From an uncultured beta proteobacterium (lineage in GTDB: Bacteria; Pseudomonadota; Gammaproteobacteria; Burkholderiales; Burkholderiaceae_B): a stretch of 60,811 nt of DNA. The translations under genes and the position numbers were made by a program. Below are positions 1 to 60,811 of the stretch, piece after piece. Numbering within the stretch: the first letter of the stretch is position 1; the number at the start of each line of letters is the position of its first letter. The DNA is taken from positions 1 to 60,811 of the forward strand of contig CAIZGG010000099.1 in NCBI GenBank assembly GCA_903932425.1, in the 5' to 3' direction. Below the pieces are notes generated by a model. That model worked only from the letters and a program-made list of their open reading frames with translations, was not told the DNA's origin and did not search any database.

Positions 1-455
1 AAGGTGACGAGCTTCATGCAACCGTGTTGGGTATCGACACTGACAAAGAGCGTATTTCGCTTGGCGTGAAACAGCTTGAGGGTGACCCCTTCAACAACTA
101 CGTAGCAACCTACGACAAAGGCGCTGTTGTACCTGGCACCGTTAAGTCTGTCGAAGCTAAGGGCGCTACCGTGACCCTGTCGCTCGAAGTTGAAGGTTAT
201 CTGCGTGCGTCTGAGATTTCGACAGGCCGCGTAGAAGACGCAACGACTGCGATTAAGGCTGGCGATAACATCGAAGCAATGATTATCAACGTCGATCGCA
301 AGACACGTCAGATTCAGTTGTCGATCAAAGCACGCGATACTGCAGATACTGCAGAATCCATGCAGCGTATTTCTGAATCGAGTGCATCGTCGGGCACAAC
401 CAATTTGGGCGCATTGCTCAAGGCCAAGCTCGATCAGGCTCGCGACACTGAATAA
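1..455 (+). CDS. rpsA: 30S ribosomal protein S1, C-terminal part
   Basis: This is the 3' end of rpsA; the frame is open to the left window edge, so the start is outside. S1 binds mRNA on the small ribosomal subunit and helps load leaderless or structured messages. What remains is the end of one S1 (OB-fold) repeat and a complete last repeat, recognisable by the motif GAVVPGTVKSVEAKGATVTL followed by GYLRASEIS. A polar tail ends in LGALLKAKLDQARDTE, typical of betaproteobacterial S1. The stop is 5 nt before the ihfB start, the usual rpsA-ihfB arrangement in proteobacteria. No anomaly is visible in the part present. Confidence 0.95.
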   Translation, partial: GDELHATVLGIDTDKERISLGVKQLEGDPFNNYVATYDKGAVVPGTVKSVEAKGATVTLSLEVEGYLRASEISTGRVEDATTAIKAGDNIEAMIINVDRKTRQIQLSIKARDTADTAESMQRISESSASSGTTNLGALLKAKLDQARDTE

Positions 456-460
456 TTCCA

Positions 461-784
461 GTGACTAAGTCTGAACTCATCGCTGCGCTGGCGGCCCGCT
501 AAACACAGCTGGCTGCTCGTGACACCGATTATGCTGTTAAAACGGTGCTTGATGCGATGACCGAGGCTTTGGCCGAAGGTCAACGCATCGAAATCCGTGG
601 TTTTGGCAGCTTTTCGTTGTCTGAACGTGCACCACGCGTGGGGCGCAACCCCAAGTCGGGCGAGCAAGTGTTGGTACCTGGTAAACAGGTGCCGCATTTC
701 AAGGCTGGCAAAGAGTTGCGTGAACGTGTCGACTTGAGTGGTAGTGCGGACAGCACCGACCCCTCAGGTGCGACAGGCCATTGA
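461..784 (+). pseudogene. ihfB: Integration host factor beta subunit, interrupted by an in-frame stop at codon 14
   Basis: IHF-beta is the DNA-bending partner of IHF-alpha. Read from GTG 461, the frame gives MTKSELIAALAAR, then TAA at 500-502, then [20 protein letters not shown] and the rest of a normal IHF-beta. The arm motif is [11 protein letters not shown] and the DNA-intercalating loop is [12 protein letters not shown]. The frame is the same on both sides of the stop, so this is a single-base nonsense change (Tyr TAT/TAC would fit) and not a frameshift. Restart at GTG 545 would give 79 residues lacking the N-terminal dimerisation helices. It follows rpsA by 5 nt and is followed by a terminator. 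Either a real lesion or a sequence error; the strong conservation of everything after the stop argues for error or very recent loss. Confidence 0.85.
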
Positions 785-792
785 TTTATTAG

Positions 793-818
793 AAAAACCG
801 CCCAAAGGCGGTTTTTTT
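793..818 (+). terminator. Rho-independent terminator after ihfB
   Basis: A perfect 10-bp stem (AAAAACCGCC / GGCGGTTTTT) with a CAAA loop runs into a T tract. It begins 8 nt after the ihfB stop and closes the rpsA-ihfB unit before lapA. Confidence 0.9.
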
Positions 819-874
819 ATGCGCCGAATCGGTAGGGCGCTTACAATCGACTTTTGCACTCTGGAGCATCAGCC

Positions 875-1192
875 ATGCGCTACCTTGTCTGGGCTTTACG
901 CTTAATTGTTTTTGTTGCGGTCTTAATGTTTGCCCTAAAAAACACCGACCCTGTGGGCGTGACGTTTTATGGCACGTGGGCTGTTCAAAGCGTGCCGCTG
1001 ATCGTGGTCATGCTCTCGACCTTCGTGCTAGGCACAGTGTTTGGGCTGTTGCTGACGGTACCGGGTTCACTCCGTCGTCGTCGCGAGGTAGCACGCTTGA
1101 AAAAAGAACTTGAACGCATACAAGCAGCGGTGAATCCCCCAGGTGCCTCGCAGCTTTCGCCCGACGCTTTGGTGCCCTTGTCGCCGATTTGA
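875..1192 (+). CDS. lapA: Lipopolysaccharide assembly protein LapA domain protein (DUF1049)
   Basis: Small inner-membrane protein of the LapA family, which works with LapB to tune LpxC turnover and so LPS amount. From ATG 875 it is 105 residues: a first membrane helix (LVWALRLIVFVAVLMFAL), the family-like KNTDPVGVTFYG, a second helix (VPLIVVMLSTFVLGTVFGLLL), then a basic juxtamembrane stretch (SLRRRREVARLKKELERI) likely forming a cytoplasmic coiled coil. I chose ATG 875 over an upstream TTG because a ctggag ribosome site sits about 8 nt before it. lapB follows 63 nt downstream, as in most proteobacteria. The family assignment is secure; the role is by family. Confidence 0.88.
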   Translation: MRYLVWALRLIVFVAVLMFALKNTDPVGVTFYGTWAVQSVPLIVVMLSTFVLGTVFGLLLTVPGSLRRRREVARLKKELERIQAAVNPPGASQLSPDALVPLSPI

Positions 1193-1255
1193 CGCGGGTA
1201 GCGTTGTAGTTTCAGTAGACTGAGCGCCTTCATTATTTGATTTTAGGAACACCGC

Positions 1256-2476
1256 GTGGATTTTGAGTCTTGGTGGCTGATTTTTGTGCCGTTGCTGTTT
1301 GCGTTAGGGTGGATGGCTGCGCGCTTTGATATTCGGCAGATTTTGTCCGAGACGCGTAATCTTCCTGATTCGTATTTTCGCGGTTTAAATTTCTTGCTCA
1401 ACGAAGAGCCTGATCGCGCCATTGACGCCTTTGTCGAGGTGGCGAAGCTTGACTCCGAAACAACCGAACTTCACTTTGCCTTAGGAAGCCTCTTTCGCCG
1501 TCGTGGCGAAATGGAGCGCGCCATCCGTGTGCATCAAAGTTTGTTATCGCGTGCAGACTTACCCGTTAGCCAGCGCGAGCACGCACAGCATGAACTGGCG
1601 CAAGACTATCTAAAAGCGGGCATGCTTGATCGTGCCGAAGAAGCTTTTACCGTCCTGAAAGATACTAGCTTTGCGTTGGCGTCTTTGCGTGCGTTGATTC
1701 GTATTTACGAGTCTGAGCACGATTGGGCTCGGGCGATACAAGCCGTCGAAAGCCTAAGAAAACTGGTTGACGAGCCTGTGCCGCAGTTAGTGCATTACTA
1801 CTGTGAGCAGGCTCAGGTTGCCTTGGCGGCAAAACCTCCGTTGGTTGCCCAGGCGCAAGAGGCACTGAAGCAAGCTGAACGTGCCGCCAAGGTGAGCGGT
1901 ACAGAGTCGGGTTCAGCTGCGAGGGTGCGGGTTGCCTTGATTCATGCTTCGATTGCGGGGTCTGCCCAGCAACCGTTGTTGCAGCGTCAGTACTTACAAA
2001 GTGTGCTTGACCAATCCCCAGAGTTTGCAGGCTTGGTTGCAGAGCAGTTGTTGCAAAATTTTTCTCAAACACAAGAAGCCGCTGCGGGCCTGGCCTTGCT
2101 GCTCTCGCATCACGAAAAACATCCATCTCTCGATCTGTTTAATGTGGTGTTTCGTGCGCTGCGCGCCCAGCAAGGTGTGACGGTTGCCTGGGCGTTTGCT
2201 CGCCAGGCCTTGCAAACGCATCCTTCATTGCTTGGGCTCGATCGTTTGCTTGAGGCTGAACTTGCGCATGCTGCGGCAAACGAAACTCAGCTTGAGAGCC
2301 CGATTCCTGGCGCCGATCTGGCCTTGTTGCGTCGCTTGATTAATCAACACAGTCAGCGTCTTGATCGGTATATCTGCCGCAGTTGTGGGTTTCAGGCGCG
2401 ACGCTATTATTGGCAGTGCCCTGGTTGTAATGCGTGGGAGACCTACAAACCACGCCGGATGGAAGAACTTCAATGA
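1256..2476 (+). CDS. lapB: LPS assembly protein LapB, TPR protein with rubredoxin-like zinc ribbon
   Basis: LapB (YciM) is an inner-membrane TPR adaptor that presents LpxC to FtsH and coordinates LPS synthesis. The 406-residue protein starts at GTG 1256, behind an agga site. It has an N-terminal membrane anchor (WWLIFVPLLFALGWMAARFD), a long TPR array (for example HFALGSLFRRRGEMERAIR), and a C-terminal zinc ribbon with Cys374-x2-Cys377 and Cys388-x2-Cys391 (ICRSCGF and CPGCNAW). All elements of the family are present and the length is normal. Its stop overlaps the next start as ATGA, so lapB, hldE1 and hldD are probably translationally coupled; this links LPS quantity control to core heptose supply. 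Confidence 0.95.
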   Translation: MDFESWWLIFVPLLFALGWMAARFDIRQILSETRNLPDSYFRGLNFLLNEEPDRAIDAFVEVAKLDSETTELHFALGSLFRRRGEMERAIRVHQSLLSRADLPVSQREHAQHELAQDYLKAGMLDRAEEAFTVLKDTSFALASLRALIRIYESEHDWARAIQAVESLRKLVDEPVPQLVHYYCEQAQVALAAKPPLVAQAQEALKQAERAAKVSGTESGSAARVRVALIHASIAGSAQQPLLQRQYLQSVLDQSPEFAGLVAEQLLQNFSQTQEAAAGLALLLSHHEKHPSLDLFNVVFRALRAQQGVTVAWAFARQALQTHPSLLGLDRLLEAELAHAAANETQLESPIPGADLALLRRLINQHSQRLDRYICRSCGFQARRYYWQCPGCNAWETYKPRRMEELQ

Positions 2477-3402
2477 ACACATTTCCTAAAGACGCCGTCA
2501 CCCGCGCCCGCGTGTTGGTGGTCGGTGACGTGATGCTTGACCGCTATTGGTTTGGCGAAGTCGAGCGGATTTCACCCGAGGCGCCCGTGCCAGTCGTGCA
2601 TGTGGTGCGCCGCGAAGATCGCTTAGGTGGGGCGGCTAATGTTGCGCGCAATGCCGTGGCCTTGGGTGCGAAAGTCACCTTGGTTGGTGTGGTAGGTGTT
2701 GATGAGGCCGCTCAGCGGGTCAATGAGTTGCTGGCAGAGGCTGGTGTCCGTGCGCATTTGCTTGCGGATGCAGCACATCCCACCACGCTCAAAATGCGCG
2801 TGCTTGGACGTCAGCAGCAATTGCTGCGCATCGATTTCGAAGAAAAGCCCTCGGCGCAATTGCTTGATAGCTTGCAGGAGCAGGTCGCACCTTTGTTTGC
2901 TGAGCACGACGTAGTCGTTTTTTCTGATTACGCCAAAGGCGCGTTGGCGCACGTCGATGCCCTGATTACCTTGGCGCGTATGCAAGGCATTGCGGTCTTG
3001 GTTGATCCCAAAGGTAGCGACTATCAACGCTACCGCGGCGCAACCCTGGTCACGCCTAATCGTGGCGAAATGCAGCAGGCTGTGGGGCACTGGACGAGCG
3101 AGATGGATTTAGCTGAACGCGCGCAAGGTTTGCGCGATCAACTCGAACTCGAGGCCTTGCTTGTCACGCGGTCAGAGCAAGGCATGACACTTTTTACTGC
3201 GAATGGTAGCGATCATGTTGATGCCCAAGCGCACGAAGTATTCGACGTGTCTGGCGCGGGCGATACCGTGCTGGCCACGCTCGCAGTCATGCGAGCGGTG
3301 GGCGTTGACTGGCCAGAAGCGATGCGTTGGGCTAATCGTGCTGGTGGCATCGTAGTGGGTAAACTAGGAACATCTACAGTAACTGCCGGAGAACTTGCAT
3401 GA
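2473..3402 (+). CDS. rfaE1: D-glycero-beta-D-manno-heptose-7-phosphate kinase
   Basis: Phosphorylates D-glycero-D-manno-heptose 7-phosphate at C1 in the ADP-heptose pathway for the LPS inner core. It is the kinase half only (309 residues from ATG 2473), a PfkB/ribokinase fold: N-terminal [30 protein letters not shown], and the C-terminal ATP/anion-hole signature [15 protein letters not shown]. There is no adenylyltransferase domain as in enterobacterial HldE, so the nucleotidyl step (RfaE2) must be encoded elsewhere; split enzymes are usual in betaproteobacteria. The start overlaps the lapB stop (ATGA) and the stop overlaps the hldD start (ATGA). An in-frame start upstream within lapB is less likely. 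Confidence 0.93.
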
Positions 3403-4397
3403 TCGTTGTCACAGGCGCGGCCGGCTTTATTGGCAGCAATATCATTCGCGGCTTAAATCGCCGCGGCATCACAAATATCTTGGCGGTCGATGACTTAACG
3501 GATGGCGATAAATTCGTGAATCTGGTGGGTGGTCAAATCAGCGATTACCTGCATAAAGACGAATTTCGTCGCGGCGTGATTGACGGCTTTTTACCTGGTG
3601 TACGCGCAGTGTTTCATCAGGGCGCCTGCTCGGACACAACCGAGCGTAATGGCCATTTTATGATGGACAACAATTATCGCGTCACCCTCGAGCTGTTTGA
3701 GTATTGTCAGACGCATAAAGTCCCGTTGATGTATGCGTCGTCGGCGGCTGTGTATGGTGCAGGCCCACACTACGCCGAGGCACTGACAAACGAAAAACCG
3801 CTGAACGTTTATGGCTATTCAAAGTTTTTGTTTGATCAAGTGTTGCGCGCTCGCATGAGTTCGCTCACTGCGCAGGTTGTAGGGTTGCGTTATTTCAATG
3901 TGTATGGCCCGCAAGAGCAGCACAAAGGTCGCATGGCTTCGGTTGCTTTTCACAACATGAATCAGTTTATAGCCGAGGGGCACGTGCGCTTGTTTGGTGG
4001 CTGGGATGGCTATGCCGATGGCGGCCAATTGCGCGACTTTATCTCGGTACACGACGTGGTTGATGTGAATTTGCATTTTCTGGATCATCCAAAAGTGTCT
4101 GGGATTTTCAATTGCGGTACAGGGCGCGCCCAACCGTTCAATGATGTTGCCAGTACCGTGGTGAACACGATGCGAACTCTGCGCGGGCAAGCGCCTATGT
4201 CACTTGAAGAACTCGTGAGGCACGGTTCGTTGCGCTACGTGACCTTTCCTGACGACTTGAAGGGGCGTTATCAAAGCTATACCCAAGCAGATATCTCGGC
4301 ACTGCGTGCTGCAGGTTACAAAGCTGAGATGCGCGATGTGCAAACGGGCGTGGCTGAGTATGTGCGTGCCTTGCACGCAACCAGCGCTCAGGCCTAA
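3399..4397 (+). CDS. rfaD: ADP-L-glycero-D-manno-heptose 6-epimerase
   Basis: NADP-dependent epimerase making ADP-L-glycero-D-manno-heptose for LPS core. It is 332 residues, an extended short-chain dehydrogenase. The N-terminal dinucleotide motif is [10 protein letters not shown], the HldD-typical [11 protein letters not shown] follows, and the catalytic Tyr/Lys are in [21 protein letters not shown] and the GRMASVAFH substrate region are also present. It is last in the overlapping lapB-rfaE1-rfaD operon. Length and motifs are normal. Confidence 0.96.
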
Positions 4398-4549
4398 ATG
4401 GTGTTTTCGCGCAAGGCGAATTACGGGTGGATATTGTCTTGACGTGTGCTCCTTAAACGGCGCCTAAAACCTCAAGATGGCGTTGCGACAGTGCCGGCTG
4501 CGCATACACGGCAAGGCACTGGTTCGTGTCATCTTTTTGAGAGGCAGCC

Positions 4550-5068
4550 ATGAACCCTTTTCTTGATTCAACTGTTGCCAGGCCTTTACCGGCTGAGCAA
4601 TCCCAAACCCAACACCCAAGGCGGGCGCAGCGTACCCGAGCGAACTGGTCGTTTCCGTTTGCTCATCAGGCCGGTGACCGACTCGCGCGACGTGCCAGCG
4701 TGGCGGCCATGCTGGCCGGAGTTGGGGTCGGGTTGTCGGCCCAGGCGCTTGACCTCAATTCGGCGAGCGCAGAACAACTCAAAGATTTGCGAGGCGTAGG
4801 GCCTCGTACCGCACACATTATTGTGCAAGAGCGCAACCGCGCAGGGCCGTTTGAGTCGCTTGAGGATTTGTCTGATCGAGTGCGCGGGATCGGCCCTAAA
4901 CGGTTGCAGACCTTACAGGCCGCTGGTTTACGGGTGTCGGCGGCAAAAGCGGTTTCTGGCCAGTTGTCGGTAAAAGATCAGAGCGCTGCTTCACAGGCAG
5001 TGCGTGGTCGTATTGCGCCGCCTGCCGGCGTCGCGACACCAACGATCGAGACCACGACGCCTCACTGA
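4550..5068 (+). CDS. ComEA-like helix-hairpin-helix DNA-binding protein
   Basis: A 172-residue protein with one exported-type hydrophobic segment (ASVAAMLAGVGVGLSAQA, about residues 50-67). A ComEA-type tandem helix-hairpin-helix follows: LDLNSASAEQLKDLRGVGPR and LEDLSDRVRGIGPKRL. ComEA proteins bind incoming DNA in the periplasm during transformation; many beta- and gammaproteobacterial homologues have only this domain. Unusual is a 48-residue polar, basic N-terminus before the hydrophobic segment. The start at ATG 4550 has a good gagagg site 5 nt upstream, so the extension looks real. Alternatives are a generic secreted HhH protein with no role in competence. No other competence gene is in the window. 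Confidence 0.75.
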   Translation: MNPFLDSTVARPLPAEQSQTQHPRRAQRTRANWSFPFAHQAGDRLARRASVAAMLAGVGVGLSAQALDLNSASAEQLKDLRGVGPRTAHIIVQERNRAGPFESLEDLSDRVRGIGPKRLQTLQAAGLRVSAAKAVSGQLSVKDQSAASQAVRGRIAPPAGVATPTIETTTPH

Positions 5069-5170
5069 TCCCGCGTGCGAGTTCTGCCTCTGTACCCTGT
5101 TGTGTGTTTGGTATGATCAGCGCTTTGATGCGCCCCTCGTCTTGCGAGGCGAGGGGGTACGGAGGCAGCA

Positions 5171-6088
5171 GTGAAAAAAGCATATCCAAGCGTAGAAAAT
5201 GCCGTCGGCAATACACCACTTGTGCGTCTGCAAAGGCTACCGTCAAAGATTGCGTGTGAGCGGGGCAATATCGTTCTGGGCAAACTTGAGGGTAATAATC
5301 CTGCCGGGTCGGTCAAAGATCGTCCGGCGTTGGCCATGATTTTGGGGGCAGAAGCCCGGGGTGAAATCAAGCCAGGCGACACCTTGATTGAAGCGACAAG
5401 TGGTAATACCGGTATTGCGCTGGCTATGGCTGCTGCCATGCGTGGTTATAAAATGATTTTGATCATGCCAGATAATTTGTCAGTCGAGCGCCGCGCATCG
5501 ATGGCGGCTTACGGGGCTGAACTGATCCTCACCCCCGCCGGTGGTGGCGGTATGGAATTTGCGCGTGATCTGGCGACCAACATGCAAGCACAGGGCCAGG
5601 GTAAGGTGCTTGATCAATTTTCGAATCCGGATAACCCTTTGGCGCATTTCAACACAACAGGCCCAGAACTTTGGGAGCAAACTGGTGGTGAAATTACCCA
5701 CTTCGTAAGCGCGATGGGCACCACCGGAACCATCATGGGTGTTGGGCGGTATCTGAAATTAAAAAATCCGGATATAACTATTGTAGGTGCGCAGCCAGCT
5801 GAGGGCTCGCAGATTGCCGGTATCCGGAAATGGCCTGAGGCATACCTACCTGCGATTTATGATCCAACGTTAGTCGATCAGTTTGAGTCGATCGAGCAAA
5901 AAGACGCCGAAAATATGGCCCGACGACTTGCGGCTGAAGAGGGCATCTGCGCTGGGGTGTCAGCGGCCGGAGCCTTGGTGGCAGCGTTGCGCGTAGCTGA
6001 AACCGCGCGCAATGCCACCATCGCCTTTATCGTTTGCGACCGCGGTGACCGGTACCTGTCGACTGGTTTGTTCGATCCGCAAACTTGA
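5171..6088 (+). CDS. cysM: Cysteine synthase B (O-acetylserine sulfhydrylase B)
   Basis: PLP enzyme making cysteine from O-acetylserine and sulfide or thiosulfate. It is 305 residues from GTG 5171, which has a strong ggaggc site. Visible features are the substrate-entry motif NTPLVRL, the PLP lysine in NPAGSVKDRPA, the Asn loop TSGNTGIALAMA and the phosphate-binding glycines GTTGTIMGVGRYL. The C-terminus ends GDRYLSTGLFDPQT, as in CysM rather than CysK. It stands alone between the comEA-like gene and the convergent mltB. Confidence 0.95.
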   Translation: MKKAYPSVENAVGNTPLVRLQRLPSKIACERGNIVLGKLEGNNPAGSVKDRPALAMILGAEARGEIKPGDTLIEATSGNTGIALAMAAAMRGYKMILIMPDNLSVERRASMAAYGAELILTPAGGGGMEFARDLATNMQAQGQGKVLDQFSNPDNPLAHFNTTGPELWEQTGGEITHFVSAMGTTGTIMGVGRYLKLKNPDITIVGAQPAEGSQIAGIRKWPEAYLPAIYDPTLVDQFESIEQKDAENMARRLAAEEGICAGVSAAGALVAALRVAETARNATIAFIVCDRGDRYLSTGLFDPQT

Positions 6089-6167
6089 TGCAAGGCGAGA
6101 GCCCCCACTTTGCCGAGTGCGAGGTCGTTAATTCGCTAGGCGAGGACACCCACCCTGCCGAGGGAAG

Positions 6168-7331
6168 TCAATTATCGGCCAAGGCACGGGCTAAGTCAGC
6201 GATCGAGGCCGCATAAAAATAACTGCGGTTGTATTGGGTGATCGTAAAGAAGTTTTGAGTGGCCGTGCGCAGTTCAACCGTGCCAGCGCTTTCTTCGGGC
6301 AAATCGATCACACCAAGCGCTGCGCGCATCCAGGGCGCTTGTTTGGCGCCCGGGGCCAGTGTGGCGCCGGCTGCCTGTAACTGAGGCCAGTCAAGGGTAG
6401 GCTTCAAGCCCCCATCGACCATTTTGTCTGCTCCTGCCGGTAGTCTGACCGGAACAAAAATTGGCAAGCCACGCTGCCAGCCATGTTCAACCAAGAAATT
6501 CGCTACCGAAGCAATGGCATCGGCCATATTGGTGCTGAGGTTGATCTCTTGGGCGCCTCGCGCACTCACGGCAAAGCGTTTGATGCTGCCAGGCATGAAT
6601 TGTGGGATGCCGACTGCGCCCGCAAACGACCCTTTTAGGGTTCTGGCGTCAAGGCGGCCGCTTAAGTCCAGCTCGATCAAGTCTGCCAGCTGGCCGCGAA
6701 ACATCTCTGCACGGTCCGGCCTGGAGGCGTCGGGATAATCAAAGCCAAGTGTGGCCAAGGAGTCTAGAACCCGAAAGGTACCTTGGCTCTTGCCGTATAG
6801 GGTTTCGACGCCAATGATCGCTGCAATGATGTTTTGCGGCACGCCATAACGGGCTGTCGCACGGTCAAGCTCGTCCCCGTACTGTTGCATAAACGCCTGT
6901 CCCTGGGCAATACGAATCGGCTCGACCACGCGGCCGCGATAGGTTACCCAACTGCGCGGTGCGCGCGGCTGCCCCGCCGCGACCGGAGCCACAATGCGGG
7001 CAACAGTAGGGTTATAACGGGCCTCTTCTAACAGTTGCAGTACCTTAGGTTCCGGTAGTTTGCGCTGCGCGGCTAATTCAACGCCAAAGCGTTGCATCGT
7101 GGCGCGACGGGCACTCTCGGTTTGGGGGCGAGACGCAGGGTCAAAGCGACCGCTCGAGCTTTCGCCGGTCTTGCCGCCCGAAGTGGTTCCTGAAGTGGCG
7201 CCTGGTCCTGTGCCCGTGTTCGAGCTTGTGTCTGCCGTGGCTGCCTTACCAGACTCAGAGGGAGGCGAAGCGCAACCGCAAAGCAGTGCAGTGAGCACAC
7301 TAAACTGGAGTAGGCGTCTAAGGCAAAGCAT
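6168..7331 (-). CDS. mltB: Lytic murein transglycosylase B, lipoprotein
   Basis: Cleaves the MurNAc-GlcNAc bond of peptidoglycan with formation of 1,6-anhydroMurNAc, acting from the outer membrane. It is 387 residues. The signal peptide LLQFSVLTALLCGCASPP ends in a lipobox-like LCGC (Cys at -2 is atypical). A Ser/Gly/Thr-rich linker of about 40 residues follows, then the GH103 catalytic domain. The catalytic Glu lies in IIGVETLYGKSQG and the substrate cleft has GAVGIPQFMPGSIKRFA. It is convergent with cysM and divergent from etfB. The anhydromuropeptides it releases are substrates for the pathway of NagZ (25520-26614). Confidence 0.93.
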   Translation of the reverse strand: MLCLRRLLQFSVLTALLCGCASPPSESGKAATADTSSNTGTGPGATSGTTSGGKTGESSSGRFDPASRPQTESARRATMQRFGVELAAQRKLPEPKVLQLLEEARYNPTVARIVAPVAAGQPRAPRSWVTYRGRVVEPIRIAQGQAFMQQYGDELDRATARYGVPQNIIAAIIGVETLYGKSQGTFRVLDSLATLGFDYPDASRPDRAEMFRGQLADLIELDLSGRLDARTLKGSFAGAVGIPQFMPGSIKRFAVSARGAQEINLSTNMADAIASVANFLVEHGWQRGLPIFVPVRLPAGADKMVDGGLKPTLDWPQLQAAGATLAPGAKQAPWMRAALGVIDLPEESAGTVELRTATQNFFTITQYNRSYFYAASIADLARALADN

Positions 7332-7464
7332 AAATTTTCCTTGTGAAATCAGCCGATATCATACCGATTGCCTGAGCGCAGGCGCGAGTTCCGGTAGAAT
7401 CAGGGGTTGATTGTCGGGCGTCAGACCCGATTGAGTTGTATTTTTAATATCTGGAGATCGTTGG

Positions 7465-8217
7465 ATGAAAGTGCTTGTTCCTGTAAAGCGCGTCGTAGAC
7501 TACAACGTAAAAGTACGTGTGAAGTCTGATCACACGGGCGTTGACATTGCAAACGTAAAGATGTCGATGAACCCCTTCGATGAGATCGCAGTTGAAGAAG
7601 CGACCCGTCTGAAAGAAAAGGGCGCCGCCACAGAAGTGATCGCCGTATCTTGCGGCGTGGCGCAATGCCAAGAGACCTTGCGCACTGCGATGGCGATTGG
7701 GGCAGATCGTGGCATTTTGGTGCAAACCGATGTCGAGCTTCAGCCTTTGGCCGTTGCTAAGTTGCTTAAAGTCTTGGCCGAAAAAGAACAACCTCAGTTG
7801 ATCATCTTGGGCAAGCAAGCGATTGACGACGACTCTAACCAAACAGGGCAAATGCTCGCCGCATTGCTGGGCTGGTCGCAAGCGACGTTCGCCAGCAAAA
7901 TCGAACTCGGCGAAGGTGTTGCACGCGTGACCCGTGAAGTAGACGGTGGGCTTGAAACAATCGAGCTCAAGCTGCCCGCGATTGTCACGACCGACTTGCG
8001 CCTGAATGAGCCGCGTTATGTGACCTTGCCAAACATCATGAAAGCCAAGAAAAAGCAACTCGACACCGTTACGCCTGAGTCGTTGGGTGTGGATGTTGCG
8101 CCTCGCCTGAAAACCCTGAAGGTGGTTGAGCCTGCAGCGCGTTCGGCGGGTATTAAAGTGCAAGACGTTGCTGCACTGGTTGACAAACTTAAGAACGAAG
8201 CAAAGGTGGTGGTGTAA
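7465..8217 (+). CDS. etfB: Electron transfer flavoprotein, beta subunit
   Basis: Small subunit of ETF, which carries electrons from acyl-CoA dehydrogenases to ETF-quinone oxidoreductase. It is 250 residues, starting [20 protein letters not shown], with the AMP/FAD region [20 protein letters not shown] and the ETF-beta signature near [19 protein letters not shown]. The gene is followed after 2 nt by etfA, and after a terminator by an acyl-CoA dehydrogenase that could be one electron donor. Two further acyl-CoA dehydrogenases at 36624-38830 may use the same ETF. Confidence 0.97.
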
Positions 8218-8219
8218 CC

Positions 8220-9146
8220 ATGTCAATACTTGTCATCGCTGAACACGATAATGTTCAATTAAAAGGTGCTACCCATAACGTTGTGGCCGCTGCCGCAAAA
8301 ATTGGTGGCGATATTCATGTGCTCGTGGCCGGCGCAAATGCGCGCGCGGTTGCTGACCATGCTGCAAAAATCACTGGCGTTTCAAAAGTGTTGCTGGCCG
8401 AGTCACCCGCGTTGGCCGACAGTCTTGCCGAAAACGTTGCCCAGCAAGTGTTGGCCTTGGCCAGCGGCTATAGCCATATCCTGTTTGCCGCAACAGCTTC
8501 AGGCAAAAACGTGTCACCACGCGTGGCCGCGTGCCTCGATGTCGCACAAATTTCAGAAATTCAGGCAGTGGATTCGCCCGATACGTTTCAGCGCGCAATC
8601 TACGCTGGTAATGCGATTGCAACTGTGCAGTCTAACGACCCCGTAAAAGTCATTACGGTTCGTACGACTGGCTTTGATGCGGCCCCTGAAGGCGGTAGTG
8701 CTTCGGTCGAAACCATTGCTGCAACCGATTCAGCAGGCTTGTCTACGTTTGTTGGTCGCGAAGTTGCCAAAAACGATCGTCCAGAACTTGCTGGTGCGCG
8801 CGTGGTCGTGTCTGGCGGGCGCGGTATGGGTAGCGCTGAGAACTTTAAAATTCTGGATCCACTGGCTGATAAGCTTGGTGCGGCCATGGGCGCCTCACGC
8901 GCTGCGGTGGATGCAGGCTATGCTCCGAATGACTGGCAGGTTGGTCAAACGGGCAAAATCGTGGCCCCGCAACTGTACGTGGCGATCGGAATTTCTGGCG
9001 CGATCCAGCATTTGGCCGGTATGAAAGATTCAAAGGTCATCGTTGCCATCAATAAAGATACCGAAGCGCCGATTTTTGGTGTTGCCGATTACGGTTTGGT
9101 GGCTGATTTATTTCAGGCCGTTCCTGAACTCGTGACCACTCTGTAA
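8220..9146 (+). CDS. etfA: Electron transfer flavoprotein, alpha subunit
   Basis: Large ETF subunit, binding the redox-active FAD in its C-terminal half. It is 308 residues. The N-terminal domain opens with ILVIAEHDN; the FAD domain contains [17 protein letters not shown], the [20 protein letters not shown] loop and the ending [20 protein letters not shown], all typical of EtfA. The start is 2 nt after the etfB stop, so the two are cotranslated at matched levels. A strong hairpin terminator begins 30 nt after its stop. Confidence 0.97.
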
Positions 9147-9176
9147 GCTTCATTCAAGCATGGCAGAGTATCCTGA

Positions 9177-9205
9177 CCCCGTCCCCGTGACGGGGTTTTT
9201 GTTTT
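9177..9205 (+). terminator. Rho-independent terminator after etfBA
   Basis: A 7-bp GC stem (CCCCGTC / GACGGGG) with a 5-nt loop is followed by TTTTTGTTTT. It lies between etfA and the acyl-CoA dehydrogenase start at 9228, so the dehydrogenase depends on read-through or on its own promoter. Confidence 0.88.
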
Positions 9206-9227
9206 CGTTAGTATTGAGGTTAGCTTC

Positions 9228-11054
9228 ATGACTAATCGCGCTCCGGTGGATGATTTTCGCTTTGTGTTTGAGCATATTGCAGGCCTGCCCGAGCTCTTAA
9301 AGCTGCAGGCTTTTTCTGAGCTTGAGCCTGATTTGATTGAGGCGGTGCTTGAAGAAAACGCCAAGTTCACAGCCGAAGTCGTGGCGCCCACCAATTGGGA
9401 TGGTGACCAGCACCCTCCGGTTCATGCCAACGGTGTGGTCACAATGCCCGCCTCATATCACCAAGCGTTTCAGCAATTTGTTGAGGGCGGTTGGCAAGGC
9501 TTGCGGCACCCTGAGCAGTGGGGGGGGCAAGGTTTGCCCAAATTGTTATCGTGCGCCACAACAGAAAACCTCAATGCCGGTAACCTCGCGTTTTCGTTAT
9601 GCCCCTTGTTGACCGATGGCGTCATTGAGGCTTTGCTGTTATCCGGTTCAGACAAACAACAAAAACTTTATATCGAAGCGCTGGTGCAAGGTAAGTGGAC
9701 TGGCACCATGAATCTGACCGAACCGCAGGCCGGTTCTGATTTGTCTTTGGTGAGTACACGAGCCGTTGCACAAGCCGATGGTACCTATCGCCTGTTTGGT
9801 CAAAAAATTTACATTACCTTTGGCGAGCACGATCTCGCTGAAAACATCGTGCACCTGGTGCTGGCCCGTATGGCTGATGCGCCCCCTGGCGTTAAAGGAT
9901 TGTCGCTATTCGTTGTGCCGAAGGTGCTCGTCAATGACGACGGTTCGTTAGGTGCGCGCAATGACGTTTGGTGTGCGTCGATCGAACACAAACTTGGCAT
10001 TCACGGTAGCCCAACAGCGGTCTTGCTGTTTGGTGATGATAAGGGCGAGGTTGGTGCTGGGGCAGTCGGCACGTTAGTCGGCCAAGAAAATCGTGGCCTT
10101 GAGTACATGTTTATCATGATGAACGCAGCGCGCTTTGGCGTAGGCGTGCAGGGCATTGGTGTCAGCGAGGCTGCGACCCAAAAAGCGCGTGCTTATGCGC
10201 GTGATCGCGTTCAAAGTCGGGCCATCGAAGGCTCTGCCGCTGCAGTACCGATCGTGCAGCATCCCGACGTACAGCGTATGTTATCGACGATGCGTGGTTT
10301 GACTGAGGCAGCGCGTTCGATCGCTTGTGTGGCTGCTGCGACCGATGATTTAAGTCTCGAGCATCCTGATCCAGAGGTGCGTCGCACCAAGCAAGCGTTA
10401 TACGATTATTTAGTGCCGGTTGTGAAGGGGTTTTCAACTGAGTGTGCGCTTGAGGTGACTTCACTCGGCGTGCAGGTGCATGGCGGCATGGGTTTTATCG
10501 AAGAAACGGGTGCAGCACAGTTTTATCGTGACGCGCGTATTTTGACAATCTATGAAGGCACGACTGCGATTCAAGCCAATGATTTGGTTGGGCGTAAAAC
10601 CTTGCGTGACGCGGGCGCGACTGCAATGGCGCTGGCAGAGGCGATGCAACAAACGCTGCGCGAGCTCGAAGCCGAGAGCAGACTTGCACAAGCTGATGAG
10701 GCGGCAGGGCTGCAGTTGATCCATGCCAACCTAACTGCTGCCGTTCAAGCGTATCAAGGCGCAGTGCAATATGTGTTGGATCATGCCAAAACTGATATTC
10801 GTGCGGTATACGCGGGTAGCGTGCCTTATCTGATGCTGACAGGGTACGTCTTGGGTGGTTGGCACCTCGCACGCGCTGCACTGGTGTGTAGCGCAGCGCA
10901 GCGTGCGTCGCACACAACACCGTTTATGCAAAATAAATTTGCGACGGCGGTGTTTTATGCCGGGTCGATCTTGCCTCGAGTACAGGCACTTAATCTTGCG
11001 CTCGCACAGGGCGCTGTGATGAGCAAGGCGTTACAGCGTTCTGACTTGGGGTAA
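9228..11054 (+). CDS. Acyl-CoA dehydrogenase, long (about 600 residue) type
   Basis: FAD enzyme making the first double bond in acyl-CoA degradation and passing electrons to ETF. The 608-residue length is that of the subfamily with an extra N-terminal helix region and a C-terminal domain (the AidB/DmdC-like group, which includes 3-methylmercaptopropionyl-CoA dehydrogenases). FAD and substrate motifs are MNLTEPQAGSDLSLV and YITFGEHDLAENI. The core ends with VQVHGGMGFIEETGAAQFYR and RILTIYEGTTAIQANDLVGR, which holds the catalytic Glu of the IYEGT motif. It is downstream of etfBA. Substrate cannot be told from sequence; medium or long fatty acids and methylmercaptopropionate are all possible. 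Confidence 0.9.
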   Translation: MTNRAPVDDFRFVFEHIAGLPELLKLQAFSELEPDLIEAVLEENAKFTAEVVAPTNWDGDQHPPVHANGVVTMPASYHQAFQQFVEGGWQGLRHPEQWGGQGLPKLLSCATTENLNAGNLAFSLCPLLTDGVIEALLLSGSDKQQKLYIEALVQGKWTGTMNLTEPQAGSDLSLVSTRAVAQADGTYRLFGQKIYITFGEHDLAENIVHLVLARMADAPPGVKGLSLFVVPKVLVNDDGSLGARNDVWCASIEHKLGIHGSPTAVLLFGDDKGEVGAGAVGTLVGQENRGLEYMFIMMNAARFGVGVQGIGVSEAATQKARAYARDRVQSRAIEGSAAAVPIVQHPDVQRMLSTMRGLTEAARSIACVAAATDDLSLEHPDPEVRRTKQALYDYLVPVVKGFSTECALEVTSLGVQVHGGMGFIEETGAAQFYRDARILTIYEGTTAIQANDLVGRKTLRDAGATAMALAEAMQQTLRELEAESRLAQADEAAGLQLIHANLTAAVQAYQGAVQYVLDHAKTDIRAVYAGSVPYLMLTGYVLGGWHLARAALVCSAAQRASHTTPFMQNKFATAVFYAGSILPRVQALNLALAQGAVMSKALQRSDLG

Positions 11055-11143
11055 CAAGCGCGAACCTGGCTTTATAAGCGCGGGGTTGCGCCGAGCTCGT
11101 GGCCCTGCCAAAAGCGTTGACAAGGCTTGTTGCGGTGCTGCGG

Positions 11144-11165
11144 GATGGGCGCGCAGGCGCCCATC
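11144..11165. terminator. Hairpin between convergent genes, probable bidirectional terminator
   Basis: A perfect 9-bp GC-rich stem (GATGGGCGC / GCGCCCATC) with a GCAG loop lies 90 nt after the acyl-CoA dehydrogenase stop. It is 3 nt beyond the end of the convergent ThDP enzyme gene. T tracts are poor on both sides, so it is a hairpin with only probable terminator function. Confidence 0.5.
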
Positions 11166-11167
11166 AT

Positions 11168-12799
11168 TTAAGGCAGGATGGCATCTAAGCTTGTATTGAC
11201 CTCAATTAAGATTGGTGCATTCGCCTTGAACGCTTGCGCAATCACAGTATCGATTTCATCCTTCTGTGTGATGCGTGCCGAGGCCATGCCAAAGCTGCGT
11301 GCGAGGTCATGAAAATCAGGATTAAACAGCGTGGTGCCGCTTACTCGCCCTGGGTAGCCGCGCTCTTGGTGTAAACGAATCGAGCCGTAACTGGCGTTAT
11401 TTGAAACGATAAAGATAATCGGCAGTTTGCGTTCAACTGCCAAAATCATTTCGTTGCCTGTCATTAAAAAGCCGCCATCGCCAACAATACAAACCGTGGT
11501 GCGCGTGGGCTCACGTAAGGCACAGGCTACTGCGGCCGGTGTGCCGTAGCCCATGGCACCTGCCAGAGGCGCCATCAACCGCTGACCCGTTTTGAAGGTG
11601 AAGTGACGATAGACGGGTGCAGCAAAGGTGCCCGCATCCAGGCAAATGGTAGTGTCAAGCGAAGCATTGTTCATGAGTGCGCGCACGACTTCGGTAAAGT
11701 TCACACCTTTTTTTGCTTGACGCGAAGGCCAGGCCGCCCAAGATTGAGAATGCTCTCGTAGTGCACTGAGCCAACTCGCACGTACCGGGCTAGTCGTGGG
11801 GGCGGGGCCTTGCGTTAAGGCTTTCACCAGGCCAACAGGATCGCACACCAAGGGGAAGTCGGCCACAGTATCCCAACTGACCACGCGCGAATCCGGATAG
11901 CAATGCAACAAGGTTTGAGTCGCTTGTGCGTAAGCCGGGAACTGATAATTTTGTGTCGTGATATCGCCTAAGCGGGTGCCTAAGGCCAGAATGAAATCGC
12001 TAGTTTGCAAGGTTGCCATTTGCGCTGCAGGGTTCGACAACCCTAAGTCGCCAACAAAAAGCGCATCATCATTTGCAAAAATGTCATGACGCCTGAAGGA
12101 CACCATGGTGGGCAGCTGCCAATGGTGCACGAAGGCCGCCAACGCTTCACGACCACCTGGGCAATCAAAGGCTCCGCCTGCAATGACAACGGGGCGCTGT
12201 GCCCTCTTCAGTTGTTCAATAATTGCGGTCAAGGTGTCGGCATCAGGTAGTCCAAAAACATGAGGATGTTGTTTGAAGCTTGGCTCTGGCACAGTTTGCT
12301 GTTGAATATCTTCAGGCAATACCAACACAACGGGGCCCGGTACGCCTGACGTGGCCATACGAATGGCCTTGAAGGCAGCCTGAGCGATTTGTTCGGGGCC
12401 TGTGCACTCGAATACCCATTTGGCGATCGAACCAAACATCTTTTGATAATCGATCTCTTGAAACGCTTCGCGACGCAGATCGCGCGCAGCGATTTGGCCA
12501 ATGACAAGAATCATGGGTACGGCGTCTTGTTGCGCGGTGTGCACCGCAATCGCGGCGTTCGAGGCACCTGGGCCACGGCTGACAAGCGCTAACCCAGGGC
12601 GACGTGTGAGACGCCCGTCTGCCACGGCCATGTAGCCGGCTCCGCCTTCATGCCGACAAGTGACGACATCAAACTCTGGAAAATCCACCAGTGCGTCGAG
12701 CAGGCCTAGGTAGCTCTCGCCCGGTACGAGAAAGAGTCGATCCATGCCGTAGTCAGAGAACACTTTAAATAGGGCGTGGCTTGAGGTGAAGTTTGTCAT
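11168..12799 (-). CDS. Thiamine diphosphate-dependent enzyme, acetolactate synthase-like
   Basis: A 543-residue ThDP enzyme of the acetolactate synthase/benzoylformate decarboxylase superfamily. Domain order is normal. The N-terminal pyrimidine-binding domain has the catalytic Glu in VTCRHEGGAGYMAVADGRL and then GLALVSRGPGASNAAIAVH. A central domain follows, and the C-terminal diphosphate domain has VGDGGFLMTGNEMILAVER followed by NNASYGSIR (the GDG...NN motif). I start at ATG 12799; the frame runs 96 nt further upstream without a better start. No regulatory acetolactate synthase subunit or ilvC is adjacent, so a biosynthetic IlvB role is unlikely. A stand-alone decarboxylase or carboligase of unknown substrate is more probable. 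Confidence 0.85.
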   Translation of the reverse strand: MTNFTSSHALFKVFSDYGMDRLFLVPGESYLGLLDALVDFPEFDVVTCRHEGGAGYMAVADGRLTRRPGLALVSRGPGASNAAIAVHTAQQDAVPMILVIGQIAARDLRREAFQEIDYQKMFGSIAKWVFECTGPEQIAQAAFKAIRMATSGVPGPVVLVLPEDIQQQTVPEPSFKQHPHVFGLPDADTLTAIIEQLKRAQRPVVIAGGAFDCPGGREALAAFVHHWQLPTMVSFRRHDIFANDDALFVGDLGLSNPAAQMATLQTSDFILALGTRLGDITTQNYQFPAYAQATQTLLHCYPDSRVVSWDTVADFPLVCDPVGLVKALTQGPAPTTSPVRASWLSALREHSQSWAAWPSRQAKKGVNFTEVVRALMNNASLDTTICLDAGTFAAPVYRHFTFKTGQRLMAPLAGAMGYGTPAAVACALREPTRTTVCIVGDGGFLMTGNEMILAVERKLPIIFIVSNNASYGSIRLHQERGYPGRVSGTTLFNPDFHDLARSFGMASARITQKDEIDTVIAQAFKANAPILIEVNTSLDAILP

Positions 12800-12914
12800 C
12801 GCGTGGATCAGGCAAAAAATTGGTGAAGATCGAAAATTAGCACAGCGCGGCCCATCCCGCCTGAGGTTGGACTTGAGTTTTGTTGTAAAAAACAATCACT
12901 TTAATTAGCTGTGT

Positions 12915-12950
12915 TTGCAAACAGTACTGTATGCGTGTACAGTACTGTTT
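12915..12950 (+). promoter_or_regulatory. Promoter overlapped by a double palindromic operator
   Basis: The 10-bp palindrome ACAGTACTGT occurs twice, at 12921-12930 and 12939-12948. Both sit in a larger perfect inverted repeat with 12-bp arms (AAACAGTACTGT at 12919-12930 and its complement at 12939-12950) around an 8-bp spacer. A sigma70-like promoter fits the same place on the plus strand: TTGCAA at 12915-12920, 17 bp, TACAGT at 12938-12943. A repressor bound here would cover -35 to -10. The symmetry is typical of TetR-family operators, but no regulator gene is adjacent. The target is probably the small membrane protein at 13073; the divergent ThDP gene is possible too. Confidence 0.6.
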
Positions 12951-12993
12951 ATGGTCACTGACCAAACAGTTTTGCCGGTTCTAGGTCCCCGGC

Positions 12994-13029
12994 AACCACC
13001 CTGGGTCGTTACGGCGGCCGGGGGTGGTT
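12994..13029 (+). other. Inverted repeat in the leader of the small membrane protein gene
   Basis: AACCACCC at 12994-13001 pairs with GGGTGGTT at 13022-13029 around a 20-nt GC-rich segment. It lies between the proposed promoter (12915-12943) and the start at 13073, so it would be in the 5' untranslated RNA. It could be an RNA structure or a protein site; no known riboswitch was recognised. Confidence 0.35.
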
Positions 13030-13072
13030 ACTTAAACGTAATGCATTGTCCGTCTATTTAAGGAGCCCCACC

Positions 13073-13252
13073 ATGCGTCAATCTCATGCACAGCAAGCCC
13101 CACGCGCCCAATTCGCCCCATCTTTCGCGTCTTCAGCCGCGCACCAGGGCTCACCAAGCGCAAAAGGTATGTTGTCTGACATCCTCTTGTTGTCTTTTTG
13201 GGTTGCCATGATCCCTGCGGTTTTATTGATTGGTAATGCAGCTGGGTTCTGA
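13073..13252 (+). CDS. Small single-pass membrane protein, 59 residues
   Basis: Starts at ATG 13073 behind a strong aaggagc ribosome site with 7-nt spacing. The first 35 residues are polar and Gln/Ala/Ser-rich (MRQSHAQQAPRAQFAPSF). A single membrane helix follows near the C-terminus (MLSDILLLSFWVAMIPAVLLI) and the protein ends GNAAGF. No family is recognised. The good ribosome site, the promoter with operator 123 nt upstream and the leader inverted repeat favour a real regulated gene. Small proteins of this shape often act as partners of larger membrane proteins, but that is only a guess. The neighbours are a ThDP enzyme (divergent) and an EamA transporter (convergent). Confidence 0.6.
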   Translation: MRQSHAQQAPRAQFAPSFASSAAHQGSPSAKGMLSDILLLSFWVAMIPAVLLIGNAAGF

Positions 13253-13258
13253 AGTCTC

Positions 13259-13300
13259 TTGCAGGCGTATCCTTGCTGCTATGCCCTTGCACGCCTGCAA
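13259..13300. terminator. Long-loop inverted repeat between convergent genes
   Basis: TTGCAGGCGT at 13259-13268 is perfectly complementary to ACGCCTGCAA at 13291-13300, with a 22-nt loop. It falls exactly between the stop of the small membrane protein and the end of the convergent EamA gene. No T tract follows. Possible weak or Rho-assisted bidirectional terminator. Confidence 0.35.
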
Positions 13301-13306
13301 AGCCAG

Positions 13307-14179
13307 CTAACTACCGGCTAATAGCACGACGCCTAAAGCGATTGCGCAACAGCCCAGCAAGCGTCCCCAGCCAACAGGTTCACGTAGCAAGTAAAGCCCT
13401 GCAAGCGTGACCAGTAGCATAGACATTTCGCGTGCAGGCGCCACCAAGCTCACCGGGGCGCCGTCGCGCAACGCGTACAACACCAAAATATATCCAAGCG
13501 GGGATAGCACCCCAATTGCCCACGCTAGTGGCCAATAACCTTTCATGGCGGCAAGGGCTTGCTTAGGTTGTCGTGCGGTGTGTGGCAACAGCATTACGGT
13601 GCGTGTGGCGCAGGTCGCCCAGTCAAACACAACCGGGGCAATCAAAAGAGTTTTGACTCCAAAGGCATCTATCAAGGTGTATGCAGCAATAAATGCGCCA
13701 ACCAGGGCTCCCCAGCGGACGCCCACCATAGCCGCCGGTTGTAACAGACGACCAAGCTTACCTTGTGTCGCAATTAGTAAGACGCCAGCCACCACGCATA
13801 GCATTCCGCTGACACCACGCACCGTAGCAGGTTCGCCAAGCAGTAGCAGAGCCCCCACTGTCGAGAGCATCGGCCCCGTGCCACGCGCAATCGGGTACAC
13901 AACCGATAAGTCGGCCAGTTGGTAGCCGCGCTGTAAACACAAGCTATAGGCTAGGTGCAAGGCGCCCGACAGGGCGATGCATCCTACGATTGGCCAACTC
14001 CACTCGTTTTGCTCAAAGACCAACACCCACACCACCCAAGGGGCGTACACAATGGTGCAGCAAAGCCCATAGGCAAACACGAACGCTGCACCAACGTGCG
14101 CCGCACGTTTGGCAAGCAGATTCCAAGACGCATGTGCAATCGCGGCCGCAATCACAAAAAGCAAGGCGGTAGAGCTCAT
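13307..14179 (-). CDS. EamA/DMT family transporter
   Basis: A 290-residue inner-membrane protein with ten predicted hydrophobic helices in two EamA-type halves. The first half has AIAHASWNLLAKRAAHVG and SVVYPIARGTGPMLSTVGAL. The second half has LSPLGYILVLYALRDGAPVS and ends LGCCAIALGVVLLAGS. The paired pattern of helices and the conserved Pro and Gly in helices 4 and 9 place it in the drug/metabolite transporter superfamily. The substrate cannot be predicted. It is convergent with the small membrane protein gene. A second EamA protein is at 49463-50335. Confidence 0.85.
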   Translation of the reverse strand: MSSTALLFVIAAAIAHASWNLLAKRAAHVGAAFVFAYGLCCTIVYAPWVVWVLVFEQNEWSWPIVGCIALSGALHLAYSLCLQRGYQLADLSVVYPIARGTGPMLSTVGALLLLGEPATVRGVSGMLCVVAGVLLIATQGKLGRLLQPAAMVGVRWGALVGAFIAAYTLIDAFGVKTLLIAPVVFDWATCATRTVMLLPHTARQPKQALAAMKGYWPLAWAIGVLSPLGYILVLYALRDGAPVSLVAPAREMSMLLVTLAGLYLLREPVGWGRLLGCCAIALGVVLLAGS

Positions 14180-14514
14180 AAAAATTTAGGATTAAATTTA
14201 GAACTCAAACTGGCAATTAATCTACAACTCAAATTAGAATTCAGCCCAAGAATGAACCTAGATGGTTCGTGTCACAAACAAGCCATAATAGGCTTTGTAA
14301 CATCCGGCGAGCCTCAAAATTGGCGTAACAACCCAAAAATGTTGTAGAATCAATGGCTTTGTTAACGCATCCTCTGCCCGGTAGCGGCCCCTGAATAGGT
14401 CAGGCGCACGTCAAACAATACCGATCCAGGCCTCGTGCTCTGTCAGCGATTTTGTTGCTGTCAACGCCTAGCGCACTGGTGAAACAACCGAGAGCAAGAT
14501 GACTTGGAGTTCAT
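14180..14514. other. 335-bp divergent intergenic region before rplS
   Basis: The left part (14180-14260) is AT-rich with imperfect repeats of an AACTCAAA-type word, probably the leader or promoter of the EamA gene on the minus strand. A candidate plus-strand promoter for rplS is TTGGCG at 14320-14325 and TAGAAT at 14345-14350 with a 19-bp spacer, slightly long. That would leave an rplS leader of about 155 nt. No open frame or RNA gene was recognised here. Confidence 0.45.
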
Positions 14515-14895
14515 ATGAACCTGATCGCTATTCTTGAGCAAGAAGAAATTGCTCGCCTCACTGGCGGTAAACCCGTCACCCAGTTCGCCCCAGGCGACAC
14601 CGTTATCGTTAGCGTTAACGTCGTTGAAGGTGCACGTAAGCGCGCCCAAGCCTTTGAAGGTGTTGTGATTGCTCGCCGCAATCGTGGCCTGAACTCATCG
14701 TTCATCGTTCGCAAGATTTCTTCTGGCGAAGCCGTCGAGCGTACGTTCCAACTGTACTCAACTCAAATCGCCTCGATCGAAGTCAAGCGTCGCGGTGATG
14801 TACGTCGTGCCAAGCTCTACTACCTGCGTGATCGCTCAGGCAAATCAGCACGTATTAAAGAAAAACTGGTTCGTAAAACTGTCGCAACTGCATAA
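14515..14895 (+). CDS. rplS: 50S ribosomal protein L19
   Basis: Large-subunit protein at the interface with the 30S subunit. It is 126 residues: [19 protein letters not shown], then [38 protein letters not shown] and [20 protein letters not shown], a full L19 signature. A ttggag ribosome site precedes ATG 14515. It is not directly preceded by trmD, rimM and rpsP, the usual partners; an EamA gene on the opposite strand lies there, so rplS must have its own promoter in the 335-bp leader. A strong terminator follows. Confidence 0.97.
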
Positions 14896-14921
14896 GCTGC
14901 CTCAGTTTTTACAACGGTATG

Positions 14922-14946
14922 AAAGCACCCTCCGGGGTGCTTTTTT
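14922..14946 (+). terminator. Rho-independent terminator after rplS
   Basis: A 9-bp stem (AAAGCACCC / GGGTGCTTT) with a TCCG loop runs into a T tract, 27 nt after the rplS stop. Confidence 0.92.
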
Positions 14947-15115
14947 GTTGCTTCTCACAGAACTTCTGACTGTTCTAAAGCGCGCTCAAAGATTGCGTCC
15001 GATGCAATGCACCGAGTTTCTGTGGGGCCGTCTGAGATTGCGCCTCTTTTCCAACGCGCGTGAGCTGTTTCGGTTAAAAAGGAGCCTATCGTTTCTTATA
15101 AAAAGATTTTCCCGT

Positions 15116-15850
15116 ATGTCTGCTACTCCTCCTGAAAGCCCACGCGTTCGCCGCCCGCCCACCCGTCCCTCGTTTGACCCGATGACCCAACCTTGGGTGC
15201 CTTCAAGCCTTAAGTTTGGGGCCGTGCCTGACAAGCACTTGAACCCTGAGTGGTTGCGCACGGTGCTGTCTAAAAATATTGAACGGCCGCTCGATATCCC
15301 CAACGAGTCGCTGCGGCGTATGCCTGGTCGCGAAGGTACGCCCGTTGAGGCGGCTGTGTTGGTGCCGATTGTGATGCGCCCTGAAGGCTTGGCCGTATTG
15401 CTCACACAGCGCACGGCCCACTTAAACGACCATGCCGGGCAAATCAGTTTTCCGGGGGGGCGCTGCGAGGCCAGTGATCTTGACGTACAAGACACCGCCT
15501 TACGCGAGACTGAAGAAGAAACAGGCTTGATGCGTGAGCATATCGAATGTTTGGGTGGCTTGCCGCGTTACATCACGGGTTCAGGGTTCGCCATTAATCC
15601 GGTGACTGCCTTGGTGCGCCCCGGCTTTACGTTGGCGCCTGACGAGTTCGAAGTCGCCGAAGTGTTTGAAGTGCCATTGTCGTTTTTGACCGACCCCGCA
15701 AACTACCGTTTTCATCAGGCCCATTTGCCGGATGGCGGGTTGCGACAGTTTTATTCGATCCCGTATAACCAGTTTTTTATTTGGGGTGCCACGGCGGCGA
15801 TGCTGCTTGGTATGTGTCAAGTATTGTCTGAGGCGGCCGCAGCGAGCTAA
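15116..15850 (+). CDS. NUDIX hydrolase, coenzyme A pyrophosphatase type
   Basis: Hydrolyses CoA or its derivatives to 4'-phosphopantetheine and 3',5'-ADP, a housekeeping or turnover role. From ATG 15116 it is 244 residues. The CoA-specific motif LLTQRTAHLNDHAGQISFPG runs into the Nudix box GGRCEASDLDVQDTALRET and ends EEETGL, with all Nudix acidic residues present. The open frame extends 321 nt upstream, through the rplS terminator, but ATG 15116 is the first start that gives a family-like N-terminus. About 65 residues precede the domain. It lies next to rsgA in convergent orientation. Confidence 0.88.
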   Translation: MSATPPESPRVRRPPTRPSFDPMTQPWVPSSLKFGAVPDKHLNPEWLRTVLSKNIERPLDIPNESLRRMPGREGTPVEAAVLVPIVMRPEGLAVLLTQRTAHLNDHAGQISFPGGRCEASDLDVQDTALRETEEETGLMREHIECLGGLPRYITGSGFAINPVTALVRPGFTLAPDEFEVAEVFEVPLSFLTDPANYRFHQAHLPDGGLRQFYSIPYNQFFIWGATAAMLLGMCQVLSEAAAAS

Positions 15851-15863
15851 GTAGACACAGACT

Positions 15864-16763
15864 TCAGTACGAGTCGTGCGCCGCTTTTGCTTGAACGAGC
15901 CTCACGTAAAGCGCATGGCGACCTGCATCGATTTCGTTACGCGCCAACGCTGATAGCACTCCACAGTTCGGTTCGCGTTGATGTGTGCAGTTATAAAACC
16001 TGCACTCGGGGATATGCGCATCGAACTCTGGAAACCCTCTTTCAATCTCGTCGCGGTCAAGGTGAAGCAAGCCAAAGCCCTGAAAGCCCGGCGAGTCGAT
16101 TAAATCACCCCCAGCTTCGGGTAGGTGGTAGAGTCGGGTGCTTGTTGTGGTGTGTTTGCCCGCGCCTAGTGCGACCGAGTGCTCGCGCGTTGCCGCCAAG
16201 GCCAGAGGCACTAAGGTGTTGAGCAAGGTGGATTTTCCCATTGCGCTTTGCCCTAACAGCAAAGAGGTTTGCCCAGTGAGTAAAGGCAAAATCGTCGACA
16301 TGACCTGCGCAGTATCCTTGGCACAGATATCAATGATCTTGACGCCAAGTTTGTAGAAGGGCGCCAGCTTAGCCCGTGCCGCTGGCAGGCCTTCAAGCAG
16401 ATCCACCTTGTTCAGCAAGATAATTGGCGTAATGCCAGCAGACCAGGCACCCGCAAGCGCGCGACCCAAGAGATCGTCTGAAAATGCCGGAGCCACCGCA
16501 ACCACAATCAATAACTGATCAACGTTAGCCGCAAACTGTTTGCTGCGATTTTCGTCTGACCTGAATAGCAAATTTTTGCGTGGCAAAACGGCTTCGAGTG
16601 AGCCTTCGTCCAGGCCCTGGCGCGTGAGTTCAACATAGTCACCAACTGTGGCCTCGTTTTTTTTACCGCGCGGAAAGCACTTGATCAGCGACTGGTCTTG
16701 CAGTTCAACCGTATAGTGCCGGCCATGTGCTGCAATGACGCGCCCCTGCGTGCGTTCAGTCAT
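15864..16763 (-). CDS. rsgA: Small ribosomal subunit biogenesis GTPase RsgA
   Basis: Circularly permuted GTPase that checks late 30S maturation. It is 299 residues: an OB-fold N-terminus (GRVIAAHGRHYTVELQDQS), then G4 LLNKVDLL, G1 LLGQSAMGKSTLLN and G3 DSPGFQGFGL in the permuted order typical of RsgA. The C-terminal zinc site is CRFYNCTHQREPNC (Cys-x5-Cys-x-His-x5-Cys). All motifs are intact. Its start overlaps the stop of the upstream M48 protease by 4 nt, so the two are cotranslated. Confidence 0.96.
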   Translation of the reverse strand: MTERTQGRVIAAHGRHYTVELQDQSLIKCFPRGKKNEATVGDYVELTRQGLDEGSLEAVLPRKNLLFRSDENRSKQFAANVDQLLIVVAVAPAFSDDLLGRALAGAWSAGITPIILLNKVDLLEGLPAARAKLAPFYKLGVKIIDICAKDTAQVMSTILPLLTGQTSLLLGQSAMGKSTLLNTLVPLALAATREHSVALGAGKHTTTSTRLYHLPEAGGDLIDSPGFQGFGLLHLDRDEIERGFPEFDAHIPECRFYNCTHQREPNCGVLSALARNEIDAGRHALYVRLVQAKAAHDSY

Positions 16764-18043
16764 GACGCAAGCAAGTGACGGATGCGAATCGATACGGGCG
16801 GATGGCTATCGTAAAACGCCGAATGAACTGGGTCTGGGGTCAGCGTTGAGGCGTTGTCATCCACTAGTTTGACCAGTGCTGAAACGAGTTGCTCAGCCGA
16901 GCTTTGCTGCGTGGCAAAGTGATCAGCTTGAAACTCGTCTTTGCGAGAAAACCAACTAAAAAGCGGTGTTAACGCGAAGGTGAAAACAGGAATCACCATA
17001 AAAAAGAGCAACAAGGCCATGCCATCATTGCGCCCGCCCAATTGGGGGATCACACCCAAATCCGTGTAAAACCAGCTTTGTTGGGCAATCCAGCCCAGGA
17101 TCGCAAAGAAGAACAGAGCGCCTGCAAAACTGAATACGAGTCGCTTAAGGATGTGTTTATGTTTAAAGTGCCCGAGCTCGTGTGCCAACACCGCGATGAT
17201 CTCGTCGGGCGTTAGACGTGCAAGTAGTGTGTCAAAGAAGACGATTCGACGCGCTTTACCAAAGCCAGTGAAATACGCGTTGCCATGAGCCGAGCGCTTT
17301 GAGCCATCCATCACAAACAAACCATTGAGTGCAAAGCCGCAGCGCTCGGCTAGTGCTCTGATGCTGCTTGCAAGGGTTTCGTCGGTGAGTGGCGTGAATT
17401 TATTAAAAAATGGTGCGATCCAGGTCGGAAAAATAAACAGTACGAGCAAGTTAAAGCCCGACCACAGCCCCCAGGCCCAAAGCCACCAGTAGGTGCCTGC
17501 CTCGGCCATCAGCCACAACACCGCCGCCAGTAGTGGTAGCCCGAGCACCGAGCCCAGCACAAGCCCTTTGAGCATATCGCTGATGAACAAGCCCAGGGTC
17601 ATCCTGTTAAAGCCAAACTTGGCCTCAAGCTTAAATTGACGGTAGATTGAAAAAGGCAGGCCAAGCACACCAAGCGCGACGCTGACTACAACGATCAGCA
17701 AAACTTGTCTGAATAAATCGTGGGTGGTCAGTGCGCTCACCCAAAGATCAATGGTTTGCAGGCCGCCCAGCAGGGTTAGGCCCACTAATACCGCAGCATC
17801 AAACACTAACTCAAGCATGCCCAGGCGCACCCGTGCGGTGGTGTAGTCAGCCGCCTTTTGGTGACTGGCTAAGGTAATGCGGGTGGCAAACTCAGCAGGC
17901 ACTGCGGCGCGGTGCGACAGAACGTGTCTAATTTGACGATTGGCGAGCCATAAACGTACGCCAACCATTGCGAGCAAAAAAACAACAAATAAAAGTGTCA
18001 GCATAAGACCTGTTGGCCGCAAGGCCGTGTGTGAGAAAATCAC
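16760..18043 (-). CDS. M48 family zinc metallopeptidase (CaaX prenyl protease Ste24-like)
   Basis: Integral membrane zinc protease of the Ste24 type. It is 427 residues with an N-terminal block of several membrane helices, the HExxH motif in [15 protein letters not shown] (about residues 290-304), and a third-ligand region later in [19 protein letters not shown] tail motif [20 protein letters not shown] is characteristic of this family. Bacteria lack prenylated CaaX proteins, so the in vivo role is probably membrane protein quality control. The gene overlaps rsgA by 4 nt and is divergent from orn with 20 nt between starts, an arrangement common in Burkholderiales. Confidence 0.9.
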
Positions 18044-18063
18044 GGTTTAACCGGATTGATTAT

Positions 18064-18654
18064 ATGGCCAACACTCGCCCGCAGGCTGCAACAAAGCAAA
18101 CGCCCAAGCCCCATCCAAATGAATTTCGCTTGGTTTGGCTTGATATGGAAATGACTGGGCTTGATCCCGAAAAAGAACGCATTATTGAGGTGGCAGTGGT
18201 CATCACTGAGCCCGATCTGACAATCGTGGCCGAGGGCCCCGTGCTTGTGGTGCATCAACCTGATAGTTTGCTCGACGCCATGGACAGTTGGAATAAATCG
18301 ACTCATGGCAAAAGCGGCTTGGTCGAGCGCGTCAAAGCCTCGACGCTGACAGAGTCTGAGGTCGAAGACCAGTTGATCGCCTTTATGGCGCAATACGTGC
18401 CTGCAGGTAAGTCGCCACTTTGCGGCAACACGGTCAGCCAGGATCGGCGGTTTATGTTTAATTACATGCCTAAACTCGAGCAGTTTTTTCATTACCGCAC
18501 GATTGATGTCAGCACAATCAAAGAGCTGGCGCGACGCTGGAAACCCGAGTTACTAAAAGGGTTCGAAAAGCGTAGCAAGCATGAGGCACTCGCTGATATT
18601 TATGAATCGATTGATGAGTTGAAGTATTACCGCGAACACTTTATCAAAATCTAG
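18064..18654 (+). CDS. orn: Oligoribonuclease
   Basis: 3'-5' exoribonuclease that finishes RNA decay by degrading dinucleotides, including pGpG. It is 196 residues from ATG 18064. The DEDDh motifs are all visible: [16 protein letters not shown] (Exo I), [12 protein letters not shown] (Exo II) and [11 protein letters not shown] (Exo III). The tail YYREHFIKI is typical. It has about 17 residues of extra N-terminus ([15 protein letters not shown]). It is divergent from the M48 protease; its stop overlaps the end of the convergent MATE gene by 4 nt. Confidence 0.96.
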
Positions 18655-20084
18655 CGGCTGGGCCGAGTCGCGTCTGCGCTCGCTGCGCGCATTTTTTTGC
18701 GGATAATGATCCGGTACCAAGAGTGCAGCAAGACGGTTGACGTGGCAAGCCCGATGGTCGCCATCAGCCACATACTGCCCGCGCCTACGGGCGACCCTGC
18801 TAGTAGCTGATTGCGCACCGGTTCGATCAAACTTTTGCCAGGACCAAAGCCCATCCACCAGCCACCTGAGAGCCCAACAACCATCAGGGCAAAGGTTTGT
18901 AGCAGCATTGGCACGAAAGCGATCTTGTGCGCCCGCAGCAAATAACTATTAATGCACTGCATCGCATCAACGAGATGAAAGAAAGGAAGCAAGACCAGCA
19001 ATGACAACGCGACGCTCGCGACAGCGGGGTTGTTTGTATAGGCCGCGACGATGAGTTCTCGACCAAAGAACAGGGCCAGGGCTGTGATCACTGCGCCGCA
19101 TAGTCCAACGACCAACCCCATCATGCTGGTGCGGTGTGCCTGATAAATCTGGCGTGCACCAATCGCCTGCGCAGTAAGGGCTGCCGTGGCGACCCCAATT
19201 GACATTGGCATCATATAGGCGAGGGCGGCCAGATTGGACATGACTTGGTGTCCGCCGATGGCTGCAATACCCTCTTGGGCGACTAACAAAGACATAAACG
19301 TAAAGGCGCAGACCTCAACGAGGTATGAACCGCCCATCGGTAGGCCAAGCTTCAAAATGGTTCCGATGCTTTTGAAGTCGGGCACACCAAGGGTTAAGTG
19401 AAACTGGCGATAAAAAGGATGGCGCAGCACGACCCATAGACCCAACACCAGTGTGATCCAAAACACAATGGCTGAAGAGATTCCCGCGCCGGTCGCGCCA
19501 AGCGCAGGCAAACCCCAGTTACCAAAAATCAGCAGCCAGTTCAAAAATGCCTTCAGGGCGATGCCGATCAGATTCAAACTCATGACAAGTTTAGGGCGGG
19601 ATACCGCGTTGGCTAACCCATAAATCGTGCGAAACAACAGTGCAGCGGGTAGACCAAAAGTTAACGCCCAGAGGTAGTGATGCACACTGGTACGGACCTC
19701 GGGGGCGATTTCACCCGAGAAACTGAGCCAGACGTCAGGAAACAGCATGACGACACCGCCAATGACGGACAGCAGCAGCGACACCCAAACACCTTGTCCC
19801 CAAACTTGCCCAACCTTTTTAAGCTCGCCAGCGCCAAAGTGTTGCGCCTGGATCGGAATCAAGGCGTGCATGACACCGATCAAGCCGATGAAGATTGAGA
19901 TGTAAATGGCAATCGAGAGGGCCATCGTGGCCAAATCGGTTGGGCTGGCGTGGCCAGTCATAGCCGTGTCGAGCACCCCAAAGGCCATACCTGCCCACGA
20001 ACTAATGAGCACCGGCCACGACTGCTTAAGAATCGCCAGTAGGGTCGCTTTACGGGATTGCGGTGCAGAATGTAATGCGGTCAT
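18651..20084 (-). CDS. MATE family efflux transporter (NorM-like)
   Basis: Cation-coupled multidrug exporter with 12 membrane helices in two MatE domains. It is 477 residues. Recognisable segments are [20 protein letters not shown] in helix 1, [16 protein letters not shown] in the first half, [20 protein letters not shown], and [17 protein letters not shown] in the second half. Its start overlaps the stop of the ArnT-like gene by 4 nt, suggesting a two-gene operon transcribed leftward. Whether it moves drugs or a lipid-linked precursor cannot be told. Confidence 0.9.
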
Positions 20085-21814
20085 TGAGTCGAGATACGCA
20101 GCAAGCGATAGCGGTCATAGCGGTCGGCGCCGCGTGATCCTTGCCACAATACTTTTGCGACATCACTGTAGCCCGCCGAGCCATCTTCAATTTGCTTGAG
20201 TGTCGTTTGCTGCAGCACAAAAGGGCAGCGTGAATCATACGTAAACGTAAGACCATCAAACACATAGAGTGAGGCGCGCGGCCCAAGGGATAAACCCTGC
20301 GCACGCATACAACTTGCTTGTCCCGAGTCGGCCACTGCAAGCGCCAGCGCTTGTTTGACCTGGCCTGACATTGGGCGATAACTTCGCACGTAGTCAAGCG
20401 GGGGGAGCCATAATAAAACTAAAAGTAGCCAGGTCAGCGTTAAGCCCGACGCGCATAGCAGTGAGCCGCGCCACAGCACTGCGGGCCGTAATCTGAGTCG
20501 CCAGATGATCAACGCAACCCAGCCAAGAGTGACCAGCGCAGCGGCAACGACAGGCCACCATAATAGTCGCGGTTCGTAACCGATCGTTTGGCGAGCGATG
20601 TTTAGCGAGATTTGCTTAGGGATGCCGAAGTGCAGGGCAAACCAGCCAAGCCATACACACACGATGGTGACTGAAAAACACATCAAGGCAAACCAGTCGA
20701 GTGCGTTGATGACACCACGACGCATCGTTGGCAAAGCGAAGGCTGCCAACGCAGCAAGCGGCACGACAAATAAGACATATTCGGGTTCGCCCGGCTCTTG
20801 CAACACCGGCAACGTGAGCAGTACGCCAAAGAGAAACGCAAGAGGCAACCAGATATGTGGGGCGGTGATCCAGCGTCGCCATTGCCAAACCGCTAACAAA
20901 GCCAGGGGCCAGATTGGCCAAAGAAACCAAGGCAAATCACGCAGGGGGCGCATGGCCACTTCGAACTCTGGCAGGCCAAGGCGGGTGGTGTTCCAGTAGC
21001 GCCAGGCTTCGATCCAATCGGGGTCTGCGCGTGTGGCGAGTGTCCACCATGTAGCGATGAGGGCGCTCGCGATCACAATGGCACCCAAGATATGGTGGCG
21101 CTTGGGCCACAAGCCGCTTCTGGGGTGGATGGCAAACAACAGGGCGAATAGAACAGGTATCAGGCCCGGCCAGGCTCTGCTAAAAAAAGCGCCAGCCAGT
21201 GCGACGGCTAATAAGGCCGCCCCAGATTTTGGTTTGTCTAGCATGCGTGCCAAAGCGAAGAATGCCAGTGCATGACAAGCAATGTGCGCTGGCACGATTG
21301 AGGTTTCGTGCAAGCGTGACAAGATACCGATCGTGGCCAAGAGTAGCAGCGCAGCCGCATCGGCTAACAGTCTGCCGTAGTCTTTGACCGACGGTTCACC
21401 GCCAAAGGGAAGGGCCAGGGGTTGTGCTTCGGTGCGTCGTCCCAGCAGATACGTGCCGTACCACAACGACGCCAGGGTCAGCGAAAACCACACTAAGTTC
21501 GCGAGCCGCGAGGCCACGATATCGCCCAGTAGCGATCCGAACAGTGCCACTAAGCCACCGCCTGCCCACATTGTCAGGGGGCCATCTTGCGCGAGCCCTA
21601 GTGGTCCGATGTGAGGGGTCAGCCATCCCGTATTGCCGTGCAAAGCCGAGAGCATGCTCGCTAAGCCGACCACGTCGTCGGTTTTCCAGGGATCACGCCC
21701 TAGGAGACCTGCAACGATGTACGAAAATGCCAGCACAAACAACAATAGCCGCGGTAATTTAACCGTGGCCGGTGCGGTCATGCGAGCGGGAGTGGCTGGA
21801 TGTTTTGGGGACAC
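20081..21814 (-). CDS. ArnT-like membrane glycosyltransferase (GT-C fold)
   Basis: A 577-residue polytopic protein of the dolichyl-phosphate-mannose or lipid A aminosugar transferase type (GT39/GT83). The first periplasmic loop holds the acidic motif GRDPWKTDDVVG, where GT-C enzymes keep their catalytic Asp. About a dozen hydrophobic helices follow, then a C-terminal soluble domain (RYDRYRLLRIST). ArnT-type enzymes transfer a sugar from undecaprenyl phosphate to lipid A on the periplasmic face. It is the first gene of a leftward pair with the MATE transporter. With the glycosyltransferase and deacetylase at 50352-52224 it could form a complete amino-sugar modification route. The acceptor is not proven. 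Confidence 0.75.
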   Translation of the reverse strand: MSPKHPATPARMTAPATVKLPRLLLFVLAFSYIVAGLLGRDPWKTDDVVGLASMLSALHGNTGWLTPHIGPLGLAQDGPLTMWAGGGLVALFGSLLGDIVASRLANLVWFSLTLASLWYGTYLLGRRTEAQPLALPFGGEPSVKDYGRLLADAAALLLLATIGILSRLHETSIVPAHIACHALAFFALARMLDKPKSGAALLAVALAGAFFSRAWPGLIPVLFALLFAIHPRSGLWPKRHHILGAIVIASALIATWWTLATRADPDWIEAWRYWNTTRLGLPEFEVAMRPLRDLPWFLWPIWPLALLAVWQWRRWITAPHIWLPLAFLFGVLLTLPVLQEPGEPEYVLFVVPLAALAAFALPTMRRGVINALDWFALMCFSVTIVCVWLGWFALHFGIPKQISLNIARQTIGYEPRLLWWPVVAAALVTLGWVALIIWRLRLRPAVLWRGSLLCASGLTLTWLLLVLLWLPPLDYVRSYRPMSGQVKQALALAVADSGQASCMRAQGLSLGPRASLYVFDGLTFTYDSRCPFVLQQTTLKQIEDGSAGYSDVAKVLWQGSRGADRYDRYRLLRISTQ

Positions 21815-21846
21815 GTCTGGAATATAGCCTGCTGGGGCGTTCTGAC

Positions 21847-21873
21847 AAAAAAAAGGCAGCCAAAGGCTGCCTT
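21847..21873 (-). terminator. Rho-independent terminator after rpmE2
   Basis: On the minus strand, a 9-bp stem (AAGGCAGCC / GGCTGCCTT) with an AAA loop runs into an eight-base T tract. It lies about 30 nt after the rpmE2 stop. Confidence 0.9.
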
Positions 21874-21904
21874 GGTTTACGCAAGTTGACCGTTAGGGAT
21901 CAAA

Positions 21905-22171
21905 TTACGCAGACGCCTTTTTTGTACCTGTTGTGCGAGCAAAACGCGCACGGAATTTTTCGACACGGCCGGTTTCAACCAAGCGAGTTTGAGCGCCGGT
22001 GTAGAAAGGATGTGATTCAGAAGTGACGTCGCATTTAAACAAAGGCATGGTCTTGCCATCGATTTCGATGGTTTCACGGCTTGTGAGCGTTGAACGTGTC
22101 ACAAATTTGTTGCCAGTTTGCAGGTCAACAAAGGCCACGTCTTGATATTTTGGATGAATGCCGTCTTTCAT
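21905..22171 (-). CDS. rpmE2: 50S ribosomal protein L31, type B (zinc-independent)
   Basis: Large-subunit protein at the central protuberance. It is 88 residues, starting MKDGIHPKYQDVAFVDL, with KCDVTSESHPFYTG, the L31 type B signature. It lacks the CxxC pairs of the zinc form, so this is the C-minus paralogue normally used under zinc limitation in bacteria that have both forms. If it is the only L31 in the genome it is constitutive; that cannot be seen here. No clear Zur site was recognised upstream. It is divergent from the spermidine-synthase-like gene. Confidence 0.95.
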   Translation of the reverse strand: MKDGIHPKYQDVAFVDLQTGNKFVTRSTLTSRETIEIDGKTMPLFKCDVTSESHPFYTGAQTRLVETGRVEKFRARFARTTGTKKASA

Positions 22172-22371
22172 TTTGAATCCTTTAAGGTTGGTCGGGTCGC
22201 CGGTGGGTGAGATGTTGTCTAAAGAGGACTACCTCTGACAGCCCGCCACGTATCCTGAGTTCAGCCCAGCATTCTACAATGAATAGGTGCTTAAAGCAAA
22301 GCAGCAATGCTATCCTGACAGCCGTGTCTTTTAAAAAGACCTATTTAAAACAAGCCCTTGGAGCCTCCATC

Positions 22372-23127
22372 GTGTCACGCAAGCATGAAATCCCGACCAT
22401 ATCCGAGGCCGCAGGTGTTCGTTATCTACATTTCGGGACTGAATGGGTGCAGGGGGCTATGTGGGTGGATCAGCCTGCTGAGCTCGTGCTTGAGTACACC
22501 GCCCAATTAATGGCTTGGTTGTTGTTTCTGAATCCGTCCCGAGGGCAAGACCTTGGTTTGTTAGGGTTGGGAGCGGGCTCAGTCGCGCGGTTTTGCCTCA
22601 AGCACACTCAGCACCGTCTGCGCGTGGTCGAATGGAACCCCCTTGTGACGTCAGCGTGCGAGTTGTACTTTAAATTACCAAGGCCCGCCCGCCTGAAGAT
22701 TGACCACTGTGATGCCGCAGAGTGGGTCGCCGACCCCGAACAACAGGGCAGTTGTGCGGTGCTGATGGTGGATATTTATGATGGACAGGCTCGGGGGCCC
22801 GTGCGAGATTCATTAGAGTTTTATCAAAATTGCCGCGCAGCGCTCAGTGAGGTGGGTATGTTGACCGTCAATTTATTTGGCGCTCACGCGAGTTTTGAAC
22901 GCAATATTCGCAATCTGAGCCAGGCCTTCGATGGGCGACTGTTGACGCTTCCTCAGATTGATGCGGGCAACCAGATCGTGTTGGCGTTCAAGGGACCCAA
23001 GCTTGAGGTGTCAATTGAACGGTTATTATCACGCGCCGAGGATGTTGAGAAGCAATATGGGCTGCCGGCAAAAAAGTGGGCGCGCTCGATGCTGGGCCGT
23101 GCTGAAAATTCAATGTTGGTGATTTGA
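22372..23127 (+). CDS. Spermidine synthase-like Rossmann-fold protein
   Basis: A 251-residue protein of the spermidine synthase/SAM-dependent transferase fold. The nucleotide-binding loop is LGLLGLGAGSVARFCL, the acidic residue after strand 2 is in LRVVEWNPLV, and the acidic catalytic-type loop is AVLMVDIYDGQ. True spermidine synthases have GGGDGG and a DSSDP-type motif; both are altered here, so aminopropyl transfer is uncertain and a methyltransferase-like role is possible. I start at GTG 22372, with a ttggag site about 9 nt upstream and a plausible N-terminus (SRKHEIPTISEAAG). ATG 22279 in the same frame would add 31 residues. A 15-bp tandem repeat follows the stop. Confidence 0.75.
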   Translation: MSRKHEIPTISEAAGVRYLHFGTEWVQGAMWVDQPAELVLEYTAQLMAWLLFLNPSRGQDLGLLGLGAGSVARFCLKHTQHRLRVVEWNPLVTSACELYFKLPRPARLKIDHCDAAEWVADPEQQGSCAVLMVDIYDGQARGPVRDSLEFYQNCRAALSEVGMLTVNLFGAHASFERNIRNLSQAFDGRLLTLPQIDAGNQIVLAFKGPKLEVSIERLLSRAEDVEKQYGLPAKKWARSMLGRAENSMLVI

Positions 23128-23133
23128 GCAACG

Positions 23134-23193
23134 CAGCAGACAGCACGGCAGCAGACAGCACGGCAGCAGACAGCACCGCAGCAGACAGCCACG
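23134..23193 (+). repeat. Four tandem copies of a 15-bp repeat
   Basis: The unit CAGCAGACAGCACGG is present twice exactly (23134-23148 and 23149-23163). Two diverging copies follow, ending caccg and ccacg. It lies between the stop of the spermidine-synthase-like gene and the start of the ABC substrate-binding protein, 25 nt upstream of that start. Fifteen bases is a multiple of three but no start codon opens this frame. Likely a replication-slippage minisatellite with variable copy number. Confidence 0.85.
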
Positions 23194-23217
23194 CACAATG
23201 AGAGAAAGATTGGTTCA

Positions 23218-24186
23218 ATGATATTTCGGGCTTACATTTCGCTGTTGCTCTGCGGGCTCCTGTGTCTGGTGGCGCCTAGCGCTTGGGCGCAAACCAAGTC
23301 GGTGTTTGTGTTGGGCACTGAGCGAGGCCCTGCGGCCGAGGCGATGCGAGAAGGCCTGCGCGACGCCTTGAAATCGGTTGGCTTTATTGAAGGCCGCAAC
23401 CTCAAGATGATTGTTGAGACGGTGGTTGACGACGAGCAAAAGCTCAGTCAGCAAGCACTGAACTTAGTTTTAGCGCGCCCGGATGTGTTGGTGGCCCTGT
23501 CGGCACCCGCCGCGCAGGCATTGATGCGACACACCAAGCAAATGCCGATTGTGTTTGCTGGTGTCACCGATCCCGTGCAAGCCGAGTTGGTGCCCAGTTG
23601 GTCCGCATCGGGCTCGAACGTCACCGGAGTTTCTGACCTGCTGACGATGGCCCGTAGGGCTCAGTTGGTTCGGCAGTTTGTTCCGCAGGCGAGGCGGGTC
23701 GGCGTGGTGTACAACCCAGCCGACGCAGCCTCCGTGCTTGTGATTCGAGAATTTCAAGAACAGCTGACAAAAGCCGGAATGCTGATGGTTGAGGTCGCCG
23801 CGTCACGCGCCTTAGACGTTGCTGCCGCCGCGCGAAGTTTGATTGGCAAGGTCGACGCAATGCACACCTTTTGGGATTCGCATACCCAAGCGGCGTACCC
23901 AGGCTTGGTGAAAGTGGCCAACGATTCAAAGATTGCGCTGCTGGCTGCAGACACTCTCAGCGTGCAAGCCGGAGCCTTGGCAGCCCTGGTGGTCACTGAG
24001 CGCGACGTGGGAGTGGCCGCAGGTCGTCAAGTCGTTCGCATTTTGCGTGGAGCCAAGCCGGGCGCGATTGCTCCAGAAACCATTAGCAGGCCTCAGATTC
24101 AAATCAACCTGGTCGCTGCAAAAAAGCAAGGCGTCAGCCTGTCTGAAGCCTTGCTCAAGAGCGCGACTGTCATTGTGAAAGAGTGA
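23218..24186 (+). CDS. ABC transporter substrate-binding protein, TrpX-like (PF04392 type)
   Basis: Periplasmic binding protein of 322 residues. The signal peptide is AYISLLLCGLLCLVAPSAWA, cleaved before QTKSVFVLG. The two-lobe fold characteristic of the TrpX/YtfQ-unrelated ABC_sub_bind family follows: GFIEGRNLKMIVETVVDD, PIVFAGVTDPVQAELV, ARRVGVVYNPADAAS and VTERDVGVAAGRQVVRIL. No permease or ATPase gene is next to it, although this family is usually encoded with both. It may serve a transporter encoded elsewhere or act as a sensor partner. The next gene, pdxJ, begins about 100 nt downstream. The ligand is unknown; aromatic amino acids are known for TrpX. Confidence 0.85.
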   Translation: MIFRAYISLLLCGLLCLVAPSAWAQTKSVFVLGTERGPAAEAMREGLRDALKSVGFIEGRNLKMIVETVVDDEQKLSQQALNLVLARPDVLVALSAPAAQALMRHTKQMPIVFAGVTDPVQAELVPSWSASGSNVTGVSDLLTMARRAQLVRQFVPQARRVGVVYNPADAASVLVIREFQEQLTKAGMLMVEVAASRALDVAAAARSLIGKVDAMHTFWDSHTQAAYPGLVKVANDSKIALLAADTLSVQAGALAALVVTERDVGVAAGRQVVRILRGAKPGAIAPETISRPQIQINLVAAKKQGVSLSEALLKSATVIVKE

Positions 24187-24284
24187 TTGGCGGCGTGTGG
24201 GCTTTGTAAGCGATAATGTGGTGAGTGGGCGAGAATTTAAAGCCCTTGATCGTATAGCCACACACTGGATAAGTCGCCCTCACT

Positions 24285-25049
24285 ATGATTGATCTTGGTA
24301 TCAATATTGACCACGTCGCGACACTGCGACAACAGCGCCATACGGCCTATCCCGATCCTATCGCGGCCGCTTTGTTAGCCGAAGAGGCTGGGGCTGATCT
24401 GATCACCTTGCATTTGCGCGAAGATCGACGCCACATTCAGGATGCCGACGTGTTCGCGCTGCGACCGCAACTGCGCACCCGCATGAATCTTGAGTGCGCT
24501 GTGACGGCCGAAATGCTGCAGATTGCGTGCCAGGTCGTACCACAAGACGTCTGTCTGGTGCCAGAAAAACGCGCCGAGCTCACCACTGAAGGTGGCCTTG
24601 AGGTTGCGGGTGCTTTTCAGGTCGTAGGGGCGGCGGTCAAGCAATTACAAGCATCTGGTATCCGAGTCTCACTGTTTATTGATCCTGAGGCAGTGCAGAT
24701 TCGTGCCGCCGCCGATACCGGCGCCACAGTCATCGAATTGCACACAGGTGCGTATGCAGAGGCCACGTCAGAAGCGATGGCTGCGCTCGAACTCAAACGA
24801 CTCGAGCAGGCAATTCGGGTGGCGGTAGGCTTGGGATTGCGTGTAAATGCCGGCCACGGTTTGCACTTTGGCAATGTGGCACCCGTTGCTGCACTCGAGG
24901 GCATTGCAGAGCTCAACATTGGCCATGCAATCGTGGCACAGGCAGTGTTTGATGGTTGGCAAAATACCATCCGAAACATGAAGGCCGCGATGGTGACGGC
25001 AAGGCTTAATGCTCAGCGTGGCGTGCTGTTGCAGCCCCATAAAAACTAA
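24285..25049 (+). CDS. pdxJ: Pyridoxine 5'-phosphate synthase
   Basis: Condenses 1-deoxyxylulose 5-phosphate with 3-amino-2-oxopropyl phosphate to give pyridoxine 5'-phosphate. It is 254 residues and a TIM barrel: [55 protein letters not shown]-like [13 protein letters not shown] and [16 protein letters not shown], all family signatures. It starts the pdxJ-acpS-nagZ run seen in many betaproteobacteria, with acpS 14 nt downstream. Confidence 0.97.
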
Positions 25050-25063
25050 CCGGGCCAGCAATT

Positions 25064-25471
25064 GTGAGTGCGATTGCCGGTATCGGAACTGACTTGGTCA
25101 AGATGGATCGTATTGATCGCGCTTGGCAGCATCACCCAGAACGCTTCCCCGAAAAAATCTTAGGTACAGATGAATTGCGTGTGTTTCGCGCTCGCGCAGC
25201 GCGTGATCGCTCCCGAGGCGTTCGCTATTTGGCGACGCGGTTTGCGGCGAAAGAGGCCTTTTCAAAGGCAATCGGGTTGGGAATGCGCATGCCGATGTGG
25301 TGGACGCGCATGCAGACCTTAAATGGGCCGGGTGGCAGGCCGCACATCGTGCTGTCTGAGCCTTTAGCACAGTGGTACGCCGAGCGTTACGGCGCGGCGC
25401 ATGTCTCGCTCACTGATGAATCTGAGTACGGTGCCGCCTATGTTGTTGTCGAGTCCTTGCCGGCGCGTTGA
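25064..25471 (+). CDS. acpS: Holo-[acyl-carrier-protein] synthase
   Basis: Transfers 4'-phosphopantetheine from CoA to apo-ACP to start fatty acid synthesis. It is 135 residues from GTG 25064, with the N-terminal metal-binding [13 protein letters not shown] and the second motif [16 protein letters not shown]. Length and motifs are standard. It follows pdxJ by 14 nt and precedes nagZ by about 50 nt. Confidence 0.95.
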
Positions 25472-25519
25472 TGTCACTTCTGGCCCTGGTGCCTCTTAAC
25501 TGAACTTACGAGAGACTTT

Positions 25520-26614
25520 GTGAACGCTACTAAAAAAACAACCACAAAAACAACCACAAAAACAACGAAAACAACAACGCTCGAACGTGGTCCTTTGATG
25601 GTCGATGTCGCCGGCCACACACTCACCGCAAACGAAAAAAAGAGGCTGCAGCATCCTTTGGTGGGTGGGGTAATTTTGTTTGCCCGTAACTTTGAAAATC
25701 GCGCACAACTCGTCGCGTTGACGCGTAGCATCCATCGCTTACGTACCCCTCATTTATTGATCGCGGTTGACCACGAAGGCGGGCGCGTGCAGCGATTTCG
25801 TACTGACGGCTTTACCGTGCTGCCGTCGATGCGGTGCTTAGGTGAGCGCTGGATGCAAGACCCCTTGCAGGCGATGCGTATGGCAACTGAAGTTGGCTAT
25901 GTTTTAGGCGCCGAACTCCGAGCGTGTGACGTTGACCTGAGTTTCACGCCAGTCTTGGATCTTGATTATGGGGTGAGTTCAGTGATCGGCGATCGGTCTT
26001 TTCATCGCGATCCGCGGGTGGTCGCGATGCTGGCGCGCGCGTTGTCCCAAGGGCTGCAGCTAGCCGGGATGGCCGCTTGCGGTAAGCACTTTCCAGGTCA
26101 TGGCGCAGTCAAAGCGGATTCGCATCACGCGATCCCGCGCGACCCGCGTTCGCTCAAGCGTATTCTTCAAGAAGATGCTGCGCCCTATCAATGGCTGGGT
26201 GACCAGGTAATCGCGTCTGTCATGCCCGCGCATGTGATTTATTCAAAGGTTGATGCAAAACCCGCTGGCTTTTCATCTAAGTGGATTCAAGAGATTTTGC
26301 GCCGCAAGTTGCGCTATGACGGGGTGGTGTTTTCTGACGATCTCACGATGGAAGGCGCCGCCGTTGCAGGAGACATTCTGGCGCGCGCGCAGGCGGCTCT
26401 GCAGGCTGGTTGCGATATGGCGCTGGTTTGTAATCGCCCCGATTTAGCTGATGAATTACTGGTGCGCCTGTCACACCAGTCTGAGCCTGCCTCGGTGGCG
26501 CGTATTGCCCGTTTAATGCCTACGGTGCCCGCACCCGATTGGCAAGGGTTGCAGCAACAACCGGCCTATCAAAAGGCGCTTGAATCCGTACGTGAACTTC
26601 ATGAGCGAAGCTGA
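25520..26614 (+). CDS. nagZ: Beta-N-acetylhexosaminidase NagZ
   Basis: Cytoplasmic GH3 enzyme that removes GlcNAc from anhydromuropeptides in cell wall recycling. It is 364 residues. The core has [15 protein letters not shown], the catalytic His loop [18 protein letters not shown] and the nucleophile Asp in [13 protein letters not shown]. Unusual is the N-terminus: from GTG 25520 it encodes a Lys/Thr repeat ([16 protein letters not shown], residues 5-20) from an A/C-rich tandem repeat, before the family-like [10 protein letters not shown] at about residue 26. A gagag site is near GTG 25520. The true start might be an internal codon. The 3' end overlaps uvrC by 14 nt. Confidence 0.93.
25529..25578 (+). 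repeat. A/C-rich short tandem repeat in the nagZ 5' end
   Basis: About four imperfect units of a 9-12 nt word of the type AAAACAACCACA encode the Lys-Thr tract at the NagZ N-terminus. It is prone to slippage; changes by units of three keep the frame, others would shift it. Confidence 0.7.
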
Positions 26615-28436
26615 AACTCCAGATTTTGACATCAAAGAGTTTCTAGCGCGCCTGCCTCACCTGCCGGGCGTGTACCGGCATATCGACGTGTTGGGTGAAG
26701 TGCTTTACGTGGGCAAAGCACGCGACTTAAAAAAGCGTGTTTCATCTTATTTTCAAAAGACCGCCTCAAGCCCGCGCATTGGTCATATGGTGGCACGTGT
26801 CGTCAAAATAGAGGTCACTGTCACGCGCTCGGAGGCCGAGGCGCTGATTCTTGAAAACAATCTGATCAAAAGCCTCAAACCACGCTACAACATTTTATTT
26901 CGTGACGATAAGTCTTATCCTTATTTGATGCTATCGGCGCATGCCGCGCCACGCATCGCGTATTACCGCGGATCCACACAAAAAAAAGGGCAATTTTTCG
27001 GGCCCTATCCCAGTGCCTGGGCCGTGCGCGATACGTTGCAGATTTTGCAAAAAGTGTTTCGCTTGCGCACTTGCGAAGATTCGGTATTTTCAAATCGTTC
27101 GCGGCCGTGTTTGTTGCATCAAATCGGGCGTTGCTCGGCGCCCTGTGTAGATGAGATCACCCCAGAGGCGTACCAGCAAGATGCCAATCGGGCGGCGCAG
27201 TTTTTAAACGGTGAAACCCAGCAGATCATGGGCGATATCGAGGCGCGTATGCTCGCCGCCTCGCAAGCCCTTGAGTTTGAACAGGCCGCGTTGTTGCGCG
27301 ACCAAATGGGCGCACTGGCCAAGGTATTGCACCAGCAAACCATGGAGGACAGCGATCAAAGCGACACGGATATCATTGTGGTGGCCCAGGCAGGTGGGCG
27401 GGTGTGTGTGAACCTGGCGATGGTTCGCGGCGGCAGGCATCTGGGCGATCGCGCATTTTTTCCCACCCACACCGATGGCGATTCGCCGGCGCAAGTGCTT
27501 GAGGTTTTTATTGCTCAGCATTATCTCGATCACCCGTTGCCAGCGGCTGTGGTCGGCTCGCATGCTTTGCCCGACAACGAGTTAATCGATTTGCTGGCTG
27601 AGTCACGCGCCACCAAGTCGCGGTTTATCAGTCGGCCGCAAGGGGTGCGACGCGCCTGGCTTGAACAAGCAACACGTAATGCAGAGATGGCGCTGGCTAA
27701 CGCCTTATCCGAATCAGGGGCTCGCAGCGCGCGTACGCTCGCCCTGGCTGAGGCGCTTGATCTCGACACCGACCCTGTGGTTCTTGAGGCATTGCATATC
27801 GAGTGTTTTGATATCAGTCACACTGCGGGCGAGGCCACACAAGCGTCGTGCGTGGTGTTTGCCCACCACGCCATGCAACCTTCACTTTATCGGCGCTATA
27901 ACATCGCTGGCATTACACCCGGTGACGACTACGCCGCTATGCGCCAGGTGCTGACACGGCGGTTTGGCAAAGTCGCCGATGGTGAGGCGGTGATGCCCGG
28001 CTTAGTATTAATCGATGGTGGCAAAGGCCAGGTTGAGATTGCGCGGCAAGTTTTCGTTGAATTAGGGCTCGATATCGGCGTGTTAGTGGGGGTCGCTAAG
28101 GGCGAAAACCGAAAGGTGGGGCTTGAAACCTTGATTTTTGCTGATGATCGTGCTTCACAAGCTTTAGGGCAAGAGTCTGCTGCCCTGATGTTAATTGCCC
28201 AGATCCGCGACGAAGCGCATCGATTTGCCATAACAGGGATGCGTGCCAAGCGGGCAAAAACGCGTAATGTGTCCAGACTTGAAGACATTGACGGCATTGG
28301 TGCCAAGCGTCGGCAACGGTTATTAGCGCGTTTTGGTGGCTTTAGCGGCGTAGCAAACGCCAGCATTGAAGACCTTGCTTCGGTTGAGGGGATTTCTCCT
28401 GAACTTGCCGAGCGGCTGTATTTTGCACTGCGTTGA
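26601..28436 (+). CDS. uvrC: UvrABC excinuclease subunit C
   Basis: Makes both incisions of nucleotide excision repair. It is 611 residues from ATG 26601. The N-terminal GIY-YIG nuclease is [20 protein letters not shown]; a Cys cluster region includes [16 protein letters not shown]. The UVR domain is [16 protein letters not shown] and the RNase H-like C-terminal nuclease has [13 protein letters not shown] and VLIDGGKGQ. Tandem helix-hairpin-helix motifs close it ([20 protein letters not shown] and [13 protein letters not shown]). All catalytic parts are present. It overlaps nagZ by 14 nt and is followed by pgsA after 38 nt, as in Alcaligenaceae and other betaproteobacteria. Confidence 0.97.
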
Positions 28437-28474
28437 AACCTCTTTGTCATGATGAAGTGAGGTAGCATAGCGCC

Positions 28475-29047
28475 ATGCCTTTTAATCTACCTATTTTTCT
28501 TACGTGGCTGCGTATCGCCATGATTCCGATGGTGATCGGGTTGTTTTATTTACCCGAGACTTGGATGACCTTGGCCGTGCGCGATGCCTGGGCGGCGGGC
28601 GCCTTCGTTCTTGCGGCCTTAACCGACTGGTTCGATGGTTGGCTGGCCCGCCGCTGGAACCAAACCTCGGCCTTTGGCGCATTTTTGGATCCCGTTGCAG
28701 ATAAATTAATGGTGTCTGCTGCCTTGCTGGCCTTGTTAAATTTAGATCGAGTCGACGTGATGATTGCGTTGATTATCATCGGCCGCGAAATCACAATTTC
28801 AGCGTTGCGCGAATGGATGGCCCAACTAGGTGCCAGCGCCAGCGTGGCCGTCCATTGGCTGGGTAAATTCAAAACCGCCGCGCAGATGATTGCAATCCCC
28901 TGCCTGCTGTATCACGCTGATCTCTTCGGGATTCCGGTGGCGCGAGTGGGTGCCGCGCTAATCGTCGTGGCCGCCATTTTGACGGTCTGGTCGATGCTGT
29001 ATTACTTGCGTCGCGCCTGGCCTGTGATTCTCGAAAAAACAACTTAA
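28475..29047 (+). CDS. pgsA: CDP-diacylglycerol-glycerol-3-phosphate 3-phosphatidyltransferase
   Basis: Makes phosphatidylglycerol phosphate, the committed step to phosphatidylglycerol and cardiolipin, in the inner membrane. It is 190 residues with several helices. The CDP-alcohol phosphotransferase motif D-G-x2-A-R-x8-G-x3-D-x3-D is complete in DGWLARRWNQTSAFGAFLD followed by PVADK. It starts with MPFNLPIFLTWLRIAMIP. It is third in the nagZ-uvrC-pgsA run. In many relatives tRNA genes follow pgsA; here I see none. Confidence 0.96.
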   Translation: MPFNLPIFLTWLRIAMIPMVIGLFYLPETWMTLAVRDAWAAGAFVLAALTDWFDGWLARRWNQTSAFGAFLDPVADKLMVSAALLALLNLDRVDVMIALIIIGREITISALREWMAQLGASASVAVHWLGKFKTAAQMIAIPCLLYHADLFGIPVARVGAALIVVAAILTVWSMLYYLRRAWPVILEKTT

Positions 29048-29171
29048 GCCACGCGCACTGTTAGGCTGCATCCTCTCGGCCGAGACTGCACCAAAGCTCA
29101 CGACGCGAGCGTTCGCGCACAAAATTTCTGCGGCAGTTTCTGGTTCAAATCTCGTGTTGTCTAGCGCAGAT

Positions 29172-29185
29172 TTGATTTAGATCAA
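29172..29185 (+). promoter_or_regulatory. FNR/ANR box upstream of the truncated ccoI
   Basis: TTGATTTAGATCAA is a perfect match to the FNR consensus TTGAT-N4-ATCAA. It lies 59-72 nt upstream of the CcoI-like start, as expected for oxygen-controlled activation of cbb3 assembly genes. The matching regulator gene is at 38873-39598. Confidence 0.85.
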
Positions 29186-29243
29186 TACACCAACCATTGC
29201 TAGAAACTACGATTTAGACATGTTGTCCTGATCGAGTTCTAGC

Positions 29244-30314
29244 ATGCGTACACATTCCCTTTGCAGCACAGTTGCCAGTCAGGAGGTGGCGCGCCGCCGC
29301 CGGGGCTTGGTGCGTCTTGGGCTGGCTTGGCTTGCGATGATGCAAGTGATGATGTTCGCGCTGCCTGGGTATCTGCGGCACGAGGCCGGGGGTCAAGACA
29401 GTCTCGAGGTACTTGACTGGGCCATTTTCTTAATGAACTGGGCCAGTTTAGCGCTCACCATTCCGGTTATTTTGTATTCGGCCTGGCCGATCTGGCTTGG
29501 TTGTGTGCGTGCGTGGGCAACCCGCCGAGTCACCATGGATGTGCCCGTTGGGATCAGTATGCTCGCGGCGTTTATCCCAAGCGTGATTGCGACCTTCAGG
29601 GGTTCAGGCGAAGTTTATTTTGACTCGATCACGATGTTTGTCGCTTTTTTGCTTACTGCCCGTTATGTCGAGCAGCGCGCCAGCATGGTTGACCCTGACG
29701 CGCCTGCCCAAGCGCTCTTGGTACGTGCTGGAGTGTCCGTGCGCAGTGACGGGTCTTCGCAAACAAGTGCGATCCCTGTCAGCGAGCACTCCAAGCAGCA
29801 CCTCTCTGCGCGGGGTGGGGTGAAGCATTTCAGCGTGCCGTTAGTTAGGCAGGCCAACCGCGTGGCGAGCGTGTTTGTGATGATTCAAGTTACGGTGGCC
29901 GCAGTGATCGGCGTCGTGTGGTGGGTGATCGAACCCACACACGCCTGGTCAGTGTTGGTTTCGCTGCTTGTGATGAGTTGCCCCTGCGCCTTGTCTCTGG
30001 CCGCACCGGTATCGTTAGCCGCGCTTCAAGTGAATCTGGCACTTGGTGAACCTTTGCCCGCGACTGAGCGTGAGGCCTTGCTAGCTCTCACCGCCCGCAT
30101 TACCCGCCAAAATCTTTATGGTGCGCTGGCGTGGCATGTCTTGACAATGCCACTAGCTGCAATGGGTTGGGTGACCCCTTGGTTGGCTGCGCTGTCGATG
30201 CTGCTGTCGTCGGTGGCAGTGGTGCTCAATGCCTGGCGCCTGTACCGACCTCGGCGGGCAGGGCTAAGTCGGGCGGTGGGTGTCCTGACACAAAACGCAC
30301 ACCTTCGAGCCTAA
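29244..30314 (+). CDS. CcoI/FixI-like membrane protein: copper P-type ATPase without its catalytic domains
   Basis: A 356-residue, eight-helix protein whose membrane parts match CcoI, the P1B ATPase that supplies copper to cbb3 oxidase. Kept are helices 1-4 (including MDVPVGISMLAAFIP and VYFDSITMFVAFLLTARYVE), helix 6 with the metal motif MSCPCALSLAAP (Cys246, Cys248), and the last two helices (ITRQNLYGALAWHVLTMPLA, WLAALSMLLSSVAVVLNAWR). Missing are the N-terminal metal-binding domain, the TGE actuator motif and the whole phosphorylation/nucleotide domain (no DKTGT, no GDGxND). Full CcoI is about 700-850 residues. The frame is open throughout and the joins are clean, so serial in-frame deletion is more likely than random decay. 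ATP hydrolysis is impossible. It follows an FNR box and precedes ccoS by 9 nt. Confidence 0.85.
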   Translation: MRTHSLCSTVASQEVARRRRGLVRLGLAWLAMMQVMMFALPGYLRHEAGGQDSLEVLDWAIFLMNWASLALTIPVILYSAWPIWLGCVRAWATRRVTMDVPVGISMLAAFIPSVIATFRGSGEVYFDSITMFVAFLLTARYVEQRASMVDPDAPAQALLVRAGVSVRSDGSSQTSAIPVSEHSKQHLSARGGVKHFSVPLVRQANRVASVFVMIQVTVAAVIGVVWWVIEPTHAWSVLVSLLVMSCPCALSLAAPVSLAALQVNLALGEPLPATEREALLALTARITRQNLYGALAWHVLTMPLAAMGWVTPWLAALSMLLSSVAVVLNAWRLYRPRRAGLSRAVGVLTQNAHLRA

Positions 30315-30323
30315 GGCAGAACC

Positions 30324-30476
30324 ATGGAAATCCTGTATCTGCTTTTGCCCTTATCGCTGGCCATTGTTGCCTTGATCGGTGCCCTGTTGTGGTGGGCTGT
30401 TTTTTCAGGGCAGTACGACGATGCCGAGCAGGCCGGACTTTCTATTTTGCAAGACGACGATCACACGATTAATTGA
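30324..30476 (+). CDS. ccoS: Cbb3-type cytochrome oxidase assembly protein CcoS
   Basis: A 50-residue single-pass membrane protein needed for insertion of haem b and copper B into cbb3 oxidase. It reads MEILYLLLPLSLAIVALIGA, then LLWWAVFSGQYDDAE and ends DDDHTIN, the classic CcoS pattern of one helix followed by FxxGQyDDle. It begins 9 nt after the CcoI-like gene. Its stop codon overlaps the FNR box of the ccoN promoter. Confidence 0.92.
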   Translation: MEILYLLLPLSLAIVALIGALLWWAVFSGQYDDAEQAGLSILQDDDHTIN

Positions 30477-30486
30477 TACAGATCAA
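30473..30486 (+). promoter_or_regulatory. FNR/ANR box upstream of ccoNOQP
   Basis: TTGATACAGATCAA is a perfect FNR consensus. It overlaps the last codons of ccoS and is centred 72 nt before the ccoN start at ATG 30552. An activator at -41.5 would put the transcript start near 30521, giving a leader of about 30 nt. Confidence 0.88.
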
Positions 30487-30551
30487 AGCCGACATCTGCC
30501 GCTCTTGGCATGATGTCAGCATCACGATTCATGAGACACGAGGCGCTAATC

Positions 30552-32018
30552 ATGACAAGTACTGCCGCAGTCAAAACAGAAAATTTTAATTATGGTGTGG
30601 TCAGGCAATTTGCCGTGATGACGGTCGTATGGGGTGTAGTGGGGATGTTGGTTGGGGTGGTGTTAGCCGCACAACTGATGTGGCCACAATTGAACTTTGA
30701 TGTCCCGTGGCTCACCTACGGACGCTTGCGCCCGTTGCACACCAATGCGGTGATCTTTGCCTTTGGTGGTAGTGCACTTTTTGCGGCTTCGTATTACGTG
30801 GTGCAACGTACTTGCCAGGCGCGTTTGTTCTGCGCACCACTTGCGGCGTTTACGTTTTGGGGTTGGCAGCTTGTCATTGTTGCCGCGGCCATCACACTGC
30901 CTTTGGGCATCACCACTAGTAAAGAATACGCCGAACTCGAATGGCCGATCGACATCTTAATTACGCTGGTGTGGGTTGCCTACGCAGTGGTATTTTTTGG
31001 CACCATCGTCAAGCGCAAGGTCAAACATATTTATGTCGCCAACTGGTTTTTTGGTTCATACATTTTGACGATCGCGATTTTGCATATCGTGAACAACATT
31101 GAAATGCCCGTATCGCTCTGGAAGTCTTACTCTGCTTACGCGGGCGTACAAGATGCGATGGTGCAGTGGTGGTATGGCCATAACGCGGTGGGGTTCTTTT
31201 TGACCACCAGTTTTCTGGGCATGATGTATTACTTTGTGCCCAAGCAGGCCGAGCGCCCCATTTATTCCTATCGCCTGTCGATTGTGCACTTCTGGGCCTT
31301 GGCGTTCACCTACATGTGGGCCGGCCCTCACCATCTGCTCTATACCTCGTTGCCCGACTGGACCCAGTCCTTAGGGATGGTGTTTTCGTTGATTCTGTTA
31401 GCGCCTTCATGGGGCGGGATGATTAACGGGATCATGACCTTGTCTGGCGCTTGGTACAAGCTGCGTACCGATCCAATCCTGAAATTCATGGTGGTCTCAC
31501 TGTCGTTTTACGGCATGTCTACCTTTGAAGGATCCATGATGTCGATCCGTACGGTCAATGCGCTGTCGCATTACACCGATTGGACCATCGGACACGTGCA
31601 CTCAGGTGCGCTGGGCTGGGTCGCAATGATTACCTTTGGCATGCTGTATTACCTCATCCCCAGGCTCTGGGGGCGCGAAAAAATGTACAGCGTCAAACTG
31701 ATCGAGGTCCACTTCTGGATCGCGACAATCGGTGTGGTGTTGTATATCGCAGCCATGTGGATCGCCGGTGTGATGCAGGGTTTGATGTGGCGTGCGACCG
31801 AAGTCGATGGCTCGTTGACGTATAGCTTTGTTGAATCAGTTAAATCGACCGCGCCGTTTTACTTCATTCGGTTGTTGGGTGGGGTGCTTTATTTAAGCGG
31901 GATGCTGTTGATGGCCTATAACGTGTTCAAAACGGTCATTGGGCAAACCGCGGTGAATCCAGTCGTGCCTGGCGCGACTCCTTCAAATACTCAATCAGCC
32001 AGTTTGGCAACGGCCTGA
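30552..32018 (+). CDS. ccoN: Cbb3-type cytochrome c oxidase subunit I
   Basis: Catalytic subunit with low-spin haem b and the haem b3-CuB oxygen site of the high-affinity oxidase. It is 488 residues with about 12 helices. Haem and copper ligands are visible in [14 protein letters not shown] (haem b), the CuB and nearby His of [14 protein letters not shown] and [15 protein letters not shown], and haem ligands in [15 protein letters not shown] start at ATG 30552, with gagg about 9 nt upstream; in-frame ATGs at 30510 and 30531 fall too near the expected transcript start. First gene of ccoNOQP under an FNR box. Confidence 0.95.
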
Positions 32019-32028
32019 GGAGCGCATC

Positions 32029-32691
32029 ATGGCAAACGAAAAAACAAGTTTCTTCTCGCATGAAACGCTTGAAAAAAATATTGGTCTGATGATCATCTGC
32101 AGCATTCTGGTCGTGATGTTTGCTGGGTTAGTGCAGATTGTTCCGTTATTTTTTCAGCACTCAACCACCAAACCCACTGCTGGCGTCGAACCCTACGATG
32201 CGATACGGTTGATGGGCCGCGATTTATATATTCGTGAAGGCTGTGTGGGTTGCCATTCGCAGCAAATCAGAATGTTGCGTGCCGAAGTGCAACGCTATGG
32301 CCCGTACTCTGTTGCCGGCGAATCCGTCTTTGATCACCCCTTTTTGTGGGGGTCCAAGCGCACGGGCCCAGATTTAGCCCGCGTGGGCGAGCGGTACTCT
32401 GACGATTGGCATCGTATCCACCTGCGCAATCCCCGTGCGGTGGTGCCCGAGTCGAACATGCCTGGCTATCCCTGGCTGGCAGCAACCCCAGTTCAAAGTA
32501 ATGATATTGGCGACCGGATGCGTGCGTTGCGCATGTTAGGTGTGCCTTACACCGATGCTCAGATTAGTGCTGCCCCCGAGGCGCTGAAAGGCAAAACAGA
32601 AGAAGACGCCTTGATCGCCTATTTGCAAGGGCTAGGCACCGGGGCGCGCAAAGCCGCACAAGCGCAGTCGCTCAAAACTGGAGGTCAATGA
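32029..32691 (+). CDS. ccoO: Cbb3-type cytochrome c oxidase subunit II
   Basis: Membrane-anchored mono-haem c subunit passing electrons to CcoN. It is 220 residues: an N-terminal helix ([20 protein letters not shown]), then the haem c motif [17 protein letters not shown], the oxidase signature [17 protein letters not shown] and the axial Met region [11 protein letters not shown]. Length is standard. The start is 10 nt after ccoN, and its stop overlaps the ccoQ start. Confidence 0.96.
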
Positions 32692-32864
32692 TGCTTGCCT
32701 ATCTCAACGCGTTGTCAACAGTCTTGGCGATGCTGACGTTCTTTGCAATTGTCTGGTGGGCGTTTTCACACGGACGTCAGAAGGCGAACCAAGAAGCGGC
32801 CATGCTGCCTTTTGCCTTGCCCGATGAATCGCGCCCACATCAAACCGGAGGCACACAATCATGA
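32688..32864 (+). CDS. ccoQ: Cbb3-type cytochrome oxidase subunit CcoQ
   Basis: A 58-residue single-helix protein that stabilises the oxidase complex. It reads [20 protein letters not shown], then [20 protein letters not shown] and PFALPDES, the standard CcoQ pattern of a helix followed by a basic turn and FxxPDE. ATGA overlaps both ccoO upstream and ccoP downstream show tight translational coupling. Confidence 0.92.
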
Positions 32865-33805
32865 GCGACTTTATCAACGGCTTTTGGGGCTACTACGTTG
32901 CCTTCGTCGTGTTGGCGGGGATTGCCTGGTGCCTGTGGTTGATCTTTTCGCAGCGCAAGTGGCTTAAGCCACAGTCCGGTAAGGTTGAAGATACCGGTCA
33001 CGTGTGGGACGGTGACTTACGCGAGATGAATAATCCAGTGCCTCGCTGGTGGACCATGATGTACATCATGATGTGTGTATTTGGCTTGGGATATCTCGTG
33101 CTGTATCCGGGGTTGGGCGCTTTTCAAGGTCGTTTGGCGTACACCTCTGCACAAGAGGTAAAGCAAGACCAGGCTGAAGAAGAGGCGAGCGTCAAGCCAA
33201 TTTATGCGCGCTTCGCCAAAATGGATATCCCACAGATTGCAGCCGACCCTGAAGCGCATTTGATCGGCGAGCGGTTGTTCATGAACAATTGCGCGCAGTG
33301 CCATGGTTCAGACGCAAAAGGAAGCACGAGTTTTCCAAATCTGGTCGAGGGGGATTCGATTTATGGCCGTCAACCCGAAGTGCTAACGGCAACGATTACC
33401 AAAGGCCGCAATGGCGTGATGCCAGCGTTAGGTGCGGCAATTGATGCAGGCACCGCTGGGGATATTGCACAGTATGTGCGCTCACTGTCGGGCTTGGCCC
33501 ATGATCAAATTCGCATCGTGCGTGGCAAAGGTGAATATATGAATGCCTGCGCCGCGTGTCATGGCGCTGAGGGCAAAGGTAATAAGGCCTTGGGGGCACC
33601 GAACTTAACCGACGACGTCTGGTTGTACGGAAGCTCAGAGGCAACCATCGTCAACGGCATTTTGAACGGGCGTAATAATCGCATGCCTGCTCAAGAACAG
33701 ACGCTGACTCCCGAGCAGATTCGCATGGTGGCCGCTTGGGTGTGGGGCCTCTCAAAAGGGGTGGATGTGACCTCTGCGACAGTCGCTGGCGCCCCGGCAA
33801 AGTGA
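32861..33805 (+). CDS. ccoP: Cbb3-type cytochrome c oxidase subunit III
   Basis: Di-haem c subunit that accepts electrons from soluble cytochrome c. It is 314 residues with two N-terminal hydrophobic segments (YYVAFVVLAGIAWCLWLIFS and MMYIMMCVFGLGYLVLYPGL). These flank the CcoP signature HVWDGDLREMNNPVPRWW. Two cytochrome c domains follow, with CAQCHGSDAKGS and CAACHGAEGKGN and the axial Met regions NGVMPALG and NRMPAQEQ. All haem sites are intact. Last of the ccoNOQP unit; ccoG begins 9 nt after its stop. Confidence 0.96.
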   Translation: MSDFINGFWGYYVAFVVLAGIAWCLWLIFSQRKWLKPQSGKVEDTGHVWDGDLREMNNPVPRWWTMMYIMMCVFGLGYLVLYPGLGAFQGRLAYTSAQEVKQDQAEEEASVKPIYARFAKMDIPQIAADPEAHLIGERLFMNNCAQCHGSDAKGSTSFPNLVEGDSIYGRQPEVLTATITKGRNGVMPALGAAIDAGTAGDIAQYVRSLSGLAHDQIRIVRGKGEYMNACAACHGAEGKGNKALGAPNLTDDVWLYGSSEATIVNGILNGRNNRMPAQEQTLTPEQIRMVAAWVWGLSKGVDVTSATVAGAPAK

Positions 33806-33814
33806 GCGCCTTAA

Positions 33815-35482
33815 ATGTCGCCTGATTCACCCATGCTTGTCGCGGTGTCTGCTAATGCGAGTGCGAATGCAGATGCAGATGCAGATGCAAGTGCCTTAGG
33901 CGCTCGCTCTGCCGATCATGATTCTGCTTCTGCGTCTGCGTCTGCTTCGGCATCTGCTTCTGCTTCTGCTTCAGTTCCGGCTTGGCGTCCGTTGGGCGCT
34001 AAACCTGCAAGCGATCAGACTCATGTCGTTGAGCAAGCGATTAACGAGGTCAGACAAAAAATCTATATGCGCTCGGTCACAGGGCTGTTTGCCCGTTGGC
34101 GCTTAATTTTTGTTGGTCTGACGCAGTTAATTTTTTACACAATTCCTTGGTTGAACTGGAACGATCGCCAAGCAGTGTTGTTTGATTTGGGCGCGCGTAA
34201 GTTTTATATCTTTGGCATGGTGTTGTGGCCGCAAGACGTTATTTACTTGACACTTTTGTTGCTCATCTCAGCGTTGGGGTTGTTTTTATTTACAGCGGTT
34301 GCGGGCCGTCTTTTTTGTGGCTATGCCTGCCCTCAAACTGTCTATACCGAAATTTTCATGTGGATCGAGCGCCATACTGAAGGCGATCGGGTTGCCCGCA
34401 TTCGCTTGGATGAAGCGCCTTGGTCTGTGCGCAAGCTGCGGATCAAGGCTAGCAAGCATGCGCTTTGGCTGCTGGTTGCAGGGCTGACTGGCTTTACTTT
34501 TATTGGCTATTTTGCGCCGATCCGCGAGCTTGGTCAGGCATTGATCAGTTTTTCTTTTGGCCCTTGGCAGTGGTTTTGGTTTTTGTTTTATAGCTTTGCT
34601 ACGTGGGGCAACGCGGGCTTTTTACGCGAGCAAGTGTGCAAGTACATGTGCCCGTATGCGCGTTTTCAAAGCGTGATGGTGGATCCCGATACCCTTGTTG
34701 TGACCTACGATTCGGCGCGCGGCGAACCGCGCGGCGCACGGTCACGCAAGGTCGATCATCACGCGCAAGGCTTGGGGGATTGTGTCGATTGCAGTATCTG
34801 CGTGCAAGTGTGCCCAACCGGCATCGATATTCGCCAAGGTTTGCAATATATGTGTATTGGTTGTGGCGCGTGTGTAGACGCCTGCAATCAAGTCATGGAA
34901 AAAGTCGCCTACCCGCAAGGTTTGATTCGCTACACCTCCGAGCGCGGCATGCTAGAAAAATTGTCGGTCCAGCAAGTTCGCAGGCATTTGCTGCGACCAC
35001 GCGTATTGATTTACAGCGCCCTAATGCTCGTGTTGTTAGCCATTTTTGTGACCGCTTTGGCAACCCGCACCACTTTGCGGGTAGATGTGATTCGCGATCG
35101 TGGCATGTTAGGCCGTGAAGTTGCTGGCGGGATGATCGAAAACGTCTATCGCTTGCAGATGATGAATGCGTCAGAGCATAGCCTTGTTTTATCCGTAAGC
35201 GCCGAAGGTTTGCCCGGCTTAAGTGTCAAATTTGCTGATCCCTCTGTCACCGTGCCGAGAGTGAAGTCTGACGCGAAGACACAAGGCGCTCAGGATTTTG
35301 AGGTGCCACAGATTGAGATCGCGGCGGCCTCGAATCGAGTCCTTGCGGTTGTACTGCGAGCACCCCACGATGCGGCTAAACCAGGATCTCACCCGATTCA
35401 TTTTGTGACGACGTCAAGTGCGCCTGATGGGCATGTTTCACTGACAGTGCGCGAGGCGTCAAGTTTTATTGTTCCGCAATGA
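33815..35482 (+). CDS. ccoG: Cytochrome c oxidase accessory protein CcoG (RdxA/FixG)
   Basis: Membrane iron-sulfur protein proposed to reduce Cu(II) to Cu(I) for cbb3 assembly. It is 555 residues. The family core starts near MRSVTGLFARWRLIF and has CGYACPQTVYTEIFMWIER and two 4Fe-4S clusters (CVDCSICVQVCPTGIDIR and CIGCGACVDACNQVMEK). An Ig-like C-terminal periplasmic domain follows (NVYRLQMMNASEHSLVL). Odd is the N-terminus: about 55 residues of simple repeats, ANASANADADADASA (13-27) and an SA repeat (37-53), before the family-like EVRQKIYMRSV. The DNA there is hexamer repeats. It follows ccoP by 9 nt. Confidence 0.93.
   Translation: MSPDSPMLVAVSANASANADADADASALGARSADHDSASASASASASASASASVPAWRPLGAKPASDQTHVVEQAINEVRQKIYMRSVTGLFARWRLIFVGLTQLIFYTIPWLNWNDRQAVLFDLGARKFYIFGMVLWPQDVIYLTLLLLISALGLFLFTAVAGRLFCGYACPQTVYTEIFMWIERHTEGDRVARIRLDEAPWSVRKLRIKASKHALWLLVAGLTGFTFIGYFAPIRELGQALISFSFGPWQWFWFLFYSFATWGNAGFLREQVCKYMCPYARFQSVMVDPDTLVVTYDSARGEPRGARSRKVDHHAQGLGDCVDCSICVQVCPTGIDIRQGLQYMCIGCGACVDACNQVMEKVAYPQGLIRYTSERGMLEKLSVQQVRRHLLRPRVLIYSALMLVLLAIFVTALATRTTLRVDVIRDRGMLGREVAGGMIENVYRLQMMNASEHSLVLSVSAEGLPGLSVKFADPSVTVPRVKSDAKTQGAQDFEVPQIEIAAASNRVLAVVLRAPHDAAKPGSHPIHFVTTSSAPDGHVSLTVREASSFIVPQ
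33851..33973 (+). repeat. Hexamer-rich simple repeats coding the CcoG N-terminal tail
   Basis: Two tracts: 33851-33895 with GCAGAT-type hexamers (Ala-Asp) and 33923-33973 with TCTGCT/TCTGCG-type hexamers (Ser-Ala). Six-base units keep the frame, so copy-number change would alter tail length and not switch the gene off. Confidence 0.85.
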
Positions 35483-35518
35483 GGTGCGTAGTCAATCGAC
35501 TAAACAGGATTTCAAAAG

Positions 35519-35746
35519 ATGAACATACAAGAAAAAATTAATCACGAGGCGACACTGCCTTGGTGGCGACAACGCTGGCCATGGCTGTTGATGGCAGGCC
35601 CGGCCTTAGCCATCGTGGGCTGCGCAATCACGATCGTACTGGCGTTTCATGGATTCTCAGATCAGGCGATCTTTGACGGTGGTGTCAAACGAGGCTTAGT
35701 CGTTGAAAAAGCCGCGCCACAGACACCTTCATCACAAACGCGTTGA
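35519..35746 (+). CDS. Short FixH-like membrane protein
   Basis: A 75-residue protein in the position of ccoH/fixH. It has LPWWRQRWPWLLMAGPALAI and one membrane helix (AGPALAIVGCAITIVLAFHG), followed by a short periplasmic tail FSDQAIFDGGVKRGLVVEKA. The helix and the tail resemble the FixH N-terminal half, but the family is usually 150-170 residues with an Ig-like periplasmic domain that is absent here. Short forms of this kind may be common in the lineage; I cannot check. It starts 36 nt after ccoG. Confidence 0.65.
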   Translation: MNIQEKINHEATLPWWRQRWPWLLMAGPALAIVGCAITIVLAFHGFSDQAIFDGGVKRGLVVEKAAPQTPSSQTR

Positions 35747-35759
35747 TAAAAGGCCCAAT

Positions 35760-36005
35760 ATGAAACGCCGGTCGTTGATGTTGATCTTATGGCCGTCATT
35801 TTTGATGGCAGGGGTAGCAAGCGCGGTCGTTTTTGCGTTAATTGACCCGCTTGATGTAGCGATTTTTGGGTACTTTCGACCAAACCGCGACGTGCTGTAC
35901 GCCGCGGGCTTTTTCTTTTTTTGGTTGATCGCAGCGCTTTCAAGTCTGCTGACTCTCTATATCTCGCCCAGCCAGCAAGACACGCAGCACGATATTGGGT
36001 TTTAG
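35760..36005 (+). CDS. Small two-helix membrane protein at the end of the cco cluster
   Basis: An 81-residue protein starting at ATG 35760 (MKRRSLMLILWPSFLMAGVA). Two hydrophobic helices are visible, LMLILWPSFLMAGVASAVVF and VLYAAGFFFFWLIAALSSLL. They are joined by IDPLDVAIFGYFRPNRD, and the protein ends LYISPSQQDTQHDIGF. No named family is recognised. It follows the FixH-like gene by 13 nt and so belongs to the cbb3 assembly cluster by position. Its stop overlaps the end of the convergent MaoC gene. Confidence 0.7.
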   Translation: MKRRSLMLILWPSFLMAGVASAVVFALIDPLDVAIFGYFRPNRDVLYAAGFFFFWLIAALSSLLTLYISPSQQDTQHDIGF

Positions 36006-36463
36006 TGCCGCTCGCCCGCCAGCATGCGAACGGCGGTGTAGGTCATCACATCAACGCCGTCCTGGTTCTTGACGTCAATACGCGAGGTCACAACGGCGCG
36101 ATTGTTTTTTGATGTTGGTTTAATTGCAGTGACTTCAACTTCAGCCCACACCGTGTCGCCGGCCACAACGGGGTGCAGCATTTTTTTGTGCACTTCAAGT
36201 AAAGCCAAGCCTGTTCCTTGCACCATTCCTTGCATCAATAAGCCTTCGATCAGGCCGTAAGTCAGTCCGCCGGGGGCAGGGCGACCTTTCATTGCACCGT
36301 GCGAAAATGTACGATCAATAAAGATGGTTTCGAGCATGCCCGTGACACTGATGAAATTAATGATGTCGGTCTCAGTGATGGTGCGCCGAAACGTTCTAAA
36401 GCGCTGTCCAACCGATAATTCTTGCCAGGTGTAACCGGCGCCTAGTAATTGAGCTTCGCTCAT
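36002..36463 (-). CDS. MaoC-like (R)-specific enoyl-CoA hydratase family protein
   Basis: A 153-residue single hot-dog domain. It has the motif TFRRTITETDIINFISVTGM and FIDRTFSHGAMKGRPAPGGL, matching the MaoC dehydratase pattern with Asp and His in the hydratase active site. VVAGDTVWAEVEVTAIKPTS follows. It would hydrate a short or medium 2-enoyl-CoA. It is divergent from the acyl-CoA dehydrogenase pair at 36624-38830, so dehydrogenation and hydration of the same substrate are plausible. The substrate is unknown. Confidence 0.82.
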   Translation of the reverse strand: MSEAQLLGAGYTWQELSVGQRFRTFRRTITETDIINFISVTGMLETIFIDRTFSHGAMKGRPAPGGLTYGLIEGLLMQGMVQGTGLALLEVHKKMLHPVVAGDTVWAEVEVTAIKPTSKNNRAVVTSRIDVKNQDGVDVMTYTAVRMLAGERH

Positions 36464-36623
36464 GTCTTCTCCACTGGGTTTTGTGCGCGCTAAACAAACA
36501 AATACAATAGGGGGACTCAGTTGTTTTTTGTTGTCGCTGCGGTATATTCGAAGTCAAGTATAGGGCATGTCGCTGTCGGGTGATTGGCCCCAACCCCTAT
36601 GATTTTCAGGATTATTTTTTATT

Positions 36624-37775
36624 ATGCTGACCGCACTTGAGTTCAATCAGGTTCCAGCCCAAGAGGCTGCCTTTCGAGCTGAAATCAGAAAGTTTTTAAA
36701 TGAAGCGTTAGTCGGTATGCCCTCGCACGCTAAAGCGCGATCCTGGATGGGAACAAGTGACGACTTCAGCAAAAAATTGGCGAGGCAGGGTTGGCTCGGG
36801 CTCACGATCCCTAAAGAATATGGCGGTTCGGGTAAGGGCTTCTTTTCAAGATTTGTATTGTCTGAAGAATTGCTCGCCTCGGGTGCACCAGTCGCTTCGC
36901 ACTGGATCGCAGACCGCCAAAGTGGCCCCTTGCTGTTGCGCTACGGCACCGAGGCACAGCGCCAGTTTTATATTCCGCGTATCTGCCGCGGCGAAGCGTT
37001 TTTCTGTATCGGGATGAGTGAACCCAGTTCTGGGTCTGATCTGGCCAGTATCCGCAGCCGCGCTCAACGCACCGAGGCTGGTTGGTTGCTCAATGGCAGC
37101 AAAATCTGGACAACCAATGCGCACGGCTGTCATTACATGATCGCCTTGGTTCGCACCTCGGGCGAAACTTCCGATCGTCAAAAGGGGCTTTCTCAAGTCA
37201 TCATTGATTTGAGCTTGCCTGGCGTGACCGTGCGCCCCATCAAAGATATGGCAGGAGACGCGCATTTTTCAGAGGTCTTTTTTGATAACGTCAAACTTGG
37301 CGCTGATGCGTTAGTCGGCACCGAAGGCCAGGGTTGGGAGCAAGTCAACGCTGAGCTTGCCTTCGAGCGCAGCGGCCCTGAGCGTATTTATTCAAGTATC
37401 GCGCTCTTGGACTGTTGGGTCGAGGCGTTGCGCGCTCAGGCCATTCATGATGCCGAAACTAATGCGTTAGTGGGCTCGATGGTCGCTGAAATGGCAACTT
37501 TGCGGGCCTTATCTTTGGCCGTGACACAAAAATTAGTTGACGGTGAAAGCCCAGCGATTGATGCCTCAGTCGTCAAAGACTTCGGTACTGATTTTGAGCA
37601 AAGGTTAATTAGCAATATTGCGGCCTGGTTAGGCGCGCACCCAGAGTTCATTGCGTCTTCAGATCTGTTGCAGACTCTGGGCTACCTTGAACAGATGGGC
37701 GCGACCTTTTCTTTGCGTGGCGGTACCCGCGAGATTTTGCGTGGCATCATCGCGCGCGGTTTAGGATTACGGTGA
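36624..37775 (+). CDS. Acyl-CoA dehydrogenase, larger subunit of an overlapping pair
   Basis: A 383-residue acyl-CoA dehydrogenase. The N-terminal helical domain has QGWLGLTIPKEYGGSGKG, the FAD/substrate motif is FFCIGMSEPSSGSDLASIRS and WTTNAHGCHYMIALVR, and the C-terminal domain ends with FSLRGGTREILRGIIARG. At the place of the usual catalytic IYEGT it has LRGGT, so the common Glu is missing. A Glu in the earlier ELAFERSGPER region could be the base, as in isovaleryl-CoA dehydrogenase. Its stop overlaps the next dehydrogenase. Such pairs can form alpha2beta2 enzymes for dicarboxyl-, steroid- or branched acyl-CoA (pimeloyl-CoA PimC/PimD, ChsE1/E2). Confidence 0.88.
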   Translation: MLTALEFNQVPAQEAAFRAEIRKFLNEALVGMPSHAKARSWMGTSDDFSKKLARQGWLGLTIPKEYGGSGKGFFSRFVLSEELLASGAPVASHWIADRQSGPLLLRYGTEAQRQFYIPRICRGEAFFCIGMSEPSSGSDLASIRSRAQRTEAGWLLNGSKIWTTNAHGCHYMIALVRTSGETSDRQKGLSQVIIDLSLPGVTVRPIKDMAGDAHFSEVFFDNVKLGADALVGTEGQGWEQVNAELAFERSGPERIYSSIALLDCWVEALRAQAIHDAETNALVGSMVAEMATLRALSLAVTQKLVDGESPAIDASVVKDFGTDFEQRLISNIAAWLGAHPEFIASSDLLQTLGYLEQMGATFSLRGGTREILRGIIARGLGLR

Positions 37776-37780
37776 CTCTT

Positions 37781-38830
37781 ATGCAAAACGATTTTTATGA
37801 TTCGGCCGAGCGTTTATTTGGCGAAGTTTGCACCCCTGCGGTGCTCAGGCAAATCGAACAAGGCGCTGATACCGCTAAGTTGTGGTCAGAGTTGAGTTCA
37901 GTTGGGTTTGCAGACGCGCTCTTGCCCGAAAGTGCCGACGGCGCAGCGCTGACGCTCACCGAGGTGTGGCCGATGCTGTTTTCGATGGGACGGCACGCGC
38001 TGCCCTTGCCTTATGCGCAAACACTGTTAGCGCGCGCGTGGTTGCAGCAGGCGCACGCGACCACCTGTGCGCAGGCTAAAGTACTGGCTCAGGGCTTGCC
38101 CGAGGGTACCGTTACCTTAGCCCCTTTTCGAGTCGTAGCAGATGGGCAGGGCGTACGGGCGATTGGCGTCAGTTTTGGTCGCACCGCGACTTGGGTGTTG
38201 GCGCAAAGCGATACAAACGTATGGCTCCTACCTACGTCGAAAGCGCAACAGACACCTTCGGGTGGCTATGGGTCGCTTGACGCTGATTTAACTTGGTCTA
38301 CTGACGTTGCAAAGGCTTCGTTGCTGGGGCAGTTTGCGCAGCCTCAGTTTCGTGAGTTGTTGGCGCTATCGCTTGCAGTCTTGATTGCAGGGGCGGCTGA
38401 TCGCGTCTTTGAAATGACGCTGGGTTGGGCCAATCAACGCGAACAGTTTGGTAAACCGATTGGTCGCTTTCAGGCGCTGCAGCAACAAATTAGCGAAGTG
38501 GCCGAGCAGGTCTTTGGCGCCCGAATGGCGGCTGAAATGGCCTGTCGCAGTACCAACTGGCAACCCACGCCGGCCCTGGCGGCTTTGGCAAAGGCTCAAA
38601 CCAGTCAAGCCGTGTCACGCATTGTGGCCGTTGCCCATGCTGTGCACGGTGCGATTGGCGTGACGCACGAGTTTGATCTGCAGCTTTATACGCGTCGCTT
38701 AAACGAGTGGGCTCGGGCAGGCGGTGGTGCGGGCTATTGGTCGGGTGTGTTAGGTCAGCAGGTGCTGGGCGCCAAGAGCTCGGCTCTGGATTTTGTGCGT
38801 ACAGAGCTGTTTGCCGAGCCCGCCTTTTAA
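37781..38830 (+). CDS. Acyl-CoA dehydrogenase-like protein, smaller subunit of the pair
   Basis: A 349-residue dehydrogenase-fold protein from ATG 37781; a GTG at 37772 overlapping the previous stop would add three residues. The N-terminal half is degenerate (no clear FAD substrate motif such as the SEPxxGSD of its partner). The C-terminal half is clear: EMTLGWANQREQFGKPIGRF and HAVHGAIGVTHEFDLQLYTR. It lacks the catalytic IYEGT. This is the pattern of a non-catalytic or half-site subunit in a heteromeric acyl-CoA dehydrogenase. Coupled translation with the upstream gene fits. Function as a separate enzyme is unlikely. Confidence 0.82.
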   Translation: MQNDFYDSAERLFGEVCTPAVLRQIEQGADTAKLWSELSSVGFADALLPESADGAALTLTEVWPMLFSMGRHALPLPYAQTLLARAWLQQAHATTCAQAKVLAQGLPEGTVTLAPFRVVADGQGVRAIGVSFGRTATWVLAQSDTNVWLLPTSKAQQTPSGGYGSLDADLTWSTDVAKASLLGQFAQPQFRELLALSLAVLIAGAADRVFEMTLGWANQREQFGKPIGRFQALQQQISEVAEQVFGARMAAEMACRSTNWQPTPALAALAKAQTSQAVSRIVAVAHAVHGAIGVTHEFDLQLYTRRLNEWARAGGGAGYWSGVLGQQVLGAKSSALDFVRTELFAEPAF

Positions 38831-38872
38831 ACGACGCTCAGTCGTTGGCCAGCCTAGTTGTCTGTGCCAACG

Positions 38873-39598
38873 TCAGCAGGGCTTGCCCACTAACTCATTG
38901 AGCGCATGCATATCCAGGATTTTGACTTCGCGCTGACTGATTCTGATCACGCCGTCACGGGCAAAGCGTGAGAACAGTCGGCTGATCGTTTCGAGCGTCA
39001 GGCCCAGGTAATTGCCGATTTCTTCTCGGCTCATGCGCATCACAAAATCGGTTGGCGAATACCCCAAAACAGCTAGGCGTTGCGACAGATTGCTTAAAAA
39101 GGCTGCGAGGCGCTGTTCAGAGCGCATGGATCCCAAGGCCAACAAAACCTGATGCGAACGCGCGATTTCTTTGCTCATCAGGCGGCGCACTTGATGCTGC
39201 AGCGATGGCACGTAGCGACTGATCTCGTCAATGTCTTGCACGCGTATAACGCAAACCTCAGAGTCTTCCATGGCGATGGCTGACGAACTGTGCTCGCCTT
39301 CGATCATGCCATCTAAGCCGACAATCTCACCAGGCAAGAAAAATCCAGTGATTTGCTGTGTACCGTTGGCTTCTTCAAGAAGGGTTTTTAACGAACCGCT
39401 TCGCAGCCCGAATAAGGCGTTTAGTGTCTCGCCGTGGCGGTAAAGTGCCTGGCCTTTCTCGACGCGAATACGCTCTTTAACGAGGTTATCCAGTTGTTCA
39501 ACTTCATGGGAAGGCATGCCGACCGGTAAACAAACATGTCCCATCATGCAGGTCGAGCAATGGGTCGCATTTACTTCAACTGGAATTCGTTTTTGCAT
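38873..39598 (-). CDS. fnr: FNR-type oxygen-sensing transcription regulator
   Basis: A 241-residue Crp/Fnr protein. The four [4Fe-4S] ligands are Cys14, Cys17, Cys23 (HCSTCMMGHVC) and Cys116 (SEVCVIRV), with the same spacing as E. coli FNR Cys20/23/29/122. The recognition helix has EIGNYLGLTLETISRLFSRF with the E..SR triplet that reads TTGAT. It senses oxygen by cluster loss and controls anaerobic or microaerobic genes. Its likely targets in this window are the boxes at 29172 and 30473 in the cco locus, and its own promoter (39721). It is convergent with the acyl-CoA dehydrogenase pair. Names such as btr or anr are used in relatives. Confidence 0.95.
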   Translation of the reverse strand: MQKRIPVEVNATHCSTCMMGHVCLPVGMPSHEVEQLDNLVKERIRVEKGQALYRHGETLNALFGLRSGSLKTLLEEANGTQQITGFFLPGEIVGLDGMIEGEHSSSAIAMEDSEVCVIRVQDIDEISRYVPSLQHQVRRLMSKEIARSHQVLLALGSMRSEQRLAAFLSNLSQRLAVLGYSPTDFVMRMSREEIGNYLGLTLETISRLFSRFARDGVIRISQREVKILDMHALNELVGKPC

Positions 39599-39720
39599 GG
39601 TGTAGCCTCGCGCTAGAGTATTTAAAAGTTTAAATCACACAGCACATCTGTACTTAATACTCGGCTTACCCCCCCCATTGTATCCCTCTTGACCTTAGTT
39701 AAGCTTTAGATCATTCAATA

Positions 39721-39734
39721 TTGATTTAAATCAC
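39721..39734 (-). promoter_or_regulatory. fnr: FNR-like box upstream of fnr
   Basis: TTGATTTAAATCAC differs from the perfect TTGAT-N4-ATCAA only in the last base. It lies 123 nt upstream of the fnr start (minus strand), in AT-rich DNA, consistent with autoregulation. It could equally serve a plus-strand promoter towards 39790. Confidence 0.6.
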
Positions 39735-39789
39735 GGTGCGGCGTTCATAAGCACGCCACACTAGCCATGTAGAGCTTGGCGGTAAGGGG

Positions 39790-39936
39790 ATGCCTTCTAG
39801 GCAGAGGCTCAGACCGGCCGATTTAAAGTCTAGAAGGTCTACGAAAGATCCAGAAGATCCCGTAGCCTCCGAAGCTCCAGAAGATCCAGAAGCTCCAGAA
39901 GATCCACGCGCTCAGGATTTGTTGCGCTGCTATTGA
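39790..39936 (+). CDS. Repetitive 48-residue open frame upstream of clpB (uncertain gene)
   Basis: From ATG 39790 the frame encodes 48 residues. The first third is basic ([19 protein letters not shown]). An acidic Pro-Glu-Asp repeat follows ([20 protein letters not shown]) and it ends RAQDLLRCY. The DNA is tandem repeats of a 9-12 nt word CCAGAAGATC/CCAGAAGCTC (39850-39905), kept in frame. A purine tract (taagggg) touches the ATG but the spacing is too short for a good ribosome site. A coding role is uncertain; a simple repeat in the clpB upstream region is the alternative. Confidence 0.3.
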
Positions 39937-40006
39937 AAAGTCACTACTTGGCCGCACTTATAAGCCATCTCCAACGGGCCATAAGCCCTTGTTACAGGAA
40001 AAGACC

Positions 40007-42601
40007 ATGCGATTCGATAAATTAACCACCAAGTTTCAGCAGGCACTGGCCGATGCGCAAAGTATGGCTTCGCGCAGCGAGCATCCCTATATTGAGCCCG
40101 TACACGTTCTTTCAGCACTCTTGGCTGATACAGAGAGCGGTGCGTCTAGTTTGTTGTCGCGCGCCGGCGTGGCGGTCAATCGACTGCAAACAGCCCTTGA
40201 GACAGCACTCAAGAGCTTGCCCAAGGTAAAAGGCGGCGACGATAACATTCAAGTCAGTCGCGACTTGCAGGCGGTGTTCGCCCGTACTGATAAAGAGGCT
40301 GCCAAGCGCGGTGACACCTACATTCCAAGTGAATTATTTTTGCTTGCCTTGGCTGATGACAAAGGTGATGCCGGACGCGCGCTCAAAGAGGCTGGCTTGC
40401 AGCGCAAGCCGCTTGAGGCTGCGATCGATGCTGTACGAGGTGGCGAGTCTGTCAAAGATCAAGAGGGCGAATCTAACCGCGAGGCTTTGTCTAAATACAC
40501 GATGGATTTGACTGAGCGTGCGCGTCAGGGCAAGCTCGACCCAGTGATTGGTCGCGATGATGAAATTCGCCGTGCGATTCAGATCTTGCAGCGGCGTACA
40601 AAAAATAATCCGGTATTGATCGGCGAACCCGGTGTGGGCAAGACCGCAATCGTAGAGGGTTTAGCTCAGCGTATTGTGAACGACGAGGTGCCAGAATCAT
40701 TGCGCGGTAAGCGCGTGTTGTCACTTGATCTGGCAAGCCTGCTTGCGGGCGCTAAATTTCGCGGCGAGTTTGAAGAGCGTTTAAAAGCAGTGCTCAAAGA
40801 GTTGTCGCAAGACGATGGTAACAACATTGTCTTTATCGATGAGATTCACACAATGGTCGGTGCGGGCAAGGCCGAGGGTGCGATGGACGCCGGCAATATG
40901 CTTAAGCCCGCGCTTGCGCGTGGTGAACTGCATTGCATTGGCGCCACCACTCTGGATGAGTATCGTAAATACATCGAAAAAGATGCCGCCCTTGAGCGCA
41001 GATTTCAAAAAGTGATTGTTGACGAACCCAACGTCGAATCAACTATTGCCATCTTGCGCGGCTTGCAAGAACGCTATGAGCTGCATCATGGCGTAGACAT
41101 CACCGACCCAGCGATTGTGGCGGCGGCTGAACTCTCTAATCGCTACATCACTGATCGTTTTTTACCGGATAAGGCAATCGATTTGATCGATGAGGCTGCT
41201 GCGCGTATTCGCATGGAAATCGACTCTAAGCCCGAGGTCATGGATCGCCTTGACCGCCGCATTATCCAGTTAAAAATTGAACGTGAGGCGGTTAAAAAAG
41301 AAACCGACGAAGGCTCGATCAGACGCTTTCAGATCATTGAAGAAGAGCTCGAAAAACTGCAACGCGAGTACAACGATTTTGAGGTCATCTGGAAAAGTGA
41401 AAAGGCCGCGGTGCAGGGCACGCAATCGATTAAAGAAGAGATTGAACGCGCGCGCGCCGAGATGGCCGAGCTGCAACGCAAAGGGCAATTCGATAAGTTG
41501 GCCGAAATTCAATATGGCAGTTTGCCTGAGCTTGAGTCGCGTTTGAAGGCGGCTGAATTGGCAGGTGCAACACCTGGCACGACGGATCGTCCTCGGCTCT
41601 TGCGCACCCAAGTGGGTGCTGAAGAGATCGCCGAGGTCGTCTCGCGCGCCACGGGCATCCCTGTTTCAAAAATGATGACTGGCGAGCGCGACAAGCTCCT
41701 CAAGATGGAAGACCGCTTACATCAACGCGTCGTGGGTCAGGATGAGGCCGTGGGCTTGGTCGCTGATGCGATTCGACGTTCGCGCGCCGGGTTGTCTGAC
41801 CCCGCACGCCCGTACGGCTCGTTCTTGTTTTTAGGGCCAACGGGTGTCGGTAAAACCGAACTCACTCGTGCACTCGCGGATTTTCTCTTCGATTCTGATG
41901 ATCACTTGATCCGCATCGATATGAGTGAGTTCATGGAGAAACACTCGGTAGCCCGTCTGATTGGCGCGCCTCCGGGTTATGTGGGTTACGAGGAGGGCGG
42001 CTCGCTTACTGAGGCCGTTCGACGCAAGCCCTATAGCGTGATTCTGTTTGACGAGATTGAAAAAGCGCACCCCGACGTGTTTAACGTGCTGCTGCAAGTC
42101 TTGGACGATGGCCGTTTAACCGATGGTCAAGGGCGTACTGTTGACTTTAGAAACACTGTGATTGTGATGACGTCAAACTTGGGTTCGCACCATATTCAGG
42201 CGATGGTCGGTAAACCTTACGAGGCGATCAAAGAAGTGGTGTGGGATGAAGTCAAGCAACACTTCCGCCCAGAATTCTTGAATCGTATCGACGAGGTGGT
42301 GGTGTTTCATGCGCTGCAAAGTCAGCATATCGAGAAGATCGCGGGTATTCAGGTTCAGCGTCTGACAGCAAGACTTGCGCAACAAGATATGGTTCTTGAG
42401 GTGTCTGCGACTGCCTTAGCAGAATTGGCTCGAGGTGGGTTTGATCCTGTTTTTGGTGCTCGGCCACTTAAGCGCGCAATTCAGCAGAATCTTGAAAACC
42501 CCATCGCCAAGCTGATCTTGCAAGGCAAGTTTGGGCCCAAAGACGTGGTGCCAGTTGACTGGCGTGACGGCAAGTTTGTCTTCGAGCGCACACTTCAATA
42601 G
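40007..42601 (+). CDS. clpB: ATP-dependent disaggregase ClpB
   Basis: Hsp100 chaperone that pulls proteins out of aggregates together with DnaK. It is 864 residues from ATG 40007, with caggaaa as ribosome site. Domains in order are the N-domain ([20 protein letters not shown]) and AAA1 with Walker [20 protein letters not shown] and Walker [14 protein letters not shown]. The coiled-coil middle domain (about residues 400-520) and AAA2 with [19 protein letters not shown], pore loop [13 protein letters not shown] and [14 protein letters not shown] follow. Length and motifs are those of full ClpB. It is convergent with the peptide ABC operon. Confidence 0.97.
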
Positions 42602-42704
42602 CCCTCTCGCCGAGTGCGCAAGCTCAGAACCGAAGGGTCTGTGGGTTTGCGCCCGGCAGGTTCCGCGTTCAAGCCGCGCAGGCCATGAACGCAGGTCTTT
42701 TGAT

Positions 42705-43700
42705 TTACACCGGAGCAGCAGTTTGATCCGTGCGCAGACACCGGGCGCTATGATCCGGTGTGAGCCAAACCAGTTCGGGTGCCGTTTGTTTGCATGACTC
42801 AAGCGCCAGGCTACAGCGTTCAGCAAAGGCGCAGCCTGGCGGTAATTTTGTCAGATCTGGGGGCGAGCCCGAAATAGTTTCTAAGCGTGTCCCTTTTTTG
42901 ACGGCACCGTGCGCCAGGCTCTTGAGAAGCGCGCGTGTATAAGGATGGCGTGGTGAGCGCATGATCGCGCGGGTTGTACCCTGTTCGACGATTCGCCCTG
43001 CGTACATGACCGCAATGCGATCAGCCACCTCAACGGCCGCGCCAAGGTCGTGCGTCACGAAAATCACCGACAAGCCTAACTCGCGCTGCAACTCTCGCAA
43101 CAACAGCAAAATTTGGATTTGCACCGTTGCTTCAAGCGCCGTAGTCGGTTCGTCGGCTAGCAGTAGCTGAGGCTGGCTTGCTAGCGCTAGCGAAATCATC
43201 GCACGTTGACGCATGCCCCCTGACATCTCGTGCGGATAGGCATCCAGACGACGTTCTGGGCTGGGGATACGCACACGCTCAAAGAGCGAGAGTGCACGGG
43301 CACGTGCCTGATCGCGACTGATGTTTTCGTGGCGTAGGATTGCTTCGATGATTTGGCTGCCAACGGTATAAACCGGATCAAGCGCTAATAAGGGCTCTTG
43401 AAAAATCATCGAGGCGACTTTGCCTCTAAAGCTTGATAAGGCCGTGTTTGACAAATGAACGACGTCTTGGCCATCTACCAAAATCTGACCATCGATTTTT
43501 GAGCGTGCTGGGTTGTGCAAGCGCAAGATCGAACGTAAGGTCACGCTCTTGCCAGAGCCAGACTCGCCAATCAGCGCGACGACTTCTCCGCGATTAACGG
43601 CAAGCGTCACGCCATTGACGGCTTTGACGGGGCTCTTTCCGCCAGTAAACGTGACGGTGAGGTCGCGAATATCGACAAAGGGGGTTTCGGTGGTGTTCAT
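42705..43700 (-). CDS. Peptide/opine ABC transporter ATP-binding protein (DppD-like)
   Basis: ATPase of a peptide-type (Dpp/Opp) importer. It is 331 residues: Walker A LIGESGSGKSVTLRSIL, Q-loop MIFQEPLLALDPVYTVG, signature EMSGGMRQRAMISLALA, Walker B LLLADEPTTALEATVQIQIL, H-loop FVTHDLGAA. The C-terminal oligopeptide extension has the Cys pattern PPGCAFAERCSLALESC that in this family binds an Fe-S cluster. It is the last gene of the five-gene leftward operon; its start overlaps the previous stop (ATGA). Confidence 0.94.
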   Translation of the reverse strand: MNTTETPFVDIRDLTVTFTGGKSPVKAVNGVTLAVNRGEVVALIGESGSGKSVTLRSILRLHNPARSKIDGQILVDGQDVVHLSNTALSSFRGKVASMIFQEPLLALDPVYTVGSQIIEAILRHENISRDQARARALSLFERVRIPSPERRLDAYPHEMSGGMRQRAMISLALASQPQLLLADEPTTALEATVQIQILLLLRELQRELGLSVIFVTHDLGAAVEVADRIAVMYAGRIVEQGTTRAIMRSPRHPYTRALLKSLAHGAVKKGTRLETISGSPPDLTKLPPGCAFAERCSLALESCKQTAPELVWLTPDHSARCLRTDQTAAPV

Positions 43701-44749
43701 ACTGCCCCTTGAGTGTTTGAAACGGCTTGCGAGTGTCCACTGTTCTCGACATGAATCCAGCAGGCGACGCCTTGGCCGTCTTTACTTGAGACCAAGGGTG
43801 GCATCTTCTTTGAGCAGACTGGTTGCGCCTGGGCGCAGCGCGTATGAAAGCGGCAGCCAGAGGGTGGGTTGATAGGATTGGGTGGATCGCCGGCCAGAGG
43901 CGGTGTTTCGGTGCGCTGATCGGGATCCATTGAGGGTACCGATGAAAGCAGAGCGCGCGTGTAGGGGTGGCGAGGCGAGTTAAAGAGCGTTTCGCATTCG
44001 CCGATCTCGACAACCTGACCCAAATACATCACCATCACGCGATCTGAAATATAGCGTACGACGTTAAGGTCGTGACTGATGAATACATAGGTGAGTTTGA
44101 ATTCGTCTTTGAGATCAAGCAAAAGATTTAGCACTTGTGCTTCAACGGATTTATCGAGCGCCGAGACCGCCTCATCCAAGATAATCAGACGTGACTGCAA
44201 TGCGAGCGCGCGTGCAATATTCACACGCTGACGCTGCCCACCCGATAACTCGTGTGGATAGCGCTCGGCAAAGCGCTTGGGCTCAAGGCCAACCCGTTGT
44301 AATAAATCTCGAGCACGCGCGATTGCATCGCTTTTGCTGACGCCGTGAATCTGAGGCGCAAAGGCGATCGAATCTTCTATCGTTAAGCGTGGGTTTAAAG
44401 ACGCATAACTATCTTGAAACACCATTTGGGCCTGACGCCTGAATTCTTTCAGGCTCAGCTCACGACTGCCAACTGACTGCCCGTCAAAAATGATGTCTCC
44501 ATGGTCGGCCGTGATTAAGTTCATGAGCAGTCGCGCTGTGGTGGATTTTCCGCAGCCAGATTCACCCACTACGCCAAGCGTTTCACCCTTGCGCACCATA
44601 AAATCAATGCCATCAACCGCACGAACAACGCCACCGCCTTTACCTAAAATATCTTTCTTCAGTGCAAAATGTTTGATGAGATTCTTGACCATCAGCAGGG
44701 GCTGAGCAGCGCCACCGACGTCAACGTGATCAGGTGTATAGGTATTCAT
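43697..44749 (-). CDS. Peptide ABC transporter ATP-binding protein (DppF-like)
   Basis: Second ATPase of the importer. It is 350 residues, with Walker A VVGESGCGKSTTARLLMNL, Q-loop MVFQDSYASLNPRLTI, signature ELSGGQRQRVNIARALAL, Walker B LIILDEAVSALDKSVEAQVL and the C-terminal Cys motif PPSGCRFHTRCAQAQPVC. The start overlaps the permease stop and the stop overlaps the next start, both as ATGA. With DppD-like it forms the heterodimeric nucleotide-binding pair. Confidence 0.94.
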   Translation of the reverse strand: MNTYTPDHVDVGGAAQPLLMVKNLIKHFALKKDILGKGGGVVRAVDGIDFMVRKGETLGVVGESGCGKSTTARLLMNLITADHGDIIFDGQSVGSRELSLKEFRRQAQMVFQDSYASLNPRLTIEDSIAFAPQIHGVSKSDAIARARDLLQRVGLEPKRFAERYPHELSGGQRQRVNIARALALQSRLIILDEAVSALDKSVEAQVLNLLLDLKDEFKLTYVFISHDLNVVRYISDRVMVMYLGQVVEIGECETLFNSPRHPYTRALLSSVPSMDPDQRTETPPLAGDPPNPINPPSGCRFHTRCAQAQPVCSKKMPPLVSSKDGQGVACWIHVENSGHSQAVSNTQGAV

Positions 44750-45642
44750 CAGTTCTTGATCTCCATAGCCGAGCGCAATCCATCCGATAACAAATTAAAT
44801 GCGATGGAGGTGATGAAAATCATGGCGCCAGGTAACGCGGCGATCCAAGGTTGTACATAGATGGCAGTACGCAAGGTATTGAGCATCAGGCCCCACTCAG
44901 GTTCAGGGGGTTTCACACCCAGACCCAAAAAGCTCAGGCCAGACGCCAGGATCATCGAAACCGCAATTAAGCTCGTCGAGTAGACGAAAATTGGGCTTAG
45001 CACGTTACCCAGCACATGCACGCGAACAATCGTAAAGGCGTTGGCACCCGAGGCGCGCGCAGCCTCGACAAAATCGCGGCTACGGATTTGTGTGGTGACA
45101 CTTTCAGCGACGCGTGCGATCGGCGGAATGAAAACGATGGTGAGCGAGATCAGCGAATTGGTGATGCCCGTGCCTAAGACTCCTGACAAGGCAATTGCCA
45201 GCAAGACCGACGGAAACGCATAGAACACATCAATCGTGCGCATGATCGAGCTGTTCAGTTTGCCGCCTGCGTAGCCTGCGACAATTCCGATGGTGGAGCC
45301 GATCGCAAAGGCTAAGAGCACTGGTGTGATGCCCATAAAAAGAGAAAGCCGCGCGCCCACCATCAAGCGAGACATCATGTCACGGCCTAGCTCATCCGTG
45401 CCCAACGGGTAGCCTTCAAAACCAATTGGCTTGAGCCGCTTCATGATTGAGCCAACATATGGATCGGCCGGTGTGATCCACTGACCAAATATGGCCATGA
45501 TCAGCAAGCAAAAAATGACCAGAGCTGCGAACATGGCGACCTTGTCGCGTACCAGGCGCGACAAAACGTTTTGCCAGTAACCCGCTGAGCGTTCAGTGTC
45601 GAGCGACGGAACTTTCTTGTTATCGACGGTAATGTTCAACAT
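44749..45642 (-). CDS. Peptide ABC transporter permease (DppC-like)
   Basis: Inner-membrane permease of the importer. From ATG 45642 it is 297 residues, with the N-terminal OppC helix (AMFAALVIFCLLIMAIFGQW), PLGTDELGRDMMSRLMVGAR, and the EAA loop VEAARASGANAFTIVRVHVL. I prefer ATG 45642, which has a cgagg site 8 nt upstream and lies 4 nt after the previous stop. The frame reaches 45672 but that start is inside dppB. All helices expected for DppC are visible. Confidence 0.93.
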   Translation of the reverse strand: MLNITVDNKKVPSLDTERSAGYWQNVLSRLVRDKVAMFAALVIFCLLIMAIFGQWITPADPYVGSIMKRLKPIGFEGYPLGTDELGRDMMSRLMVGARLSLFMGITPVLLAFAIGSTIGIVAGYAGGKLNSSIMRTIDVFYAFPSVLLAIALSGVLGTGITNSLISLTIVFIPPIARVAESVTTQIRSRDFVEAARASGANAFTIVRVHVLGNVLSPIFVYSTSLIAVSMILASGLSFLGLGVKPPEPEWGLMLNTLRTAIYVQPWIAALPGAMIFITSIAFNLLSDGLRSAMEIKN

Positions 45643-45646
45643 AGGA

Positions 45647-46600
45647 TCAGCCTCGTGCGATACGTGGGTCAAGCATGGTCTGAATAATATCGACGATCAT
45701 GTTGAGAATGACAAAAAAGGTGGCGAGGACGAGGATGGTTCCTTGCAGCAAGGGTAGGTCTCTTTGAAAAATGGCAGAGTTCAATAAAAAGCCGGTGCCA
45801 GGCCATGAAAATACCGTCTCGATCAGGATGGAGCCGCCCAACAGGTAGCCCAGTTGTAAGCCCATCACCGCGAGTGCAGTCGGAGCGGCATTCTTAACGA
45901 CGTGCATGAAAATGCCAACGTTGGTCAACCCCTTTGCTTTCAGGCCAACAATAAACTCTTGCGACAAAATTTCGGCAACGAGTGCGCGCACTGTTCGCGA
46001 AATGATACCCATCGGTATCACACTCATGGTGACTGCAGGCAAGATCAGATGCTTGATGTGCTCCCAGTTCCAGTGCCAGTCTGACGAGCCGCCGGGGCCA
46101 GCCCCGTTGGGTGGTAACCACATCAGAAGCGAACTAAAAATAATCACAAGAACCATGCCTAGCCAGTAGTGTGGCACGCTGACTCCTAAGACCGAGGTCA
46201 GGGACGCCGCCTTATCGACCCACGAATTTTGAAAATATCCAGCGACGAAGCCGAACAAACAGCCAAATACAAAACCGATTAACGTCGCAACGCTCGCCAA
46301 TCTAAAGGTGTTGCCAACAGCGCGCATGACCTCGCTGGTGACTGGTCGGCCACTTGCGATTGAGGTGCCTAGATCACCTTGAAGCGCGCGCCAACCCCAG
46401 CGGATAAATTGTTCGGGATAAGATTTGTTAAAGCCGTAAATCTCCATCAACTGTTTTTGCAACTCTTGCGAGGCATCGGGTGGCATGATCGACACGAGCG
46501 GATCACCGGGCGCCAGGTGCACAAGCGCGAAACACACCAACGCTACTCCGAACATAATGGGCAGTGTGTACAAAACGCGTTGAAAGATAAAGCTCAGCAT
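45647..46600 (-). CDS. Peptide ABC transporter permease (DppB-like)
   Basis: The partner permease, 317 residues. The N-terminus is MLSFIFQRVLYTLPIMFGVA, then PGDPLVSIMPPDASQE, and the EAA-type loop FIVGLKAKGLTNVGIFMHVV. About six helices follow the DppB pattern, with YLLGGSILIETVFSWPG in the C-terminal part and ending DIIQTMLDPRIARG. It is second in the operon, about 100 nt after the binding-protein gene. Confidence 0.94.
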   Translation of the reverse strand: MLSFIFQRVLYTLPIMFGVALVCFALVHLAPGDPLVSIMPPDASQELQKQLMEIYGFNKSYPEQFIRWGWRALQGDLGTSIASGRPVTSEVMRAVGNTFRLASVATLIGFVFGCLFGFVAGYFQNSWVDKAASLTSVLGVSVPHYWLGMVLVIIFSSLLMWLPPNGAGPGGSSDWHWNWEHIKHLILPAVTMSVIPMGIISRTVRALVAEILSQEFIVGLKAKGLTNVGIFMHVVKNAAPTALAVMGLQLGYLLGGSILIETVFSWPGTGFLLNSAIFQRDLPLLQGTILVLATFFVILNMIVDIIQTMLDPRIARG

Positions 46601-46700
46601 AAAAACAGCCTTTAAATTGATCGTTGAGTCTTGATCAATGCGATCAAAAATAAATGCGGCGACACCACGATGAGCGGTGCCGCCGCCTCCGCAAAAAAAC

Positions 46701-48377
46701 TTAGTCTTTTGTCATCGTTGCGATGTCAATAAACCAGCTCTTTGGCTGAACTACGTTTTTGACTTTTGCACTCATTGCGCGTGGGCCAACGTCATGCGCG
46801 ATCCAGACGAAAGCGGCTTCGTCAACAATCTTTGCGTGCAGTTTTGCCAACGCTTCGTCACGGCCTTTTTCGTCAAAGTTTGTGCGGGCGTTTGCGACAA
46901 GCTGGTCAAGCTCTGCGCTGCCAAAATAGCCCCAGTTGTTTGAAACCGGTGGAAACGCCTTGGTGCTTGAAAAGCGAACCATTGCAAAAAACGGATCCAT
47001 CGCCGAGAAACTGACGTTGGTGGCCGTTGCACCATTCGCCGCTGGATCTTTAGCACCCAAGCGCCAGCTGTTAAACATGGTGTTCCATTCGATCACATCA
47101 AACTGCACGTCAAAGAAGCACTGCTTGAGTGACTGTTGCACAAATTCGTTCATCGGCAAGGGCTGCATTTGCCCCGAGCCAGAGGCCGAGATTTGTACTT
47201 TCGTTTTCATCGGCTTAGCAGTTGAGTAGCCTGCTTCGGTCATGAGTTTTTTGGCCGCGGCAGGGTCGTACTTGATGTCAAACGTGGGGGTGCCAAACCA
47301 GGGGTGCCCTGGCGGGAAGGTGCCCTTTGGGATGTCCATCATATCGCCCAGCAGGCTCTTGAGGCCCGCGCGGTCAACGCATAAGTTAGCGGCTTGACGC
47401 ACACGCTTATCTAACCATGGTGAGCCTTCAGCAAACGAGAGTTGCCAGGGCCAGACGTGTGGCTGTGCATTGCTGTAAATGGTAAAGCCGCGTTGCTTAA
47501 TTTGTGGCATTGCATCAGGAGCCGGAGCTTCAATCCAGTCAACCTGGCCTGAAAGCAGTGCAGCAGTGCGCGCATTGGCCTCGGGCATCGGAATCATGAC
47601 CACACGGTCAATCTTGGGTACGCGCTTAGGGTCCCAGTAGTCTTTGTTGGCGGCAAGCTCTAAACGCTCACGCGGAACAAAGCGTGTCATCTTGAAAGGA
47701 CCGCTTCCAGAAGCGTCGGCCGCAAAGGCGGTCCAGGCCTGTTTGGCACGTTCAGCTGGGTCGGTCACTGTGGCCGGCACAGCCTTAAGTTTTTCGTCCC
47801 ACTTGGTTGGCGAAGCCATGAACAGGTTGGTCAAGTTAATTGGCAAAAATGAATCGGGCTCACTGGTGGTCAGCTCAACGGTCATATCATCGATTTTTTT
47901 CGCACTGCGCAATGTCGGCATGCGCGAGGCGGTGACGCCCACTTGGCTGGCGTCAAAATGCGGTGCAGCCTTATCCAACACCTTTTGCACGTTCCAAACT
48001 ACAGCATCCGCGTTGAAGGCCGATCCATCATGAAACTTCACGCCTGGGCGTAATTTGAATATCCACTTGGTCTTGTCTGTGGCGTCAACTTCCCATGACA
48101 GTGCAACCCCAGGTATCACAGCGCTGGCTGCGTCTGTTTTGGTGAGATCCCATTGCGTGAGTGCGTCGTACATCGGGATACCGGTAAACCGGTTACCTTC
48201 AAAGCCTTGATCCGGTTGTCCCAGAGTTCTGGGGATATCGGCCGCGGTCATGGCGATTGTCAGGGTCTTGTTCTGTGCCAGCACAGGTTGTGCGAAGGCT
48301 GCAGCTAATACGCTCGCCATCAGTGTCATGCGCAGGGGAGTCAGTCCGACTCGAGCAAAAGAAAAGGGTTTTTTCAT
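46701..48377 (-). CDS. Peptide-type ABC transporter substrate-binding protein (DppA-like)
   Basis: Periplasmic binding protein of the SBP_bac_5 family, 558 residues from ATG 48377, with a ccggag ribosome site. The signal peptide is RMTLMASVLAAAFAQPVLA, cleaved before QNKTLTIAM. Motifs include KLRPGVKFHDGSAFNADAVV and GDMMDIPKGTFPPGHPWFG. A first gene in the leftward five-gene operon (binding protein, two permeases, two ATPases). The ligand cannot be predicted; the divergent neighbour is an Asp/Glu/hydantoin racemase, so peptides, D-amino acids or hydantoin-related amides are possible substrates. Confidence 0.92.
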   Translation of the reverse strand: MKKPFSFARVGLTPLRMTLMASVLAAAFAQPVLAQNKTLTIAMTAADIPRTLGQPDQGFEGNRFTGIPMYDALTQWDLTKTDAASAVIPGVALSWEVDATDKTKWIFKLRPGVKFHDGSAFNADAVVWNVQKVLDKAAPHFDASQVGVTASRMPTLRSAKKIDDMTVELTTSEPDSFLPINLTNLFMASPTKWDEKLKAVPATVTDPAERAKQAWTAFAADASGSGPFKMTRFVPRERLELAANKDYWDPKRVPKIDRVVMIPMPEANARTAALLSGQVDWIEAPAPDAMPQIKQRGFTIYSNAQPHVWPWQLSFAEGSPWLDKRVRQAANLCVDRAGLKSLLGDMMDIPKGTFPPGHPWFGTPTFDIKYDPAAAKKLMTEAGYSTAKPMKTKVQISASGSGQMQPLPMNEFVQQSLKQCFFDVQFDVIEWNTMFNSWRLGAKDPAANGATATNVSFSAMDPFFAMVRFSSTKAFPPVSNNWGYFGSAELDQLVANARTNFDEKGRDEALAKLHAKIVDEAAFVWIAHDVGPRAMSAKVKNVVQPKSWFIDIATMTKD

Positions 48378-48737
48378 GGATTCTCCGGATAGTTGAATAG
48401 CGGAATCGTGGCAAAGTTGTCGAACATACTTACTCACTGCGAGGTGTGACGCAGACTGCTGACTAGCTACAAAAATATCCCAACCTCGTTGTATGATCAC
48501 AAGCAAATAGCGTGCCACGCGCAATGAGGTTGGCAGTGAAGCGATTTGGTAGCCAAACGCAGCTTGACCAAGAAATCCTATGGCTTAGCGTTTGGTCACG
48601 CCGAATGCCCTTTTAGAGTTTGCCCCTCATTTTGCGCAACATCTTGGTGCATGAAGAGATGAATTTTGGGGCATTTTTGTCCAATGTGGTGCAACATTCT
48701 GCTTGCACTTGTAAGTTAATTTAACCAACCTTTCAAA
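48378..48737. promoter_or_regulatory. Divergent regulatory region with two inverted repeats (360 bp)
   Basis: Lies between the ABC operon and the racemase. Two 8-bp inverted repeats are visible. CCAACCTC at 48480-48487 pairs with GAGGTTGG at 48526-48533. CCAAACGC at 48553-48560 pairs with GCGTTTGG at 48588-48595. Downstream, the word GCAACAT occurs twice (near 48638 and 48692). No open frame over 50 codons is convincing. No local regulator gene is present. Confidence 0.45.
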
Positions 48738-49475
48738 ATGAAACTACTCCTTATTAACCCTAATACCTCCGACGCGATGACGGGTGGCATCGCCCAAAGC
48801 GCTCAGGCGGTTGCCGCTCCTGGCACCCAAATTATTGCGGTTCATCCTACTTTTGGTCCGCTTTCTATAGAAGGGCATTACGATGAAGCCTTTGCGGCTG
48901 CAGGTGTTGCAGAGCAGGTGCGGTTCGCGCAAGCGCAAAGCCCAGACGCGATTGTGATTGCCTGTTTTGGCGACCCGGGGCTTGAAGCGGCGCGCGAGGC
49001 AACCCGTGCACCTGTTTTGGGCATCGCAGAAGCGGCATTTCACGCGGCCAGCATGCTTGCAACTGGATTTTCAATTGTTACAACAATGACACGCACTTGC
49101 ATCATTGCCGAACGCCTGGTGCAGCGTTATGGGTTTGAACATCAATGTCGTGGGGTGCACGGCACTGATATCGCTGTTTTGGATCTCGAAGATGGCGGCG
49201 AACCGATGACGCGCCAGATCGAAGAGGTCGCCCGCGCCGCTTTGAGCAAAGATCGCAGTGGTGCCATTGTGCTGGGCTGCGCCGGTATGTCAGCCCTGTG
49301 TCATACGCTGACTGAGCGGCTTGGAGTACCCGTGATCGACGGCGTGACCGTTGCCGTCAAATTCGCTGAAGCCTTAGCGGCCTTGGGGTTGGGGACAAGT
49401 AAACAGGGCGATTACGCCACGCCCTTGCCTAAAACCTACACAGGCTGGGCTGCACCCCTCGGATGGCCGGGTTGA
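48738..49475 (+). CDS. Asp/Glu/hydantoin racemase family protein
   Basis: A 245-residue cofactor-independent racemase. The N-terminus is MKLLLINPNTSDAMTGGIAQ. The two catalytic cysteines are in IVIACFGDPGLEAAREA and VLGCAGMSALC, one in each half of the fold. The start INPNTS and the FGD motif fit the hydantoin/allantoin racemase subgroup rather than MurI. It is divergent from the peptide-type ABC importer and overlaps the following EamA transporter by 13 nt. Substrates could be hydantoins, aspartate or an amide imported by the ABC system. Confidence 0.88.
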   Translation: MKLLLINPNTSDAMTGGIAQSAQAVAAPGTQIIAVHPTFGPLSIEGHYDEAFAAAGVAEQVRFAQAQSPDAIVIACFGDPGLEAAREATRAPVLGIAEAAFHAASMLATGFSIVTTMTRTCIIAERLVQRYGFEHQCRGVHGTDIAVLDLEDGGEPMTRQIEEVARAALSKDRSGAIVLGCAGMSALCHTLTERLGVPVIDGVTVAVKFAEALAALGLGTSKQGDYATPLPKTYTGWAAPLGWPG

Positions 49476-50335
49476 ACCGCACTCAATCTCTGTTTGCGGT
49501 GCACCTTGTTGCGGTCTTGTTCGGTGCAACAGGTGTGTTGGGTGAGTTGATTACTGCAGACCCGGTATTCATCACCTGGGGCCGGGCAGGCTTTGCTGTG
49601 TTGTCGCTGGCCCTGTTTGGTCGCCTCTTGCTGACTGAGCCACGCTCAAGTGTCTTGGGCCACGGCCGCTGGATCGCATTGCTCCTCTCAGGCGCAATTC
49701 TGGCTGTGCACTGGGTCACTTTTTTTATTTCTGTCAAAGTCGGCGGGATCGCCATCGCGACACTGGGTTTTGCAAGCTTCCCGGCCTTTATTACGCTGAT
49801 TGAGTGGGGGCTATTGCGCGAGGCCGTGACCCGGGCCGAATGGGTACGCCTTTGGCTGGTTAGCCTTGGGCTGCTGCTCATCACCCCGTCGTTTGAACTG
49901 TCAAATTTAGGCACCGAGGGCCTACTGTGGGGCTTGTTGTCCGGGGCGAGTTTTGGTGTGCTGGCGGTCTTAAACCGGCGCTATTTGTTCAGGGTCAACG
50001 CTTTTGCCGTGGCGGGCTTGCAAAACGCCGTGGTGTTTTTAGTCATGTCGCCCTGGGTGGTGGGCTCGCTGAGCCAGATTAGTCTGGTGAATTGGCTCTG
50101 GGTCGCGGCCTTAGGGATCTTGTGTACGGGCTTGGCACACCTCTTGTTTGTGTCGAGCCTGCGTCACTTGCCGGCCCGCAGCGCAGGGCTTGTGGTGGCC
50201 CTCGAACCTATTTACGCGATTGCGTTTGCCTGGTGGTTTTTTAGTCAAGAGCCGTCGCCACGCACGCTACTCGGAGCGGCCCTGATCATTTTGACAATAC
50301 TCAGCGCCAGCTTGGCTCTGCAAAAGGCGCGTTAA
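49463..50335 (+). CDS. EamA/DMT family transporter
   Basis: A 290-residue protein with ten hydrophobic helices in two EamA halves. The first includes GATGVLGELITADPVFITWG and AVHWVTFFISVKVGGIAIA. The second half has GASFGVLAVLNRRYLFRVNA and ends LEPIYAIAFAWWFFSQEPSP. It starts at ATG 49463 and overlaps the racemase by 13 nt. It could export an amino acid or its product, but in this position it could also serve the following glycosyltransferase. Substrate unknown. Confidence 0.88.
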   Translation: MAGLNRTQSLFAVHLVAVLFGATGVLGELITADPVFITWGRAGFAVLSLALFGRLLLTEPRSSVLGHGRWIALLLSGAILAVHWVTFFISVKVGGIAIATLGFASFPAFITLIEWGLLREAVTRAEWVRLWLVSLGLLLITPSFELSNLGTEGLLWGLLSGASFGVLAVLNRRYLFRVNAFAVAGLQNAVVFLVMSPWVVGSLSQISLVNWLWVAALGILCTGLAHLLFVSSLRHLPARSAGLVVALEPIYAIAFAWWFFSQEPSPRTLLGAALIILTILSASLALQKAR

Positions 50336-50351
50336 ACGTTATCATTCGGGC

Positions 50352-51365
50352 ATGACCTCATCGACTTTACCCTCTGCTGCACCTCAGGCACCCGAGTCAG
50401 GCTCGCATGCTAAAGGCCGTGATCTTGCCCGCGCAACGCTCAGTTGCGTGGTGCCGGCGTTTAATGAACATGACAATTTAGGTCTGTTGTTGCCGCGTCT
50501 GCAGGCAGTGCTTGCTCAAACCGGAGCCAATTGGGAAGTCATCGTGGTCGATGATGGTAGTCGTGATGCCACCGCAAGTCTGATGGCCGCGTGGGTCACT
50601 AATCCTGGATTTCGCTTTGTTCAATTGTCGCGTAACTTCGGCAAAGAGCCCGCCATCACCGCTGGCATCGAGGCTGCCGTGGGCGATGTCGTGATGATTC
50701 TGGATGCCGACCTGCAACATCCGCCCGAGTTGTTGCCTGCCATGCTCGCGCGTTGGCAGGCCGGGGTTGATATGGTCTACGCCGTGCGCGAAACCCGCGA
50801 CGACGAAAGCACCAGCAAGCGTTGGGGCACCAAATTGTTTTACTCCTTGCTGGCCGGCTCGCGCGGCGTCAAAGTCCCCCCCGACGCGGGTGATTTTCGT
50901 TTAATGGATCGCGCCGTGGTCGACGCGCTTTGCCAGCTTCCAGAGCGCAACCGCTTTATGAAAGGCCTCTACGCATGGGTGGGCTTTGACTCCGAGCCAA
51001 TTACCTACACGCCTGACGAGCGTCAACACGGCCAAACTCATTACAGCGCCTTGAAGTTATTCACTCTTGCACTCGCAGGCCTGACCTCGTTTACCACCTG
51101 GCCGCTGCGAGCCGTGAGCCTGTTTGGTTTTCTTGTCTCAATTTGCTCATTTGTGTATGGCCTTTATATTATTTGTGAATATTTTTTGTTCTCAAATCCG
51201 GTAAGCGGTTGGCCGACCATCGTAACCATCCTCTTATTTTTTTCTGGGATCACGCTGATCTCAATCGGTATCGTCGGTGAATACATCGCCCGAATTTTTG
51301 AAGAAGTAAAAGGGCGTCCGCTTTATATTGTGCGTCACTCAAGCGGGCGGCGCTTTCGTGATTAA
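50352..51365 (+). CDS. Glycosyltransferase family 2, DPM1/ArnC/GtrB-like
   Basis: A 337-residue membrane glycosyltransferase that transfers a sugar to undecaprenyl phosphate on the cytoplasmic face. The GT-A domain has CVVPAFNEHDNLGLLLPRLQ, IVVDDGSRDATASL, the DxD-type EVVMILDADLQHPPE, and QLSRNFGKEPAITAGIEAAV. Two C-terminal membrane helices (LYIICEYFLFSNPV and TILLFFSGITLISIGIVGE) end in EYIARIFEEVKGRPLYIV, as in ArnC and GtrB. It is followed at once by the YdjC-like deacetylase (8-nt overlap). With the deacetylase it makes a lipid-linked amino sugar the likely product. Confidence 0.88.
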   Translation: MTSSTLPSAAPQAPESGSHAKGRDLARATLSCVVPAFNEHDNLGLLLPRLQAVLAQTGANWEVIVVDDGSRDATASLMAAWVTNPGFRFVQLSRNFGKEPAITAGIEAAVGDVVMILDADLQHPPELLPAMLARWQAGVDMVYAVRETRDDESTSKRWGTKLFYSLLAGSRGVKVPPDAGDFRLMDRAVVDALCQLPERNRFMKGLYAWVGFDSEPITYTPDERQHGQTHYSALKLFTLALAGLTSFTTWPLRAVSLFGFLVSICSFVYGLYIICEYFLFSNPVSGWPTIVTILLFFSGITLISIGIVGEYIARIFEEVKGRPLYIVRHSSGRRFRD

Positions 51366-52224
51366 TGCGGCGCAGCGGGGCGGGCCGCCAACGCCGATCC
51401 CGATTGTTTTTTGTGCCGACGATTTTGGACTCGAAGCCGGAGTCGACCAGGCGATTGTTGCGCTCGCACAGCTTGGGCGAATCAGCGCAACGGGGTGCTT
51501 GGTACAAGCGCCCAATTTTGAACAGTCGGCGCTGGCACTCAAGGGCTTGCCAATCGATCTCGGGCTGCACTTAAACTTCACCGAACCTCTTGGACAAACG
51601 GGGCTGTGCCTTCCTTTGGGTGAGTTATTGTGGCGCACCTACTCAGGCCTGATTAACAGGCAGGCCGTCGCCACGCAAATTGATACCCAGCTTGATTTGT
51701 TTGAAAAGCATGTCGGACAAGCCCCAGATTTTATCGATGGGCATTTGCATGTGCATCAGTTTCCGGTGGTTCGCGATGTATTACTGCAGGCTGTGCTGCG
51801 ACGTTACTCGAACAATTTGCCCTGGATTCGCGACACACGTCCAGCCCCGTTGTCTGCGCAGCTGCCTCTTATGCAGCGCTTAAAAGCTCGTTTGATCGGG
51901 GCGTTGGGTGCGTCAAGTCTGATGCGTTTAGCTAAACAATCAGGGATGCAAAGCAATCACGGCTTTGCAGGGGCGTATGATTTTGATCGCCCACATCCTG
52001 CATACGAAACGATGCTTGCCGCGTGGCTCGAACAGGCCGCGCCACAGATGTTGTTGATGGTGCATCCCGCGACCCATGCTTCGCCCACCTTGGCGTTTGG
52101 CACTGACCGCGTTCAAGAGTATCGGGTCTTGTCAGGGGCTGCTTTCGCTTCGCGCTTGCAGCAGCACGGTTTACAGATTACTCGTCTGTCGAAGCTTTTA
52201 GCTCATCCCGGCCATAAAACTTAA
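51358..52224 (+). CDS. YdjC/ChbG-family carbohydrate deacetylase (NaxD/HpnK-like)
   Basis: A 288-residue deacetylase from GTG 51358, overlapping the glycosyltransferase by 8 nt. The metal-binding motifs are [18 protein letters not shown] (ADDFG), [11 protein letters not shown] and [14 protein letters not shown] (GHxHxH). NaxD of Francisella and Bordetella, in this superfamily, deacetylates an N-acetyl sugar on undecaprenyl phosphate before transfer to lipid A. HpnK acts in hopanoid clusters, but no other hopanoid gene is here. Its 3' end overlaps the convergent queH by 47 nt. Confidence 0.85.
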
Positions 52225-52852
52225 CCCCTAAGGCAATACGCTCGCGACCCTGCGAACGTCGATGCCGATTGGTGTCGCGTAGCGAGTACACGCAACCGCA
52301 ATATTCTTGCTGATAAAACTCTTCGCGCTTACTGATTTCTATCATGCGAGCCGAACCCCCGTGTTTGCGCCAGTTGTACGTCCAATACAGTAATTGGTCG
52401 TAACGGGCAGCTGCACGTTCGCCGCTTGCGTTGATCTGATTCATGTCTTTCCAGCGCGAGATACCTAGTGAACTTGTGATGGTGTCGTAGCCATGCTCGT
52501 AGGCATAAAGAGCTGTGCGCTCAAAGCGCATATCAAAGCATTGTGTGCAACGCTCGCCGCGTTCTGGTTCGTTTTCAAGTCCCTTTATTCGGTCAAACCA
52601 GTTGTCGACATCGTAGTCAGCATCAATCATGCGAATGCCGTGTTTTTCGGCAAACCTGATATTTTCATTTTTACGAATTTCGTATTCTTTAACTGGATGA
52701 ATATTCGGATTGTAAAAAAATATATCGTATTGAATGCCTGCAGCAAGCATCGCTTCCATGACTTCGCCCGAGCAGGGCGCACAGCAAGAGTGCAGCAGCA
52801 CTTTGGTCCGGCCTTCGGGTAGCGAAAAACTCGGGCGTAGGGGGTCTGTCAC
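52178..52852 (-). CDS. queH: Epoxyqueuosine reductase QueH
   Basis: Last step of queuosine biosynthesis, reducing epoxyqueuosine in tRNA; the QueG-independent enzyme (DUF208). It is 224 residues with the cysteine motifs [30 protein letters not shown] and [13 protein letters not shown] that bind its 4Fe-4S cluster and adjacent iron. [18 protein letters not shown] and [13 protein letters not shown] are also typical. The last 47 nt overlap the deacetylase gene on the other strand. Length and motifs are normal. Confidence 0.95.
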
Positions 52853-52975
52853 GATCTAATCCAATTTAGAAATAGGTATCTAGCGGTGCTCGCCCTAAAT
52901 GTCAGACGATGCTCTTGGGGGCGGCACGCGACTAGTCGTTCGGCGGTCAGTTTAACAAGAAGTGCGACAGCTTTT

Positions 52976-55771
52976 TCATGGCGATCCAGTTGTCAGAGGC
53001 GCTTCACCCAAGACCTCTTGCCACAATTCTTGCACGGCACGACGCTCTGCGAGCAGTTCGTGTTGCTCAACGCGTGCCTTATCCGCCCCCTGTAAACGTA
53101 CTTCGTGTTGACGGCGTCGCAAGTTACGGTAAGCGTCACTGGCGCGCTGTGCTAACTCTGTCGGGATCAGACCGACTTTGCCTGCAATCTGCAACAACGC
53201 AATGTTGCCTAAGTTATTGAGTAACTCTGGATACTGACCTGCGTGTACCAAGATCAAATACTGGGTCACAAACTCTAAGTCAACCATCCCGCCGTGGTCG
53301 TGCTTCAGATCAAACTGTTGGCTGATGTTTGGGTGCCCCGTCGTCATTTTGTCGCGCATTGCGCGCACTTGTTGTGCAAAGGGCTCCGGTGCGCGTGGGT
53401 GTTTCAAAATCTCGCACCGAATCTGTTCAAAGATTGCACCAACGCGTCGGTTGCCTGCAGCGAAGCGCGCGCGGGTCAGCGCTTGATGCTCCCAGGGCCA
53501 GGCGTGACTTTGCTGGTATTGCTTGAAGGACTCAATCGAGGTGGCGAGTAAGCCAGACTCGCCGTCGGGTCGCAAGCGCAGGTCAATGTCATAGAGCCTA
53601 CCCGATGACGTCATCGTTGACAGCCACGAGGTCAGTCGGCGGGCAAGCTTTGCGTAAAGCTCCTCTGCATCTTCGCGAGAATCTTCGTACAGATAAACCA
53701 GATCCAGATCAGAAGAATAGCCAAGCTCTTTGCCGCCCAGACGCCCATAGGCAATGATCGCTAATTGGGGTTCGTCCTGACAGCCCGGCTTCTCAGGCGG
53801 ACACACCTGCGGCCAGACTCTCACTAGGGCTTCTTGCAATAGTGTATCGGCCAGGGCTGATAATTGATCGGCTAAACGTTCGACGGTCAGTATTCCTTCA
53901 AGATCTTGTGCCAGCAATTGAAAGCTGACCTGCCGTTGCGTGTCGCGCATCAGGTTCATTTGCTGCTCGATATCAAACGACCCATCGGGCAAGACGCACG
54001 CATTAAGATCTTCGTGCATCGCTGCTGCCACTCGGTCGATATCGACCGGCTCCATGAGAGTGGGCCAGGCGATCAGACTGTCGAGTACCAACGGATGTTG
54101 AATCACATATTGTGCGGCCCATGGGCTCGCCGCCATCATCCGAGCAATACGTGCCATCGTTTCGGGATACTCGGCAAGTAGTGCAAGATAGGCACCACGC
54201 TGTGCGACGGTTTCAATTAAATCCAGCAGCCTTAAGGCCGCCGTCAGGGGCTGTGCGGTCTCTTGAGCCGCCGTTAACGCCAGCGGTAATAAGGTGTCGA
54301 TGCGGTTACGGCTCGTGGTCGATAACGCGCGAATCCGGTGGCCTTCCAAAAATGTATCGACTCTAGAAGCCAAGGCCGCCGAGTGCTCTCCAAAATTCAA
54401 TAAACTGGCTTCAAGCGATAAGTTCGGTGATGACTTTCCTTGCAATTCGCGCTCTGTGTCATTGAAACCATCGCCCAATCCAGCGATGCGAAACGAGTCA
54501 CGAAAAGTGTCAGCGACAAAGAGTCGATGCTTGGCAAGTGTTTGCTCAAAGTCAGGCAGTGATAAGCGCAAAGCGTTTGCCAGTTCGGCCAAGCGCTCGC
54601 GCTGAACCGGAAGTTGATGCGTTTGCTCGTCCTCAGCGTACTGCAACGCGTGCTCGGTGCGTCGCATAAATAGATAGGCTTGTGCTAATTGTTCGGCGGT
54701 CGCGCTGGGGATCAGTGCCGCGCGGGTTTGAGCCTCAAGTGCGGCCAGCAAGCCTCGCTGTTGTAAGGCGGGCATACGGCCCCCCTTAATCAATTGCGAG
54801 AGCTGCACAATAAACTCAATTTCTCGAATACCACCTTCACCTAATTTGATGTTGAGTTGGGTCTCTAAGCCGGGGCGGGCCAGGGATTTACGTTGCAGAT
54901 CCAGGCGGATACGTTCACGCAAGGTGCGCAGCGCAGCCAAGGTACTAAAGTCAAAGTATTTTCGGTAGACGAAAGGCTGGCGCAGGCTTTCAAACTGTTG
55001 CACCTGTGAGGTTGAATCACTGTCATCAAACGCACGGGCCGGTATCACCCGTCCTTTTAGCCAGGCATAACGCTCCCATTCGCGCCCCTGGGTAAACAAG
55101 TATTGTTCAAAAGCGTCCAAGCTCCAGGCAAGCGGCCCTGCGTCGCCATCCGGGCGCAGGCGTAAGTCGGTCCTGAAGACTTGCCCGTTCGCGTCAAGCT
55201 CTGAGAGAACCGGCATCATGCGGCGGGTCAGACGGCCATAAAACTCGTGATAACTCAGCGGCCTTGGGCCCTCAGTTTCGCCTTCTTCGTTGTAGAGCAT
55301 CACCAAATCAATATCGGATGAAACGTTGAGCTCGCTTCCCCCTAGTTTGCCCATGCCAATGATCAACATTTCTTGGGGGCGACCGGTTACCGCGTCTTTC
55401 GGTTGACCGTGCAGCCCAACCATGTCGTGCATGATGGTGCGATAAGCCTGCTCAATGCATCGATCCGCCAGGGTTGACATGGTACCGCCTACTTCCTCAA
55501 GAGAGGCCAGGCCGGCAAGATCTCGAACCATGAGCAGAAAGAAGGTGCGTTTACGTAAGAGGCGAAGCACCTGGCGACACGCATCGAGTTCAAGTATGGC
55601 GCTGCCGATCGGGACCCCAGCAAGCTCAGCAAACCAGTTGTGTAAACGCTCGGTCGTCATTGCCTGTGCGTGTTCTTGGTCTAGCCAGCGCGCAAAGGCG
55701 GGGTCGCTTTGCGTCAGGCGACGTAGTGCTCCAGACCAGGCTAGGGCAGAGGAAAAGTTGAATTCAGACAT
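52976..55771 (-). CDS. glnE: Bifunctional glutamine synthetase adenylyltransferase/deadenylyltransferase
   Basis: Adds and removes AMP on GlnA according to PII, setting glutamine synthetase activity. It is 931 residues from ATG 55771. Two nucleotidyltransferase domains are visible: [20 protein letters not shown] in the N-terminal half (about residue 155) and [20 protein letters not shown] in the C-terminal half (about 695). The linker contains IGLGDGF and GHRIRALS, and the region ends [20 protein letters not shown]. The frame reaches upstream to 55834; ATG 55771 gives the family N-terminus ([12 protein letters not shown]). It is divergent from yhdP. Confidence 0.96.
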
Positions 55772-55849
55772 GCTGTGAGGCCTAGAAGGTCGCCTTGCAA
55801 CAGGGTAAGCGCGACAAGGGCTACAAGCTTGCACAATACCCTATAGAAT

Positions 55850-58800
55850 GTGAGTTCACAAAACCTTTTTAAACTGTCCGTTTTGCGTCCTGTCAAATAT
55901 CTGTTGCGTCTTGCGATTTTGAGCCTGCTGCTGCTTTATTTTGTAGCTGCGGCGACGATGTTGACGGTGCGTTACTGGGTCTTGCCTCGAATCAACGATT
56001 GGCGACCACTCATTGAACAGCATGTTTCAGCCGCGTTGGGCGCTAAAGTGTCGATCGCAGAGCTCTCGGCCGACTGGTCTGGGCTCAACCCAACGCTGGC
56101 ACTCAAAGATTTGGCCGTCAACGATGTAAATGGCGATGTCTTGATACAAGTGCCTGACGCTTTTGCATTAGTATCCTGGCGCAGCGTGCTAGATCGCGAG
56201 TTGCGGCTGATGCGCTTAGAAATCAATGGCATTGATCTGGCAGCAACGCGCCACGACGACGGTAGCATCTCGATTGCTGGCCAACCACTTACGCCAAATA
56301 CAAACGAGCAACTGAAACTCGATCATGACACCCTAGCCGTGCGGTGGCTGTTGGATCAAGGTGAAATCGTCATCCGTCAGGCAAGCTTTCGGTGGTACGA
56401 CCAGATGCGGCAGGCGCCCGTATTGCACGCGTCCCAGATCGAGCTCAGCCTGAGTAACAGTTTCTTTCGTCATGAACTGCGGTTGTCAGCATCGTTGCCT
56501 GAGTCCGTGGGTAAGCGAGTTGAGTTCGTCATGCGAACCGAAAATATTCTTCGTCAGTTAGCCGCGCAACCGACCCGCGAAGCTGAGATTTATCTTGAAG
56601 TCCAAGATCTACAGCTTGCGGGCTTGACGCCCTGGTTGGATCTGCCAGAGGTCTCCGGAAGCATTGCCGCCCGCGCTTGGGTCGACGTACAGGATGGGCT
56701 GTTAGGTCAAGCAACCGTTGAGGTCTTCGCAAAAAAAATCGCGCTGCCTCTGTCCTCGAACGAAAAAAGCGCACTATTTGCTCAAACGGGGCAGTTCAGG
56801 TTGACGGGGTGGCTGGCCGATTTACTGCCTGAGGGGCATCTGCCAATCCTCGCGCGTAGTGTGGGTCAGCAGGGTCTCTTATTAAGCGCCACCACTACCG
56901 GGCTCAAGATCGATAGTGCCTTGTTTGAGCCCTCATTGCTTGAGTTGGGCGAGGTGACGGCGCGCGCGAAAGTCTTCAAAAACGCAACGGGTTTGCTGGC
57001 TGTCGAGTCGGCTCAGCTTGACTTAAAGTCAACCGAATTGGCGGCGCAGTTACAGGGGTCATGGGTGTCCGCTGGGGCGACTGGCGCCGGGCTCATTGAC
57101 TTGACGGGGCTGATTGCAAAAGCGCCTGCGAATAGGCTTTCTCAGTTTGTGACAACGCTGACGCCTGTCGATGCTCGGCAATTTTTGCGCTCGGCGTTGA
57201 CGCAAGGGCAGTTCACTCAAACAGCGGTGACGCTCAAAGGTGATCCCGCACAGTTCCCCTTTAATCAACAGGGCGCGTCTGGCGTATTTCGTCTTGAGGG
57301 GCAGTACAGCGGGCTGACCGTTGATTACGATCCAAGCGCCCAGCCGGGGCCTCATTGGCCCCAGTTGGCGCAAGCTCGAGGGAAGATCGTCGTTGATAAG
57401 TCATCGCTCAGCCTGACCGAGTCCAGCGCCGTACTGCTTCAAACAAACGGCGCTCAACTTGACGTCAGTCGTCTTGAAGTCAAGATGCCTGATTTTGTGC
57501 TCGAGTCCGCACTCACGCTTGATGCGGTGCTTGATGGGCAAGCGAAAGACTATCTGACTATTTTGCGCGAGGCGCCGCTGCCAAGCGCGCTCAAGCCAAC
57601 GCTTGAGCGCTTAGAGGTTGATGGTCGGTTGAAGGTTCCTTTGTCCATACAGATGAAACTTGACGGTGATCAGGCGCCGCGTGTCAAAGGTCAGATTAAT
57701 TTTGTTGGCAATACAGTCGGCGTTGGGGCAGATGTGCCGGCGCTTGAAAATGATCGAGGAGTCCTTGATTTTTCTGAGCAATCGTTACGTACCGAAAACA
57801 TACGTGCTCAGTTTTTAGGTGGCGAGTCAGTTTTACGTGGTACTTGGACTGAAGGCTCCCAAAGTCTTCAGGCTGAGGGCGCGATCACGGTCGCTGCTCT
57901 GAAAGGCCCAGTAGGAGCCAAAGGTTTATTACCGTTTACCGGGCAGACACGTTACAAGGCACAACTTGGCTCAACGAAAGACCGCGGCTACGAGGCGGTG
58001 GTGAGTTCAACCCTTGAAGGCCTCTCCGTGAACTTGCCCGCACCCTTGGGGAAAGCCGCGCAAAGTCGCTTGCCACTGACAGTTCGTTGGGTCGCCTCAC
58101 CAGTTAAGAACGATTTTCGCCAAACGCTTTCGGTGACTGTTGCCAACCTGATCAATGGGCGCTTTGAGCGACCGGTTGGCGCCCGACCTTCGCCGTACTT
58201 TTCGCGTGCCGCAGTGGTGATGGGTGACGCGCTGACTTTGCCCCCTAGTGGATTAGCGCTAGAGTTCAGGCTCGACAAGGTCGACTTTGATGACTGGAGC
58301 TCTTTGTACGAGCAGGTGACACAAGAGCCTAAACGTTCAGCCAAGGCAGAGTTTCAAGTATTTCCGAGTTTGGCAACCGCGCGCCTGCGCTCGCCGCAAG
58401 TTGTTTTGTCTGATCTAACGTTTACCAACCTTGACATCACAGCCACACAAGATACACCCAATCAGTGGTCAGCTCGTATCGTGTCAAAAGAGACCGAGGG
58501 AAGCGCCACCTGGCGCGCCGCGGCCGGTGCGCTTGACGGGCGAATTCAGGCGAGGTTTTCAAAGTTGACGCTTGGTGCTCCGGACACCGGTCAAACCGAG
58601 GTCTTAAAAATTGATGTGATTGAAGCGCAGCATTGGTCTGATATCCCTGCGATTGACCTCACCATCGATGACTTCACCCTGTACGGAAGCCAACTCGGCC
58701 GGTTGCGTCTCGTTGGTTCGAATCAGCAACGTGGTGAACTCTGGAATATCGAAAAGCTCGATCTTCAAAGTGAGGCGGCGACCACCACCGCCACGGGGCA

Positions 58801-59506
58801 ATGGCGCCTGAAGGGGCCAACGCGCGGCGTTCGCCTCAATGGGGACATCGCAATTAGCGACCTTGGTCAATTCTCAACGCAAATGGGGCATCCCGAGCGT
58901 GTCAAACGAGGCGCCGGAACAATCAATGCTCAAATTGATTGGGTCAATTTTCCGTGGGTGTTCAGCTATCAGGGCCTGAATGGTTCCGCCAAAGTGAATT
59001 TCAAAAATGGCGTGTTTGAACATGTGAATTCGCGTAGCGCACGACTCCTAGAGCTTTTGTCGCTTCAGTCGTTACAAAGAATTTTGAGTTTTAACTTTAG
59101 CCCCGGCAACGAGTTTAAAGAGGGGTTTCCCTGGAGCGCATTGAGTGGTAGTTTTGATTTCACCAAAGGTGTTGTGAACACCAAAGATCTGACGATCAAT
59201 AGCCCGATTGCCAGCATTTTATTGGTGGGCAATTCAGATTTGGATAAAAAACTGTGGGATATGGAGGCCGATGTCAGGCCGCAGTTCGATATGAGCGGCG
59301 CCGCACTCGCAACCGCCTTTGTTGTGAATCCAATTGCGGGTCTAAGCGCCTTGGCAACACAATTTTTATTGCGTAATCCAATTGAAAAGGCGATGACCGT
59401 CAAGTACGCTGTGACAGGGCCTTGGGATGATCCCAAGCTCGAGCCGCGTGGGACGCCCGAACCAGCTGCAGCGCCTAAGCGCGCCTCACCTGGCTCGGCC
59501 AATTAA
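55850..59506 (+). CDS. yhdP: YhdP family AsmA-like membrane protein
   Basis: Large envelope protein of 1218 residues. After an N-terminal membrane helix (LLRLAILSLLLLYFVAAATM) there is a long beta-rich AsmA-like periplasmic domain (TIGR02099 type). Segments such as VRYWVLPRINDWRPLIEQHV and the C-terminal DUF3971/AsmA-2 region (FSTQMGHPERVKRGAGTINA, IDWVNFPWVFSYQGLNGSAK) are typical. In E. coli YhdP and its relatives carry phospholipid to the outer membrane. It starts at GTG 55850 behind no strong ribosome site. Divergent from glnE and convergent with rho, an order common in betaproteobacteria. Confidence 0.92.
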   Translation: MSSQNLFKLSVLRPVKYLLRLAILSLLLLYFVAAATMLTVRYWVLPRINDWRPLIEQHVSAALGAKVSIAELSADWSGLNPTLALKDLAVNDVNGDVLIQVPDAFALVSWRSVLDRELRLMRLEINGIDLAATRHDDGSISIAGQPLTPNTNEQLKLDHDTLAVRWLLDQGEIVIRQASFRWYDQMRQAPVLHASQIELSLSNSFFRHELRLSASLPESVGKRVEFVMRTENILRQLAAQPTREAEIYLEVQDLQLAGLTPWLDLPEVSGSIAARAWVDVQDGLLGQATVEVFAKKIALPLSSNEKSALFAQTGQFRLTGWLADLLPEGHLPILARSVGQQGLLLSATTTGLKIDSALFEPSLLELGEVTARAKVFKNATGLLAVESAQLDLKSTELAAQLQGSWVSAGATGAGLIDLTGLIAKAPANRLSQFVTTLTPVDARQFLRSALTQGQFTQTAVTLKGDPAQFPFNQQGASGVFRLEGQYSGLTVDYDPSAQPGPHWPQLAQARGKIVVDKSSLSLTESSAVLLQTNGAQLDVSRLEVKMPDFVLESALTLDAVLDGQAKDYLTILREAPLPSALKPTLERLEVDGRLKVPLSIQMKLDGDQAPRVKGQINFVGNTVGVGADVPALENDRGVLDFSEQSLRTENIRAQFLGGESVLRGTWTEGSQSLQAEGAITVAALKGPVGAKGLLPFTGQTRYKAQLGSTKDRGYEAVVSSTLEGLSVNLPAPLGKAAQSRLPLTVRWVASPVKNDFRQTLSVTVANLINGRFERPVGARPSPYFSRAAVVMGDALTLPPSGLALEFRLDKVDFDDWSSLYEQVTQEPKRSAKAEFQVFPSLATARLRSPQVVLSDLTFTNLDITATQDTPNQWSARIVSKETEGSATWRAAAGALDGRIQARFSKLTLGAPDTGQTEVLKIDVIEAQHWSDIPAIDLTIDDFTLYGSQLGRLRLVGSNQQRGELWNIEKLDLQSEAATTTATGQWRLKGPTRGVRLNGDIAISDLGQFSTQMGHPERVKRGAGTINAQIDWVNFPWVFSYQGLNGSAKVNFKNGVFEHVNSRSARLLELLSLQSLQRILSFNFSPGNEFKEGFPWSALSGSFDFTKGVVNTKDLTINSPIASILLVGNSDLDKKLWDMEADVRPQFDMSGAALATAFVVNPIAGLSALATQFLLRNPIEKAMTVKYAVTGPWDDPKLEPRGTPEPAAAPKRASPGSAN

Positions 59507-59509
59507 GCC

Positions 59510-59537
59510 AACTTAGCGCTTCAAACTTAGCGCTTCA
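59510..59537. repeat. Perfect 14-bp tandem duplication spanning the rho stop codon
   Basis: AACTTAGCGCTTCA occurs at 59510-59523 and again at 59524-59537. The second copy includes the last rho codons (minus strand MKR and stop). The duplication does not change the protein. A recent slippage event is likely. Confidence 0.8.
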
Positions 59538-60783
59538 TTAACTCAAAAAACTCATTGTTGTTTTTGGTTGAACGCATTTTATCCAAGATGAATTCCATCG
59601 ATTCGACGTCATCCATGTCGTGAATAAACTTACGTAATACCCAAACTTTCTGTAACAGATCAGGCTTGATCAACAGTTCTTCGCGGCGAGTGCCTGACTT
59701 GTTCAAGTTAATTGCAGGGTAGACGCGCTTTTCAGCCAAGCGGCGCTCGAGGTGAATCTCAGAGTTGCCGGTCCCTTTGAATTCTTCGTAAATCACCTCA
59801 TCCATACGGCTGCCCGTTTCAATCAGGGCCGTGCCGATGATGGTGAGTGACCCGCCTTCTTCAAGATTGCGCGCAGCACCAAAAAAGCGCTTGGGACGCT
59901 GCAGTGCGTTAGCGTCAACACCACCAGTCAGAACCTTGCCCGAAGCCGGAACCACCGTGTTGTAAGCGCGTGCAAGGCGGGTGATCGAATCCAACAGGAT
60001 CACAACATCCTTTTTCATTTCGACCAAGCGCTTTGCGCGTTCGATGACCATCTCAGCGACTTGCACGTGACGGGTTGCCGGTTCGTCAAAGGTCGAGGCT
60101 ACGACTTCGCCGCGCACTGTGCGCTGCATTTCGGTGACTTCTTCTGGACGCTCATCAATCAGCATGACGATCATGACCGCATCAGGAAAATTATCCGTGA
60201 TGGCGTGAGCGATGTGTTGCATCATCACCGTTTTACCCGACTTCGGGCTTGCAACGATGAGGCCGCGCTGCCCTTTACCGATCGGCGCAAAAATATCAAG
60301 AATACGACCAGTCAGATTTTCTTCGCTTTTGATGTCGCGTTCGAGCGGCATGACCTTATCTGGATGCAGAGGTGTCAGGTTCTCGAACATGATGCGATGT
60401 TTGATCGCCTCAGGGGCAAAGCCATTGACCTTGTCGACTTTCACCAAGGCGAAATAGCGTTCGCCATCTTTTGGGGTACGCACTTCGCCCTCGATTGAAT
60501 CGCCGGTATACAAATTAAAGCGACGAATTTGCGAGGGTGAAATATAGATGTCGTCGGTGCTAGCCAAATACGAAGTGTCAGGCGAGCGCAAAAAGCCAAA
60601 CCCGTCGGGTAAGACCTCGAGCACGCCATCGCCAAAAATTTGTTCGCCTTGTTTAGCCCGCTTTTTCATGATGGCAAACATGAGTTCTTGTTTGCGTAAG
60701 CGATTGGCGTTTTCGATTTCGAGGCCTGCGGCCATTTCGAGCAGCTGCGAACCGTGCTGCGCCTTCAGTTCGTTCAGGTGCAT
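59527..60783 (-). CDS. rho: Transcription termination factor Rho
   Basis: Hexameric RNA-dependent ATPase that ends transcription at Rho-dependent sites. It is 418 residues: N-terminal [23 protein letters not shown]-binding cold-shock fold ([20 protein letters not shown]), Walker [21 protein letters not shown], Walker [22 protein letters not shown]-loop and R-loop near [20 protein letters not shown]. All motifs are intact. The start is near the right window edge; its promoter would lie outside. Its stop region carries a 14-bp duplication. Confidence 0.98.
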
Positions 60784-60811
60784 TGATGTCAGTGTAAAAA
60801 ATTACTTCAAA

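Follow-up and report, generated by a model that had tools for sequence, protein, structure and literature searches.

A short CcoI that keeps the membrane core of a copper P-type ATPase, without its catalytic domains, in cbb3 oxidase loci of the Alcaligenaceae

Introduction

CcoI, also called FixI, is a CopA2-type P1B ATPase of cbb3 oxidase biogenesis, while CopA (structures 4bbj, 3rfu and 7r0g) is of the CopA1 type. A P-type fold is also found together with partner subunits in KdpFABC, where KdpB retains the catalytic domains. In a study on Caulobacter FixI, CcoI is presented as an ATP-driven pump that delivers copper to the cbb3 oxidase, and the copper sites of FixI are assigned to C398, C400, Y681 together with N682, M703 and S706 (PMC12617631).

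The gene described here lies in a stretch of 60,811 nucleotides from an uncultured beta proteobacterium (contig CAIZGG010000099.1; hereafter the window). It has the same operon position as ccoI/fixI, ahead of ccoS and ccoN, and its product shares with CcoI the CPC motif, a Met and a Ser, the matched membrane pieces being mostly 35-56 percent identical. In contrast to CcoI/FixI, the protein has no N-terminal metal domain, A-domain or P/N-domains, and the Tyr-Asn pair is replaced by Trp-His or Phe-His. It differs from KdpFABC in having no catalytic domains at all. The short form is CcoI by descent and, by the features tested, it is not a P-type ATPase, so that the annotation "P-type ATPase" would imply a pump function that is impossible for it. 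In the open PMC literature that was searched, as far as its accessible text goes and with subscription papers mostly outside, no description was found of a CcoI, or of any other P-type ATPase, in which the membrane part alone is conserved.

The reduced gene and its operon

The features of the locus are collected in Table 1. The frame of the short ccoI is open throughout its 356 codons, and a motif search of the 356 residues found no DKTGT, TGE, GDG or CxxC. When the protein was aligned with 38 full CcoI, the membrane helices were seen to be retained, while the N-terminal metal domain, the A-domain and the P/N-domains were missing: the place of the A-domain is visible as a gap, and the N-domain/GDGxND region is reduced to a short linker. 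Pfam recognised the terminal part of E1-E2_ATPase alone (profile positions 106-178 of 181), and the score with TIGR01511 was 69.7 bits, below the cut-off of 397. PF12156, the model of the CcoI N-terminal metal domain, had no match in the window genome and was found in 3 of 151 family genomes; it is a weak test, which misses 8 of the 11 family genomes having a full ccoI. The preliminary description of this DNA had proposed a membrane core with CPC at residues 246-248 and no catalytic motifs, placed between an FNR box and ccoS in a cbb3 locus, and both proposals were confirmed.

Table 1. Coordinates of the short ccoI and of the cbb3 locus in the window
Feature	Position	Strand	Basis
FNR-type box TTGATTTAGATCAA, upstream of short ccoI	29172..29185	.	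sequence match
short ccoI (356 aa; CcoI eight-helix membrane core)	29244..30314	+	ORF, Pfam, TIGR01511, alignment, AlphaFold2 model
CPC codons (Cys246-Pro-Cys248)	29979..29987	+	invariant in 52/52 short forms
Trp297-His298 codons, replacing Tyr-Asn of full CcoI	30132..30137	+	alignments of short and full forms
ccoS	30324..30476	+	PF03597, 2.9e-16
FNR-type box TTGATACAGATCAA, upstream of ccoN	30473..30486	.	sequence match
ccoN, catalytic subunit, presumed CuB His residues retained	30510..32018	+	model match, alignment
ccoO	32029..32691	+	conserved order
ccoQ	32688..32864	+	ORF, conserved order
ccoP	32861..33805	+	ORF, conserved order
ccoG, cupric reductase family	33815..35482	+	TIGR02745, 482 bits
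ccoH-like small membrane protein	35519..35746	+	ORF; name from position

From the usual layout of cco operons, we take the three genes following ccoN to be ccoO, ccoQ and ccoP. The His residues of CcoN that presumably serve CuB are present in 51 of 51 loci. An FNR-type box was found within 300 nt upstream of the short ccoI in 45 of 52 loci, against an expectation of 0.04 per 300-nt stretch calculated from the overall density of such boxes, and within 500 nt downstream in 39 of 52.

The AlphaFold2 model of the short CcoI, built on a 52-row alignment, has a pLDDT of 83.5 and a pTM of 0.78. Its predicted helices can be read as eight membrane spans broken at CPC, and eight membrane helices with CPC are found by model and alignment together. 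The Foldseek search against the PDB gave CopA (4bbj) as the top match; this match is weak, with a best TM-score of 0.47. The first seven matches are all copper P-type ATPases (4bbj, 8q74, 7r0g, 7si7, 7si6, 8q75 and 7si3), with modest TM-scores of 0.39-0.47, and one match reached an E of up to 0.001. With the sequence profile, ten different PDB sequences were matched at E up to 0.01, the best being 3j08, 7r0g, 3j09 and 3rfu. CopA is among the top matches of both searches.

In the window protein, the linker standing in place of the A-domain (residues 161-181, positions 29724-29786) is longer than usual, residues 166-181 being a gap in 51 of the 52 alignment rows. It is long also in locus L003, from the same genus, and L004 and L005 carry a shorter insert.

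Distribution of the short form and its association with ccoN

A first search for relatives covered 61 genomes, from which 30 short forms were aligned, two of them cut by contig ends. A scan of named genomes gave at least 554 relatives, the best 80 of which were retained. Among these 80 best matches, 51 loci (L032-L082) belong to Alcaligenaceae or to MAGs that match likewise, and in each of the 51 the short frame is intact, with CPC present and both DKTGT and a P-domain absent, as in the window protein; the letters TGE occur in two of them (L041 and L069). In the same 51 loci, ccoS and ccoN adjoin the short ccoI. The genera include Bordetella, Achromobacter, Taylorella, Oligella and Zwartia, with many cultured strains. 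An assembly deletion is excluded by the occurrence of the same reduced frame in all these 51 loci, drawn from the best 80 of at least 554 relatives and many of them from cultured organisms. As for the other 29 of the best 80 (from Cupriavidus, Thiobacillus and more), 28 are full CcoI with DKTGT, and the last, L098, is a fragment without CPC.

In the family, the full-span short form was found in 102 of 151 genomes, a set that overlaps the named loci, evidently through the same records (for example L034 and G005). A ccoN gene was present in all 102, over the model cut-off in 99 and partial or disrupted in three: in G150 the contig terminates inside ccoN, in G145 the gene is partial and in G154 it is split in two and contains a stop, each scoring below the cut-off. 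No short form without ccoN was found among the 102. Counted from the oxidase, ccoN scored over the cut-off in 113 of the 151 genomes, of which 99 have the short form, 11 have a full ccoI and three (G122, G158 and G192) are cut at contig ends. Hence 99 of the 113 sampled ccoN-bearing genomes of this family have the oxidase with the membrane core of the pump alone beside it. Short ccoI and ccoN lie on one contig in 97 of the 99, the exceptions G146 and G165 being fragmented assemblies. The full ccoI adjoins ccoN in 10 of its 11 genomes, and in G132 it is split over two contigs.

In addition to the 102, genome G144 has a short form in two pieces adjoining a disrupted ccoN. The ccoN of B. pertussis is reported as a pseudogene (PMC13038864), and our guess is that the G144 locus may resemble that case. 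A contig end truncates the short form in G029. In G130 (L127, 5004-7705) short ccoI and ccoS are oriented away from ccoN and still adjacent to it, an orientation unlike that of the 51 named loci among the best 80 of at least 554.

Outside the family, with up to five candidates scored per genome, 9 of 399 genomes of the order matched at E up to 1e-60, all of them in the Alcaligenaceae-type family, and the only match among 398 genomes of the phylum was the window itself. A protein search of plasmid records gave four partial matches, none covering 80 percent.

Origin and selection

In a tree of concatenated CcoN, CcoO, CcoP and CcoG (81 rows), the short label changes once, with an SH-aLRT of 99. 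The 52 short rows of this tree are the window, 49 of the 51 named loci and two fetched genomes; 12 of 93 rows, two of them short forms, were left out for having too few columns. The tree of the membrane core (90 rows) agrees, with one change and an SH-aLRT of 99, and with a long-branch warning for L115. Both trees were made by a quick method, without bootstrapping; in each, the short forms group in a single clade, with one origin. L115 is the locus of G014, which belongs to the genus of the window and has a full-length ccoI; the clade of short forms does not include its oxidase genes. This suggests that the oxidase cluster of G014 was replaced by transfer.

For the 40 closest pairs, most of them from within Achromobacter, the dN/dS of the short ccoI (NG86) ranges from 0.053 to 0.298, and the gene is under purifying selection. 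The divergence of the core relative to CcoN is broadly like that of full CcoI at equal CcoN identity: at 0.80-0.85 CcoN identity, the mean core identity is 0.55 for short and 0.56 for full forms. At 0.90-0.95, however, the short core is more diverged (0.70 vs. 0.86), which speaks against the explanation that we prefer below. The preliminary view that the gene reflects selected reduction and not decay is borne out by the intact frames in 51 of 51 loci (best 80 of at least 554), the single change in the trees and the dN/dS of 0.05-0.30; the check that it had called for, whether the short form is shared across species and has a low dN/dS, came out positive. The spread through the family, the single origin on the trees made and the Asn-to-His change described in the next section are invisible from the window alone.

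The copper site

C246, P247, C248, H298, M319 and S322 are each present in 52 of 52 short forms. At position 298, every short form has His where all 38 full CcoI have Asn; at position 297, the short forms have Trp (49) or Phe (3), and 37 of the 38 full ones have Tyr. By motif order, the changed pair would correspond to the Tyr and Asn named in FixI. In terms of the Site I/II residues, as these sites are named in PMC12617631, Met and Ser are kept, Tyr becomes Trp or Phe, and Asn becomes His. Because the Tyr of Site I is replaced, the copper site is altered and shows more than plain preservation. The conservation of the copper-site residues favours a copper-handling role, and from the residues alone we infer that the short core may still bind Cu(I).

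Copper ATPases and chaperones elsewhere in the genomes

A full-length match to the Cu-ATPase model, which also picks up related heavy-metal pumps, was found at E up to 1e-60 in 102 of 102 short-form genomes. Among the 12 short-form genomes examined closely, a CopA-type gene (with CPC and CxxC) was recognised in 10, in G175 only as a contig-cut piece; it was unconfirmed in G170, at a contig edge, and in G195, an assembly that is 84 percent complete. The window genome has its own CopA-type gene, a complete ATPase with HMA, A and P domains, separate from the short ccoI on contig C479. Three complete genomes (G078, G069 and G159) each have a single P-type frame with the DKTGT codon pattern, that of a CopA-type protein with CPC. 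Second matches in G078 and G069 fall in a 20-residue frame and in a frame without other P-type motifs. A split gene with its catalytic domains encoded elsewhere is thus not supported by the exact DKTGT pattern in these three genomes.

The preliminary description had also raised the presence of a second full CcoI in the genome. None was found in the 102 short-form genomes with a core profile (E up to 1e-30) or with PF12156; among 11 family genomes known to have a full ccoI, 9 match the core profile and 3 match PF12156. Its suggestion that the gene was replaced by another copper ATPase stands in part: a CopA-type gene is present in the window genome and in 10 of 12 genomes, but the core is still under selection.

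The PCuAC and SCO/SenC families were found in 15 of 15 short-form genomes tested. In the window genome and several relatives, SenC is a neighbour of the CopA-type gene; it lies within 5 kb of that gene in 12 of 40 short-form genomes, which are 7 of 8 initial genomes, picked after the linkage had shown, and 5 of 32 others. Among the controls, this linkage was seen in 2 of 11 genomes of the family that have no short form, and in 0 of 9 from the order. A SenC linked to CopA as a new CcoI is not a family rule, being seen in these 12 of 40 only. On contig C479 (L183, 48-6878) a FixJ-like regulator, a folD-like gene, an oligopeptidase-like gene, SCO/SenC and the CopA-type ATPase stand in a row; SenC and the ATPase were named from Pfam, and the first three names were read from the sequence. 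In G078 (L184, 3010-8853) a gene of the multicopper oxidase family, SCO/SenC and the CopA-type ATPase are close together.

G078 groups with Taylorella in the oxidase tree, and T. asinigenitalis (L072) carries the short form. According to PMC3250509, Taylorella has one terminal oxidase, of the cbb3 type. In this organism, an oxidase that seems critical for respiration therefore receives its copper without a full CcoI encoded in the operon.

Proposed role of the short CcoI

Since the membrane core and its copper-site residues are under strong selection, a separate function in copper handling is probable for the core. We consider it slightly better than an even bet that the short CcoI is a non-catalytic relay that binds Cu(I) and helps the assembly of CcoN, the ATP-driven export being carried out by a CopA-type ATPase. 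In this case, a pseudo-ATPase would have arisen when the cbb3 lineage of the Alcaligenaceae lost every cytoplasmic module in one ancestral step. Cu(I) might be held at the remodelled CPC/His/Met/Ser site in the membrane, beside CcoS, CcoG and CcoN, and might be passed to periplasmic chaperones or to CcoN, while a separate CopA-type ATPase would perform the ATP-driven export of Cu(I). The more general statement, that a P-type fold has become an intramembrane Cu(I) relay (or channel) that is not an ATPase and has a rebuilt CPC/His site, with the energy and delivery steps divided between two proteins, has in our judgement equal chances of being right or wrong. Such a natural separation of pumping from delivery makes the role of the CcoI core beyond ATP-driven transport testable.

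The relay is favoured by the linkage with ccoS and ccoN, the single clade on the trees made, the purifying selection, the invariant ligand residues, the retained CuB-type His residues of CcoN, and the SCO/SenC and PCuAC families in 15 of 15 genomes. In R. capsulatus, a fusion of CcoI with SenC is reported to be functional and to depend on the CPC pair of CcoI (PMC8475189); this supports a hand-over from the membrane site to SenC. On the other hand, added copper does not replace lost FixI in Caulobacter (PMC12617631), and a lost CcoI is not made good by copper addition in Rhodobacter (PMC5829832). For this reason, it is not obvious that CopA could supply the ATP-driven step. The unconfirmed CopA-type gene in 2 of 12 genomes, the linkage of SenC to CopA in only 12 of 40, and the replaced Site I Tyr also weigh against the relay.

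The ligand residues conserved along the membrane path, together with the retention of ccoG in the operon, would also suit a passive Cu(I) channel or uptake porter, in which its gradient alone would drive Cu(I) along the CPC/His/Met path with no need of ATP, for instance into the cell to supply CcoG and CopA. We regard this as unlikely. An outward flow would oppose the membrane potential, and a P-type core able to conduct when its cytoplasmic domains are missing is not known to us. Moreover, R. capsulatus CcoI is reported to have transported no copper when it was given an ATP analogue that cannot be hydrolysed (PMC8475189).

That the core is purely an assembly scaffold, holding CcoS, CcoG, CcoH and CcoN together after copper binding was lost, is quite improbable. 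The absence of the catalytic parts and the adjoining ccoS and ccoN in 51 of 51 loci (best 80 of at least 554) fit this reading, but CPC, M319 and S322 are kept in all 52 short forms, and position 298 has become His, another potential ligand, in all 52.

It is very doubtful that the core is half of a hetero-oligomeric pump, paired with a CopA-type ATPase that lends its catalytic domains. A full-length match to the Cu-ATPase model in 102 of 102 short-form genomes, and a single DKTGT protein in a P-type frame in G078, G069 and G159, would agree with such a pairing; against it, the loops at the former A and P/N domains are short and poorly conserved, and no precedent is known to us for a core that borrows the catalytic domains of CopA. 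Finally, a slowly decaying relic or pseudogene, as might be thought from the loss of all catalytic modules and as the preliminary description had also allowed, is hardly credible and is rejected, with 51 of 51 frames intact in many genera (best 80 of at least 554), a dN/dS of 0.05-0.30, a divergence relative to CcoN broadly as in the full CcoI core, and the core kept under selection.

Repeat arrays in the window

Three short arrays were noted in the window. In the 5' part of ccoG, a hexanucleotide array (33922-33972) encodes consecutive Ala-Ser pairs. The gene at 25520 begins with a Thr/Lys-rich segment, where a 12-base array lies (25534-25578). The third, a 15-base array at 23133-23189, is located between the frames 22207-23127 and 23218-24186.
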